Shown: positions 1 to 64,000 of the stretch, piece after piece
Layout of the letters: every line of letters begins with the position of its first letter
How positions within the stretch are numbered: position 1 is the first letter of the stretch
DNA from: Erodium maritimum
Taxonomy: Eukaryota; Streptophyta; Magnoliopsida; Geraniales; Geraniaceae
Assembly (NCBI GenBank): GCA_963921825.1
Contig: OY997594.1
Coordinates: 31,974,956 to 32,038,955 of the forward strand
Direction of reading: 5' to 3'
Length of the DNA stretch: 64,000 bases
Translations under genes and position numbers: made by a program
Notes under the pieces: generated by a model
The model's database searches: none
What the model saw: only the letters and a program-made list of their open reading frames with translations
What the model was told of the DNA's origin: nothing

Positions 1-1300
1 AGGTTGACTTCGGTGTGCACCTCGTCGATGTGTACCTCTTGCTTTTCGCTCTCCGTCTTGGCAAGTGTTGCCTCAACTAACGTCAACTGAGCCATCAATA
101 GTTCAGGTTTTCGTCCTCTGCCTGAACAAGGTGATCTTCGTTAGTAGACTCATCCCTTTTCTTCTTCTGGCAGTCACGAATCCAATGCCCTTCAATATTG
201 TATTAGCGGTACTTCCTTGGCTTCTGGATGCTCTTAGCACCGACCTTGTCGCCATTGTCGCGCACACCGCCCTTACCACGGTTCTCATGGTATTTTCCCC
301 GCAGTTTGGGTAAGACATTTTTACTGCCATGGTCCCGCCGCCCCATACGACCGCGCCATTCTTCTTTTGTGAGGAGGAGCTTAGTACTCCCCTCCTCTTC
401 TACATCTAGCTCCGTGCGTTCCTCCGCTTCTTTGAAGCGCCCCGTCAATTCCTCCATGTTTATTGTACCGAGGTTGACGAGACCATCGATCGATAGTGCG
501 AGCTGCGAATAACGCTTTGGAGTTATGCGTAGGAACTTTTGCATAACCTGCTTCTCCGATATCTCATCACCGAAGACACCGAGGTTGGCCACGATGCCGG
601 TAAGTCTCATTGCCAACTCGTCGATAGTTTTGCCATCCTTGTGTTTGAATTGCTCAAACTCATGCCGGAGTGTTTAAGCCTTGGCGTCGCGGACTTGGTT
701 TAAGCCCATGCGAATTGTTTTGATCGCCTCCCATGCCTCGTGAGTTGTCTTCTTCTTCCCAATCGTTGAGATCATCTTGGTCGGAACTGAGCGCAGGATC
801 ACCTCCATTGCGGAGCGATTGTTTTGATATTTAATTTCATTAGTGAGATCCTCCCTGCCTTGGATTTCCGTCCACAAGCCTCTTGCTTGTAACCCGACCT
901 CCATAAAGACAATCCAGTCGCCGTAGTTGGTACGAGATAGGATGGGTGAAATAACCGTGGTGACCACCGTAAGGTACGACCTCGTCACCGCCAGCTCGCT
1001 CCCATGGTCGACTACGGTAGAGGGACTCCCGGTGTAGTTTTCCTTGATCTTCGCGACAGAGTTGTTTATAATGAACCGAGCTCTGATACCACTTGTTGGT
1101 TCTAAACTAGATTGAAAGAGATAGCAGAAGTAGTTGCTTTTTCTTACCATTGCCGAGTTGTTATTTGCATTGTCATTAGCTATATATATATATAGCCAAA
1201 GAATTACAATGGGGTAAAAGTGTTTGACAAGGAACTAAGGACACCTACCATACCTACCCAAACAAAATAAATGAAAAACATGTTGAGTGTTGTATCAATT
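1..1300 (-). mobile_element. Ty1/Copia retrotransposon fossil (gag part, PBS, LTR edge)
   Basis: The minus strand encodes Copia-type gag (UBN2-like) segments, for example 'NYGDWIVFMEVGLQARGLW' and 'THEAWEAIKTIRMG'. Upstream of gag lies a primer-binding site for initiator tRNA-Met: TGGTATCAGAGC read on the minus strand at 1080-1091. Two bases beyond it the sequence TGTTGGTTC begins, which fits the inner edge of the 5' LTR at about 1095. The far edge of the LTR is not clear, so the end coordinate is approximate. A (TA)n run near 1180 may include the LTR TATA box. The element runs off the left edge of the window. It is broken, with a few breaks, and looks old. Confidence 0.75.
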
Positions 1301-1602
1301 ACGGTTCGTAATTTTCTTGCTTACTTTTCTAACTGAATCCATTAAGCATCATCATCTTGTTAGTGTTGATTTCAGAATCACACTGAGGAGTGCCATTAGG
1401 GCTTCGATCCAAATTGCGATGAGCTAGAGTTGGGGTTTCAATCTGATCGAGGAGCTTCTACTCCGGAACCCTACATGTTGGCTCGTCTCCACCTTAGTCC
1501 CATTCGTAGGCTTTGTCGCAAAGAAGACAAGTCTTCATTTTACAATTTTAATTAACAATTTTCTTATTAATAAGAGAAATTTATTGATCTATAGATTTTT
1601 AG
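1301..1602. other. Spacer without recognised feature
   Basis: Short AT-rich spacer between the Copia fossil and the next transposon end. I see no open reading frame of note, no RNA gene and no clear repeat in it. Confidence 0.4.
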
Positions 1603-1749
1603 GAGGGACGGAGCTACTTGGGGCTCTGAGGGCACGTGCCCCCCCCCCCCCCCCCCCTCAAATTTTTGTGCTCTCTTAAATACTTGGATCCTAAGATTTA
1701 ATTTTTTGATCTTTTTATTGGGTGCCCCCTCTAACATTTTGTTATTATC

Positions 1750-2640
1750 TTTTTTTTATCAGCAAAAGCATATTTAAATTGAATCCTCTTATGAGGGGTA
1801 AGAGAATACATGGGGGGGAAGTTACAGATGTTAACCAAAAACAACGACTAAACCCAAATGACCAAACCAGACAATACGAGAACCCACCCCGACATTACAA
1901 GAACCCACCCCAATGATTTGTAACCAAACAATTTAATCATCAAGCGGATGACTTGGGGGGCACGCAACGCAACAACAGCAGCAACCAACGATTTGCAGTT
2001 ACAGAGATCCTTCTGCATAATAGTCAGCTAACAACAAAACCAAAACCCCACTCAACTTGGAAGGAATCGGGCCACCTAATCTTGTAGAAGATGACTTGGG
2101 GGCCACGAAACACAGCCACAACCACCGCCCAACAAAAACCCACAGCAACCAGTATGAGCTAGACTTGCCTATGTTGATTGCTTGAAATTTGCAGTAATAA
2201 AACAAGAGCTGCATCTCTTAAGCACAGCAACCCCAAAAAGGAACAGAATTTGTCAGCAGCAGGAACAGAAGGAAGGAAACCAGCAACCAAAATGATGAAA
2301 TTGGAGGAGTTTTGGAGCATCAGAGCTAGCTTGGGCCTCAAGAAACCCGAAACCACCTGGCTTGGCATCCAAGGGACTGGGAGAAGGACCTGCAAATGAG
2401 CCAAAAAAAACAAGGGAAGGGGGAGAAGGAAAACAAAAAGAGAAGCACTCAAACCTAAAGGGAAGCTAACCCACACTCAAAAACCAACAACAAGGGAAGG
2501 AGGGAGGAAATACTAGCTACCCACACACAAGAACAGAGGAACAGAATAAAAATACCTTACCAAACTCACCCAAATCACCCCAAACCCTTCCCAAACCCCA
2601 TAACCCATCAATGTACCAGAGCAGGAAGGCAACTCATTAG
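1750..2640 (-). mobile_element. Probable LINE 3' segment, minus strand
   Basis: Read on the minus strand, this stretch ends in GCTTTTGCTGATAAAAAAAGA, which looks like the short A-tail and 3' UTR of a plant L1 element. The body is AC-rich on the plus strand and has no clear reverse-transcriptase reading frame. It may be only the 3' UTR, or part of a processed transcript. The call rests on the tail alone. Confidence 0.35.
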
Positions 2641-2698
2641 GTCCATCTTCTTTGTATTAGACTTATCTATCCAACACGTTTAATCTACTACATGAACA

Positions 2699-4891
2699 AC
2701 ACTGCTATCTATCACTCAACTGAAGCCCACCTAGGTGAAAATATTGAGGTAACGCCCCTTGTACGCGCCTCACCCACGCGAAAAGTAGGGCTCGCTTGTG
2801 TCGCCGCGCACCAGTCGCCCCTCTCGTCTCCGGCGTGTCTCCGCCGCGCACCATCTTGCGTCCTTGGTTGGCAAAGGGTTTCAGGTCGGCGAACACAGTC
2901 ACGCCTCCGGTCCTTCCCGATCGTCTTCGGGACTTTGACATCCTTCTTTGGTGATCTCGCCTGACCAGAGATAGAAGCGAGCGAGTTGAGGTCGTGGACT
3001 CGGCAGCGACTTGCGTGTGGTTCAGGTGCAATCCGGCGAAGCGATTCCGACTTCCTAGTACTGTTTTCTATAGGTGTGGCACGATCAACAATAGGTTTGT
3101 GTTCATTGAATATGGCTTCGTTTCTCTCGTTCAATGCCTTTTGCTCTGTTTTGGCGTCCTCTTACCGTGATTACTGTAAGTTTTCTGGGGTTGTACACAA
3201 TAGCAAAGCAGGTGAAGGAGTTGTAAAAGACAAAAAGAGATCAACGAAGGGTAAGGTTCTTTTCAGTAAGAAAAGGAATCATGCTTCGGTTAAGGCGATC
3301 CGCGAGGAGCCTGTGCTAGGTGGTCTGGTCGCTCGTGCTAGGAGCTCTGTAACAGCTACAAAGGAGGCGGCTTATGAGTCTCCGTCCGATGATAACAGAG
3401 CAGGAGCCCCTGTTTTCGGTGTGAAGGCCAATGCCCCAATTGGATTGGCTGGGATTCCAGTGACTGATAGAGATCATGTCGATCAAACTTCTCAGCAAAT
3501 TGCATAGGCGATCTCAAGTGAGATTTTTATTTGAAATTTACCGTATGGAATTAAGGAGGATTGGGTTAAGAAAATGTTCGGACCGTTTGGTGAAATCTCG
3601 TCATGTTCGATGTTGAGACGCCCAAACAGGGGAGGTAAGTTTTTCGGGTTCGTCACCTTTTGGTCTTCGGCAACAACAACCATGGCCGTCAAGACTTTCA
3701 ACGGGTTCAAATTCAACGGTCACACTCTGTTTGTTGCCATGTCCCGTCCTCGTACAGCAACAGGGGTTCGCTTTTTGGATCGAAAGATCACTCATTCGAA
3801 GGTTTTGTTTGGAAAACAATAGTTTGGATCCGAAGGTCAGCTGGTGAAGGTCGTCATTCCAGCGACAGTTCCGGCCATCGACGAATCTTTTCTGATTTTC
3901 TTGTCCCAAGAATTCCGCCAGTTTGATTTTTGAATACCTTCTATTACGAGGGATTTGCAGATCTCTAGGGATTTAGCAATTTCGGAAAATCTCGTTGATG
4001 CAGCTCAAGTTTCAGAAAATCTCGTTGATGTAGCTTCAGTTTCAGAAACGCGCTGTTTTGTTGGAGAAGAAGACCTCAACGCATGTGCAGTCGTCGTTTC
4101 GGGTGCAGCTAATGAGGCCCATATTGGTTTAACTGAAGCCCAAGATCAGACTTCATTAAATGTAAGGGACGAGGCCCATGCACAAGCCCTGAGTCCATTA
4201 AGCCAAATTTTGGGTTCAACTCTTGAGGATCAGACGCAGGAGGCTATAGTGGAGGGTTCTGGTGTTGGAAATCAAGCTACTCCTGCTGAGGACCAACATT
4301 GCAGTCTGTGGAAGGAGGCACTCCTTCAACCTCCGCAAACAATCACTGCGAGTCAAAGCATTGTTGCAAAAAAGTGTGGTCGTCCAAAGAAGGGACAGTC
4401 AAAAGGGATTGTTCCTCCAACTGTTGTATATAAGACAAGAGCTCAAAGTCTTGCTGTTAAAGGATGCATTCCGGGAAGCTTTGTTGTTGACATTGCTAAG
4501 AAGGATAGCTCGGGTGATTGGATTTTTAGCAAGAAAGTTGGGAAAAAAGCAGTTGACATGGCTCCTTTGATGTTTGATCAGGTTAATTCTCGAGAAGTCC
4601 CACAACGTTTGGAGGAGGATGTCAGTGAGGCCGAGGAATACCCTGACTTGACTACAGGAGACGCTTTATCTCTTATCTCGGTTTCTAACCGGTTTCTTGA
4701 ACGGTAGGATGCAGACAAGGAGTGCTGCAGAATTGTCTATCTTGTTACTTGCTTGCTTGTTTGCTTGGTTTTTGTTTCGCTTTCTGTAGCGGTATTGGTC
4801 TGATGAAAATGTCCTTTTTGAAGATCATTTTCTTGCTTCGTTTTACTCTCTTGTAGAACGTTTTCTTAATAAATCTTCGCTTATAAAAAAA
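2699..4891 (+). mobile_element. L1-type LINE with ORF1 only, flanked by target-site duplication
   Basis: A 2.2-kb element bounded by the direct repeats CTACATGAACA (2688-2698) and CTACATGGACA (4892-4902), one mismatch in 11 bp. It ends in TTAATAAATCTTCGCTTATAAAAAAA, a typical plant L1 3' end. It carries a GC-rich 5' leader (2700-3110), an RRM-type ORF1 (3112-4707), and then only about 180 bp before the A-tail. No ORF2 (endonuclease/reverse transcriptase) is present, so it must have been mobilised in trans. Compare the similarly built LINE at 20229-21993. Confidence 0.75.
3112..4707 (+). pseudogene. LINE ORF1 (RRM-type RNA-binding protein), broken
   Basis: The reading frame starts at the ATG at 3112 (MASFLSFNAFCSVLASSYR). 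An RNA-recognition motif lies at about 3500-3760, with RNP2-like 'IFI.NLPYGI' and RNP1-like 'KFFGFVTF'. A basic 'KKCGRPKKGQSKG' segment lies near 4360-4410 and an acidic C-terminus follows. In-frame stops occur at 3505-3507 and just before NLPYG, with further breaks between 3822 and 3955, so it no longer encodes one protein. The layout matches plant L1 ORF1 proteins, which bind element RNA. The start resembles that of the second LINE (FCSSLLSSYDTYCR at 21993 on the minus strand). Confidence 0.7.
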
Positions 4892-4902
4892 CTACATGGA
4901 CA

Positions 4903-5560
4903 TCACATTGTTGTAAGTCTTTGACTATCATGTATAATATTACAAATAAATGCACATTCATTTTATCTTACACTAATTTAATTAACATGATATAACTTTT
5001 ACTTTTTATCAGTAAAATAATTTTTTTTTATGAAAAAAAAGACCTGATTTTATTAAATCTTTTTCTTATTCAATTTATATTCTTTCAAATTTACAAATGG
5101 TTTTTGTTTTCAATTGTTTAACTTTCTTTTCTCTGATTAGTACTATTACTTTTTTCTATTAGTACTATTTCAATTGTTTAATTTTTTTTAGTATAACAAG
5201 AGTTTTCTAAAGGAAAATAAAAGATTAATATATTTATACAAAAAATTAGTTCAATTATGTAAAGAATTGTTTTGCAAAAAAATGAGAAAAAATAAGTAGG
5301 TTTCTGGTATGAATATGCAATGGATGAATGATCCTATAATTGTATACATAAAAATAAATATCTTTTTATTGTATTGTCATAATAATATTTTACAACACTT
5401 TCTAAATATGAAACCTCGACACCACGACTTGTAATAAGTATATATTTTAGTATGCTATATTAATTTTTTCAATTTTGTTTTGCATTATTTTTGTATTATA
5501 ATTATTACGAGAAAAATATTGGTGCTCCCATCATTGAAAATGCTGGCTCCGCCACTAGAC
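4903..5560. other. AT-rich interior of the transposon shell
   Basis: About 650 bp of very AT-rich DNA between the LINE duplication and the GGCGGAGC-type right end. No reading frame longer than about 50 codons and no RNA gene are visible. Confidence 0.5.
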
Positions 5561-5572
5561 TAGTAAATCAAA

Positions 5573-7930
5573 AATGCAAAGAGATGCATCTCATCAAGAG
5601 GGTTCATTCTCTCAATTAAAACTGACGAAAACAAGAACCAACCAGAAAACATGAATAAGAGAAACACTTCCCACAAATTGTAAGAAAAAACTAAAAACAC
5701 GACAGTATCTAAGACAAAATAAGAAACTCCCGACCGGTACTAACGTCTCAACCAAGCAAGCAACAACTCTCCATCCCTATTGCAATTAAAGAAATCCACA
5801 CCCGATAGTCCCTTCGGTCTTCTCCCTCCTTATCGTTTCTGACCACTACTTCGAGACTTCAAACAACCACCCAAGCTGACTTTCCAAATATCAAAAGCAA
5901 TATGATCTCTAAAAAAGACACGCATTCCATAAGACCTCAAAGGAAAGATTATTGGATCTGATTAACCACTCTATCAACATAACTCATAACACAACTAAAC
6001 ACAACCCTATTACTTAAGATCCACACAAACCCAAATCAGACCACCAATATTTGGGTCTTAAACCTTGGGTAAATTACGTTTGACTACCCCGAACTATACG
6101 CGTTTAACGGATGGCTACCCCAATGTTCATTCGTAACAATAACCTACCCCGAACTAACAATTTGTAACGACGTTGGTCACTTCCATCCATTTTTCCATCC
6201 GTTCACTATTCACTTTTTCTAAAATTCCGAAAATACCCTTACAGTTTACAAATTGATTTCAATTATTTTTATTTATTTCTTTAATTCATTATTTGATTTA
6301 TTTATCTTCTCTCCACCACACAACTCTTATCGTTTCTCTCTCTCTCTTCAGTCAAAAACCAAATCCCTTTCTCTCTAACCAAACAACCACATCTCCATCT
6401 TCATCGTGTTCAACACCCCAAAATTTTTAGCTTCTTCTCAATAACAACCCAAACCCACTGAATCTCCACCACCTTCTTGTCTATGTCCATGGAATAGAGA
6501 GAGCCTGGTCATTCCAATAATTTTCCCTAAAGTCACTGTCTTTTGCTCTTCCACTCCATTCCAAAATTTTCTACAGATTCAACTTCTTTTTCATCTCTTT
6601 GTTTTTCACCAGATTAAAAGAGATCTGAAGTGAAAGAAGAAGCTCGATAAGGCGTCACAAAGTTGGGGCTTCGAGTAGGATTTCTAAGTCGATTTGGGGA
6701 AGACCCATATCTGATTTGGGGATTTTGGCATTGATTTGGCGCGACCTCTGCTTGATTCACCTATGTGGTCGCTGGACAACTTGAGACGAACAAAAAAGCT
6801 TCTACCGGCGAGGTCTTCGTCTCCAGAGAGCCTGTCCAGATCTACACGACGAAAGGGTTGAGAGAGAAAGAAGACGAAGTATTTTTTTTTTTTTTTAAAT
6901 ATGAAAATTATATATGATTAATAATAAAAATTGCAAAAAAATATGTTAATTGATTATTTAATAACTAAGTTTTATAATTAATAAATTATTTTAAATAGAT
7001 AATTATAAATTTATTAGAAAATAAAAAAAACATAATATAAAATAAATCAGATTTTATAAAAAAAAATATGATCTTTATATATTTAATAATTTATGATTTT
7101 AAAAATAAATATTTTCATAAAAAAATAAGTAGAAAGGTTTAATAAGTAAAAAATTAATTCGTTTAAAAAAAGTTAAAAATTAATTTATCTAAAATATGAT
7201 ATTAAAAAATCTATTTTTAAAACATTTTTATGATTTTTTATTAATAAGTAGAAAGATTTTAATTTTTTTTAAAATTATTTTAGGGTTTGAATGGTATAAC
7301 CCTGTAAATTTTGATATCAATCGAGGGTATTTGGGTCATTTTACAAAAAAACTAACAGCCATGGATGGAAGTGACCAACGTCGTTACAAATGGTTAGTTC
7401 AGGGTAGGTTATTGTTACGAATGAACATTGGGGTAGTAAACCGTTAAACGCGTATATTTTGGGGTATGTAGATGTAATTTACCCTTAAACCTTTCCACCC
7501 CGAGAGCACAACAAAAATGATACCTGGAATGGGTCCTGGAGTTCCCACTAAGAATGGATATGGCACCAATTCTTCCAAGAAAGATCACAATGCAAACATA
7601 AATGTTGAACCGATTCAAACATCGACTTACAAAACACACCGAACATCATGTTAAGAGAGATACGAAGAGATGTGCCCTCTATAATAAGAATAGCTCGATT
7701 CACCGCAAGGCACATGGAGACACAATATTTAAGAGGCACCCTTTTAACTTATGAGATACGAGTCTAATCGAAAGAAACAAGGCTCGTCTCATTCTAAACC
7801 TCATACGCTTGGGATACCAAGAACCCATGAGTGGATTTCATCAATACCAACAAATCCTCAACACAAAATATAACATGAAAGCGAGAAATCATTTCCATTA
7901 GGATAATCGCGTGGGCGCCCTCCCAATCCT
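5573..7930 (-). pseudogene. LINE ORF2 3' portion, split by a Mutator-type element
   Basis: On the minus strand, 7548-7739 translates to a segment ending 'MFESVQHLCLHCDLSWKNW', which fits the zf-RVT domain that closes plant L1 ORF2 proteins (…ES..HLLLHC.FS..VW). The minus strand from 6057 to 5573 continues as a broken tail and 3' UTR. A 1.4-kb Mutator-type element (6067-7484) splits the two parts. Several frame changes and stops are present. No endonuclease or reverse-transcriptase core lies in this part. Confidence 0.6.
6067..7484. mobile_element. Mutator-type non-autonomous element, 9-bp TSD TTAAACCTT
   Basis: The two ends form inverted repeats of about 120 bp starting GGGTAAATTAC (6067) and closing GTAATTTACCC (7484). 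They are flanked by the perfect 9-bp duplication TTAAACCTT at 6058-6066 and 7485-7493, as expected for Mutator-like elements. The interior has a TC-rich stretch and then about 450 bp of AT-rich DNA, with no transposase. The element belongs to the same family as 13421-17033, whose ends are closely similar. Confidence 0.9.
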
Positions 7931-10110
7931 AAAGTTTCCTCCAAAAAACCCCACATACTAATGTAGACGCATTTTAGCACATAAAAGCCACAATTTATCG
8001 AGATTTATAGACTTTTAGCCTCGCTTATTATAATAAATTTAGGTTTAGTATGAATAATTAATTTTCTCGGTGTGCTTGGTGTTACGATGGATATCCGACG
8101 TTTTTTGGGTGTGTCGTGCAGGTGGATCATCTAGAGGGTCAATTTTTGTTCACTCTAGAAAATATTCATAACTGGTCTTTCTTTGTAGGTATCTAAAATA
8201 TAAAATTATGGACGCAAGAACGAGATCAATCGGAGTTCAGACGAACCTGGAGCGAGCAAAATGGAGAAAAAAGAGCAAAAATGGAGCAACGAACCAGAGC
8301 TTGACACATGGTGCGCCGCAACATCTGCGCTAGCGCTCAAGTGTGGCGTTGTACATAGTAATTCGATCCACGCGCTTGCTCAGGGCTGTAGGATGTGTTG
8401 ACCATCCGGTTCTTCATCCCTAGCCGTCCGTTCTACATGAGATGACTTTTATCTTCAGTTGTTAATTCATTGACCGGACCGCCAATCATCCGCAACTGTT
8501 CGATCTAGCAAGTGCACCGTAAAGTCGTGCACTCACCCATGTAGAGTCACACTGAGCTTCTCCTCTTTCCTTCAACGCGGCCATACACCTCTCCTTCTAC
8601 TATCGACACATGTTCTCCTTAGCTCACCTCCTCCCTTGCAACCACGTGGATCCCTTTGATTGGGTGATTGTTATGGAAGAAATCCATCAGTCTCCACAAA
8701 TTCATCAGCCGTAATTCATAAAGAGGATCTTCTTCATATTTTTTAGAACATAACAACACATACGAAGGGAAGCTAGGAATATATTTTTTGTATAGTTCTT
8801 ATATTTAACCTAGGATCTAGGGAGAGCTTTTAATCTTAGATTATTTGTTTGGAAACAATATGTTTCGGTAGAGAACCAAATTTGAGATATATTTGGGTTG
8901 TGATTTTTGGAGAGAAGCTCCAATTTTTAACTACACAAGAAATTTCTTTTGGTGGATTTACAAGAACATCTAGGCTAGAGATTGGGACGAGAAGAGGAAC
9001 GAGCCTTAAACGATTAATTCGGTGATCGTATGTTACTCTGTGTCTTGATTATGAGTTTAACTTTTGCTTCTTCTCATCCTTTCATTTTCTCAACATGAAC
9101 ACCTAAACCCCCAATTTCTAGGGCTATGGGGGATTAGAGTAGGGAATCTTTAACTTGGATGCTTCGATTGTGGTGATAGTTGATTTGTATTAGTGTTTAT
9201 GATTTATTTGTGTGTAATGCTTTATCTTCCGTGTAGTCTTGGTAAATGATTTGAATTAGGATCTAGTACTTGAAATAGGAGGATTGTAATTAGTCGAAAA
9301 TCAATGATAGGTTGGATTTAAATCCTAGGTAGAACTAGTAGGGTTAATACAACTGCAATAACTATAGATTTTTTTTATCGAAAGCTAGAAGTTGTAAAAA
9401 ATCTCAAAGCGTTGGGTCATTCTACATCGAGAGTCGAAAGAACTAGGTGGTTATATTCCATTAGGGTCCGAATCATTCGAAAGAAGTTAGGACTAAAATT
9501 GAGATAACTCGTTGCCTCTATTATAAGTCAACATCGCAACAACGGAACGTGTTCAATTCTATGGAATGAACTTTACAAACCCGTGTCGTTGATTTTTTCA
9601 TCACTTGATTCAAGATAAGAAAACTCTCTGTTAAATTCTATATTTTCTTTATTTTATTTTATTTCATTGTTTTCTCATTTTTAAAACTGAAAATTAGGTT
9701 TTTAACGTACCAACTTAGCTATGAACTTTAAATAGTGAGTGTTTGGTTTTTTCTCTCTTGGGCTCGATATCTCAGAATTTACTTCCGTTTACTACTTGAC
9801 AACCGGTGCACTTTCTGTGTCCCATTTACCAACCACCTTGGACCTAAAAATCTTGGACTTTACATTTCTTCAATGGAGAGACCGAACAAAAAAATTAATT
9901 AACTTATTGGAAGTTTAAACTTTAATTTTTCTAACTATAACTTAGTTTTTTTTCATTTATTTAATTTAAAATAAATTAATATATTTTTTCAAAAATGTTT
10001 TTTAAATAATTTATAGTTTTTTTAAAATTCATATTTTATCAAAATAATAATTTACTTATTAATTAAATAATTAAGATAAAAAACTAATTAGTATATCTTG
10101 ATAGGGAAAA
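7931..10110. mobile_element. Non-coding LTR-like segment, unassigned
   Basis: No coding frame is present. Between about 8030 and 9850 the sequence reads like a long plant LTR: a mixed leader, a long moderately AT-rich body, and a tail with 'GACAACCGGTGCAC'. I found no matching second copy, primer-binding site or target duplication in the window, so family and borders are unknown. 9850-10110 is plain AT-rich DNA. Confidence 0.25.
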
Positions 10111-11165
10111 AAGAAGATGAGCTTTGCTAGAGTTTCAGAACCTCTAGCCCAGGTAGTAGCTTTCCTCCAGGGCCGTTGTCGCTTCTCCCGGCCTCAATCT
10201 GATACTGTTGCTTCTTCGATATGGTGTCCATCCTCTTCCCTCTTTCCTGTTCTTCTGTTGCCCACGAGGGGGTTTACGCCTCCAATGGAGGACTAAACTA
10301 GGGTTTCAGCCCCTCCCTGCCGTGTCTCACCCCGATGTTGCCTCTACATTTCCCGATGTAGGCTCGATCTCTCCTCCCTAATGCCATGGCGTCCCCGGGC
10401 CTGGGTTACTTCCAACACAAGCAACAGCCCTGTCCCTCTCCTTCAGAACCCTAAATCGCCGAATTCCCGGGATTACCACGACCTCGCTCTGGTTCCTGTT
10501 TCGGACGGCGTGTTGCCTAGGTGTGCCTTCACCTTGGCCTCCAAGGTATCAGGTTATCTCTCCCGATCAGTCCTCGTTGCTGCTGCAGCCACCGGCGCGT
10601 CCTTCTCCTTGGCCTCCGCCACCGTCGCCGCCTCTGAAGGCGTCATTGTCGTCCATGAAACTGTTCCCTCCCTAGCCTCCATCACCGCTAATCGGGTGGG
10701 TCTTTGTTGTGTTTTCTAACTTTGTCTCTGCAAGATCAATGACGACAAGAATCCAGTGCTCTAGGGACTGGCCCTGGGATGGGTCCATAGGCGATGCTTT
10801 GCCTCCCACCATCACCATTACTGTTGAGATCCCTCGGGATCTCCGGTACCCCACTGCTCCTCACCGTCTTCTCTCTTTGATCAAGAGGCATCATAGTACC
10901 GTCGAGGTCCCGCAGGATCTCCAGTACCGTCTTCTTTCAGTGCCCAAGGGGCGTCAACATACTGTATATGACGATTCGGATATTCAAAGGATCTTATTGT
11001 CCATGGGACATCAAAATACTGTTTGTGACGGTTATGATATTATGAGGGTCAGTGAACCATTGTTCGTTAATACTGACCCTCTGGTGGTCGGGGAGCATGT
11101 TCCCCGAGGCCCGATAATGTAATCAATTTCAAGTAATAAAATTGCACCACTTGTTCAAAAAAAAA
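10111..11165 (+). mobile_element. LINE-like retroelement fragment with A-tail
   Basis: This segment is GC-richer than its surroundings and ends in 'AAGTAATAAAATTGCACCACTTGTTC' followed by nine A (ending near 11166), a common form of plant L1 3' end. Two open frames (10381-10719 and 10709-11122) have proline/serine-rich or repetitive content with no recognised domain. 'GGATCTCC' motifs recur within 10830-10920. It may be a 5' UTR or ORF1-like part joined to a 3' end after internal loss. No clear target duplication was found. Confidence 0.4.
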
Positions 11166-11284
11166 TTATGTATTAAAAATTAAAATTTTATTTTTCAAAT
11201 GATACATTGAGGACATTTTCTTTATAAATTAGGGATAGGTTTAATTTTGAGGGTAATTTTGTCGATGTAGAAAAATAAACAATA

Positions 11285-11691
11285 TAGAGTTGGTATCAGG
11301 TACAAACCACCCCTTATTGTGCAAACTACGAACCAATTTGAGCCATAGGATCCCCTCAAAAGTGATGTCAGCAGAGCGAACCAGATGCTGACACGTGGGC
11401 GCACGCGTTGCTGGTGCGCGCGCGCAAAGTGCTGATAGTTTGCATAGCACGGTGCTGATAGTTTTGTACAAAAGTGCCGATAGGTAACATTTGTACTAAA
11501 CTATAAGCACTGTGCTATGTAAACTATCAGTACCGTGCGCGCGTGCACCAGCACTGTGTGTGCGCACGCTGCTGGTGCAAGCTCGCGCCACGTGTCAGCA
11601 TCTGGGGCGTTCTGTTGACGTCACTTTAACCGCATCCTGTGGCTTAGATTGGTTCGTAGTTTACACGATAAAGGTAGTTTTTACTAAATAG

Positions 11692-11730
<39 letters not shown>
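11285..11730. mobile_element. Foldback MITE next to a (TA)n tract
   Basis: The left arm (GTTGGTATCAGGTACAAACC… from 11289) and the right arm (…GGTTCGTAGTTTACACGATAAAGG…GCTACCC to about 11697) are inverted repeats of roughly 200 bp. They leave almost no spacer, and the middle is rich in GCGCGC and 'GTGCTGATAGTTT' motifs. A (TA)n tract follows at 11699-11727. The element at 36634-37002 is a second copy of this family, also at (TA)n tracts. Confidence 0.8.
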
Positions 11731-11731
<1 letters not shown>

Positions 11732-12127
11732 TTGCGAGTCTTTAACGAAATCTCTTGAAAAATAAAAATATTGGCGCAAATTTGAAGCCAATCAGAGTTC
11801 AAACGAAGCGGAAATGATTAAATCATTGAATTGATAATAAATTAATATAATAGTTTTACAAAAAAAAAAAGCCTCAACCACTTATCACAAAGTGATGTGT
11901 TTTTGCAATCAATAACCCAATTGCATCTCATCCATCCATTTATAAAATGAATGGTTTGGATAGGTTCTCATAGTTTTTAGGTTAAGGATGAGTTTCTAAC
12001 GAATTTACCCTCTAATTTTAGATATAAACTCGTCGAAATAAATCTAAACCCTTCACCGTCACTTTTTTGCTATAATGAGTTTCAATTCCGTGGTATACAA
12101 TGTTTAGAGAAATTACACTTTACTATA
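11731..12127. other. Intergenic, with a fragment of foldback-element arm
   Basis: 11740-11815 repeats the motif 'TTGGCGCAAATTTGAAGCCAATC…AAACGAAGCGG', which also occurs at 55080-55130, 55340-55385 and in the arms of the foldbacks at 27.7-29.8 kb. The rest shows nothing recognisable. Confidence 0.5.
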
Positions 12128-13064
12128 GTTAATCATAGGGGTGAGCAAGATTCACCAGAATTGCCCCGGCCGACACCGGCCATAACCGACACCAGAATCA
12201 CCGAAATCGAAGGTGACGATGGTGGGGAAAGTGTGTAACCAAGGGGTATCCGGCCGGTCGTTAGTTTTATGTGTCGATGATCGCCGGTTAACCAATGAAA
12301 CCGGCACCAGGACTACCTACCGTCCACCACCACACCAGTAGCCCTATGTCGCCGTTCTACACTTCAGATGTACAGTTCTCTTGCGTTGTAGAAGACGAAG
12401 GAATAGTAGGTTTAATATTTAAAATGGGTTGGACTTGATTTATTAGTCGTAACAAATCTATTTAAAACAAAGTCATCTCATTAAGCCCATCTTCTCAACC
12501 CATTTAAAATAAACTTGCATCATAACCATCCATTCTAGGGTTTTAATCTTAACCTTTCCTTTGACTTAACCTACTCTATACATACTTAGAGCACCCACAT
12601 CAGTGGGGGTGGGGGGATCTCGAACACTGCGGCTGAACCCTCTACTTATTGGGCAGGGTTCAGCCCCCTGCCCCCCTAAATTTTGTGTGCTGCACATCAG
12701 AGTGGCTAGTATGGGGGGCATGATTTTCAGATATGCTGACTGTGTAATTAATTAAGCTTTTAACTGAATTTGTTAATGTTATTTTTAAATCAACAACTAC
12801 TAAAGAAAATAGAAATAAAATTTCATTAATAAAAATACAAAATTAAAAAAGATTAATTAAATAAAAAAAATACATAATTCAAATTGACAATTCATTTGGT
12901 CGATATAAGCTTCTGCAGTGATGAATTCTTTGCTGACCGTTACTATTCCTGGTAATAACGTTTGATAGATACTATTCCTGATAATAACGTTTGAGCCTCG
13001 TCGTCGGATATTTTTTATCGCAACAAAAAAATGATTTTTAAAATAAAATGATTAATTACCTTCT

Positions 13065-13320
13065 TACATATATACAATTATAAAATGATTATTATAATTA
13101 CCATGTATTAATCACCTAATCACCTAATTAACATATATTTAATTATCTAATTACATATATACAATTATAAAATGATTATTATAATTACCATTTATAATCA
13201 CCTAATTACCTAATTAACATATATTTAATTATCTAATTACATATATAAAATTATAAAATGATTATTATAATTACCATTTATTAATCACCTAATTACCTAA
13301 TTAACATATATTTAATTACC
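13065..13320. repeat. AT-rich tandem repeat, unit about 100 bp, three copies
   Basis: The string 'ACAATTATAAAATGATTATTATAATTACCAT…CACCTAATTAACATATATTTAATTATCTAATTACATATAT' recurs nearly unchanged about three times, then decays into 'TAATTACC' and 'ATACTAA' steps to 13410. It lies inside the Harbinger element. Confidence 0.85.
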
Positions 13321-14267
13321 TAATTAATACCTAATTACCATTAATACTAATTACCTAACTAATACTAATTGTTAATTAATACTAACCAATCAATACTAAC
13401 CGATCAATACGTTAATACTAGGGTAAATTACATTGACATACCCCGACTATACGCGTTTAACGGTTTACTACCCCAAAGTTTATTCGTAACAATCGCCTAC
13501 CCCGAACTAACCATTAATTACAACGTTGCCCCCTTTCCATCCATAACTATTAATTTTTTGTAAAAAGACCGAAATACCTTTAACTATCATCCCAATTTAC
13601 ACTCTCATACCATTCATACAATATAATTAGTTTTTTATTAAATAAACTATAAATGACTTAATTATTTTCAAATATATTTTAATTTAATATTTAAAAATTA
13701 AAATGTTTATAAATTGATAAATAATATTTTAAATTTTTTAATTTTTATCGTTAAAAATCAGTTTTATTTTAAAAAAAACAATTTCATTTTATAAAATTCA
13801 TACTTTTAGTTTTAATTATAAATCGGTTTTATTTTTAAAAAATCACATTTTATTTCAAAAAATATTTTTACAAATCAGTTTTTATATATTTAAAAAAATC
13901 TGATTTATATATATATATATATATATATCCACTAATAAAATATAGTTAAAATCATAAAAAAAATATGTAAATTCCATATTTTTTATTTTAATTGATATAA
14001 TTAATTATTTAAAAATAAAATTAATTTTCAGAATTTAATGTCATTGAATTTCAAAAACTTTATTAATCTTCTTAAAATAATTCTATTTATTTTAAACAAT
14101 ACATACATTAACTAAAAGTCTAAAATAAATTCTTACACATTTTCAAAAAAAAAAAACTCTTCATCTTCCTCCTTGATGCCTTCTTCCCTATCCAGAGCTT
14201 TTTCAAATAATCAATACACTACCATTCGTAACAACACCAGATCTGAAACTTCACATCTTCTCCTTCT

Positions 14268-14430
14268 CAAATCCAACTCATAACTTCTCTTCAACCATAA
14301 TAAATCCCCCAAAATCAAGTGCCATACTTGATTTAGCACCAGCCCTTCTCAAATCCAACTCATAACTTCCCTTCAACCATAATGAATCCCCCAAAATCAA
14401 GTGCCATGCTTGATTTAGCACCAGCCCCAA
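14268..14430. repeat. Direct duplication, about 80 bp, two copies
   Basis: The segment from 'CTTCTCAAATCCAACTCATAAC' to 'GATTTAGCACCAGCCC' occurs twice in tandem with only a few differences. It lies within the nested Mutator element, just left of the hAT insertion. Confidence 0.85.
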
Positions 14431-14483
14431 CTTTGTCTTCCACCAAATCTCTAGCCTAAGAATTCAAATTCAAGCATCAATAT

Positions 14484-16321
14484 CAGGGGCGGAACTAGAA
14501 ATATAATTTGGGGTGTTCCGTCGACTGTTGTTAAAAAATTTTATAAAAAAAAATAGGAACTACATTCATAAGAGATCTATATTATTTTGTGTTGTTCATT
14601 CACATGTTCGTACATACATCTCGTAATTGTTATATAATTTATATAATGTTTATTATAAAATAAAAAAATAATTGTTCTCTTATGAATTGGTTTCATTTAA
14701 ATTTATGTATCTGATTATCTCGGTTCACTATCTGCTTCAAACATAGTTATTTGCTTTTCCTATTAAAGCCGACAAATAATTTTTTATGAAGGAAACGAAA
14801 TTTCCTCTTAGAAACTACATTAAATTGAATACCTAAATATTCATATAATATATTATATATAAGAGATTGTTTTTTTAACAAACCAAAACTATTTCATTTT
14901 TTTAGGATAAAAAACTATTTTTGTGAACAAAATGTGCAATTTTATTAACTTCGAAATCAACTACAGACGATTGCGCCAGGAAGAATTTTCCTGGCCACTA
15001 AAGAAAAACCAGCATAAAACAAAATTGTTCGCAGTTCTTTTAACAGTATAACCGCTATAAATGATATTGAAATGTCACATAGGCATGAAGGAAGGTTGAG
15101 GGATGGAAAGCGAAACTGGAAGTTCTGCTCAAAGTAGTGCCTAAACGTTGCATATGGGGGACAAAAAGACCGAACTTGAACTGTATCATTTGTACTAGGA
15201 GGATATACGTGAATCAGGGTTCCCTCCCTGAAAAAATCTCTAATTCTCTACTCACTAGTCATTGACCCTGCAAAGAAGAAACCAGATGAAATAAAAAAGA
15301 CCTACTCGATTAGCCAGATTCAGAAACGAGAGAGGGGTCGAAGAGGGTGCGATGGTGGAGGCCAGGGAGATGGACGCGCTAGTGGCGACTTTAGGGACGA
15401 CGGGGGTTGCTCAGGAGAGATGATCTGATATAGGTTGTTCTAGTGCACGCTTAATCTGCAGTAGGTACTGAAAACGATGGTGCATTGAATCTCTACGCTT
15501 TTCGCATGCATCGGTGGAGGCCAAGGAGATGGGGACATCGATGGCGGCTGCAGAGGTAGCGGGGGCTACGTGAAGATGTGGATCGATTATGGGCTCAGCG
15601 ATAGGGAGGATCGAGATAGCAGCGGACGTGAGTTATTTGACGGAGGCAAGACGTGAAACAAAGGCGGAGCAGGAGAAGCAACCACTGAGAGAAGGGTTGA
15701 TGTTGGGGATGGAGATAGATGAGAACGACGACATTGGGACGGAGTAGGGTGATCGGAACGAGATCGTGAGACACAACAACGATATTGAGAAAGGGTAACC
15801 CTAACAGAATTAGAGACGTAGGAGAAACCCTTACCCTAATAGAATTAGATAGCATCATAGGTTTTGGATTAAAACTATTTAATTGTTACTACTTATAAAT
15901 ACTTTCCTGTACAATTTGGTTATTAATTTAATTATAATATTATATTCAATCATCAAATTTATAAAGATTTTGGTGGATTAATTCTTGTCTAAGATAAGAT
16001 GTTCATCTGTATAATATTTTGATAACCCTATATATCATAATATAATCATTTCTGTACAGTATATATTCATATCAATATGATACAAGAAGGTTGATCTAGT
16101 TAATGTTTTTACTATAATGGCTTGCGCATGAATGACCATAGTAAGCCCAGCAGCCCAATAAAAATCATGAAAATAACAAGACACAAAAGCCCACGCAAAA
16201 ATAAGGGTGTTCCAGACAATACCGAACTCGGGTGGTGAGTAAATATCAGGAAGACTTTAACCGTCAGACCAATTTTTCTTATATTTAGGGTGTTCCATAC
16301 ACCCTTTTGGTTCCGCCCCTA
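14484..16321. mobile_element. Innermost hAT-type element, 8-bp TSD
   Basis: The termini are CAGGGGCGGAAC (14484) and, from the right, TAGGGGCGGAACC (16321). Subterminal 'GGGTGTTCC' motifs occur at both ends. The flanks ATCAATAT (14476-14483) and ATCAATAC (16322-16329) form an 8-bp duplication with one mismatch, as for hAT elements. The 1.8-kb interior has no recognisable transposase; the longest open frame (15595-15858, minus) looks accidental. Confidence 0.85.
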
Positions 16322-17044
16322 ATCAATACATGCAAACTCATACATACCCAACAAATCTGGAAAAAAAAAAATGAAGCATCAGATTGATGGCTTGAACACC
16401 TAACAACCTCATAAAATCCGGCCCCAATTTCATCATCTTCCTCGAGCTCGAACACGCCGGACCAAAAGGTGCTTCGTCTTCCACTCGTTCCCGTTGACTG
16501 GTTTGCTCCGGTGGTGGGCTCAAGAGGGATTGAACGTGGCCTTGAGGGCAGCGGCGGCGGCCGGAGGCTTCCAAGAGAGACGAGGTTGTGTTGATTTTTT
16601 GGTTCAAAACCAGATCTATACTCTGTAGAGAGAGAGAGTAGAAAACATAGATAGGGTTGTGTTTGTTTAAGTTTTATTTATATATTTTTTAAATAAAAAA
16701 TATATTTAATAAAATAAAAAAGTCAGATTTGTCAAAATAAAAAATATTTTTTGTTTTTTGATTCAAAATAATTTTTTTATTTTTTTCAATTATTTTTTTA
16801 TATTTTATAAACAATAAATTAATTTTAAATTTAAAAATATATAAATTAGGGTGGAATAGTAAGTGCATTTTCGGAATTTAAGAAAAATGAACAGTGAACA
16901 GATGGAAAAGTGGATGGGAGGGGGTAACGTCGTAATTAATTGTTAGTTCGGGGTAGGTGATTGTTACGAATAAACTTTGGGGTAGTATACCGTTAAACGT
17001 GTATAGTTCGGGGTATGTCAATGTAATTTACCCTTAATACTAAA

Positions 17045-18168
17045 ACTAATTAACAAAAACAAACTTAACCTTCTTTAACCTCACGACTCTACAAAATGTT
17101 TTTAACAAGGCACGCGTCAATGGAGGGGAGGACGGCGGCGAAGCAGAGGGGCACGAGGCAGCGAGGCTGATTTTGGCCCCGCACCTCTGCCCCCGAACCC
17201 TCACCTAAAGCCTCTTGCTCCTCGCCCCGCACGCCCCCCTCCCCACATCGGCCGAACCCCGGACCCTTTCTGTTGCTGCTCCCGCCCCGGCCTCGCGCGC
17301 ACGCCTCCCTTGATGTGGTCGCTCTTACAACCCTCGATACTAAACCTATTTCTCATATTGCCTCTAATCCTTTTAAGACTTTCTCTCTCTACTTCATCGT
17401 CGAGATTGATAGTCTTTGCTTTATGTTCTTCTCTTCTCAATTTAGATTTTCTGGTCTATGACGTTAATGCAAACGAATTTAAGATTCTTTTTCACTTTTT
17501 GATGTATTATGTCTTTTGTATTGTATTTGTCTTTGGTTTGATTTTTTTCTCACCCCTCTCACCGTTGTTATTCTAATATCCTCTTAATTTAGATCTGTGT
17601 TTAAGTTTTTATTTTCTGTTTATCAGATCTAAAATGGTGTGTACTTTGTCAACCTACATGCCAAAGTTATGTAAAAAGCATCACTAAATCGTGGACATAA
17701 TCTCTAAATTAATCAATGGGAAAGGATTATTATTCACTGAACTAAGGTAGCTTAATTAAAATAATTTCAGAAAGTATAAAAAAGCCCACTGGCCCGGTTG
17801 CACCGGTGAAAAACCGACGCCATCGGTTAAAAACTTCGGTCGGCGAATGGTTTTAAGTTCGGTTTCGGTGCCGGCTCCAGTGATATAAAATGGGTCACCG
17901 GAAGTCCCGGTTCCGGTGGTTAGAAAGGGTGTCGGTGCTGGTTAGTTAATCATATACGTCTTTCATTTAGCTACAGGTTGTTAATCGTTATCTCCTCAAA
18001 AGGTAAACCTATTCTTTCTCCAAGGTCGCAAGAACATAAGAATGGTAAAGTAATAGTATGTATAGTTAAAACAAAGTACATAACTATTTCAAAATATTTT
18101 CTCAAATAAACGGTTTTTAACACACGATAAATTAACCCAGCCTATAATGATAAATTAACCCACAATTG
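17045..18168. other. Remainder of the nest and 3' flank of the desaturase gene
   Basis: 17045-17324 is the GC-rich right end of the Harbinger element. 17325-17944 is the right part of the outer hAT. 17955-18168 is the short 3' flank of the desaturase gene. No further gene is seen. Confidence 0.6.
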
Positions 18169-19544
18169 TCAAACTTTCCTGCCAAAGATCCAACTGAAAG
18201 AAACAGTGGGTGCTTTCTCTGCATTTTCTTGAGCCCTCTCGGCTAACCCTCTGATCTTTTTTGGTAACCCACATACATAATCTTGAGCTTCACGCCCTTC
18301 ATCGGAGAGACCCGTTAGCTTCTCCACCTTCCATTTCGCAACTAGTACATCAATTATGTCAGCATAGTCCCTCACAGTGTACATCCCAAGTCGTTGCACC
18401 ACTGTCGATAAGTGGTCATAGATGTTTTCGTCCCGACCATCATACATGAGGTGTGACGGCATTAAAACTCTCTTCTTCATCAGCTTAGCAAAAGACACAA
18501 CACTTTCGTCAGGCTCAATCTCAAATAGCTTCTCCATAATCTTGGTGTAGGCAGTCCCGTGGCGTTTCTCGTCAGCAGCAATGGTGCCGCATATTTGTGC
18601 CAGTTTCAAGTCCCCGTGACCCTTTGCGAGCCTTGCTGCGTTTCCATGGTTAATAAACGTCGCCCTCTCTTGGAACGACGTGTAGATGAAACCGAGGAAT
18701 GGATTGTTCTCCAGTCTCGGATCCTATTAACACAAGAAGCACTATATTTACTAATTAGCTTGAAAATGACATCAAACCTCTAATAAACTAACTTATACCA
18801 TAAATAACCGTAAAAATGTGAATAGAAAAATAATCTAACCATTCCAGAGCCGATGAGATACTGAATTGTCTTATCGATCTGCCTCATATCAACTCGACCA
18901 GAGAGATAAAGATACTTGTTGAGGAGGTCACCATGCCTATTCTCTTCAGCAGCCCATGCTCTGGACCAGATTGCCCAAGGAGTGAGGCTTGAGCCAGTTT
19001 GGTCTCGAGTTCCATCCATTGTGTTAGCCATCGACAGGTACGTCGGCAAGGCTTCTTCAGTGATCATATGTCCGACCAACACAACTAAATAGTCGTCAGG
19101 GAGTTCCTTTGATCTTTCCCTCAGCTCCTTGACTTGTTCACAGAACTCGTCAGACTCGGCGTCTGGCAGAAAGTCATGGGGCTGCCAACATTTCTCTACC
19201 GGCGTTAGGTGCACCAGTAAGTTCTCCTCCGCCCAATTTTGCAAGGACTCAAAGATCTCAATTTTTTCTGGTGCCATAGAATGTGTCACTTGATGAACCT
19301 CTGTCCCTCGAGGCAGAAATGGCTTCACCTCCCTGAAAAGTTAAGCTAATTGTTAAGTACAATGTTCAGTTCAAGTAAGAACTTAAACGTTGAAGACACG
19401 ATGAACAAGAAACAAAACAATTAGGGAAAAAGGGTACAAAAATGGTTACTTGGCCATGCGAGCTGTAACATGTTTTCTGAGATTGTGGGACTTGTAGGAG
19501 GAGAAAGGGAAGGTGGTGATGGGTAAGTTGAGCTTGAGAGCCAT
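18169..19544 (-). CDS. SAD: Stearoyl-[acyl-carrier-protein] 9-desaturase, chloroplastic
   Basis: This plastid stroma enzyme uses reduced ferredoxin and O2 to place the first double bond in stearoyl-ACP. Three coding exons on the minus strand: 19544-19450, 19332-18840 and 18723-18169, with GT-AG introns, giving about 380 residues. The start [18 protein letters not shown] is the usual transit-peptide opening of the family. The ferritin-like di-iron ligands are in place: 'ITEEALPTY', 'EENRHGD' and 'ADEKRH'. The C-terminus (SWIFGRKV) is nearly complete. One oddity is glycine instead of the usual glutamate just after DEKRH; that residue is not a metal ligand. The fit to the family is close over the full length, so the gene looks intact. 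Which paralogue it is (FAB2-like or another SAD) I cannot say. Confidence 0.92.
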
Positions 19545-20228
19545 GACTTCGCTGCTCTGTGATTTGGTTTCGTGTCTCTCTGAACCTGAATGATGAATTG
19601 TGAAGCAAGAAAGAGAGACATCGGATCCCATTTATGGGAGCTAGTTCTGAATTACGACACTTACTCTTAAATGTTGTGATTTCGGTTAGAATTGTAATCT
19701 TGTGCACAAACAATTCTGGGCAACAAGTTGTAAGTGTTAGGTAATCCTTGTTTTAGGTAATAGATTGGGATATAGCTAATAAAGCTTAAGGTAGCTTGGA
19801 CATCAAGTAATTTTGGTTTAGGCTAGTTCTGAAAACGTCTCTCGTTCTGCCAAAATTACGGCACTCTCACTCTTAAATGTTGTGATTTCTGTATACATGA
19901 ATTAAAAAAATGGATAGTACCAACCAAATATGTTAAGAAATCAATAATAATAACCAAATATGATCGAGACTAGTCATTAACGTAAAATTTGATTATTTTT
20001 TTTACCTCTCAAGTTGACACAGAAGCTTATATCAAAATTATGATATTGATCATGAAAGTCAAGATTTTTGGGGGCATGTGTTCATAGTTTGGTCCACCTA
20101 TTAGTCTTATATGATATTAAAATTGGTTTGGTACATATAAATTTCGGCCAAACTATAAAATTTTGTCAATTATAATAATCTTTCTAAATACTATCATTCC
20201 TGTTTTTTTTTTCTGACCGTGACAAATC
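19545..20228. other. Upstream region of the desaturase gene
   Basis: It includes the likely 5' UTR and promoter of the desaturase on the minus strand. A 35-bp segment ('ACTCTTAAATGTTGTGATTTC') occurs at about 19660 and again at about 19870, a local duplication. No other gene is seen. Confidence 0.55.
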
Positions 20229-21993
20229 TTTTTTTTATAAATGATTTTGTTAATAGGCTTTGAAATAATTACAAAATCGAGGATCTTTTTGCCCCGAGAT
20301 GGGGAAAAAAGAGAGGACCACTAAAAGCTATCCCAAATAACCTTCAAAAGAGACTCTATCACAAACGGTAAGAGAATCTTCCTAAAAAACAAGAAAAAAA
20401 AGCAAAAATGAAGAAAGAGAATATTAGCCAAGTACAAAGAAATACTAATCGATAGAAGGGGGAACATCATTGAACTCTATCTGTAGCATAGTCCCAGTAG
20501 TGACAAAATGTCTCCAAACTTCATTTTTACACTGAGCCTCGAGCTTCTCAGTTTCACTCAAATAGAGTGAGCGAGTCGAAACTCAAAAAAGCCGGTGAGG
20601 TTTATTTTTTTTTTCCCTTTAACCTTCTATATTGTTTCTGGCGACCAAACTAGAAAGTCTTGATCGAAACTTGACAAGGGGTTAAGGGAGGAAGACGATA
20701 AAACCCAGGAGTCCGATTTGGGGGGAAAATTCTTCACCAAATCAGAAAACGATGCAAGAGGGCGGACAAATGTTGCATGGTTGAGCCCAGTTTGCACGTG
20801 GCTTGGCGTAGGCCTAATAGCAACTGACCCAGCATCAGAAGACTCTAATGGGCCGTTATGGGCTTTGGTTTGACCTTTAAGCAACCCAACACCCATATTT
20901 CTCACGCTTGAATCAGATGCGCGATGAATGACCGATTCTGCAGCAGTTATCGTAGGGACTGTTGCGTGATCCTCGCACTCGATCAAATCAACAAAAATCT
21001 CGCGAGAAGGAGAGGTAATCACGGTAGCTTCATCCAAATCACGGATCAAATCGAATTGATTCGAAATCTTAATTGTTTCCAAGTTTGTCCGCTTCGGATT
21101 TGCAATTGATTTTTTCGGATTCTCAATTGATTTTGCTTCTGAATCTCCAGAATTTGCTTCTGATTCTGTCGAAATCACGGGATCTTGATCGATTGCAATG
21201 AGATCCCGAGGATCTCGTTCATCAACCAAGGGATTTGGCAGGAAAGACTCTCGAGGATCAGCGGCGTCGGTGAGAAATTGCGGCCGGTTTTTGATTTCCC
21301 GCCGAAGCTGCTGGTTCAGGTGACCAAACACCTTCTGAAGGGGAATTTGGTCTGCTCCAGCTTTCTTTTTCTTCTTCTCCAGAGCTTTCGAATTGCTCTG
21401 CTTCACGGTGCTTGGAACAGAGGAATCAGAGTTTCTCTGTTTCACGGTTCTCGGAGTAGAGGAGCCTAATTGCCGAGAAGACTTACCATGGGAAACAACG
21501 ATAGTTAGTTTGTGGTCGTTGAATGTGAAGTCGTTGTTAGAATCAATCACCGTCGAGGCAGATTCCTTCGATCTGAATTTGACGAACTCGAAGATATATT
21601 GTTTCGTCTCTTGTAGACGGTGGCGGAAACAACCTTACTGTAGGTCCCCAACGTGTTCCTTACCCACTCTACAGTTGTACCAGCGGGGAGGTTGCAAACA
21701 CACACGGATGCATCCGCCTTTGGCATGATGAGATCCGAAAGAGACGCAGAGATCTTCTTTCCCTTAGCACGTCCCATTTTTGCTTCTCCCGCAGCCACCT
21801 TCTAAGTGGGTCGCTTTGTCATCGACTTCACCGGAGCGGAACCAGCGTGGGTTGCTTTGGTTGTAGACTGGCGTTGAGAAGGATGAGATTTTGTCTTGGT
21901 TGTTTCCCTGTTGCAGCGAGCTATGGTTCTACAATATGTATCATAGCTTGATAGCAACGAGGAGCAGAAATATGGGAAGGATAAAGGCTTCAT
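20229..21993 (-). mobile_element. Second L1-type LINE with ORF1 only, minus strand
   Basis: On the minus strand an ORF1 opens with MKPLSFPYFCSSLLSSYDTYCR (21993), carries an RRM ('ASVCVCNLPAGTTVEWVRN' near 21700), a lysine run and a long polar region, and ends at 20627. About 400 bp later the element closes with CAAAATCATTTATAAAAAAAA (20229). There is no ORF2. ORF1 is broken by a stop after 'MTKRPT' (near 21802) and a frame change near 21550-21600. The N-terminus is clearly related to the LINE at 2699-4891. No clear target duplication was found. Confidence 0.7.
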
Positions 21994-22009
21994 ATTGAAG
22001 GAAATGAGC

Positions 22010-22150
22010 TATGGTTATATTCTCTTTTTGCCCATGATTCTACTTACACCGATCAGTCAGATCGTTTACAGTAATAATTCTACAAGCTCGATCAAATATT
22101 TATATTCTCTTTTTGCCCATGATTCTCCTTACACCGATCAGTCAGACCCG
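22010..22150. repeat. Direct duplication of about 50 bp
   Basis: 'ATATTCTCTTTTTGCCCATG…ACACCGATCAGTCAGA' occurs at about 22016 and again at about 22102 with one or two differences, separated by about 40 bp. Confidence 0.8.
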
Positions 22151-22779
22151 TGTCAAATCTTACATTAAGTTCAAGCGAAAATAAACCACATTTTAATGAT
22201 CAAAACTTATTTAATAAAATGATATAGATTTTATATCAACGAAATTTAAATTTGTAGCAACATTTTTATCGAGTTTGCTATGGTAGTTAAGTGGGCTCCT
22301 CATTTTTATTTAGGTTAGAAGTTTGCTAACATGAGTTTGGGGTGTGTATATTGTGATTTCTATCACTGCTGCTGGATCAGTCTTGGGCAATAGATCTTAT
22401 CTATTGCCTAGGATTTGATATCCATTGGCTAATTGGCCAACAGATGCATGCGTCAGGTAAGATCCGTGACCCAAATTGCGTGGCCCAAGTACTTGACCAA
22501 TGGATATCAGTATCCGCTGAACAAGTGAAAACCTGGGTTACGGATTCAATCTGTTGGCTTGCTTTTCCATCTGGGTCACAGATTCAATCAGTTGGCTTGT
22601 TTTTCCATCTGGGCCACAGATTCAATTCGTTGGCTTGCTTTTCCACCTGGGCCACGGATAGTATCCATTGCTAGAGTACCACACTTTAACCACGGATGGT
22701 ATTCGTTGGTAGAGTACAACACTTTACCCATAGATGTGATCCGTTGCCCAAGTTTAATAACATATTAAAAAAAATACAA

Positions 22780-22880
22780 AATGAGCACCTGAATGTGCAT
22801 TACAAAATGTGCACCTGAATGTGCATTACAAAATGAACACCTGAATGTGTATTACATAATATGCACCTGAACGCGCATTA
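22780..22880. repeat. 25-bp tandem repeat, four copies
   Basis: 'ACAAAATGAGCACCTGAATGTGCATT' is repeated four times with small changes. A weaker 'GTGCATTAAAATGTACCTGTACATG' run sits at the equivalent place in the second CACTA copy (about 24290). Confidence 0.85.
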
Positions 22881-23048
22881 CAAAATTTTCTTGGAGACAT
22901 TAGTAGAGAAAACAAAATTGAACCAAACTCATAGTCTCATACCTTGTTAAATACACTAAATAAACCAAAATTAAAATCCATGGATGCCTTATAGTCTACT
23001 GATTCAACTTGATTTACTGATGCCTCCATATATATTAAACTACCAAAA

Positions 23049-23212
23049 GTGGTATTAATGGATGCACTTGAACCCAAAGTTAGAAACAAATTCAATTGAG
23101 ACAACAACAAATACACCATAATAATTTTAAGTGGTATTAATGGATGCACTTGAACCCAAAGTTAGAAACAAATTCAATTGAGACAACAACAAATACACCA
23201 TAATAATTTTAC
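23049..23212. repeat. 82-bp tandem duplication, nearly perfect
   Basis: The 82-bp unit beginning GTGGTATTAATGGATGCACT occurs at 23049-23130 and directly again at 23131-23212, identical apart from the last base or two. Such a fresh duplication is either recent or an assembly artefact. Confidence 0.95.
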
Positions 23213-23722
23213 AAGGAAGAAAAATATTAACTCCTGAGAAAAGAAAATCTGAATGTACACTTTAATCCTTTCAAAATCCATCATAGATAATTGAGTCTGA
23301 AAGAACTGACCAGCTGCGAAGAACAACAAATCTCTATAAACTAGAAAAATAAATATAGAGATACGCAGCTTATATGCTCGATGTGTCCCTGGGGAAACCA
23401 GACCAACGAAGCGATAAATTTTCCAATCAGGTACCTTGTTATGATACAATGTACAAAAAACAAGTATCATAAAGATGAAGCACATCTTCTTGCACTGCGA
23501 AACAATATTATAAATATAAACATCTATTGAAGTTGTTCCATGATGTACAATTCAGTGTTTCCTCTCCCTAGACAACTTATTTTCTCGACTCTCTGATCTA
23601 TTTAAATTTAAACCAATATTATCAGACAAAAAATGAAAACAAAATAAGAGTTTAATAATTCTACTTGATTATCATTCACACAAAGTAAAAATTATGTGTG
23701 AATGATAATTTCCAAAACCTTT

Positions 23723-24760
23723 CACTACTGCTGATATCGACTTGGCTGACGGATCAGATCCATCACATAGGTTAACATATCTATCGGCTAGGTTCTTGGT
23801 TGACGGATGTATCCGTCGGCCAACTGCCGTCGGCCAAGAATTCGGGAAACGGATGCCTGTATCCGTCGGTAGGGTTTTCACCCTACCCACGGATTCGATC
23901 TGTCATCCAAGTTTTGAACCTTACCCACGGACTGTCATCCAAGTTTTGAACCTTACCCACGGACTGTCATCCAAGTTTTGAACCTTACCCACGGATCCGA
24001 TCCGTAAGCCAAGTGATAAACCTTACCCACGGATCTGATCTGTCAGCCAAGTCTTAAACCTTATCTACGGATCTGATCTGTTAGCCAAGTCTTAAACCTT
24101 ACCCACAGATCGGATCCGATCCGTTAGCCAAGTCCTAAACCTTACCCACGGATCCGATCCGTCAGCCAAGTCTTAAAACCTTACCCACGGATCTGATCCG
24201 TCAGCCAAGTCTTAAACCTTACCCACAGATGTAAATGATCGTATCCGTCAGCCAAGTTTATTGTGAAAAAAAAGGGTTTCAATTATCCTGCACCCAATCG
24301 TGCATTAAAATGTACCTGTACATGTACCTGTGTTATCAAACTCATCCAACAGCATACACACACATTCAACACAATACAGTTCCAACAAACATTTAGGGAT
24401 ATAAGTAGTTATAAGCAAGTTTATTAGTTCGCATATCCAAATAAGTTTATAATTTCACATATCCAAATAAATATTGTTCAGAGGAGAAAAGGGAGGACTA
24501 CTAAGGGGCTGATGACGGGGCTGATGGCGGAGTCGCAGACGGGTTGACGGAAGAAGGGATGATTGTGTGCTGCTGTGTGGATGCCCAAGAGTTAAACAAC
24601 GCTTGAAACTGAACTTGTTCCTCTACTTGGGCAGCAAGCCTGGCCTCCATCTCTATGCGCTGCTCCTCCATCAATTTGCGTTGCTCCTCCAATTTTCGCG
24701 CGAACATTAGATTTTAAAAAGGGTAAACTTCATAAAGCCGCATATAATTATACGCGATTA
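23723..24760 (-). mobile_element. CACTA (En/Spm)-like 3' end with subterminal repeat array
   Basis: CACTACTGCTGATATCG at 23723 starts a block of about 12 subterminal repeats (23740-24260) of the form 'CCACGGATCTGATCYGTCAGCCAAGTCTTAAACCTTAC'. On the minus strand an open frame (24707-24501) encodes the coiled-coil segment 'KLEEQRKLMEEQRIEMEARL' followed by a Pro/Ser-rich tail, as at the C-terminus of plant En/Spm TNP1-like proteins. The element therefore points left, with its 3' end at 23723. It is cut off near 24760 at a (TA)n tract, and the transposase is missing. Confidence 0.55.
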
Positions 24761-25266
24761 TCACTTATATATATATATATAGGGGCACTTTCATGCGTTA
24801 CCATAGTGAATTTTGTTACTTGTTACCTATATCTAGACCCTTTAAATTTGTAATCTAATGGACGTAAATTTTTTGTCTCAATTATCCACAAAATAAATAG
24901 AAAAATCAACAAAAGGGTAATTTAGTAAATCCAACTCCATTAATTTTTGTACTGCATATTTTTATTACTGTTTAAATCTGGTTTTTTGATAATTATTTCA
25001 AAAAAAATATTTTTTTTTACAAATTTCGTAATTCATATTACATAATATTATGTCTAATATTACAAATCTTTACGTTCGATGTTACAGAAAGTTTATAGTG
25101 GTATTTCGAATTTTAAGTCGGGACTCTGATATAAAAAACCGATGTTATATAAATTTAATATCAATATTACAGAAATGAGTACAATTTTTTACATAATATA
25201 ACAACAAAAATTAAGAACTAAAATTTTTACCCAACTGTTAGTAAATTTAGTAAATCAATATACTAA

Positions 25267-26313
25267 GGGAAGCTTGTAAAACTATGCTTCATAATGATAA
25301 TAATTTGTAATATATGCTAGTATAGTTTAAAATTGGAAAACTATGCTTTTCAATTCTTTTAAGACAAAACTACCCTCATTCTAGTTTAAGCAAAAATAAT
25401 TCATATTTAATTTTATTATTAAATTCTATTTTCAAAATATATTCAGTTTTTATATAAAAATATTTTATTCAATCTTATAAATTATTAAAATTATATCATT
25501 ATTTTTTTTCTTAAAAATCAGATTATTTTGATAACTATTTTTAAAAATATAATTCAAATTATAAATGGTAATTTTGAAAAAATAGTTATTATATATTTTA
25601 ATTACTAAGTTCATATTTTATTTGAGATTTCTTTAAAAATCGGATTATTTTGATAAATATATTTTAAAATATAATTCAAATTTATAATGATAATTTTTGA
25701 AAAATAATTTCGATTTTGTACAAAAATTTTTTTATCCAATTTTAATAGTTAATAAATTTATTTTTTATTTTGTAAAATTTAAAGTAAAAAATAAATTAAA
25801 ATATGATATTTATAATTAATAAAATATGTTATAAATTGAATTCTCGTTTTAAAAGTATTTATGAAAGTAATCTGATATTTTTTTAAATCAAATCTGATTT
25901 TAGTAATTAATAAAATAATTCCATATGAAATATGAATATATAAATTAATATATTAATTTAATATATAATAAAACTGATTTTTTTTATAAAATTTAATATA
26001 TATTTCAAAATTATCATTAAAAACTTGAATTTTATTTTTAAAAATATTTATCAAAATTATACGATTTTTAAGGAAAAATTAAAATTTGATTTTAAAAATT
26101 TATAAGATTGAATAAAATATTTTTATATAAAATCTGAATTATATTTTGAAATGGATTTGAATAAATTAGTTAAATATAAATTATTTTTGTTTAAGTTGTC
26201 ATGAGGGTATCCTTGTCCTAAAAAAAATAAAAAGCATAGTTTTTCAATTTTAAACTATACTAGCATGGATTACAAATTCATGATTTTATGAGGCATAGTT
26301 TTACAAGTTTCCC
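25267..26313. mobile_element. MITE with about 115-bp inverted ends, 8-bp TSD TATACTAA
   Basis: Left GGGAAGCTTGTAAAACTATG… and right …CATAGTTTTACAAGTTTCCC are inverted repeats of about 115 bp with roughly 80% identity. The flanks carry TATACTAA at 25259-25266 and 26314-26321. The interior is highly AT-rich with no coding capacity. An 8-bp duplication fits hAT; a 9-bp Mutator-type duplication with one mismatch is the alternative. Confidence 0.85.
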
Positions 26314-26956
26314 TATACTAATCATTATAATCGTTACACGAATGAATACAATTTTTAAATAATACAATATCAAAAGTTACAGAACTAAAAACATATGTGG
26401 TACAGGAAAACATACCACATGTTACAAAATAATACACCATCTATTACAAAAAAAAATGTACCATATGTTACAAAATAATACACCATCTATTACAAAAAAA
26501 ATGTACCTGTTACAAATAAATACACAAAGTGTTACAGAAAAATACACAGTATTACAGAAATTTAAACAAATTGTTACATAAAAATATACAACTTATTGCA
26601 GAAAAATATACTACCTGTTACAGAGAAATACACCAAATGTTACAAAAAAAAGTGTTACAGAAAAATACCATGAAACAAAAATTGACCTAAAAAATCAAAT
26701 TGTTATGGATTCCTACCCTATTGTTTTAGTTCTAGATCAAACCTAAACAACACAATCCATCCAAAAACTACAAAATCACATGTTCTACTTATCTAAACTC
26801 CACAAAAAACAGATGAACACAAAAGGATTTTTCAAAACACACCATGGCCGAAGGATTTGGCACGTGAAAATGACGACCGGTATCCAAACCCATGGCCGAG
26901 ACTTTCACACCACTACCCACACTGTCCGAGAACCATATTTGTCCGTGAATTCGATC

Positions 26957-27090
26957 AGAGCATGAGTTGTTCCTCGCTAGATCTGCACGAGCACAGTGGC
27001 TGAGCACGAGTTGTTCCTAGCCGGATCTACAAGAGCACGGCGGCTGAGCATGAGCTTATCCTCGCCGGAGCAGCACGAGCATGGCGGCTG
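26957..27090. repeat. GC-rich tandem repeat, about 45-bp unit, three copies
   Basis: 'GAGCAYGAGTTGTTCCTMGC…GAGCACRGYGGCT' is repeated at about 26957, 27002 and 27047, and a fourth copy begins near 27091. It sits in the GC-rich middle of the (TA)n-bounded element. Confidence 0.85.
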
Positions 27091-27736
27091 AGCATAGATC
27101 GACGAAGGGGAGGGAGGATGAAGATAGAGCTCGGCAGCGCGCGTGTACTTGCCTTGGCATTTCTCCGGCGAGCCTTCCAGACTCAGCCCTCGGGCGGCCT
27201 CTTCATTTGGCGGCGGTGCACGGCGGATACGATTTCACCCAGCCCTCGGTATTCACGGCGAGAACCCAAATCAGGGCGCGTAGAGGTGGGCATGAGCTGC
27301 GACGAGGTCGATGTTCACGACCGGCTGGGGGCGAGCTCCACTTCCTTGCTCGGCGGCGGAGACTCGAGAAGGAGGTCGGAAAGATCCTCCTTCGCTGCAA
27401 GGGGTTATTGACTCCAAAAAAACAAGATTCATCCGCCGGAGACCTCCATGGGGCGGCGACATCGTCTGTGAGAAAGAGAGAACGAGAACAAAAAACAGAT
27501 CGTGAGGGCTGCTGCAAAATGTGAGGAAGGATAGGTTAGATTTAGGGTTAGTTAGAAGCAAAATTAAAATGACAAAACTGTCCTTAGATATATTGAAATT
27601 ACAAAAATAAAATAGAATTTTGTGTTATTTAAAGTCGTGTGCCATTCTAATCATAGCCATCAATTTAAGTTAATCCAATGGTCCATCATCTGGTAAGAAG
27701 TAACATTTCAACATATAGGTAATATATATATATATA

Positions 27737-28672
27737 TATATGATAATATTCAGGTACGACCATGCCAATTTTTTGCGAAATACGAACCAATTCCCAGCCT
27801 TGGAATCGCATGTAATCGCAATTCGCAAGGCTGGTTTTTTTTTCACCAAGTTTCTTATTTTGATCTTTCCCGTTTTGTTTCAACTCCGATTTAGATTTTT
27901 CTTGCACCAGAAACTTTCTTTTTTGAAGATCTATCTATCAAGTAACATATTGAATATGTTTTGAAGCAAAAAAAGACATGTACAAGCAAAAACACAAATT
28001 GTTAACCGCGCATTAATGTATGTGTTTGCAACTGCATTTGTATGAATAAGTTAATCGTAATGTATGTTTTGTATATATGTTTTTGCAACTGCATGTTTTG
28101 TAATTTTCGGTTATATGTGTACGCTAAACTTAATGTATGTTTACGCATTTTTCAATGTATGTTCTTGCCATTTTCATTTGTATGTGTAAGCCAACCTTAA
28201 TGCATGTTGTTTTAGTTGTATGTATACGCTAAACTTAATGTATGTTCTTACTATTTTCATTTGTATGTGTATTTATGTTTTGTACGTGTAAGCTAATAAA
28301 TTAAGATTAACTTACACATACATTAAGATTAGCTTATTCATACAAATGCAATTGCAAACACATACATTAATGCACGGTTGACAATTTATGTTTTTGCTTG
28401 TACATGTCTTTTTTTTGCTTCAAAACATATTCAATATGCTACTTGATAGATGGATCTTGAAAAAAGAAAGCTTTTGGCGCAAGAAAAAAAATTAAATTGG
28501 AGTTTAAACGAAGCGGGAAAGATCAAAATAAGAAACTTGGTGAAAAAAAATAAAAAAATCAGCCTTGCGAAATCGCAACCCTTGGGATTTCTACGATTCC
28601 AAAGTTGGGATTAATTCGTATTTTGTATCTAAAGATTGGTTTGTACCTGAAAGTTCCCTTATATATGATCAT
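27737..28672. mobile_element. Foldback element A, long palindrome between (TA)n tracts
   Basis: The left arm runs from TTCAGGTACGACC (27749) and the right arm ends GGTTTGTACCTGAAAG (28655). Each arm is about 400 bp, the inverted match is high over the whole length, and the centre is near 28200. The arms contain 'TGATCTTTCCCG', 'CAACTCCGATTTA' and 'CATATTGAATATGTTTTGAAGC'. The centre holds a ~40-bp minisatellite of 'ACGCTAAACTTAATGTATGTT' steps. It has no coding capacity. Confidence 0.85.
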
Positions 28673-28677
28673 TATCA

Positions 28678-29754
28678 GGTACAAACCTCACAAATTGGTC
28701 AGAACGTAGAACTAATCTCATCCTTCAAAATATGTTATTGGATGGGTGAGATTTGTTTTCCAATTTTAACTACACGCGCATAAAAGTATGCTGAAATCGG
28801 TTTTCATTTCGAATTTGAGGGTAATTTCGACTTTTTTTCCACCAAGTTTACTATTTTGATCTTTCCCGCTTCGTGTCAACTCCGATTTAATTTTTTCTTG
28901 CGCCAATAATTTTATTTTTCCAAGACCTATCTACCAAGTAGCATATTGAATACGTTTTGAAGCAAGAAAAAAAACCGATTTACTTAAACAAAAAAAAGGG
29001 AAACGAAAGGAACGTATGTTTTGTAATTTTCAGTTGTATGTGTACGCTAAACTTAATGTATGTTTATGTTGTAAAGTGAAAAGTTATGGATAGTATACAT
29101 ACAAATGCAATTGCAAAAATATACATTAAGGTTAGCTTACACATACAGATGAAAATGGTAAAAACATACATTCAATTTAGCTTACACATACAAATGAAAA
29201 TGGGAAGAACATACATCAAGTTTAGCTTACACATATGCAGTTGTGAAAACATAAAAACATACATTAAGTTTAGCCTACACATACAAATGAAAATGACAAG
29301 AACATACATTGAGTTTTAGCTCCTATAAACATACATTAGGTTTAGCGTACACATACAACTGAAAATTACAAAACATACATTAATTTCGTTTATTTTTTTG
29401 TTTGTTTGAGTAAATCGTTTTTTCTTGCTTCAAAACATATTCAATATGCTACTTGATATATAGTTCTTGGGAAAATAAAAATATTGGCGCAAGAAAAAAT
29501 TAAATCGGAGTTGAACGAAGCGGGAAAGATCAAAATAGTAAACTTGGTGAAAAAAAACCGAAAATAGCAGCCAATTTCGTATATGAATGTTACATGCGCG
29601 TGAACCAATTTCCGAAACTACCCCATATAGATGCACGTGAACCAATTTTACATGTATAATTTCTGAAAATTATGGGCCCTAGATTTTCAATATTGGAAGG
29701 TGTAGATTAGTTATATGTTCTGATCTAAGGAGTGATTTGTACTTGATAGCTCCT
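28678..29754. mobile_element. Foldback element B, adjoining element A
   Basis: The left end ATCAGGTACAAACCTCAC (28674) pairs with the right end read inward, ATCAAGTACAAATCACTCC (29745). Arms of more than 400 bp share the same inner motifs as element A, and the centre (29080-29390) is an 'AACATACATTAAGTTTAGCTTACACATACA' minisatellite. It is separated from A only by a short TATATATGATCATT stretch and is followed by a (TA)n tract at 29758-29781. Confidence 0.85.
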
Positions 29755-31046
29755 ATGTATATATATACATATATATATATATAGGAGCTTTCAGGTACAA
29801 CACAATCTTTAAATACGAAATACGACTTAACAGTGCGGGACCATCTACGGGCACGCCCCGCGTCCCGCCGGTCGCAGACCCTCCCACCACGACCGCCCTG
29901 AACGAGCTGACCAGGGCAGTACAGAGTTTGGCGGCGATCGTCGCCAGTCGAATGTCGGCTCGGTTGGACCGACATCGGCAATTTCTGGACCTGCATCAGG
30001 AGGAGATGTCAGTGGCAGAATACGAGGCCAGATTCACGGCCCTGACCAGAGTCGCGCCAGAGACGGTGGCGACAGAGCAGAACCGTGGCCTGAGGTTCGA
30101 GGAGGAACTGAGGCCGGTGACTAGGGACCGAGTCCTCACATCGAGGCTTCGAGACACTACCGCGACAGTGGAGCAGGATATCCGGGATGCGGTCGGGACC
30201 CGCGAGGTTCGACAGCGGCCGATCAGTGTGGCGGGGGAGTCCGAGTCCCTAGACCCGATGAGACAGAGGACCACGGGGTTCTTCAGGCCACAGGCTCAGC
30301 AGGACGGAGCAAGACAGAGGGCACTAGTTAGGCCAGTCATGTCAGGGAGGGCGCCGAAGTGCTATGCCTGCGGCCAGCGAGGCCACCTCCTTCGCGAGTG
30401 TCCGAGGGGAGTGGGACCCGCGGCGTTACCAGCGGCCAGTCAGGTAGGCCAGGGCATGGAGCTGAGTGCGGACCATAGGAGGTGTTTCCGGTTCCACCGG
30501 GTCGGGCACGCCGTTGCAAGGTGCCCTGAGCCGCGCATGGCAACGTCAGTGTAGCAGCCGCAGCGATCGCGTACCGTGCAGTGGCTCAGAGGTCGCCCGC
30601 TTCAGAGTCAACAATCGAAGTTTTCGCAACCGTCAACGAGCGTGCCAGCTCCGAGGCAGCAACAAGGATCTGGGTATCCAACAGACGGTACGCCGGGTCA
30701 GAGGCAGCGGGCGTCAGAGGGAAGAGGGTACGTAGTTGCCGACTCCCAGGTCCCAGGATCCCTTACCTACCACGAGACCTATCAAGGTACATGTTTATTG
30801 TAACTTTTATGAGCGTTATTCTAATTTCGCGGACGAAATTCCTTTACGGGGGGTAGATTGTAATAACCACTCCCGGTCAACGCTAGTCAAACCTGCGAAA
30901 AACAGGAAAAATTTAAAAAAATTAAGACTGACAGTTAAGTGAACCTAAAATGACCACGAGTGTCATACCGGACTTAATTTGACCCCGTTATTCACCAAAG
31001 TGAGTTCCGGGGGACTCAGGGCAACTTTCTGATCAATTTGGGAAAT

Positions 31047-31072
31047 GTTGACTTTTCGCTGGAAAAGTCAAC
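31047..31072. promoter_or_regulatory. Palindrome with paired W-box cores in LTR
   Basis: GTTGACTTTTC and GAAAAGTCAAC are perfect 11-bp inverted repeats around a 4-bp loop, each carrying TTGAC, the core recognised by WRKY factors. The same structure is present at 39510-39535 and 57099-57124. A regulatory role is inference. Confidence 0.5.
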
Positions 31073-34000
31073 CGAGCGACGTTTTGGTCCATTCGAGTAA
31101 TGTTTGGGATCCAAAAAGCTTAGCCGTCGTCGCAGCGATCTTAGTTGAGCCGTTTTCTTGTAGAACGCCAAGTTTCGTAATTTCTTGAGAAAAGTGCCCG
31201 TTCGGGGCCCGAAACGTCCGTTTTTCGCAAAACTGATTGGAAAATATCAACTAGATATTTTCCAAAAGGTGTGGGACCCACCTTAACACTTGTCATTTAT
31301 ATGATGGTGTTAGTTTTGGGGGGAAAAGGTGTGGAGGAGGTGTGTTGGCCGAACATGTGGGTTTAAAGGAGGGGAATTAGTTTTGTTGTTAGTTTAATGA
31401 AAATAGAAAAAGGAAGAAGAGAGTTAGAGAGAGAAGGAGAAGGAGAAGAAGAGAGAAGGTGAAAGGGTTAGGGTTTGGAGGAGAATCAAACCCTTGGATC
31501 GATTCAAAGCAAGGAGCAATTGTCTTCCCCTCATTCTCCTCTTGGGTAAGCACCGAACCGATCGTCTTTTTGATAGTTTTCAAACGTTAGGGTTTGGGTG
31601 AAACTATTAGTTTATGGTGGTTTTGGTGTTGGGGAAATTTTTGGAGACGTTTTAGAGGTGTTGGAGGTTTAATTGCACGTTTTCCGGTGACCGGAGGCTC
31701 GGGAGGAGCTCCGGCCACCGTGGGTGGTGGCCGGCCGGCCATGGGGTGGCTGGCCGGAGGTGGTACCAGCCACCACCATGGTGGCCGAACCCCCCTTGAG
31801 CCCTAGGAGCTCTCGGCCAAGTGGGTTGGTGGGGCCCACGTGCTCGGGTTCTCGGGTTTTATCGTTCGGGTGGTTTAAAACGTTCCCCGGACCATTTACC
31901 CTTAATCGAATCGAAATTTGGAATTAAATTGGAGAAGTTGTAATTAACGGGTTTTGGAAACTTTAAACGTTAATTAATTGACTTAGAAGTCGGAATTCGA
32001 TTCTGTCAAGTGCGTTGGGTTCCTTGAATTATTCTAAGACCGTAGAAACAAAAACGGGGGCTTTTGGAGCCCCGGAAGGCAATTAACAAAACCCGGGCAG
32101 ATTCGCCATGTCGGGCGAATCGGGCCTTTACGGGTCCTTTATCGACAATGTCGAGTAATTGGGAAGTTTGGGAGTGATCGACATTGTCGGGGTTAAGTTT
32201 GGGCTTCGAGTTTAATGGTTTTCGGTTTATTCGTACTAGTTTAAAAGTGCCCTTAAATTGTGTTCTTTTAGATCGTGCCACAGACCGGGGCAAGGGAAAG
32301 CTGGGTGAGTGACTGAGAGCATCACCGGAGCTCGTAGTTGGCTTTTGGGAGAACACGCACGAGGTAGGGAAAAGTAGCCGGATCTCGGCCCTGACTGGGG
32401 AAAGTTAACAGTAGAATTGCATGTGACACCAGGGTGTCGTGGGTTGAATAGGTTTATTTAAATATTAGAAAAGCATGCTACGGGAACTTGGTAATTATTA
32501 GAAAAGCATGCTACGGGAACTTGGTAATTATTAGAAAAGCATGCTACGGGAACTTGGTAATTATTAGAAAAGCATGATACAGGATTGTAGCGTTTATCAG
32601 AAAAGCATGTTACGAGAACTTAGTAATTATTGGAAAGGCATGTGACACTTAGTAGTGTCGTAGGAGTAGAGAACTTAGTGATAATTGTTTTACTGGAGGC
32701 ATATGACCATGCCCGGAGGTTGATTGTGAACTTATCGATATTAGGAGTACTGGAGGCATATGACCATGCCCGGAGGTTGTTTGAGAAACCGTTGATATCA
32801 GGACTGTTGGAGGCTTGGTTAAGCCGGAGGTTGACTGCTTATTTGGTGTCTTTGGTGGCCTTGAGAGCCCGTGTTTTATTATTGAGTTTGGGTGGCCTTG
32901 AGAGCCCGTATTATTTATTGATTGAGTTTGGGTGGCCTTGAGAGCCCGTGTATTTAAATTGGTGTCTGGGTGGCCATGAGAGCCGTAGTTAATTGTTGGT
33001 GTTTTGGGTGGCCATGAGAGCCCGTGTATTTAAATTGGTGTCTTGGGTGGCCATGAGAGCCGTAGTTAATTGTTGGTGTTTTGGGTGGCCATGAGAGCCC
33101 GTGTATTTAAATTGGTGTTTTGGGTGGCTTGAGAGCCGTGTACTAAGGTTGGTGTCTTTGGCTGGCCTACCGAGTTAGAGTCTCGGGGGTTGCAAGCTTT
33201 CTTAAGCTGGCTTACGAGTTAGAGTCTCGGTAAGTTGCAAGCGTGTTTTATGGTTGGTGTCTTGGGAGGCCGTGAGTGCCTGTGGGGTTGTTGAGTCCGT
33301 GTCTTACTGTCGGTGTGTCTTGCGAGGCCGTGAGTGCCTGTGGGACTGTTGAGTCCGAGTTTTACGGTTAGTGTCTTGGTGGCCATGAGTGCCTGTGGGT
33401 GTTGAACATGTGTTGTTACTGGTTGTTGATTTTGCTTGTGATTGTGTTTGTGATTGTGATTGTGATTGTGGTTACCGGAGGTTGGGGGCCCGCTTCCTGA
33501 AACGGGGGTCCACGAGCACACGCGTCTGCATGTTCAGACGGGGTAGGGGGCCCGCCCGCCAATAAAGGGGTCCTGGCCGCGCGTGTGTGGTTTGGGTTTG
33601 TGAGCATACCTTGCCTGGCTTATGGGTTAAAGTCCTAGTAAGTTGCAGCATATTCCGGCTGGCTTATGGGTTAGAGTCCCAGTAAGTTGCAGCATTTTCC
33701 GGCTGGCTTATGGGTTAGAGTCCCGGTAAGTTGCAGCATTCTTGGGTTGGCCTGACCGGGTTAGAGTCCCGAGAGGGCGTTCTTGGCAGCTGGTTTGCGA
33801 TCCTTTGTGATCTTGTTTGGTGTGCGATCCTTTGTGATCTTGTTTGGTGTGTGATCCCTTGTGATGTTGTTTGGTGTTGCGTAGTTCCCTTTGAGTCCTT
33901 GGAAGAGGTCGTGATCGTTGTGTCGGGTCTACCTTGCGTGTCAAGTGTCGAGTCATTCGAGGAAAGTCACCGTGGGTGTTTGTTCAGTTAGAGTACTTGG

Positions 34001-34089
34001 GTTGGGGATGGTGTTCCCCGGTGTTAAGTTGTTGTTGGTGTTACTTGTTTGTCTGCTAATTATGCCGTAGTCAGTCTGTTATCCGTGGT

Positions 34090-34107
34090 GGTGAGCGAAC
34101 GCTCACC
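34090..34107. promoter_or_regulatory. Conserved LTR hairpin GGTGAGCG-AA-CGCTCACC
   Basis: A perfect 8-bp stem with an AA loop, about 275 bp before the LTR end. It recurs at 42552-42569 (one change), 60825-60842 (identical) and, diverged, in the leader of the gag-only element at 61950-61968. It probably forms in the transcript; its function is unknown. Confidence 0.5.
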
Positions 34108-34383
34108 CCTAGCTGCTTTTCCTACAGGTACTGTTCGTGGGACGGACTAGGTGAGCTCTCGAAGCTTGTGGAGCTAGGAGCGGAGTCCGGGTCTTGTCTT
34201 TTGAGTCTAGTGACGGATACCTCGTCTTTTGTCCACTTGTTGGGACGTGTTTTAAATTGTAATTATTATTTTGTTGAACAAATGGTACTTTTAAAGTGTT
34301 TAATGAAAACAGGTTTTCAAGTGTTTTTATGTTTTAAAAAGTTCGCGTCCCTAGTTCGGTTTTACTGAAATTGGGGCGTGACA

Positions 34384-36330
34384 AATATAGGCTTTCAAAT
34401 CCCTATAGTAGTTGAGGAAGTCAATCTATGTAGCACCAACATGGCTGGGACCTCCACGTGATTGAATGATTAGTTTATGAGCCTTTGAAGGCCCTATTCC
34501 TTATCTCTCACAATTGTTAATACACTCAACATGGTTCCCTCCCATGTGTGTGTTGCCTCGCATTTCATGTTTATGCTCTCCTCCAACCAAAGGATGGTTG
34601 TGACCTTTAATACACTTTGGAACCTTGTACCCTTCTTCCTCTGATACAAATGTGAATCTTATCATCGCTTCACAATTGATCATTGTGACCAATCTGTTCC
34701 TTTTTTTTGTAGACTTAGAAACTTGTGGGTTGTTTTATTCAGGGATCTCACCCTATTTGGAGCATACTATGTATTTTATCACTACGCGTTTTCCTTCACC
34801 TTGCTTTTCTTCATACCTTTTTGTAGAGAATTCTAACAATCCACCATAATTCTGATAGAAATCTATCGCCTGATTCAGTGTCTTAAATTCTTTTCCTTCA
34901 AACGGCTTTCTTTTAGGCTGGCATGATGGAAAGTATATCCTTGTTCTTCCAGTAGACAATAGTATAGTGTCTTGCAAGTCGGATTCTGCAGTATAATCAT
35001 TGTTTGGGGCTACAGATGATTTTCTTGATAATATGATTTAGTTTGAGGATATAATAATTCCGGATTGCAAATAAAGCACATATAGACTCAGATAAATATA
35101 ACAAACTCAAATATGAGGCACATGAACTACATAGTTTTTGTTTGAGGATATAGGTATTATAGTATGCAAACACAACACATACATGCACACACAAAGTAAG
35201 GTACATGTTACGTGTTCAGCAGAGTTTTTATTTTGAGGATACATACATTCTAGTCTCCAAATACAACAAGCACATACTCAGTTAGTCATAACAGAGGAAG
35301 ATAATTGTCACATACACAACATATATTTTTGTTTGAGGATATAAGCATCCTAGTTTGCAAATAAATCAAGGCAGACTCACGGAGGAGACAATACAAAGTA
35401 GAGTACTAGGTTTGAGTATATAAACATTCTAGTTTGCAGATACAAGATACGAGAATTGAGAAAGAACACAACAAAGTAAGATAATAGGCACAAACACAAC
35501 AGAGAGATAGATGAGGATACAATTATTCATGTTTGCGAATTAAGAACAACTAGATTGAGCAGAAGACAACATAAAACAAGAGTGAGATTGGGGATACAAG
35601 AATTCTAGTTAGCAGATATAGAATACAAGGTGAGATAATAGGCACAGATACAACAGAGAAGAAGATTGAGGATACAGTAAGTCTCGTTTGTAGATACAAA
35701 ACAACATGATTGAGAGTGAAGAAAACAAACATCACTAAACGGTTTGAGAATACATGCATTCCAATTTACGCAACACTGAACATGATTAGGACCTTTCAGG
35801 CGATGCAAAAACAGAATTCACAGCGACATTAGAAGCAAATCTTTACTTTTTTGTGAATATATGTACTTACATATGGTAGATGACATCTCGATTGACGATC
35901 GTCGATCTCTGTGAACAAATTCGGCAATTTCCGTGAATATCTCTAGCGATCTTTATTGCGATCTCCGACGAACTGGTTCTTAGTTTTTGTTTGGAATCGA
36001 GTTTTACAGAATCACAGTTGCTTTTAATCTTGTCCACGATCCCGATTTCTTCGAGAGAATCTCCTATTTATGGTTGATTATATAAATCCCAGAGATTTAT
36101 TCGAGAGAGTTTCCAATTCTATGTTTGATTCGAGTTCGAAGTTGTGGATCTGCATAACATTCATGTTTTGAATTCGACGTTTTAAAGAGGTATTCGGATT
36201 ACGGATTTTCCCCTAGACAAGCGCGCGTGGACCAGATCGAGGCCTAATTCGCGCGCTGAGCTAAGAACCTTCGATGATGCGCGATGGAAGAACCTGATGC
36301 AGTTCGCAGGTTCGCATCTTATGAGGGGTT
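34384..36330 (-). mobile_element. FAR1-type Mutator-like element or FAR1-related gene, 5' part only
   Basis: On the minus strand, 34977-34753 ('PFEGKEFKTLNQAIDFYQNY') and 34692-34501 ('NCEAMIRFTFVSEEEGYKV', 'CIKGHNHPLV') together make a FAR1 DNA-binding domain of the kind found in FAR1/FHY3 proteins and Mutator-like transposases. The coding part stops at the Gypsy LTR boundary (34383), and the transposase core and SWIM domain are missing. The upstream part (35000-36330) is non-coding and begins with a repeat array. The domain frames do not join cleanly, so I regard it as a pseudogene. Confidence 0.6.
35030..35790. repeat. Degenerate minisatellite, about nine copies, unit 75-110 bp
   Basis: The motif 'GTTTGAGGATATAAGCATTCTAGTTTGCAAATACAA' recurs about nine times (near 35035, 35150, 35230, 35330, 35408, 35510, 35585, 35667 and 35740) with diverged spacers rich in 'CACAACA' and 'AGACTCA'. 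It lies directly upstream of the FAR1 reading frame. Confidence 0.75.
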
Positions 36331-36357
36331 CAGACCTGATTGCCCTTATATATATAT

Positions 36358-36594
36358 ATGTATAGGATACAATTCATGTACAAACTTGTATCTTTCATAC
36401 GAAATACAAATTATCAATCTGGGTCTTTGGATCGTAGAGTCAAAGGCCCAGATTAAACAAAAATCATTAATGACACAATCATTAATGCATATATTTGTAA
36501 TTAATTTCGTAATCAATCACCTCACCTCTTGAATTTCAATAGCCATCCGATCCCCTAAATCAATGACCCAAATTGGTTTGTATTCAAAAGTTAT

Positions 36595-36598
<4 letters not shown>
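36358..36598. mobile_element. (TA)n-linked MITE, family F, copy 1
   Basis: About 240 bp between (TA)n tracts. It contains 'CATGTACAAACTTGTATCTTTC', 'TCTGGGTCTTTGGATCGTAGAGTCAAAGG', 'ATTTCGTAATCAATCACC' and 'GCCATCCGATCC'. The same ordered motifs occur at 37015-37262, so the two are copies of one family. Confidence 0.75.
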
Positions 36599-36633
<35 letters not shown>

Positions 36634-36638
<5 letters not shown>

Positions 36639-37002
36639 TGGTATCAAATACAAACCACCCCTTATTGTGCAAACTACGAACTCACCAGGTGCTGACACGT
36701 GGGCGCGCGCGCTGCTGGTGCGCGCGCACAGTGCTGACACGTGGCGTGCATAGTGCTAATAGTTTGGGCGCACAGTGCTAATAGTTTGGCACCGTTCTAA
36801 ACTATTAGCACTGTGCGCGCCAAACTATTAGCACCGTGCGCGCGCATGTTCAACACGCTCACGCGCGCGGGTAGAGGCGCGCGCGAATCTGCCACGTGTC
36901 AACATCGCGCGCGCTCTGCTGACGTCACTTTGACTGCATCCTGTGGCTTAGATTGGTTCGTAGTTTGCACAATAAGGATGGTTTTTACTGGATAGCTACC
37001 CT
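36634..37002. mobile_element. Foldback MITE between (TA)n tracts
   Basis: Left 'GGTTGGTATCAAATACAAACCACCCCTTATTGTGCAAACTACG' (motif shown in part) and the right arm ending 'GGATAGCTACCC' pair along most of the 370 bp. The GC-rich centre has repeated 'GTGCTAATAGTTTG'. It is a copy of the 11285-11697 family. (TA)n tracts flank it at 36597-36633 and 37002-37020. Confidence 0.85.
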
Positions 37003-37014
37003 ATATATATATAT

Positions 37015-37262
37015 ATATAATAACTATCATGTACAAACCTTTTATCTTCGTCAGAACTACAAACTATTAATCTGAGCCCTTGGACCCTGGAATTAAAGGC
37101 TCATATTTAATGCATATCTTTGTAATTAATGCATATCTTGTAATTTATTTCGTAATCAATCACCATACACCCTGAATTTCGGTGGCCATCCGATTTGGGT
37201 AATGAATGACTCAGATTAGTTCTACGTTTGTACCTGAAAATAGGTTTATAGTTGATATTCCC
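37015..37262. mobile_element. (TA)n-linked MITE, family F, copy 2
   Basis: Same motif order as 36358-36598, with a short (TA)n tract at each end (37002-37020 and 37262-37274). Copy 1, the foldback and this copy therefore sit in a row, sharing (TA)n joints. Confidence 0.7.
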
Positions 37263-37274
37263 CATATATATATA

Positions 37275-37816
37275 GAAAAGCAATAGATGAGATTTAAAAT
37301 TATATAATGACAAATTGTGTAATTATTTAGTTTTTTCTCCAACTCACGCGTCATTCTGATAATTAATGAGGGTAGTATTGTAATAGTAATGTGCTAAGTG
37401 TCAATGTTTGGAAAAGAGACCATATGCTTTCTTGACAAATTCACTAATTGAATCATTCACTAATTTTTGTTTTTCAATGAGCTATCTATTAAACACAATG
37501 TTGACTATGTTTTGAAGTATGTAAAACTGACTCATTAAGAATGTGTGAGATGTGGGATATGAGATGTGTGTTGTGGGTTGTGGATATGCCTGATGTAAAT
37601 CCTGGTGACAAAGATGTAGTTTCTGGATATGCAAGGCGTGGTTTGTGGGTATTATATTTTGTGGATTTGTGCAATGTGGGATGAGGGAATTGGTTTATTG
37701 ATGTGTTAGATATGGTTCCTAGATACTCAATATATATTTTTTTTTTCTGGATATTATAGTTGCGAATTTGTGGGATGTTGTGTTGTGACTTTGTGTCAAG
37801 AATATAATATATATGT
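37275..37816. other. Intergenic, GT-rich simple sequence
   Basis: It contains an irregular 'TGTGGGATATG', 'TTTCTGGATATGC' run (37530-37800) that leads into the 580-bp tandem repeats. No gene is seen. Confidence 0.5.
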
Positions 37817-39030
37817 GTTTTGATGATAAAAAGTATTCAAATTATTATTCAAGATCAAATAAGTTTTTCTTATGTTTATTTTCCTAAACAGAATTGATTT
37901 TATAAGTTTTCTTATAATTTTTATGCATTTGATTTCCGTGTTTTCCAAAACAACAATCTTGACCGCATTTGATGTAAGTTTAAAAAATCATATAAAAATC
38001 ATATTTTTATCAAATCCATATATTTTTGATGTTGTAAAATTATTTGTGAGTTTAATTTGGAGTGAAAAAATTGGTTATCCATTTTCACACTCCATAAAAG
38101 AGTAATAGGAAGAAACGTAAGCCGACAACAAATCTGTCAAAACATGTAAAAATAGATTTTATCGGCTGTTTTAATTGAACAAATACAAGGTACTAAATGA
38201 CTTATCCTACACCATTGGAAAGATATTTGACTATACTTTCTAACCCAACTAAGTTTGTGTGATTTAGCTTCTTGCGGAATGAGTTATAATCATTTTAACA
38301 ACTAAACGTCAAAACTGAAATTTCTGGATATACATAATATAGATTCTGGATATAGAAGACGTAGATTATGGACATGCCACCTTGTGTTTGTTTTGATGAT
38401 AACAAGTATTCACATTGTTATTCAAGATATAATAAGTCTTTCTTATGTTTATTCTCCCAAAAGAAACTCATTTTATAAATGTTCTTATAATTTTTATGCA
38501 TTTGATTTCCGTGTTTTCCAAAACAACAACCTTGGCTGCATTTAAGGCAAGGTTGAAAAATCATATAAAATTCATCTCGTTATCAAATTCATATTTCTTT
38601 GATGTTATAAAAATCTCCGTGAGTGTGATTTGGAGTGCGAAAATCAGTTATCCATTTCCACACTCCATAAAAGAGTAATAGGAAGAAACGTAAGCCGACA
38701 TCAAATCTGTCAAAACTTGTAAACACATTTCATGGATTGTTTTAATTGAATAAAATAGAATTATCTACAAGGTATTAAATGGATTATCCTACACCATTGG
38801 AAATATCTTTGAGTCTAATCTCTAACCCAATTGATTTTGTTTTATTTGTCTTATTGTGGAATGAGTTATGATCATTTTAACAAGCAAACGTCAAAACTGA
38901 AAATTCTTGATATACAGAATGTAGATTCTGGGTAGAGAGACGTAGATCATGGACATGACACATTCTGTTAGTTTTGATGTTAAGAAGTATTCACACTGTT
39001 ATTCAAGAACAAATGTAGATTTTTGATGGA
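37817..39030. repeat. Tandem repeat of about 575-583 bp, two copies plus a partial third
   Basis: 'GTTTTGATGATAAAAAGTATTC' at 37817, 'GTTTTGATGATAACAAGTATTC' at 38390 and 'GTTTTGATGTTAAGAAGTATTC' at 38973 mark the unit starts. Copies share 'GCATTTGATTTCCGTGTTTTCC', 'CACACTCCATAAAAGAGTAATAGG' (shown in part) and 'GATTATCCTACACCATTGG'. The third stops after about 45 bp. No coding capacity is apparent: open frames of 77 codons sit at the same place in both copies but are AT-rich and match no family. Confidence 0.85.
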
Positions 39031-39322
39031 GGTTCTAGATATACAAGATTTAGATTCTGGATATAATGGATGTAAGTTCTCTCCAGGATGTAGGATCCCA
39101 TTAAGATCCCCATGAGAATCCAATAACAGGTCAGATGAGCCTGACCCGATCGATGAGCAACTCCCACGTCTAATGTCTATGTTCCCTAACCGGTTACCCA
39201 TACACTCTGGTGAATTGTACAACCAGCTCTTCTTCAATACATGCATGCACATCAATGTGCGTTTGACCCTGCTCCTTCAACACAATCCGACACCGTTCTG
39301 GCCAAATTAGAGCAATGCCCCA

Positions 39323-42300
39323 TGTAATAACCACTCCCGGTCAATGCCAGTCAAATCTGCGAAAAACAGGAAAATTTAAAAAATTTCAGCAAACACTTGG
39401 TTGAACCTAAATTTGACCCCAAGGGTCATACCGGGCTTAAGTTGACCCCGTTATTGACCAAAGTGAGTTCCGGGGGACTCACGGCAACTTTCTGATCAAT
39501 TTGGGAAATGTTGACTTTTCGTTGGAAAAGTCAACCGAGCGACGTTTTGGTCCATTCGAGGACCGTTTTGGGTCCAAAAAACTTAGCCGTCGTCGCAGCG
39601 GTCTTAGTTGAGCCGTTTCCTTGTAGCTCGTCAAGTTTCGTAATTTCTTGGAAAAAGTGCCCGTTCGGGGCACGAAACGTCCGAATTTCGCGAATCTGAT
39701 TGGAAAATATCTAGTAGATATTTTCCAAAAAAGGTGTGGGACCCACCTTGCCACTTGTCAAACAAGTGGTGGTGTTAGGTTTTGGGACAAGACAAGACAA
39801 GACTTTGATGGTTAGTTTTGCTTTTTAAAGTGTTAGTTTTTTTAATAAAACAAAAGGGAAATAAGATGATACACGTCCATTTCAAAAAAAGAAGAAGAAA
39901 AGGTTTTAGAGAGAGAAAATGAGTTAGGAGAAAAGAAGAGAAAAGAGAAGAGGCTTGGGGAATTTGTGACGTTTCTCGATCATCCGACCGGTGGATCGTC
40001 TCAACGATAGAAGAATCGAGTTCACACCGTCATTCTCTACGGTGAGCACCTAACCGATTTTCGTTTTGGAAAGTTCGAATTTTAGGGTTTGAGTTTAAAC
40101 GATTCAAATATGGTTGGGTTTTGTTCAAGTTTGGTTTAAAGATGATTGGTTGAGGTTTGGAGTTCGTTAGGAACGTTTTGGGGCGAAAAGGGAATTTTTC
40201 CCATTGTGGCCGTGTGGGGCCCACGTTCCCGGGTATTGGGTTTTTGTGTTTGGGTGGTTTAGAACGTTCCCCGGATCATTAATCCACAACCGGATCGAAA
40301 TTTGGAATTATATTGCAAAAGTTGCATTTATCGGGTTTAGAAACTTTAAACGCTAATTAATTGACTCGGAAGTCGGAATTCGATTCCGTCGAGTGCCTTG
40401 GGACCCTTGAATTATTCTAATACCGTAGAAACGAATACGAGAATTTTCTGAGCCCCGGAAAGGCATTTACAAAACCCGGGCAGATTCGCCATGTCGGGCG
40501 AATCGGGCTTTTTCGGGTACAATATCGACAATGTCGAGTAATTGGGGAGTTTGGGAGTGATCGACATTGTCGGGGTTACTTTTGGGCGTCAGGTTTATTA
40601 AAATTCAGCATTATGCCTGCAAGCTTAAAAGCGTTTAAAATTGTGTTCTTTTAGATCGTGATTCGGACCGGGGCCAAGGAAAGCTAGGCGAGTGACGGAG
40701 ATCACGCCGGGGCTTATTTGGGAACTTTTGGAGAACACGCACGAGGTAGGGAAAAGTAGCCGGATCTCGGCCCTGACTAGGGAAAGTTAACAATAGAATT
40801 GCATGTGACACCGGGGTGTCGTGGGTTAAGTAGGTTATCGAATATTAGAAATGCATGTGACACTTGGGTGTCGTGGGTTAAGTAGGTTATCGAAGGTTGG
40901 AAATGCATGTGACACTTAGTAGTGTCGTAGGAGCAGAGAACTTAGCGATATTAGAATTACTGGAGGCATATGACCATGCCCGGAGGTTGATTGTGAAACT
41001 GTGGATATTAGAACTACTGGAGGCATTGGTTATGCCCGGAGGTTGTTTGTGTAAATTATGTCTTGGGTGGCCATGAGAGCCCGTATTACTATTATGTCTT
41101 GGGTGGCCATGAGAGCCCGTATTTTACTGTTGTGTCTTGGGTGGCCATGAGAGCCCGTATTTTACTGTTGTGTCTTGGGTGGCCATGAGAGCCCGTATTA
41201 CTGTTATGTCTTGGGTGGCCATGAGAGCCCGTGTTTTACTGTTGTGTCTTGGGTGGCCATGAGAGCCCGTGTTTTACTGTTGTGTCTTGGGTGGCCATGA
41301 GAGCCCGTGTTTTACTGTTGTGTCTTGGGTGGCCATGAGAGCCCGTATTTTACTGTTGTGTCTTGGGTGGCCATGAGAGCCCGTACTTTACTGTTGTGTC
41401 TTGGAAGGCCGTGAGTGCCCGTGGGGTTGTTGAGCCCGGGAGTTACTGTTGGTGTGTCTTGGGTGGCCGTGAGTGCCTGTGTGGTTGTTGAACCCGTGTC
41501 TTTACTGTTGGTGTGTCTTGGAAGGCCGTGAGTGCCCGTGGGGTTGTTGAGCCCGTGAGTTACTGTTGGTGTGTCTTGGTGGCCATGAGTGCCCGTGGGG
41601 TTGTTGAGCCCGTGAGTTATGGTTGGTGTGTCTTGGGAGGCCGTAAGTGCCCGTGGGGTTGTTGAGCCCGTGAGTTATGGTTGGTGTGTCTTGGGAGGCC
41701 GTGAGTGCCCGTGGGGTTGTTGAGCCCGTGAGTTATGGTTGGTGTGTCTTGGGAGGCCGTGAGTGCCCGTGGGGTTGTTGAGTCCGTGTTTTACCGTTGG
41801 TGTCTTGGGTGGCCATGAGTGCCTGTGGAGTGTTGAACCGGTCTTGTTGCTGTTTGTTGAACCTTGCTTGTGATTGTGATTGTGTTTGCCCGAGGTTAGT
41901 GACCCGACTTCGTGTCGGGAAGTGGTGTGGTAATTGGCTGGCTTACCTGACAGGGATCGGTAAGTTGCGAGCGTTCTTTGGCTGGCCTGACCGAGTTCGA
42001 GTCTCAGGAGGTTGCGAGCGTTCTTTGGCTGGCTTGACCGAGTTCGAGTCTCGGGAAGTTGTGAGCATTCTTTGGCTAGCCTGACTGAGTTCGAGTCTCG
42101 GGAGGTTGTGAGCGTTTTTAGGCGATGAGAGGGCAGCTCCCCTTCCGACTAGCTATCGGAAAAGCAGCGCTGTATATATCGCCAACAGGTCGACCGCCTG
42201 GAGCCTGACAGGGATCAGCAAAGCGCGTGGGGTAGGCTCGAGCCCAGTCGGTTAGCAACCGGCACTGAGCAGCTGACAGGAGTGCGATCCTTTGTGATCT

Positions 42301-42840
42301 TGTTTGGTGTGCGATCCTTTGTGATCTTGGGTGTTACGTGGTGGTCTATCGTGTCTTTGGAGGAGGTCGTCGATCGTTGTGTCGGGTCTACCTTACGTGT
42401 CCGAGTGTTGAGTCGGTTGAGGAAAGTATCAGTGTGTGGGTGTCGGTCGGGTTACTTGAGTTTGGGGATAGTGATCCCCGGGGTTGAGTTGGTTGTTGGT
42501 GTTACCGACATTGTCTGCTAATTATGCCATAGTCAGTCTGTTATCCGTGGTGGTGAGCGAACACTCACCCCTAGCTACTTTTCCTACAGGTACCAGTCGC
42601 AGGTTGGACTAGGTGAGCTTCTGAAGCTTGAAGAGCTAGGAGCGGGATTCTAGGTTTATTTGAGTGTAGCGACGGATACCATACTTTTGTCCACTTGTTG
42701 GGACGTGTTTTAAGTTGTAAATATTATTTTGTTGAACAAACGGTGATCTTAAAGTGATTTAATGTAAAATGTTTCAATTTTTTTTTATTGTTTTAAAAGT
42801 TCACATCCTGAGTTCGGTTTACTGAAATTGGGGCGTGACA
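39323..42840 (+). mobile_element. Solo Gypsy LTR with 5-bp TSD CCCCA
   Basis: A 3518-bp LTR, TGTAATAACC…GGGGCGTGACA, flanked by CCCCA at 39318-39322 and 42841-42845. No internal region is present, so it arose by recombination between the two LTRs of a full element. It belongs to the family of 30859-34383 and has a longer minisatellite. It sits inside a LINE ORF2. A stretch at about 42120-42280 is not seen in the other two LTRs. Confidence 0.95.
41040..41820. repeat. LTR minisatellite of GGCCATGAGAGCCCGT-type units
   Basis: At least nine near-identical units of 'GTCTTGGGTGGCCATGAG' plus 'AGCCCGTATTTTACTGTTGT' (about 40-44 bp), then about seven longer units with 'GGCCGTGAGTGCCCGTGGGG' plus 'TTGTTGAGCCCGTGAG'. 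Both unit types also occur, with fewer copies, in the other two LTRs (32840-33420 and 59660-60150). Confidence 0.9.
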
Positions 42841-43142
42841 CCCCATTTCTCCCTCACTATCGATAGTCTCGTACCGTCGTGAAAGCCAAGGTCGCATCAG
42901 AGAAATGCAAGACATGACCGAGAGTGGCGTGATTCCGAATGATAGGTCTCAGTAAGAAACACAAAATCTGATTTCAATCGGAGGACCAAATCCATGAGTT
43001 GATATCGGTTCTGATCGGCTCCATACCCAGAACAATTCCATGCCAGAAACGAGGCCATAACAAACTCAGGATAAAACGCAAAGGAAAGCGGATGGGAACT
43101 ACAGACCCGAGAAGACTTTGATGGAGCTGTGGAGATACCCAA

Positions 43143-43448
43143 CCAGTGATATGGAGAAATTGGAAGAGGTCTTAGTTAGAGCGCAAGACGGTGTTGGAGT
43201 TACTGTAGCGATGCAGGCGACGACAATGAAACAACACATGCAACGACAATACTAGATTACGGCGGTGCTAGTGTATCTCTAACGAGGCTCAGGTTCAGTC
43301 TCCCCGACTCAGTTTTATCTAATTTAATTAAAGGGGTATAGTTGTCATTTAAAAAAACCAAGAATCATATGGGTCGCACATGAAGCCTTTTCCGCCTAAA
43401 TTTTATAAAAATGTATTTCATAAAAATAATGCGTGATTAAATATATTT
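43143..43448. other. LINE 5' leader or spacer
   Basis: About 300 bp upstream of the LINE ORF2 start on the minus strand. No ORF1 is recognisable here and nothing else is seen. Confidence 0.4.
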
Positions 43449-44150
43449 TTTTGAAACGAGTAATCGGGGAAGTGCATTAATGCAAGAAATAAACCATATA
43501 AGGTGGGGCGTAAAAGCCCTGAATTTTAGATACATGTCCTGGTTGCCCGTAGCAACCCGGCGCTCATGGGCCCGTAGAAAAATACTGCTTCTACTCGCAG
43601 ATAAAAACTTAGGACATCCCTTTACGACATCTCAAAAGTACGAAACGATAAATTTAAACGACCTAAAAACCAAATCATACAGCAACATAAAATCCAACTA
43701 AAACAATCCCTGCAAAATTGAATCCAACCTAAAACATGAAAGACGACATGCTTCCTTTCTCCTCCCGGGACGGCCAAACAACATCGGTCCCGAGTCATGA
43801 TGGGTAGGTCCCAGATCCCAATTCCACAGACTATATTGCTCCACAACCTTCTCCAAGTGGATAAACTATGGAGGTCAGTTCGTGAATAAAGCTGAGGGTT
43901 CATTATAGTCTTCTCGACTCTGTGTTACCTTTGTCGATGACGATGAGGAGATTGACTACCTGCGGCTCGCCCCATTGAAGCGTAAATCCGACAGCGGTGG
44001 AGGGACACGACGGGGATAACGGAAGCTGTGCTCGGATGAAGGAAAGTTGCAATTAGTGTGCAAGCAAATGCGACTGTTGAGAGAAGTGATCAGTAAAGAA
44101 AACAAGAGGAAGAGAGAGCTCCATCGTCAACTTTCATGATCGAAGCTATA
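43449..44150 (-). mobile_element. Truncated LINE 3' segment, minus strand
   Basis: Read on the minus strand the segment ends with 'GCACTTCCCCGATTACTCGTTTCAAAAAAA' (motif shown in part), a plant-L1-like 3' end. Only non-coding or badly decayed sequence lies upstream, to about 44150. Confidence 0.4.
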
Positions 44151-45687
44151 GAGACCGTCGATGACGGCTAGGATTTTAGGGGTGAGAGTTTTTGCAGACC
44201 CGGAGAGCTTTTTTGGGGAGAGAGATTTGTGTGATTTGTTTATTTTAATATGTGTGATTAAATATAATTTTTCACAAAAATATATATCCATAAATGAAGA
44301 TACAACTGTGGGTCGGTGGCATTTCTCTAGAGTCCGAGATTTTCAGCCAGAAAGTTTATGTTTTTCTTTTTTACTTTCAGTGGAAATGTGTGGAAAATCG
44401 GTAGAGAACCCATTTGTACAAAAGAGGGAATTAGTGTTGCATTGGATTGATACCATACCCTACTGCTCTCTATCCCTCAATCCATCTTCTCTTGTTGGGT
44501 TGGTAGATTCATGATCGAGCTCGAGCCTCTCAACAAAAAACCTTCCCTTGTTGGTATATTTAGCTTTCTCTATAGCCTGGGCGTTGTGTATGATTCAGGT
44601 ACCCTTTTGTCGTTTCGCACATTTCTCTCCTTTTCCACCATCTTCTTCATTTGCTAAACTGTTAATCCCACTTTGCTTTTGTAAAAAAACAATTTTGGAG
44701 CTTTTCAGGTCTGATGGCGGCAGCTGAGGATATGCGGCCGAATTTCTTTCTGGGTCTTCTCGTTTTTATCTGGTGACTATGCCTTTATCACTACTGGCTT
44801 CTCTCTCTGATTTAGGATTCATCAGTTTCTTAATCCGTTTCTGGCGAGGTTCCTCTTTTGACAAAAAATGTTCTCATATGATTGATTGCTTTGGGATACT
44901 TGCTCTTGTCTGAGGCTTACCAGTGGTTTCGTAACTGTTGATTGATTGCCTGGCGACAAAATCATATTGGAATCTTCAGTATTGAATAACGTTTTGCTAT
45001 TTTGTTTGGAGGAGATGATTCTAACTCTATTATCTGTTCTTTGCTGGGAGATGTTTGGAAATAATGATGTACAAACTCATTGGTTCTGTATCGGATTGAG
45101 ATTTGGGATTGCCCTTTGTGTCAGTCGGGCATGTCCTTGAAATGGTTTGAGGAACTGATGGCTTATTTACTTGATCTGCATATATCTTGTCATTCGGGGA
45201 GCTTAATTTAGGTTTCTTGTTTAGATTTACTTCGAAGAAAGTTTAAACATCTCCTACCAATTCTCATTGTTTCTTTGTTCTGTAAAATGGGTTTAGCTGT
45301 TTTTTCTATCTTGAGTTTCAGAGCCCTTGACTCTATCTTGAGGGATATATGTTAATATATATGTTCCTTGTTGAGGGGTAACACATTGGAAGAATGTAGA
45401 TTAAGTGACCTCTTGATAAGCATCTTCCCATCGGCCTGAGCTTTTCGGCTGGATTGGGCTACATTGGGTTTAAGTCTATTCTCATGTCTTCCCAAACCCA
45501 TTATCAGTATTATTTTTTGTACAGTATTTCCAATACGAAGATGCTTCCGTGCAACTTCTTTCACAATTTTGCCAAATAACTGAGAAATGTCGAGTGCCTT
45601 CGTTATTTTTCCTTGGTTTTGAAATATTTTTCTCAACACGGGTGCAGGGAAAAGTTTGCTGGCCCAGTAGAAAATAGCTTTTGTGTC
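44151..45687 (+). promoter_or_regulatory. Promoter and 5' UTR region of the DAR1-like gene
   Basis: The region contains pyrimidine-rich leader-like sequence (44440-44850), then intron-like T-rich sequence and a splice acceptor TGCAG at about 45644-45648, just before the coding start. This suggests a 5' UTR intron. The transcription start cannot be fixed from sequence alone. Confidence 0.4.
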
Positions 45688-48600
45688 ATGGGCTGGCTCA
45701 AAAAGATTCTTACAGGTTCAACCCATAAGATCTCCAAAGGACAGTATCAAGGGAAATATGGAGATGACATGCTTTGGGATGAGCCACATAATTCTGGGGT
45801 AATCACATTTTCTGTTTTCTGTACAATCCTGTCGCCCTTGTTCAGTTACTATTTGGTCAGGATAAGTATATATTCAGACAGTGGGATCAAAACTTCATAC
45901 TTCTAGTTAGATCATGAAACTGCACAGATTTTCTATGTTCAAATATTCGACTAACTTATCTGCAAAGTCATTTTTTTTCTTCCTATGTTTGACTATAAAT
46001 CGTTTGGAACTTGGATGTAGGAGGAATTGACAGAGCAGGAGAAAGAAGAGATTGACCGTGCCATTGCACTCTCTCTTTCAGAAGATGATCCAAAAGGGAA
46101 AAAAGTGATTGGTAAGTTTCATAGTTTTACATGCTGACCATGTGCACTCGTGTCAATTGATGTGTGGCCTGCTATAAATAAATTGTTTTAGGTGCAAATG
46201 CTTCTTCTCAAGGTCTTAGGTGGAACTCTGATTTATAATAGAAAGCTTACTAGTTCAAAACCACTATAAATGAGTAAACATTTCCTCGAAGTTTTGCCAA
46301 TGATCTACCAGGCTCTCACTTCAGTTAAATTAGAAAGGTGCTCATGATAGTGCTAACAATGTATGATTTATGTCTCAGATTATGAATCTGACTCAGATGA
46401 TGAATTACATCCATTGGATGAAGATGAAGAACCTGCTAAAGCTGAGTCAGAAGAAGATGAACAACATTCTCAGGCCCATCTAGATGACAATGAAGAGCTG
46501 ACTAAAGCTCAGTTGGAGGAAGATGAACAACTGGCTAAAGCGATTCAAGAAAGTTTGAGTCTGAACATTGAATCTCCTCCTCGACATGATAGTCGAAGTG
46601 GTATCACTCAACCTGCTCCATTGTTTTCAGGTGCTTGCAGGTAATATGCTCTTTATGCCACTATTGTAGTATATTTACAACATGCAATTGCTCTAATATG
46701 CTGTTATGTAAGCTGAACCTGTACTAAATGAACATAGGAAATAAAATAAAGGGTTAAATACATTTTGGAGAGCTTATGTTCGGTCCACGGACATTAAGGT
46801 CCCACATGTTTGGGAACGACCATTTTGGTACCCTATTATTCGGTCCACGAACCTTTTTCGCATTTGGGGTTAAAAAACTAACAGAACATTCCATTTTGTT
46901 AGTCATGTGACCCATGTGCTAGGTAAGAGAAGAGTGAAATAACAATTTTACCCTCTTTAACCCTAAACTCTTGTTTGATACCTTCGAAATGTCCACTCTA
47001 CCCCCATATCAATTTCATTTACCATTTCTTATTTTCCTATTTTCTTATTAAAGTAATTATAAATCTTCAAATATTATTTTCAGAATATAAATTAAATAAA
47101 AAAATAAAATTAAGAAAACAAAAACCGAACCGAATCTACTTATTTCAAAACCTAATGTACGTTTTACATTTTCAGATTTGCTTCATTTCTCTACTTCTCG
47201 GCGTTGTCTGATTTTAGGCTTTTTTTCTTCGTCTGTGTTTCTTTTAATCTTGAATATGAATATATCATATTTTTGGGTTTCTGGGTTTGTGTTCATCGTG
47301 ACGGTTGTGTTAATCGTGTATTTCTGGGTTTGTGTTCATCTGAAAATTTTGATGGTGTTGGTGCTGCATAGTGTTCATGGTGTTATTCAATCGTGTTGGA
47401 TGGAATTGGGTCTGGTAATTTGAAGTTGTTGAATCGTGTTTCAGATACAAGTTTTTTTTATTACTAAGCTAATAAAAAAATCAATTTATTATCATTATTA
47501 TTAAATACTAACTATTTTTTATTAAATAATAATAATAATTATTAGTATTAATTATCTATTTATTTTTATATTTTTAGAGAATAAATATATAAAAAAACTT
47601 AAAATAATATTAAAATTTTAAATTTAATTGAATAATATAAATAAAAAAAGAAAAAAAATTAATGATATAAGAATATTACAAAATTAAAAAAATTCAAATT
47701 ATTATTATAAATTAATAATAAATAATAAAAGATTTATTAATAATAGGGGTAAACTAGTCTTTCAATGCATAATGGTCTTTTTACTTTTAAGTCAAAAGGT
47801 CAACAAAATTAACAAAAGGGTAAAACGGTCATTCAAACATGTGGGACCTTATTGTCCGTGGACCGAACATAAGGGTACCAAAATGTATTTAACCCTAAAA
47901 TAAATGAAAATCTCATCTGAGTAATTCAAAACCAATTGGAGATGCGTTGGGTTTATGATTAGGATAATGATATATTTTGACTCACCTTAGTCAAGAAAAT
48001 TGGAGATGCACTGCATCAGTAAGTAACTCCCTAAAAATTGGAAATCCGATTCTACATGCATTCATCTAACCTAGTTTTGCACCTCATGTCTGACCTTGTC
48101 GTTAAATGTATTGCTTGTAGGATCTGTGCTGGTTGCAGCGCTGAGATAGGACATTGACGGTTTCTGAGTTGCATGAGTGCTGTTTGGCATCCAGAATGTT
48201 TCCGTTGCCACTCTTGCAATATACCCATTACAGACTACGAGGTCAAGATTTAATTCATCTCAGTGAAACCTTTATTTTGAGTTTGTAATGACCATACTTG
48301 AATCCTCCATACTATCCATTAAGTGTGGTGTATGATATTTTTGACTTGCAAAATTACTTCCTCCAATAGTTTTCTATGTCTGGGAATCACCCATATCACA
48401 AGTCCTGCTACAAGGAGCGCCACCATCCGAAATGCGATGTGTGCAGAACTTTTGTAAGTTCCTATCCACTTTAGTTCTTGTAAAAATGATCTAATCCAAT
48501 TGATGAGATATAGAGGCTATATATGTATTATCCCAATCGATCTATAAACAGAACTACTCTGATACTAGTATTAAACCTAGTACCTACTGATAGTGCCCGC

Positions 48601-50224
48601 CTACTAAGCTAAAAGAATAAGAATATATACCAAGAAACATCTGCTATGCTGCCATTTTTGTGTACTTTAAATATTCCTGGGATGTGATTTTGAAATGCTA
48701 ATGTGCTAAACTCATTGTCACTAAATTATGTTTGTATTGCAACCACTTATAATCTTCTTCTGTTCTTTTACCTTTGCCTGCTCTTAACTCTCTGTTATTC
48801 TATTTGCAGATTTCGACAAGTTCAGCTGGTCTAATTGAGTACAGAGCACATCCTTTCTGGTTACAAAAGTACTGCCCCTCTCATGAGCGCGATGGGACTC
48901 GTCGGTGCTGTAGTTGTGAAAGAATGGAGGTCAGTAGGAAAAAAAAATCATTATACCATCATTCTCTTCCGTCCTCACAACGCCAACAATGGTAAATGGA
49001 AAGAAGGAAAAAAACTGATGCATGCTTATAAAGCAAGCAAGTGATCTCAACTTTTATATACTAGTAACTGTAAAACTCTGTATTTAATGCAGCCTAAGGA
49101 CACAAGGTATCTGTCACTTGATGATGGCCGGAAGCTGTGTCTTGAGTGTCTAGACTCTGGAATCATGGATACTCATGAATGTCAGCCTCTCTACCTCGAA
49201 ATTCAGGATTTCTATGAAGGTTTGAATATGAAAGTGGACCAGCAAGTTCCATTACTCTTGGTTGAGAGACCAGCTCTTAATGAGGCTATGGAGGGAGAAA
49301 AAAATGTAAAGCTAATATCGACGCTTCCAAATTTATGTGGCCATGCACTCTTTAATGTATATTCTCAGCAAGGGCAATTTTTCTCTAATACGCTGTTCTT
49401 GACAGGGTCATCATCACCTGCCTGAGACTAGAGGTCTCTGCTTGTCAGAAGAGCAAACCATCACTAGAGTAAGAATCCTCTCCAAAAAATGTCGGTCCAT
49501 ATTATCAAAAAGTTATTTATTTAAAGAAACTTGGCTATGTTCTTTATGTCAACCTGATGACCAGGTTTCCAAGAGGCCAAGGATTGGGGCAGGCTACCGT
49601 TTCGTAGACATGGTTACAGAGCCTTACAGGCTAACCCGCCATTGTGAAGTAACTGCAATTCTCATTTTGTATGGCCTCCCAAGGTATTATTTGTTGTGTT
49701 CTCTTTATACCTCGAGTGAGGAAGTTGATTTGTAAACTTGGCCTGTGACTTTTGGTGGTACAGGTTGTTGACTGGCTCAATTCTGGCTCATGAGATGATG
49801 CATGCATGGCTTCGGCTTAATGGTGGTTTTAGAAGCACTGTCACTTTGAGAAACCTCGCACTGGTATCCTAGGACTTACCTGTTTGGTGTTTTGATAGGT
49901 TATCCCAATCTGAGCCTGGAGGTTGAAGAAGGCATTTGCCAGGTTCTAGCTCACATGTGGTTGGATTCGGAGATATATTCTGGCTCTAGCACTGATGTTG
50001 CCTCCTCTTCCTCTTCCTCATCTTCATCTTCTTCTGGCTCATCCAAGAAAGATAAACGCTCTGATTTTGAGAAGAAACTAGGAGATTTCTTCAAACACCA
50101 GATCGAATCAGATGCATCCACAGCCTATGGAGACGGATTTAGAACAGGTAACCAGGCAGTGCTAAAATATGGGCTCTGGCGGACCCTTGATCACATCCGG
50201 ATTACTGGAAGTTTCCCCGTTTAG
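45688..50224 (+). CDS. DAR1: DA1-related ubiquitin-activated peptidase (DAR1-like), with in-frame TGA
   Basis: DA1-family proteins bind ubiquitin and cleave growth regulators, limiting organ size. Eleven GT-AG coding exons: 45688-45798, 46021-46111, 46379-46640, 48121-48241, 48370-48453, 48810-48929, 49093-49305, 49406-49468, 49565-49683, 49764-49822 and 49899-50224; 522 codons plus stop. The start [14 protein letters not shown] is DAR1-like. In order come two ubiquitin-interacting motifs ([27 protein letters not shown]), a LIM domain (CAGC…[10 protein letters not shown]), the DA1 C-terminal domain with zinc-peptidase motif HEMMH, a serine run, and the end [10 protein letters not shown]. In the LIM domain codon 167 is TGA (48155-48157) where relatives have glycine (EIGH-G-RF). 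All else, including every splice site, is intact, so this is a recent null allele, a sequence error or, less likely, read-through. Confidence 0.9.
46751..47895. mobile_element. Mutator-type MITE in DAR1 intron 3, 9-bp TSD TAAAATAAA
   Basis: Inverted ends GGGTTAAATACATTTTGG… and …CAAAATGTATTTAACCC match over about 60 bp with few differences, including 'TTATGTTCGGTCCACGGAC'. They are flanked by a perfect 9-bp repeat, TAAAATAAA, at 46742-46750 and 47896-47904. The interior is AT-rich and non-coding. It accounts for most of the length of this intron and does not touch the splice sites. Confidence 0.93.
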
Positions 50225-50913
50225 AAGCAGTACACTAGTCATAACACATTGCATTCATACAGATACCTGGTTTCATATTAATTAGTTAACAGGTAACAAT
50301 TCCTCCCACATGATTGTGTTCAGATTTACACTTGTGTATTTACAATCCGTCTGTAACAGTCGAAATTGCCACAAATAATAAAAATGTGGATGATACATAC
50401 ATACCATCTGACTTTTGAATCATTGATATATACAAATAGGTCGATGTCAAGTATGATCCAATGATTGCAACGAACAAAGCTTGCAGGCATTTTGTGCCAT
50501 GTCTGCTAGTTTTTGCTGATGGCATCGGCAAGAAACAGTCATTTTCTTGCTCTGTATTTTGAAGTCACCTTCACGGTAGTTGGTGCTTTTGTTTATTGGC
50601 AAGTCGTTATAAATCTGAATTAGTTTATGGTTAAACACAATTTCTTGCCGTCCCAAATGGAAGTATTCTGATACTCCTCAAAGATCCTATTCTGAAAAGG
50701 AACAAAAACCCAGAAAAATACAAAGTAAACCTTGTCGTATTTATTATTGGCTAATGGCAACAGACAAGTATGTCCTTTTTGAAAGAATAAGAATAAGAAG
50801 TCATGATACAAATGGGAAGCTTCAGACAAGAGCTTCTCAGATTTTTAGCTTTTCCATCAACCATAATTAGCCTGCAAGAACAGAGCTTCCTTGTATAGCT
50901 CACAGTCACAGCA
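50225..50913 (+). promoter_or_regulatory. Intergenic region, DAR1 3' end and NFR5 promoter
   Basis: 689 bp. It must hold the DAR1 3' UTR (AATAATAAAAATG near 50376 may be a polyadenylation signal) and the promoter and leader of the receptor gene. No obvious TATA box stands out near the start codon, and I see no conserved symbiosis cis-element. Confidence 0.45.
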
Positions 50914-52737
50914 ATGGCAATCCCTCTCCACTCTCTATTCCTCATCCTCTTATCTTCCACTGCGTTGGTCGCGTCACAACCACCGCCAGTCCTAGGCGCA
51001 AACTTCTCTTGCCCTGCAGGTCCCCGTTCGTCGTGTGATTCATATGTAGCCTATTTTGTGAGGCCACCGAACTTGTTGAATCTTGAAAACATATCTGATA
51101 TTTTCGGGGTGAGTTCCTCGTCGATTGCAGAAGCTAGCAACCTGGTATCGGAGGAATACAAGTTGTTCCCGGGCCAACTGTTGCTAGTACCCATCAAATG
51201 TGGCTGCACCGGCAACAAATCTTTTGCCAACATCACTTACGAGATCAAAAAAGATGACAACTTTTACCTGGTCTCCACCAATTCGTTCGAGAACCTCACC
51301 AACTGGCAGACCGTGGTAGAAATGAACCCGGACCTGAACCCCATCCTCCTCAAGGTTGGCACCAAAGCCGTGTTCCCTCTGTTCTGCAACTGCCCCACGG
51401 AGTCCCAATCACTGAGAGGTATTCAATTTCTCATCACCTATGTGTGGCAGCCCAACGATGATGTCCTGCAAGTGGGTGCTAAGTTCAACGCTTCCCCGCT
51501 CGATATCATCACCCAAAACAACTACTACAACTTCACCGGGGCTGTGGGGCACCCAGTCTTGATCCCGGTCGCCCAATTGCCTCTTCTCTCTCAGATCTAC
51601 CCATCCCAGAACAAGACTCGGCATCACTGGATGCTAGTAGCCGTTTTGTGTGGAGGGGGCGCGCTTTTTCTTCTTCTTTCAGCGGCTTTCTTGATCTATT
51701 CTAATAGATACAAGAAGAGGCTGGACCGCAAGTGCTCGTCTCTGGAGACCAGTGATCTGATTCAGACGAATGAGCTGAGAAGCTTCGAGCCCAAGGTCAT
51801 CCAGGACAAGTTGCTTCCGGGGGTTTCAGGCTACCTAGGCAAGCCAATTGTGTACGACATCAGAGATATCGCTGAAGCAACCCTCAATTTCAGCGAGCAC
51901 TACAGAATCGGAGGGTCTGTGTACAGAGCAACCATCCACGAGCAAGTCTTGGCGGTCAAGAAAATCAAAGAGGATGTGACGGAAGAGTTGAAGATACTGC
52001 AGAAAGTAAACCATGCCAACCTGGTGAAGCTCATGGGGGTCTCATCAGACGTCGATGGAAGTCGCTTCTTGGTCTATGAACACGCTGAGAACGGTTCGCT
52101 GGACAAGTGGCTCCACATGCACTCCAAATCATCTTCGACTTGTACAGCTTCTCTCAATTGGAACCAGAGGCTGCACATAGCGCTAGATGTAGCCAACGGC
52201 TTGCACTACATGCACGAGCACACACAGCCGAGCATCGTGCACCGAGACATAACCACCAGCAACGTTCTTCTTGACTCCAAGTTCAGAGCCAAGATAGCCA
52301 ACTTCTCCATGGCAAGGCCTGCGACGGATCCCATGATGCCGAAAATGGATGTCTTTTCATTCGGGGTTGTGCTTTTGGAGCTGCTTTCGGGGAAGAAATC
52401 GTTGGGAACGAAGGAGAACGGGGAGATTGTGATGCTGTGGAAGGAAGTAAGAGGGGTGATGGAGGCAGAGGATACGAGGCAAGAGAAGCTGAGAAAATGG
52501 ATGGATGAGAGGTTGGAGAAGGGCTATCCCATTGATGGGGCTCTGAGCTTGGTTGCCTTGGCCAGCGCCTGCACGCAAGAGAAGACTATGGCGAGGCCGA
52601 GCATGGCAGAGGTTGTCTTCAACCTGTCTGTTCTCACTCAATCGCCTTATGACATGCCAATACAAGGGTCTTGGATCACGGGATTGGAAGCAGAAGATTT
52701 GCACATTCAAATCATCAGCCCCATCGTAGCTCGTTGA
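50914..52737 (+). CDS. NFR5: LysM receptor-like pseudokinase, NFR5/NFP type
   Basis: NFR5/NFP proteins are plasma-membrane co-receptors for rhizobial and mycorrhizal (lipo)chitooligosaccharides. This is a single 607-codon exon, as in NFR5. Residues 1-21 are a signal peptide. Three LysM modules follow (about 30-230) with the hallmark CGC (96-98) and CNC (158-160) spacers. A transmembrane helix spans 239-262, and the kinase-like domain runs from about 315 to 580. The ATP-binding lysine (AVKK, 349) and HRD (443-445) are present. DFG is replaced by ANF (462-464), the glycine loop is weak, and the activation loop is missing, with IANFSMAR running almost directly into MPKMDVFSFG. All these are traits of this clade, so the domain is expected to be catalytically dead and to signal through a partner such as NFR1/LYK3. 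The C-terminus, ending SPIVAR, also fits. Confidence 0.93.
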   Translation: MAIPLHSLFLILLSSTALVASQPPPVLGANFSCPAGPRSSCDSYVAYFVRPPNLLNLENISDIFGVSSSSIAEASNLVSEEYKLFPGQLLLVPIKCGCTGNKSFANITYEIKKDDNFYLVSTNSFENLTNWQTVVEMNPDLNPILLKVGTKAVFPLFCNCPTESQSLRGIQFLITYVWQPNDDVLQVGAKFNASPLDIITQNNYYNFTGAVGHPVLIPVAQLPLLSQIYPSQNKTRHHWMLVAVLCGGGALFLLLSAAFLIYSNRYKKRLDRKCSSLETSDLIQTNELRSFEPKVIQDKLLPGVSGYLGKPIVYDIRDIAEATLNFSEHYRIGGSVYRATIHEQVLAVKKIKEDVTEELKILQKVNHANLVKLMGVSSDVDGSRFLVYEHAENGSLDKWLHMHSKSSSTCTASLNWNQRLHIALDVANGLHYMHEHTQPSIVHRDITTSNVLLDSKFRAKIANFSMARPATDPMMPKMDVFSFGVVLLELLSGKKSLGTKENGEIVMLWKEVRGVMEAEDTRQEKLRKWMDERLEKGYPIDGALSLVALASACTQEKTMARPSMAEVVFNLSVLTQSPYDMPIQGSWITGLEAEDLHIQIISPIVAR

Positions 52738-53420
52738 TCCGACCACCAAGTCCTAGTTGATCCTGTAAAGTAATGAAAATTTTGATGTAATTTCTGTTTG
52801 AAGATATTAGACTTATCTTGCTAAGAGGAGCTACATCAGTAGTTCTTAGAACTAGTTCACCTTTGTATAGCTAAAGCATATGAATACCGACCTGTAAAAT
52901 ACTTGAAATTATGGTAAACCCATTTCTTGTTCAATAAATCTGTTATATTCAACTTGACAAACGTTCGTTCATGTTCTTAGTACCGGCCAAGTCCCCATTA
53001 AGCATTGGACTTTCTTTAATAGTTCATATGTGAGCCTTTTCAATACATTGATCTGTTCCCTTTTAGCCCAAATTTCATAAGTTCTATGTATCCCTCACAA
53101 GCCCATCTTATTCTCATCTAGCCCATCTCCATGAGAGCACCAGTCTTGTTTCATATATACATATTGAACATCACTCTTACATAAAAAGACTAATATAACA
53201 AGTTGGTTCAATAACATGCACACATTGAGTCTTAGTTACGCATCGTTTATATGAGATATTCAAATGTGTGACCTGACCTGATAACCTAGTCTTTATGGTT
53301 AAACTAATATATATATATATATATATATATTTCTTTCATTGCTCCTCCTTAGATGACCTGTTCTCATCTTGAAATGATGAGTCTTCCTCTCCAAAATTAT
53401 CCAATGTGTTACAAAACTAA
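52738..53420. other. 3' flank of the receptor gene
   Basis: A polyadenylation signal AATAAA occurs at 52933. The rest is AT-rich with a (TA)n tract at 53307-53331. No gene is seen. Confidence 0.5.
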
Positions 53421-54990
53421 GGACATGCACAATGGAGAACCTTGTGTGTGAGGCTCGGATGTAAGACTTGGATGTTGATTGGACAAAATAGTGAGACTCA
53501 TGACTCAAAATAGTGTGTTTTACAATGTGAGGCTTGGATTGTTCGTGAATGCTGACTGCATGCTGAGTGGTTAATTAATTGATATTCTTCTGTTTTATTT
53601 AATACTTTATCAAAAACAGTTTAAATTATATAAAATTGAAATAAAATTTTAAAAAATAAACAATGACAATGAAAAATAATAACAAGTAAATAAAAATTGA
53701 TAATTTTATTTATTCCCGAATAGGAGCATCAAGTGTAGAAGACTAATCGTTGGCATTGAAACCAGCTTCATATAGACCCCATAAGTGCTCAATAAGATCA
53801 TTTTGTAGTTTCCTGTGAGTCTGATGACTTGTGACACTATGTTGAGCATCCACTCATTGTCGGTATTGCAATGGCCCTCCTCGGTACCATCGTTCGTCCA
53901 ATTCGGCATTTCTGGAGGTTTCTCGTACAACAACTCCTAATCTCCATATTCGTACCGGTCGCGGTCATCCTCTACAATCATGTTGTGTAGAATGATGCAA
54001 GTGTGCATGATATCAGCCAAAGTGTGCTTGCTCCAAACACGAGCGCGATGTGAAATGATGTACCACCTTGCTTGAAGTACTCCAAAGGCCCTTTCAATAT
54101 ATTTCCGATCACCTTCTTGGCATTTAGCAAACAATTTCTCTTTGGACGTGTAGGGATGCCGAATAGTCTTCACGAACCGTACTCATGATGGGTAAATGCC
54201 GTCCACTAAGTAATAAGGTCGATCGTACCGATGCACGTTGATATGGTACTCCACGGCAAGCTCACGGCCGAAATAAGAGTCTTGGAATAAGTGGCTATTG
54301 TTGAGGACGTTGATGTCGTTGTTCGAGTCAGCCATCCCGAAAAACGCATGCCAAATCCATAAATCACGGGATGCTACAGCTTCAAGCATAACGATACTTA
54401 CCCCGTGGTGATCTCCCCGTCCATTGGCTCCCTGCGATGCGGTTGGGCAATTCTTCAACTCTCAATGCATCCAGTCATGACTCCCAGCCATTCTGGGGAA
54501 CCCTCAGTTGTACCCTTCTCGGAGTAAGTGCTCCATGTCAGCCGGTGTGGGTGTACGCTCGTTCTCGGCTCCGAATACCTCAATGACGACCTTGCAAAAA
54601 TAACGTAAACATTCAAGTATGGTGCTTACCCCAATGTGTAGAGTTTCATCCAATGAATCGGCCGAGCACCCATACGCAAAGCATCCGTATCGCGGCGGTG
54701 CACCTCTGCTCCGTTGATAAGCCCAAGCGTCCGACCGCGTCATACTTCTGAACGAAGTAATAGTCGTGGTCCTTGATCTTTGTCCATAGTTCGTTGAAAA
54801 AGTGGTTTGCACATACGGAACCGTCGCCTAAACATATCTGGGCCATATATGGGTTGATCGACAAAATAATACCTCATTAATTGGTCGTGGGCTTCAACAC
54901 GACCTCTGCGATTCTCTCGTCATATTGGTTCCCCACGGGCGAGCATCTCCCTCAGAGCGTTGATCCTTGACATTGCTCTTTGTATGCCCC
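53421..54990 (-). mobile_element. PIF/Harbinger element with decayed transposase
   Basis: The left end GGACATGCACAATGGAG is preceded by TAA, matching Harbinger termini and their 3-bp target. The right end is not recognisable; foldback-related debris starts at about 55000. The body carries a broken DDE_Tnp_4-type transposase. Confidence 0.65.
53706..54973 (-). pseudogene. PIF/Harbinger transposase (HARBI1/ALP1-like nuclease), broken
   Basis: It reads on the minus strand from MSRINALREMLARGEP (54973). Recognisable blocks in order: 'KDHDYYFVQKYDAVG', 'DETLHIGVSTILECLRYF', 'KNCPTASQGANGRGDH', 'LWIWHAFFGMADSNNDIN', 'YYLVDGIYPS' and 'ERAFGVLQARWYI', ending near 'LHNMIVEDDRD'. These match the plant Harbinger DDE nuclease, including the NDIN and DGIYP blocks around catalytic aspartates. 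Several stops and frame changes divide it (for example a TGA after EPI and frame changes near 54650, 54480 and 54180), so no full protein can be made. The partner Myb-like protein is absent. Confidence 0.85.
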
Positions 54991-55440
54991 TCTCACCACT
55001 GATCTTAATAAAATAATTTTTTTTCTTGCTTTAAAACATATTCACCACTGATCTTGATAGAAAGCTCTTGAAAAAACAAAGATATGGCGCAAATTTGAAG
55101 CCAATAGGAATTCAAACGAAGTGGGAAAAATTAAATCATGTTTATTTTTGAAAAACGAGGTGATAAACCTAGCGTCCAGTGTTGATAAAACCAGTGTAAA
55201 GTGTTGATAAAACTAGTGTAAAGTGTTGATAAAAATTACCCAGATATAGTTTTTTTTTAAATCAGCCCCCCAAAAAAAAATCGTGCTTCAAAATATATTC
55301 ATGACTGATCTTGATAGAAAGCCCTTGAAAAAAAAAATATTGGCACAAGTTTGAAGCCAATCGGAGTTCCAACGAAGCGGGAAAAAACAAAAATATTGGA
55401 ACAAGTTTGAAGCACAGTTTTTACGTTAAGAGGTGGTTTC
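54991..55440. repeat. Foldback-arm debris and 22-bp tandem repeats
   Basis: Two related segments (about 55030-55130 and 55290-55390) carry 'CTGATCTTGATAGAAAGC', 'TTTGAAGCCAAT' and 'AACGAAGCGGGAAAA', as in the arms of the elements at 27.7-29.8 kb and at 11.74 kb. Between them 'AGTGTAAAGTGTTGATAAAA' is repeated about three times (55170-55235). Confidence 0.7.
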
Positions 55441-55964
55441 TATTTGATTTCTTCTCCTCTCCCTTACCCTTTTCTCTATCATGTCAGATTGTGTCTAGTG
55501 TTTAGCAATTCTATTGGCGCTTCTCTCAAGCCTCATCCTTTGCTTCTTGCTACTTGTTCATCCTGTTGATGTCGTTTGATGGGGTTGTGGGATGGTTGTG
55601 TGGTGGGTGACTTCTATTCTCGGTTCAGAATATCTCGGATCTAGCATGGTTTTCCTCAACTCTGATCTCCTGGTTTAGCACCATTTCTTCCCTCGTTTCC
55701 TCCGTGTGGTGGAGATTCATTGTGGTTTGCTATTGGGTGATGGATGGTCTGCCTTCGAAGAAGAATGTTCAGTGCTAGATATGAGAGTTTTGGGGTCAGA
55801 TCTATGGAGCATGTGTGCGGCTGGTCAGCGAATGGCCTTTGCTTGGGTCAATACTTTTCGTTGTCTTCTCATTTGCAAATATCTTTATTTTTTGTCCTAC
55901 CGGAAGTGTCGTCTGATGTCCCGGTACCTCCTAGTGTTATCCGTCTGCATCGTAAAACGCAAAA
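55441..55964. other. Unassigned, moderately GC-rich segment
   Basis: An open frame at 55706-56071 (plus) has no recognisable domain. The pyrimidine-rich left part looks like a 5' leader of a retroelement. I cannot identify it. Confidence 0.3.
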
Positions 55965-57187
55965 GATGTGACTCTCACACACATCGTCTCTACCGCTACG
56001 CGACACAAATAATCCTCCTCAATCCGATCAATTCCTCAGGAAAGACCTTGGGGAAAACGCACACCGCTTGACAAACTGCTTCACCCGTAACCGGGGGGGG
56101 GGGTGGTAAAGACATCCAGGTCACCTCAAAGGCTTTACTCTTAGGCTTAACTTCCCAGCAAGAGTAGAAGAAAACGGAAGAGCGTGACGTCTGTGGGTTA
56201 TGGGTCCACCACGCTTCCGCTGTGCCACTCTGATCTCGTCGCGATTCGGCCGCCTTTCCTGACCGGTCTGACTGCGTATTGGTAACGCTGCGGCCCTCCG
56301 CCGCTCGGACACTCGTCGCTGATAACAATCGATGAACGCTTGATACCTCACATTTCGGTCCTCAAATTCTCTCATCACACTTGAAGAAAGAAAAACTAAT
56401 ACAGAACAATCATTAAGTAAAGACGGTCTGCTACCCTCCTTTTACACTCACGACTAACACTAGTCGACACCACAGTACCCCCACTCCGGCGTGCCAAGGC
56501 ACGGGGTGGGCTGAATGATTCTAAATTATGTTCTAACATTCAGCGACCATGAAGAAATAAACCAGCGGGGTACTCCCGTATTAATAAGATGACAACCAAA
56601 ATCTAAATGGTAAACACGTACCTTGAGCAATCTCATGATCGGAGTCACGTCCCTCAGCTCGAGAGTCGGCGATCGCGTACGCTCGTCCCTGCTGTGCCTG
56701 AGGTCCTCCTCTCGGGGGTGGTGGAAGAGCCACCTGCAGTGCAGCTCTCGGCCTCGGCGCTAGCGCGCTCGCTGCCTGCCGCAGAGCCCTCAGCGCCTGA
56801 GCCTGACGCTGCTGAAACTATGGCGACTGCCCAGTCTGCGACTGCTGAGTTCGCGGGGCCGACATCTCCCCAACTCGATTGGGAAACCTAGCCGTGAAGT
56901 GTCCACGCCGTCCGCACTGGTGGCATAGCGGTGGCTCAGCATTCTGTCTCCCCTCAGGTCATTTGACCCCGTTTGACCCGCGGTTGAATTTTTCACAAAA
57001 GTAGTTATTAGAAAGGAAACGACCCAATTAAGCTAACCGTAACGATGGCTAAGCTTTTTGGGTCCCGAAAATGTCCCGAATGACTCCCGGAGTCATCGGT
57101 TGACTTTTCCGGCGAAAAGTCAACTTTTGCCAAACTTCACCAGTTCGACCGGGGTCGACCGAGGGCGGTTCTTACAACTGCGGCCGG
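55965..57187 (-). mobile_element. Ty3/Gypsy fossil, minus strand (LTR part, gag knuckle, pol part)
   Basis: In minus-strand order: an LTR portion (57187-56960) carrying the same W-box palindrome as the long LTRs, a gag zinc-knuckle region ('CHQCGRRGHFTARF', near 56920), and a pol portion with 'FPKVFPEEL' (near 56060), the conserved stretch ahead of the Gypsy reverse transcriptase. Most of the element is missing. It is broken in many places and looks old. Confidence 0.65.
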
Positions 57188-57662
57188 TTGACGAGAACGA
57201 CGCACAAACCCCAGAACCTCGATAGCGACAAGCACACTGTCCGACAATTGTCTCCCCTGGATACACGCAGATTGGGTACTGTTGATAAGGTCTCCAATTA
57301 CCCCCTGAGACGCCGCGACAAGATCTTTGCCAAGATCTTGTAGGTAGTTGTCGTAAGACTGATCGGGCGATACTCCGAGAAGGTTCTGGGAGAAGGAACC
57401 TTCGGAATGAGAACAATAAAGCTTGAGTTCACCCTTCTGCTCAGTTGAAACGAGGAGTGAAAGAAATGCAGGAAACTCATGAAAACATACCTAATAACCG
57501 ACCACACCACCCGAAAGAAGACCAGATTAAAAGCATATGGTCCCACAGCCTTAACCCTGGAGCAAGCAGACAAGGCCTTAAGAACCTCAGCCTCGAAAAA
57601 AGGAGACTCCAACATCCTAGCGTCCACAACGCTTAACCTGGTGAAAGGCAAGTCGGGAAGGA
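57188..57662 (-). pseudogene. LINE reverse-transcriptase fragment, minus strand
   Basis: The minus strand from 57662 encodes the N-terminal part of an L1 reverse transcriptase: 'VLKALSACSRVKAVGPYAF', 'FIVLIPKVPSPRTFSEYRPI' and 'YKILAKILSRRLRG', continuing in a second frame ('AIEVLGFVRRSR' near 57220). The right end is cut by the LTR element at 57663, whose insertion split this LINE. The rest probably lies beyond the window. The frame change near 57300 shows it was already broken or decayed later. Confidence 0.8.
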
Positions 57663-57832
57663 TGTAAAACCCGCTTCGCTTCAAAAGGGTATTAAATTGC
57701 AATCCGGAAACCTTAAGGTAGGTTTTAGAAACAAGTGCAAAAAAATAAAAAATAAAAAAAAAATAATTATGGGTCGGACCGGGTCGGACCAGCAGACCCG
57801 GCCCAAACCACCGACCCGGCCCAAGTCCACCC

Positions 57833-57840
57833 TATATAAG
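57833..57840 (+). promoter_or_regulatory. TATA box of the LTR promoter
   Basis: TATATAAG, 170 bp into the LTR, follows a 'GGGTCGGACC' repeat and precedes a 'TTAGGGTTCAGAAACCCTAA' inverted repeat. The same box is at 63919-63926 in the 3' LTR. Confidence 0.65.
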
Positions 57841-60824
57841 GTGGCATTAGGGTTCAGAAACCCTAATACCCACTCCCCCTCTCCACGCCGCCCCTCTCCT
57901 CTCCGAACCCGATCCTCTCCCTTCCATTTCTCCGGCGACCTCCATCTTCTCCGGCCGACATACCAGCTTCGGCTCCTTCTTCTCCGTCCACCACCACCGA
58001 GCCCGACAGCCACCACCCGTCCTTCCTCTCCGGCCCTCTCAACGCCACCGCCCGTTCAGCCACCACGCCGCCGTCTCCTCCTCTCCGTCCAACCGCGCCG
58101 CCGTCTTCTCCTCATCGTCCGTCACCGAGACCTCGCCCGAGCCATTCTCCCTTCGCCATCGCCACCGGCGAGTACGCCGTGCGAGTCGGCGCCGGCGTTT
58201 CCCTCACTCGGATCCGAGCCGCCGCCGTCTTCGAGGGTAGCAAGGCCGGAGCTGCCTCGCCGTCGCCAGAGACGGGACGAGCTCGCCGGACCTGTTCAGA
58301 TCTAGGGCGGGACAACCGTGCTCCGCCGTCCCCCGGCCGCAACCACCTCCGCCGGCCACCCCCTCGAATCCGAGGCCGTCGTCCCAGATCTGAGACGGGT
58401 GACAGGCCACCGAGCTCCGCCGTGCCCCGCCGTCCTTCCCCCCCCACGTGAGGTTCGTGCCTGGGGGTTTAGTCGCCGGCGACGTATTCGCCGGCGGCCG
58501 GTTTATTTTCTGTTCGTTCGTCCTTTTTTTATTTAGCCTCTGTGTTTCGTCCCGAGCTGTAGATTAGAGTAGGTTTGTGAAAAACGACGGGAAGTACTGT
58601 AACTACAAAAAATGAAGTAATGAAACAGTTTTGATTTAAAAGTTATTTGTGTATTTGTGGAACGAAAATGATTGAAACCGAAATCTATTTTCTTGGATCT
58701 GGTCATGAGGAGCAATGGTTGAAACAGAAAAGGAAAAAGGGATTTGAAATAAAATGGGATTAACATAAATTTGGTTTTAATAACGGTTTTAAATCGAGGA
58801 GTTGAGAATCAGATTTGTTAGGAAATAAACTTAATCGTCGGAAACAAAACTTGAGTTTTAGAAAATCGATTTAAGGGAACAATCAGATTTGATTTAAAAT
58901 GGATCTTGGTCCGTTGAGCGTGGAACGAATAATCGGGCTGTTAAAATGGACTGCAATTCGGGTTTAAAAGGGAACAAAAGCAGACCGTTGAATCGGACCT
59001 CGGGACTCGTGCATTGGGACTGTGCCTCGCATGCACCGGTTTCGGTGCTCGGGTACTCCACCCGATTCACCGTGACCCCGCTTTTATCCCGCTCGAGTTT
59101 AAGGGACTACTGTCGGTTTTTAAAATGGTTTAATCGCGACCTTTAGATTAACCTGGGAACCGCCTCTAATTTATGGCTTTCTTGTTATCCTTAGCGTCCG
59201 GCTTCGATCGAAGTGAAGCCCGGAGGTAGCGAGCCAGAACGTCAGCAGCTAGGAAGCGTAGCGGTTGCTCTTCAGTTGAGGTAGGGAAAAGTAGCCGGAT
59301 CTCGGCCCTGACTGGGGAAAGTTAACAGTAGAATTGCATGTGACACCGGGGTGCCGTGGGTTAATTAGGTTTGTTTAAAGATTAGAAAAGCATGATACGG
59401 GATTGTAGCGTTTATTAAAAAAGCGTGATACGAGATTTTAGCGTTTAAGAGAAAAGCATGTGACACTTAGTAGTGTCGTAGGAACAGAGAACTTAGCGAT
59501 AATCGTTTTACTGGAGGCATATGACCATGCCCGGAGGTTGATTGTGAACTTATCGATATTAGGAGTACTGGAGGCATATGACCATGCCCGGAGGTTGATT
59601 GTGAAACTGTTGATATTAGGACTGTTGGAGGCTTGGGTTAAGCAGGAGGTTGATTGTTTATTTTGGCGTCTTGGGTGGCCATGAGAGCCCGTGTTGTTAA
59701 TCGTGTTTAGGTGGCCATGAGAGCCCGTACTTTACTGTTGGTGTTTTAGCTGGCTTATGAGTTAGAGTCTCGGTAAGTTGCAAGCGTGTTTTATTGTTGA
59801 GTTTTGGGTGGCCATGAGTGCCCGTGGGGTTGTTGAACCCGTGTCTTTACCTTTGGTGTTTTGGGTGGCCTTGAGAGCCCGTGTACTAAGGTTGGTGTCT
59901 TTGGCTGGCCTGACCGAGTTAGAGTCTCGGGGGGTTGCAAGCTCTCTTTAGCTGGCTTACGAGTTAGAGTCTCGGTAAGTTGCAAGCGTGTTTTATGGTT
60001 GGTGTCTTGGGAGGCCGTGAGTGCCTGTGGGGCTGTTGAGTCCGTGTCTTACTGTCGGTGTGTCTTGGGAGGCCGTGAGTGCCTGTGGGGCTGTTGAGTC
60101 CGAGTTTTACGGTTGGTGTCTTGGTGGCCATGAGTGCCTGTGAGTGTTGAACCTGTGTCGTTACTGGTTGTTGATTTTGCTTGTGATTGTGTTTGTGATT
60201 GTGGTTACCGGAGGTTGGGGGCCCGCTTCCTGAAACGGGGGTCCACGAGCACACGCGTCTGCATGTTCAGACGGGGTAGGGGGCCTGCCCGCCAATAAAG
60301 GGGTCCTGGCCGCGCGTGTGTGGTTTGGGTTTGTGAGCATACTTTGGCTGGCTTGCGGGTTAGAGTCCCGGTAAGTTGCAGCATTTTCCGGCTGGCTTAT
60401 GGGTTAGAGTCCCAGTAAGTTGCAGCATTTTCCGGCTGGCTTACGGGTTAGAGTCCCAGTAAGTTGCAGCATTCTTGGGTTGGCCTGACCGGGTTAGAGT
60501 CCCGGGAGGGCGTTCTTGGCAGCTGGTTTGCGATTCTTTGTGATCTTGTTTTGGTGTGCGATCCTTTGTGATCTTGGTTGGTGTGTGATCCCTTGTGATG
60601 CTGTTTGATGTTGCGTACTTTCTTTTGAGTCCTTGGAAGAGGTCGTCAATCGTTGGGTCAGGTCTACTTTACGTGTCAGAGTGTTGAGTCGTTCGAGGAA
60701 GGTCATCGTGGGTGTTTGTTAGTCAGAGTGCTTGGGTTGGGGATGGTTTCCCCGGTGTTGAGTCATTGTTGGTGTTACTTGCTTTGCCTGCTAATTATGC
60801 CGTAGTCAGTCTGTTATCCGTGGT

Positions 60825-60842
60825 GGTGAGCGAACGCTCACC
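60825..60842. promoter_or_regulatory. LTR hairpin, third copy
   Basis: GGTGAGCG-AA-CGCTCACC, identical to 34090-34107, at the same distance from the LTR end. A diverged form lies in the leader at 61950-61968. Confidence 0.5.
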
Positions 60843-61118
60843 CCTAGCTGCTTTTCCTACAGGTACTGTTCGTGGGACGGACTAGGTGAGCTCTCGAAGC
60901 TTGTGGAGCTGGGAGCGGAGTCCGGGTTTTGTCTTTTGAGTCTAGTGACGGATACTGTGTACTTTGTCCACTTGTTAGGACGTGTTTTAAACTGTATTTA
61001 TTATTTTGTTGAACAAATGGTACTTTTAAAGAGTTTAATGAAAACAGGTTTTCAAGTGTTTTTATGTTTTAAAATGTTCGCGTCCCTAGTTCGGTTTTAC
61101 TGAAATTGGGGCGTGATA

Positions 61119-61135
61119 GCTTGGTATCAGAGCTC
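61119..61135 (+). other. Primer-binding site, tRNA-iMet
   Basis: GCTTGGTATCAGAGCTC directly after the LTR end. TGGTATCAGAGC is complementary to the 3' end of plant initiator tRNA-Met, the usual primer for Gypsy and Copia elements. Confidence 0.9.
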
Positions 61136-62267
61136 GAGGTTTCACACCTCGGACTGTCCGTCAATTAGGTGGGGAGAGTCGAGTCAGTAAAGTCCCGCCG
61201 TGCGTTGGGTACGTAGGTCGGGAACCGTGTGTAAACCCTTAATGCCTTGAGTTTTGTTTTGTCTGTGTGTATGTGCAGTACGGGGTTACTGGCATACTGT
61301 TTGTGTGTGCTGCGTGAAACGTTTTTAAGCTGTCGCGGGTCGACTCAGGAGCGCTCCTGTAGTCGAACGTGACGGTGCTGATGTCAAGTCGGTACAACGT
61401 AGTTCGGGGACGCCTGGACCGGGTTGTAACCACCTGATGTCAAGAATTGAGGTTTTGATGAAGTGGAGAAAACTTTAAAAGAAATTTGAGTGTCTTGATT
61501 TTGTGTGACGCCGTGGGCGTTTGTGTTTGACTTCGTTTGGCCCTGTGGGCATATTGTGATTGTTGTTGGTTGGCCCGGTGGGCGCTATTAGACTTTGGTT
61601 GGCCCGGTGGGCGGGTGTCGTCGTTGTTGTTGTTATGGGCACTTGGCCGGTTTGTGTTCGCGGTTATGGGTTGTAGAGGCCGTAGGCCTGGGTACGGTTG
61701 GACTGTGTTGAGTTTTGCGCTTACCTATTAGTATACTTAAGGCTTTAATAGCGCGAGCCGTGGTGTCTTACTGTTTTGAGGACGTGTTTCCCGTGTCGAG
61801 GTTCGTCATACTCGAGGGAGTACTTGAGGTGTTGTTAGCATGGACGGTGGGATGTTTGGCTTCAGTTTGGTGTTGGTGTTTTGCCCTGACTAGAGTGGTA
61901 AGTCCTTGGTGCGTTACTAGTATGCCATAACCGAGCGGGTGTCCGTGGAGGTGAGCTTAACGCTCATCCCCTTTACTACTTTTCCCGCAAGGGACGAGTA
62001 GCGAACACTGGCTTGGTTGCGGAAAGTTATAAGTAAATGCATAAAGGACTGGATGAGGGCTTAGTGTACGTTGGTGTGGTCAAAAATTGAAGCTTCGCTT
62101 ACGCGTTATGATGATTAAAGTATGATTAGCGTGAACGGTGTGGCGTTTCGTAGAAAATACGTTGGGGTAGATGTAGACCGTGTGAACGTTAGTGTCTTCA
62201 AGCTTGTCGTCTTTTTTGGAGTCCGCAAACTGAACGTTTGCGTGTATCCGTGCAGAGGATACTGTTT
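61136..62267 (+). other. Untranslated leader of the gag-only element
   Basis: About 1.1 kb without a credible gene. It contains GGCCC(G/T)GTGGGC repeats (61510-61610). At 61905-62000 there is a block that resembles the LTR segment around the hairpin ('TATGCC.TA', 'TCCGTGG.GGTGAGC', 'AACGCTCA.CCC', 'CTTTTCC'), so the leader and LTR share an ancient duplicated segment. Confidence 0.65.
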
Positions 62268-63722
62268 ATGGCTCGCGGAAGGCGCGGACGAGCATCAGAA
62301 ACACGGGGTCAAGCACCCACGCGAGGCCGGCGGGGGCGGTCAGCAGGGGCACCAGGGAGGGTGCCAGCCGTCGAGCCCGCCGACTACGCGGAGGCACGGG
62401 GCACTCTTGTCGGAGAAGACGGGAGAAGTGATGCGGGACCATCTGCAGGTACCCCTAGTGTTCCGCCAGTCGCGGACCCTCCAGTGATGACTGCCCTAGA
62501 TGAGCTTACCAGGACCGTTCAGAGTTTGGTGGCGGTCATCGCCCGCCGAGAGTCGGCTTCGCCAGCACCAGAGGCAGCCGCAGTCCCGGTGAGGGCCGCT
62601 CAGACAGAGGATCTTACCTCCCGAGCGCTACTCGACTTCCTGAAGCTCGGGATACCTGTTTTTGTCGGGGAGCCAAATCCCGACCTAGCCGAGCGATGGA
62701 TAGAGCAGGTCACACGAGACCTGGACACATTGGGTGTCGAGGATGGCCGTCGGAGAGTGTCCTTCGCGGCCCATCAGCTGAGAGACAGCGCCTACCACTG
62801 GTGGGGGCGGGTGAAGGACACAGTCGGATACGACTACAGCATATTCCAGGAGGTATTCATGGCACAGTACTTTCCCGAGTCGGCTCGGCTGGAGCGACAT
62901 CGGCAGTTCTTAGACCTGGGGCAGGGAGAGATGACAGTGGCACAGTACGAGGCCAGGTTCACAGCCTTGGCCAGATTCGCGCCTGAGATGGTGACGAGCG
63001 AGACGAACCGTTGCCTGCGGTTCCAGGACGGACTGAGGCTGGGCATCCGGAACCAGGTTCTCGCCTTGAGGATACGGAAGTATACCGACCTCGTGGACAC
63101 TGCGGCTACAGTGGAGCAGGGCGCCCGAGATGCAGCCAGGGGGCGTGAGGTCCGACCTCGGCCGATTAGTTGGGCAGGGCCGTCCGAGTCACGAGACCCG
63201 CGAAGACAGAGGACCACCGGATCCTTCCGACCACAGGCTCATCAGGATGGGTCGATACAGCAGGGGTCAGTGGCGTCAGTAGGGCCAGTCGCTTCGAGGA
63301 GACAGCTGGGATGCTTTAACTGCGGGCAGCCAGACCACATGCAGCGAGAGTGTCCGATGAACACGGGGCCGAGGGTCGACGAGACCAGGTGTCACCGGTG
63401 CGGCCGCGTTGGGCACACTATCGGCCAGTGCTATGAGCCGTTGGGGGAAACGACAGTGCGACAATCACAGCAGTCGTATACCGCGCGGTCGCCCAGAGGC
63501 CGCCCTCGTCAGAGTCAGCAGTCGAGGTTTTCGCAGTCGTCGACGAGCGCGCCGACTCCGAGACAGCAACGGAACTCCGGGTACCCAGCAGCCAGTGCGC
63601 CAGGTCAGAGGCAACCAGAGTCAGAGGCAAGAGTGTACGCAGTTAACGACTCCCGGACACCAGGAACCCCTACCTACCGCGAGACTTTTCAGGGTACGTA
63701 TCTTATTCGGGCGTTGTTCTAA
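62268..63722 (+). CDS. Retrotransposon gag protein with two CCHC zinc knuckles
   Basis: The capsid protein of the gag-only element, about 484 residues from the ATG at 62268 (MARGRRGRA; the open frame reaches further upstream but without ATG). A basic Arg/Gly-rich N-terminus is followed by a retrotransposon-gag domain ('RDSAYHWWGRVKDTVGYD', 'VAQYEARFTALARFAPE'). Two zinc knuckles follow, CFNCGQPDHMQREC and CHRCGRVGHTIGQC, then a Gln/Ser/Arg-rich tail. The frame is open throughout and ends 22 bp before the polypurine tract, leaving no space for pol. It would need enzymes from a related complete element. Confidence 0.9.
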   Translation: MARGRRGRASETRGQAPTRGRRGRSAGAPGRVPAVEPADYAEARGTLVGEDGRSDAGPSAGTPSVPPVADPPVMTALDELTRTVQSLVAVIARRESASPAPEAAAVPVRAAQTEDLTSRALLDFLKLGIPVFVGEPNPDLAERWIEQVTRDLDTLGVEDGRRRVSFAAHQLRDSAYHWWGRVKDTVGYDYSIFQEVFMAQYFPESARLERHRQFLDLGQGEMTVAQYEARFTALARFAPEMVTSETNRCLRFQDGLRLGIRNQVLALRIRKYTDLVDTAATVEQGARDAARGREVRPRPISWAGPSESRDPRRQRTTGSFRPQAHQDGSIQQGSVASVGPVASRRQLGCFNCGQPDHMQRECPMNTGPRVDETRCHRCGRVGHTIGQCYEPLGETTVRQSQQSYTARSPRGRPRQSQQSRFSQSSTSAPTPRQQRNSGYPAASAPGQRQPESEARVYAVNDSRTPGTPTYRETFQGTYLIRALF

Positions 63723-63744
63723 ATTTCGTGGGCGAAATTCCTTT

Positions 63745-63757
63745 AAGGGGGGTAGAT
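63745..63757 (+). other. Polypurine tract
   Basis: AAGGGGGGTAGAT immediately before the 3' LTR; the purine run primes plus-strand DNA synthesis in LTR elements. The related element has the equivalent GGGGGGTAGAT just before 30859. Confidence 0.85.
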
Positions 63758-64000
63758 TGTAAAACCCGCTTCGCTTCAAAAGGGTATTAAATTGCAATCC
63801 GGAAACCTTAAGGTAGGTTTTAGAAACAAGTGCGAAAAAAAAAAAATAATAATTATGGGTCGGACCGGGTCGGACCAGCAGACCCGGCCCAAACCACCGA
63901 CCCGGCCCAAGTCCACCCTATATAAGGTGGCATTAGGGTTCAGAAACCCTAATACCCACTCCCCCTCTCCACGCCGCCCCTCTCCTCTCCGAACCCGATC
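63758..64000 (+). repeat. 3' LTR of the gag-only element (start only)
   Basis: It repeats the first ~250 bp of the LTR at 57663 and is cut by the window end. Apart from the length of an A/T run and a neighbouring base it is identical. Confidence 0.95.

Follow-up and report, generated by a model that had tools for sequence, protein, structure and literature searches.

The end-to-end chains of elements in the 64-kb stretch of DNA analysed here (the window) are best read as SaTar-type MULEs that target TA, are moved by a FAR1-type MULE transposase and build chains by inserting into TA; we give this reading a probability of roughly 85%.

Composition of the chains in the window

Reading of the sequence places TA-joined units in a row across 24,783-29,833, with nothing but (TA)n separating neighbours, as the preliminary description of this DNA had claimed:

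24,783-27,718, + strand: u1, non-autonomous, ~1.9 kb without its nested foldback (sequence; related copies in L002-L006)
25,267-26,313, no strand: AT-rich foldback nested in u1, 1,047 bp, arms of 241 nt at 81%, without TA flanks
27,719-27,741, no strand: (TA)n joint u1/u2 (sequence)
27,742-28,658, + strand: u2, ~0.9-kb foldback element with end TTCAGGTACGACC..ATACGAACC (copies in L011, L014, L026-L028 and L033)
28,659-28,666, no strand: short (TA)n joint u2/u3 (sequence)
28,667-29,753, + strand: u3, ~1.1-kb foldback element of high copy number
29,754-29,783, no strand: (TA)n joint u3/fourth unit (sequence)
29,784-29,833, + strand: fourth unit, u2-type, cut short after its first ~50 bp (sequence)

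The two ~1-kb palindromes reported earlier are confirmed as long inverted repeats, with arms at 94% in both u2 (e.g. 27,968-28,067/28,316-28,415) and u3 (e.g. 28,876-28,972/29,418-29,514); a genome search with u3 gave 2,090 first-look candidates, 40 of which were scored. The supposed 2.9-kb first element is rejected as a single unit, being the ~1.9-kb u1 plus the nested 1,047-bp foldback. The latter is bordered by the 8-bp duplication TATACTAA (25,259-25,266 and 26,314-26,321) and is missing from all five related u1 copies inspected (L002, 96% identical, and L003-L006). The left end of u1 reads (TA)n-GGGGCACTTTCATGCGTTACC, and its right end has apparently eroded into (TA)n. The claim of shared end motifs holds only weakly for this unit, whose end GGGGCACTTTCATGCGTTACC differs from those of the others and resembles the motif 'TTTCAGGTACAAACC' to a small degree. 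With its other ends, the u1 family falls outside the families tied to the FAR1-MULE transposase. A Pfam search with two u1-region ORFs was uninformative. Beyond the truncated fourth unit (29,833), the translation alone reads as a retrotransposon-like gag ORF.

A second (TA)n chain, of four units including a coding remnant, occupies 34,384-37,263, and a further unit stands by itself:

34,384-36,345, - strand: MULE-type coding remnant, terminal GGGCAATCAGGTCTGAACCCCTCATAAGATGCGAACCTGCGAACTG beside (TA)n, broken FAR1-like transposase exon
36,346-36,364, no strand: (TA)n joint MULE remnant/v1 (sequence)
36,365-36,595, + strand: v1, ~230-bp non-autonomous element
36,596-36,634, no strand: (TA)19 joint v1/v2 (sequence)
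36,635-37,001, + strand: v2, ~370-bp non-autonomous element with a GGGTTGGTATCA.. end
37,002-37,019, no strand: (TA)n joint v2/v3 (sequence)
37,020-37,263, + strand: v3, ~245-bp non-autonomous element, v1-like
11,287-11,697, + strand: x1, solitary, v2-like, with (TA)15 solely on its right (11,698-11,728)

The three units described near 36.3 kb are present (36,365-37,263); the fourth, coding unit on their left (34,384-36,345) had been overlooked. The unit placed at 11.29 kb is likewise real, with a long TA tract at its right side alone. The FAR1-like exon of the remnant corresponds to the ORF 35,037-34,753, and the element is broken off at 34,383 by sequence beginning TGTCACGCCCC.

TA flanks and shared ends across the genome

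Ends of the elements have a common core and TA flanks. In the window, the association between tracts and units is not due to chance, because nine of the 12 (TA)5+ tracts sit at unit ends. Genome-wide (763 Mb), the end motif ATCAGGTACAAACC has 1,495 exact matches against six for its reversed control, and the motif AATCAGGTGCGAACC has 954 against one for the control. Among the first 100 listed of the 1,495 ATCAGGTACAAACC matches, from any family, 83 have (TA)4+ in the 21 bp upstream and 91 have (TA)3+.

The same pattern emerged from a survey of u3 that covered 32 insertions from the 30 best-scoring loci, with 60 complete ends. Fifty-four of these ends adjoin (TA)4+ (0.7% of random 45-bp window stretches). 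At 36 ends the sequence leads into another end motif (background 1.8%), in 35 cases with (TA)4+. At least one end-to-end joint was found in 24/32 insertions, and (TA)4+ lies on both sides in 24 of the 28 having both ends complete, so that u3 has the microsatellite flanks on both sides that characterize SaTar elements. Insertion into (TA)n, as originally proposed, is supported by the 54/60 ends and by the TA-rich empty copies of the L081 host repeat discussed below; a lack of (TA)n at the ends of most copies, the outcome named as speaking against it, is not what these counts give. A scan of L042-L071 detected no TA tract of six or more repeat units.

Ends bearing the core motif sort into 11 groups of at least three, with the MULE 3' end included, and the core is common to all groups by construction because it was used to select the ends. 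The inner CGAAC-like motif, whose expression was written after inspecting the ends, is present in 8/12 end groups of two or more and missing from 4/12. The proposed sharing of joints among unrelated-looking families is upheld, whereas the ends are related through the core and, in those eight groups, the inner motif.

A candidate coding partner

The suggested search for a coding element with the same ends led to a large candidate FAR1-MULE with similar ends at (TA)n. With the window FAR1-like exon as query, 150 scored matches and 531 candidates were obtained genome-wide. Over 729 bp, the window remnant shares 78.6% identity with L072, a locus with FAR1 (PF03101, E 7e-17) and MULE (PF10551, E 3e-21) domains; no Pfam family matched the window ORF itself.

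Both the 3' and the 5' ends of the large MULE lie at (TA)n. Of the 12 FAR1-MULE matches on C1 (4.4-61.4 Mb), ten are followed 11-30 kb downstream, a range chosen after seeing the matches, by an end motif in the right orientation, and two are not; the random expectation is a mean of 0.27 and a maximum of 4 in 20,000. Controls at the same distances gave 3/12 for the wrong orientation, and 3/12 and 3/12 on the mirror side. Four of the ten 3' ends were fetched and are pairwise 95.8-98.3% identical through GGTTCGCACCTGATTGCTCTCC, followed by (TA)n and then by divergent sequence. A MULE 5' end lies at (TA)16 in L079 and resembles that of the window remnant, to which it aligns. The 5' end is accordingly defined by L079 and the window, and the 3' end by four copies and the distance statistic; the link from domains to ends draws on L074-L077, L079, the window remnant and that statistic, not on one continuous read. 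This putatively autonomous element gives the elements here another SaTar trait, ends similar to those of a co-resident MULE.

An Ulp1 protease in the FAR1-MULE is unsupported, as the second ORF near its 3' end had no Pfam match over the cut-off and, by eye, none of the 150 scored PF02902 matches (439 candidates) fell inside the ten C1 FAR1-MULE intervals. By-eye matching of exact ends to PF10551 places was uninformative.

These ends suggest that the FAR1-MULE transposase mobilises all of the families that carry them. It is unlikely that another transposase does so and that the MULE merely has the same target preference: MULEs are numerous in the genome (1,627 PF10551 first-look candidates) and the FAR1-MULE coding copies are known in parts, not as one full-length read, but the MULE ends share the core and the inner motif, and L026:1-1507, 97% identical to the FAR1-MULE 3' end, meets u3 at (TA)n.

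Target sites, duplications and (GA)n flanks

In one host repeat, the copies without an insertion are rich in TA at the site, and some element copies have ~10-bp duplications. Searched without its element, the L081 host repeat matched at least 201 of 208 bases at 40/40 scored places (2,646 candidates). Eight empty copies were fetched: five have at least three consecutive TA and three have shorter TA-rich sequence. Whether the TA repeats belong to the element or the target had been left as a question; they appear to belong to the target, on evidence from L081, the one TA-flanked insertion for which empty sites were read and at which these did not lack TA, although three of the eight have fewer than three repeats.

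The copy L086, which lies outside TA tracts, is bordered by an exact 10-bp duplication, TATTAATCTA, within the 8-11 bp typical of MULEs. Among the 43 listed matches, 36 are empty sites that run across its joint, and four of these were read. Duplications of 9/10 bases in L085 and 8/10 in L013 also lie outside TA tracts, a genome search finding no empty site for either, and L019 has no duplication and is not flanked by TA. L086, L085 and L013 thus resemble the SaTar members that occur outside microsatellites with ~10-bp duplications; L019 does not.

A few ends have other flanks, (GA)4+ occurring at 5/100 listed ATCAGGTACAAACC ends. In L080-L084, (GA)n is found on one side alone, between (TA)n and the element, with TA but no GA on the opposite side. 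As an alternative target (GA)n is rejected, being one-sided and inside (TA)n in 5/5 loci, and its position is consistent with slippage at the purine-rich edge of the element itself.

For SaTar elements, the published description puts forward recombination of circular intermediates, to account for certain guayule flanks that are not TA or do not agree with a duplication (PMC5907723). That circles with microsatellite filler inserted here by homologous recombination, rather than by cut-and-paste into TA, seems improbable to us: the (GA)4+ ends would be in keeping with such an origin, yet their one-sidedness in all five loci fits edge slippage, and the three copies outside TA match 8-10 of 10 duplication bases. 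Still less credible is that the element itself carries the TA tracts, chains being neighbouring copies that bring their own repeats. TA on both sides of 24/28 complete u3 insertions and the three L081 empty copies with fewer than three consecutive TA could be taken that way, but the L081 empty copies are TA-rich at the site, 5/8 with at least three TA, and L086, L085 and L013 are without TA tracts, L086 with a clean 10-bp duplication.

Module order and nesting

The modules occur in varied orders. On locus maps, u2, u3, v1, v2, v3 and x1 recur genome-wide in different arrangements and orientations, for example u3- v2+ v3+ u2- in L026, u2+ v2+ v2- u3+ in L027 and v2- u2- v3- u3+ in L033. Mixed arrays joined through microsatellites, a SaTar trait, are evident both from these maps and from the 36/60 u3 ends that meet another. 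No elements interrupting one another were seen on the locus maps, for which copies were picked by score and of which L023 is rearranged; the foldback that splits u1 is of a different kind. Movement or duplication of chains as blocks, with neighbours copied jointly rather than inserted successively, could account for u2 and u3 lying close together in L009, L011, L014, L026-L028 and L033, but is rejected for the loci seen and is the least probable alternative, since order, orientation, intervening modules, joints and flanks differ among those seven loci.

Proposed mechanism

Insertion of TA-targeting MULEs would then proceed as follows. A FAR1-type MULE transposase, encoded by large elements within the same genome, would bind a bipartite end carried by several otherwise unrelated non-autonomous families; from the sequence of the ends, this is predicted to be approximately GGNNNN(N)[AT]TCAGGTRCRAACC followed, 11-13 bp further in, by a CGAAC-like doublet such as GCGAACCTGCGAAC. 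Short TA runs would be the preferred insertion sites, with ~10 bp of target being duplicated, and each event would put part of the run on either side. These runs would lengthen after insertion and, because the TA run is copied to both sides and then lengthens, an occupied site would keep targets at both edges. Elements of any family with the bipartite end would subsequently land at those edges, and chains would grow by successive insertion into abutting, end-to-end arrays.

A broader proposition is offered tentatively, as possible but somewhat short of an even chance: a single FAR1-type MULE transposase may cross-mobilise many unrelated families through a short bipartite end, insertions may lengthen TA into self-renewing landing pads for mixed chains, and purine-edge slippage, visible as one-sided (GA)n, may explain odd non-TA flanks like those behind the published recombination proposal.

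Relation to known systems and significance

The preliminary view that this arrangement was undescribed does not hold, given the SaTar arrays (PMC5907723) and, as relatives, MuTAnT (PMC4486113) and the pineapple mt-MITEs (PMC8449440), as far as the published descriptions extend. SaTar arrays, published in 2018, are described as stacks in which different non-autonomous MULEs are not nested but linked through microsatellites, and SaTar elements and AgS-/ArS-MULEs occur in guayule, rice, sorghum and citrus (PMC5907723). By that description, the likeness extends to several non-autonomous MULE families at (TA)n, mixed end-to-end stacks, a minority of copies with 9-10-bp duplications, and autonomous MULEs with similar ends inside the same SaTar arrays (PMC5907723). 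Compared with SaTar by description, the coding partner here has a FAR1 domain, several families carry a partner-like end, and the one-sided (GA)n flanks are interpreted as expansion of the edge.

MuTAnT and AutoMuTAnT of Medicago are similar as foldback-type MULEs in (TA)n with a variable terminal G number (PMC4486113). Their account gives a 9-nt duplication outside microsatellites, empty sites with fewer TA, and long TA flanks for AutoMuTAnT, a Jittery-like autonomous element (PMC4486113). MuTAnT is there one family of 218 copies with a 4.9-kb autonomous element, whereas many families, chains and a larger MULE are found here (PMC4486113). The pineapple Ac-mMITEs are also TA-flanked, MULE-derived and clustered, 46.1% of full-length copies by adjacent insertion, and a minority have 9/10-bp duplications; they differ in comprising two families, for which the description reports no autonomous partner found in pineapple (PMC8449440). 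Micron in rice and TAFT/TAFTA in maize are alike, by description, in inserting into (TA)n, and TAFTA has short TA in empty sites and longer TA after insertion (as cited in PMC5907723).

Stacked MULE arrays at microsatellites are thus already known; to these, this genome adds a candidate partner that codes for a transposase and has ends of the same type. These results extend high-copy, microsatellite-stacked MULE arrays to a further plant genome and tie several families to one concrete candidate transposase with a similar end. Two questions can now be put to the test: does ordinary cut-and-paste into short TA runs suffice to build arrays, and is insertion what makes TA tracts grow longer?

Organization of the two chains

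Four units lie in a row at 24,783–29,833 of the window with nothing but (TA)n separating them, as the preliminary description held, and the second and third (u2 and u3) are both long inverted repeats. The first unit (u1), described there as one 2.9-kb element, is ruled out as such by a foldback nested within it, which has ends GGGAA(G/A)CTTGTAAAACTATGC, is missing from the related u1 copies L002 (96% identical) and L003–L006, and is a transposon of a different kind from the chain units. The fourth unit breaks off after ~50 bp and is followed by an ORF read as a putative retrotransposon gag. Between 26,840 and 27,560, u1 is GC-rich against an AT-rich remainder, with a 44-bp tandem repeat at 26,958–27,095; this stretch is possibly captured host DNA, and a Pfam search with its 146-aa ORF returned no match. 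Three further blocks of the window (32,459–33,877, 40,794–42,123 and 59,381–60,599) are rich in tandem repeats with partly similar units.

Features of the two chains
25,267–26,313: foldback nested in u1, 1,047 bp, AT-rich, bounded on both sides by the 8-bp direct repeat TATACTAA
27,742–28,658: u2, long inverted repeat
28,667–29,753: u3, long inverted repeat
from 36,345, minus strand: end of a MULE remnant, GGGCAATCAGGTCTGAACCCC...GCGAACCTGCGAACTG, immediately adjoining (TA)n
35,037–34,753, minus strand: ORF, FAR1-like transposase exon inward of the GGGCAATCAGGTCTGAACCCC...GCGAACCTGCGAACTG end, continuing in broken frames

The second chain (v1, v2 and v3; 36,365–37,263) extends leftward into a coding member, the MULE remnant, which ends at 34,383, cut by a sequence starting TGTCACGCCCC. 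At 34,300–34,383 this sequence is 93% identical over 85 bp to locus L073 (1426–1508). It also occurs twice near C1:46.95 Mb (L073:1426–1508; L078:355; 97.8% identical over 544 bp), an arrangement expected of the paired long terminal repeats of a single retrotransposon.

Genome-wide occurrence and shared ends

Chains are a real and common feature of the Erodium maritimum genome (763 Mb, 40 contigs, the nine seen measuring 63–159 Mb each). The u3 unit gave 2,090 first-look candidates, with more than 40 near-full-length copies among the matches listed. Ends were counted in 32 distinct u3 insertions at the 30 best-scoring loci, a sample therefore biased to intact copies; within it, (TA)4 or more adjoins 54 of 60 complete ends (0.7% of random 45-bp window stretches), another end motif stands across the tract at 36 of 60 (background 1.8%), and one or more element-to-element joints are found in 24 of the 32 insertions. 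The six ends outside (TA)4+ comprise one each in L018 and in L009, the window copy, where the tract is short, and both in L013 and in L019. Since u2, u3, v1, v2, v3 and x1, a solitary v2-like unit at 11,287–11,697, recur elsewhere in varied order and orientation, the chains look assembled piecewise.

Counts were also made independently of family: ATCAGGTACAAACC has 1,495 exact matches genome-wide (control, 6), (TA)4+ standing upstream of 83 among the first 100 listed, all on C1; AATCAGGTGCGAACC has 954 (control, 1), and a 37-base end 419 at up to three mismatches (control, 0). TA-flanked ends from all loci studied, selected with, and hence sharing by construction, the core TCA(A/G)GT(A/G)C(A/G)AA (one mismatch allowed), sorted into 27 groups (124 distinct ends), of which 11 had at least three members; as groups are of ends, one family may give two. 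Not imposed by construction is a CGAAC-like doublet often found 11–13 bp inward of the core, present in 8 of 12 groups of at least two members by a simple expression composed after inspection. It reads TGCGAACCTGCGAAC in a short class whose ends resemble those of the MULE, with a close variant at the MULE 5' end, and CAGAACGTAGAAC, CAAACTACGAAC or GCGAAATACGAAC in other groups. Such a common bipartite end would fit recognition by one transposase or close relatives.

A large FAR1-type MULE as candidate coding partner

The window ORF found no Pfam match; for its exon, 531 candidates turned up, 150 of them scored as relatives, and both FAR1 (E 7e-17) and MULE (E 3e-21) domains are encoded by the L072 copy (78.6% DNA identity over 729 bp). 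Downstream of 10 of 12 exon matches (C1 4.4–61.4 Mb) there is an end motif in the correct orientation at 11–30 kb, a range picked after the data were seen; under random placement the mean was 0.27 and the highest value 4 in 20,000, whereas the wrong orientation scored 3 of 12 and the mirror side 3 and again 3 of 12. Four of the ten 3' ends, when compared, are pairwise 95.8–98.3% identical across ~2.3 kb up to GGTTCGCACCTGATTGCTCTCC, past which come (TA)n and then sequence unlike between copies; this is consistent with a large element, young and of high copy number, that inserts at TA. In L026 this MULE 3' end meets u3 at a (TA)n joint. In L079 a 5' end at (TA)16, aligning with the end of the window remnant, lies 6.4 kb ahead of a 278-aa exon, whereas the 5' end of the C1:46.96 Mb copy, sought in L073 and L078, was not found, repeated sequence interrupting the region. 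A candidate for the coding element with the same ends that the preliminary description proposed to look for can be pieced together from several loci: FAR1 and MULE domains in L072, 3' ends at (TA)n in the four copies compared, and a 5' end at (TA)n in L079 and the window.

A second high-copy MULE transposase family (L058–L061, L063, L064, L066–L069, L071, and PF10551 places elsewhere) has ORFs up to 691 aa and 84–98% pairwise identity among the copies compared. At several PF10551 places a Peptidase_C48 (Ulp1-like) match lies ~4–6 kb off on the other strand, C4:14590109/14595119 and C5:42008511/42012646 being examples.

TA tracts as probable insertion target

One host site, together with copies lying outside TA tracts, indicates that TA belongs to the target. 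The v2-type copy L081 sits in a palindromic host repeat with a TA-rich centre (L092–L099; 2,646 first-look candidates), and a sequence made by joining its flanks aligned at all 40 of 40 scored places across 201 or more of the 208 bases. Comparison of filled and empty sites, as earlier proposed, bears on whether the tracts belong to the element: three of eight empty copies have a shorter TA-rich sequence, short of three TA in a row, as that reading would allow, but the other five already carry at least three, and we consider it very improbable. The left flank of the u1-type L006 is very similar to that of L081, so it seems inserted at the same repeat site; two different chain families thus seem to have entered the centre of one palindromic repeat.

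Outside TA tracts, L086 has a perfect 10-bp duplication, and 36 of 43 listed matches, four of them read, span its joined flanks as empty sites. The duplications of L085 and L013 match at 9 and 8 of 10 bases, and a search found empty sites for neither; at the edges of L019 no target duplication was seen.

A (GA)4+ tract occurs at 5 of 100 listed ends (the first 100 ATCAGGTACAAACC matches), one-sided in all five loci (L080–L084) and placed between element and (TA)n. L037 borders the end of another family, which likewise trails off into (CT)n. Edge tracts of this sort are seen in two families and may arise by slippage at purine-rich element edges.

Relation to published systems

SaTar elements, described in 2018 from guayule and rice, plus sorghum and citrus, are defined by stacked arrays of different non-autonomous MULEs with microsatellite joints; in the parts of that source covered, a minority of copies have 10-bp duplications, arrays include autonomous MULEs with similar ends, and TAFTA empty sites are cited as having short TA that expands (PMC5907723). 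MuTAnT (PMC4486113) and the pineapple mt-MITEs (PMC8449440) are, from the portions covered, further cases of such elements, so the earlier statement that no description of this arrangement exists is unsupported. In the portions covered of PMC5907723, PMC4486113 and PMC8449440, we met neither a FAR1-type partner whose end recurs across many families nor one-sided (GA)n treated as an edge effect. The Erodium maritimum chains are explained by a published phenomenon, to which they bring some useful additions.
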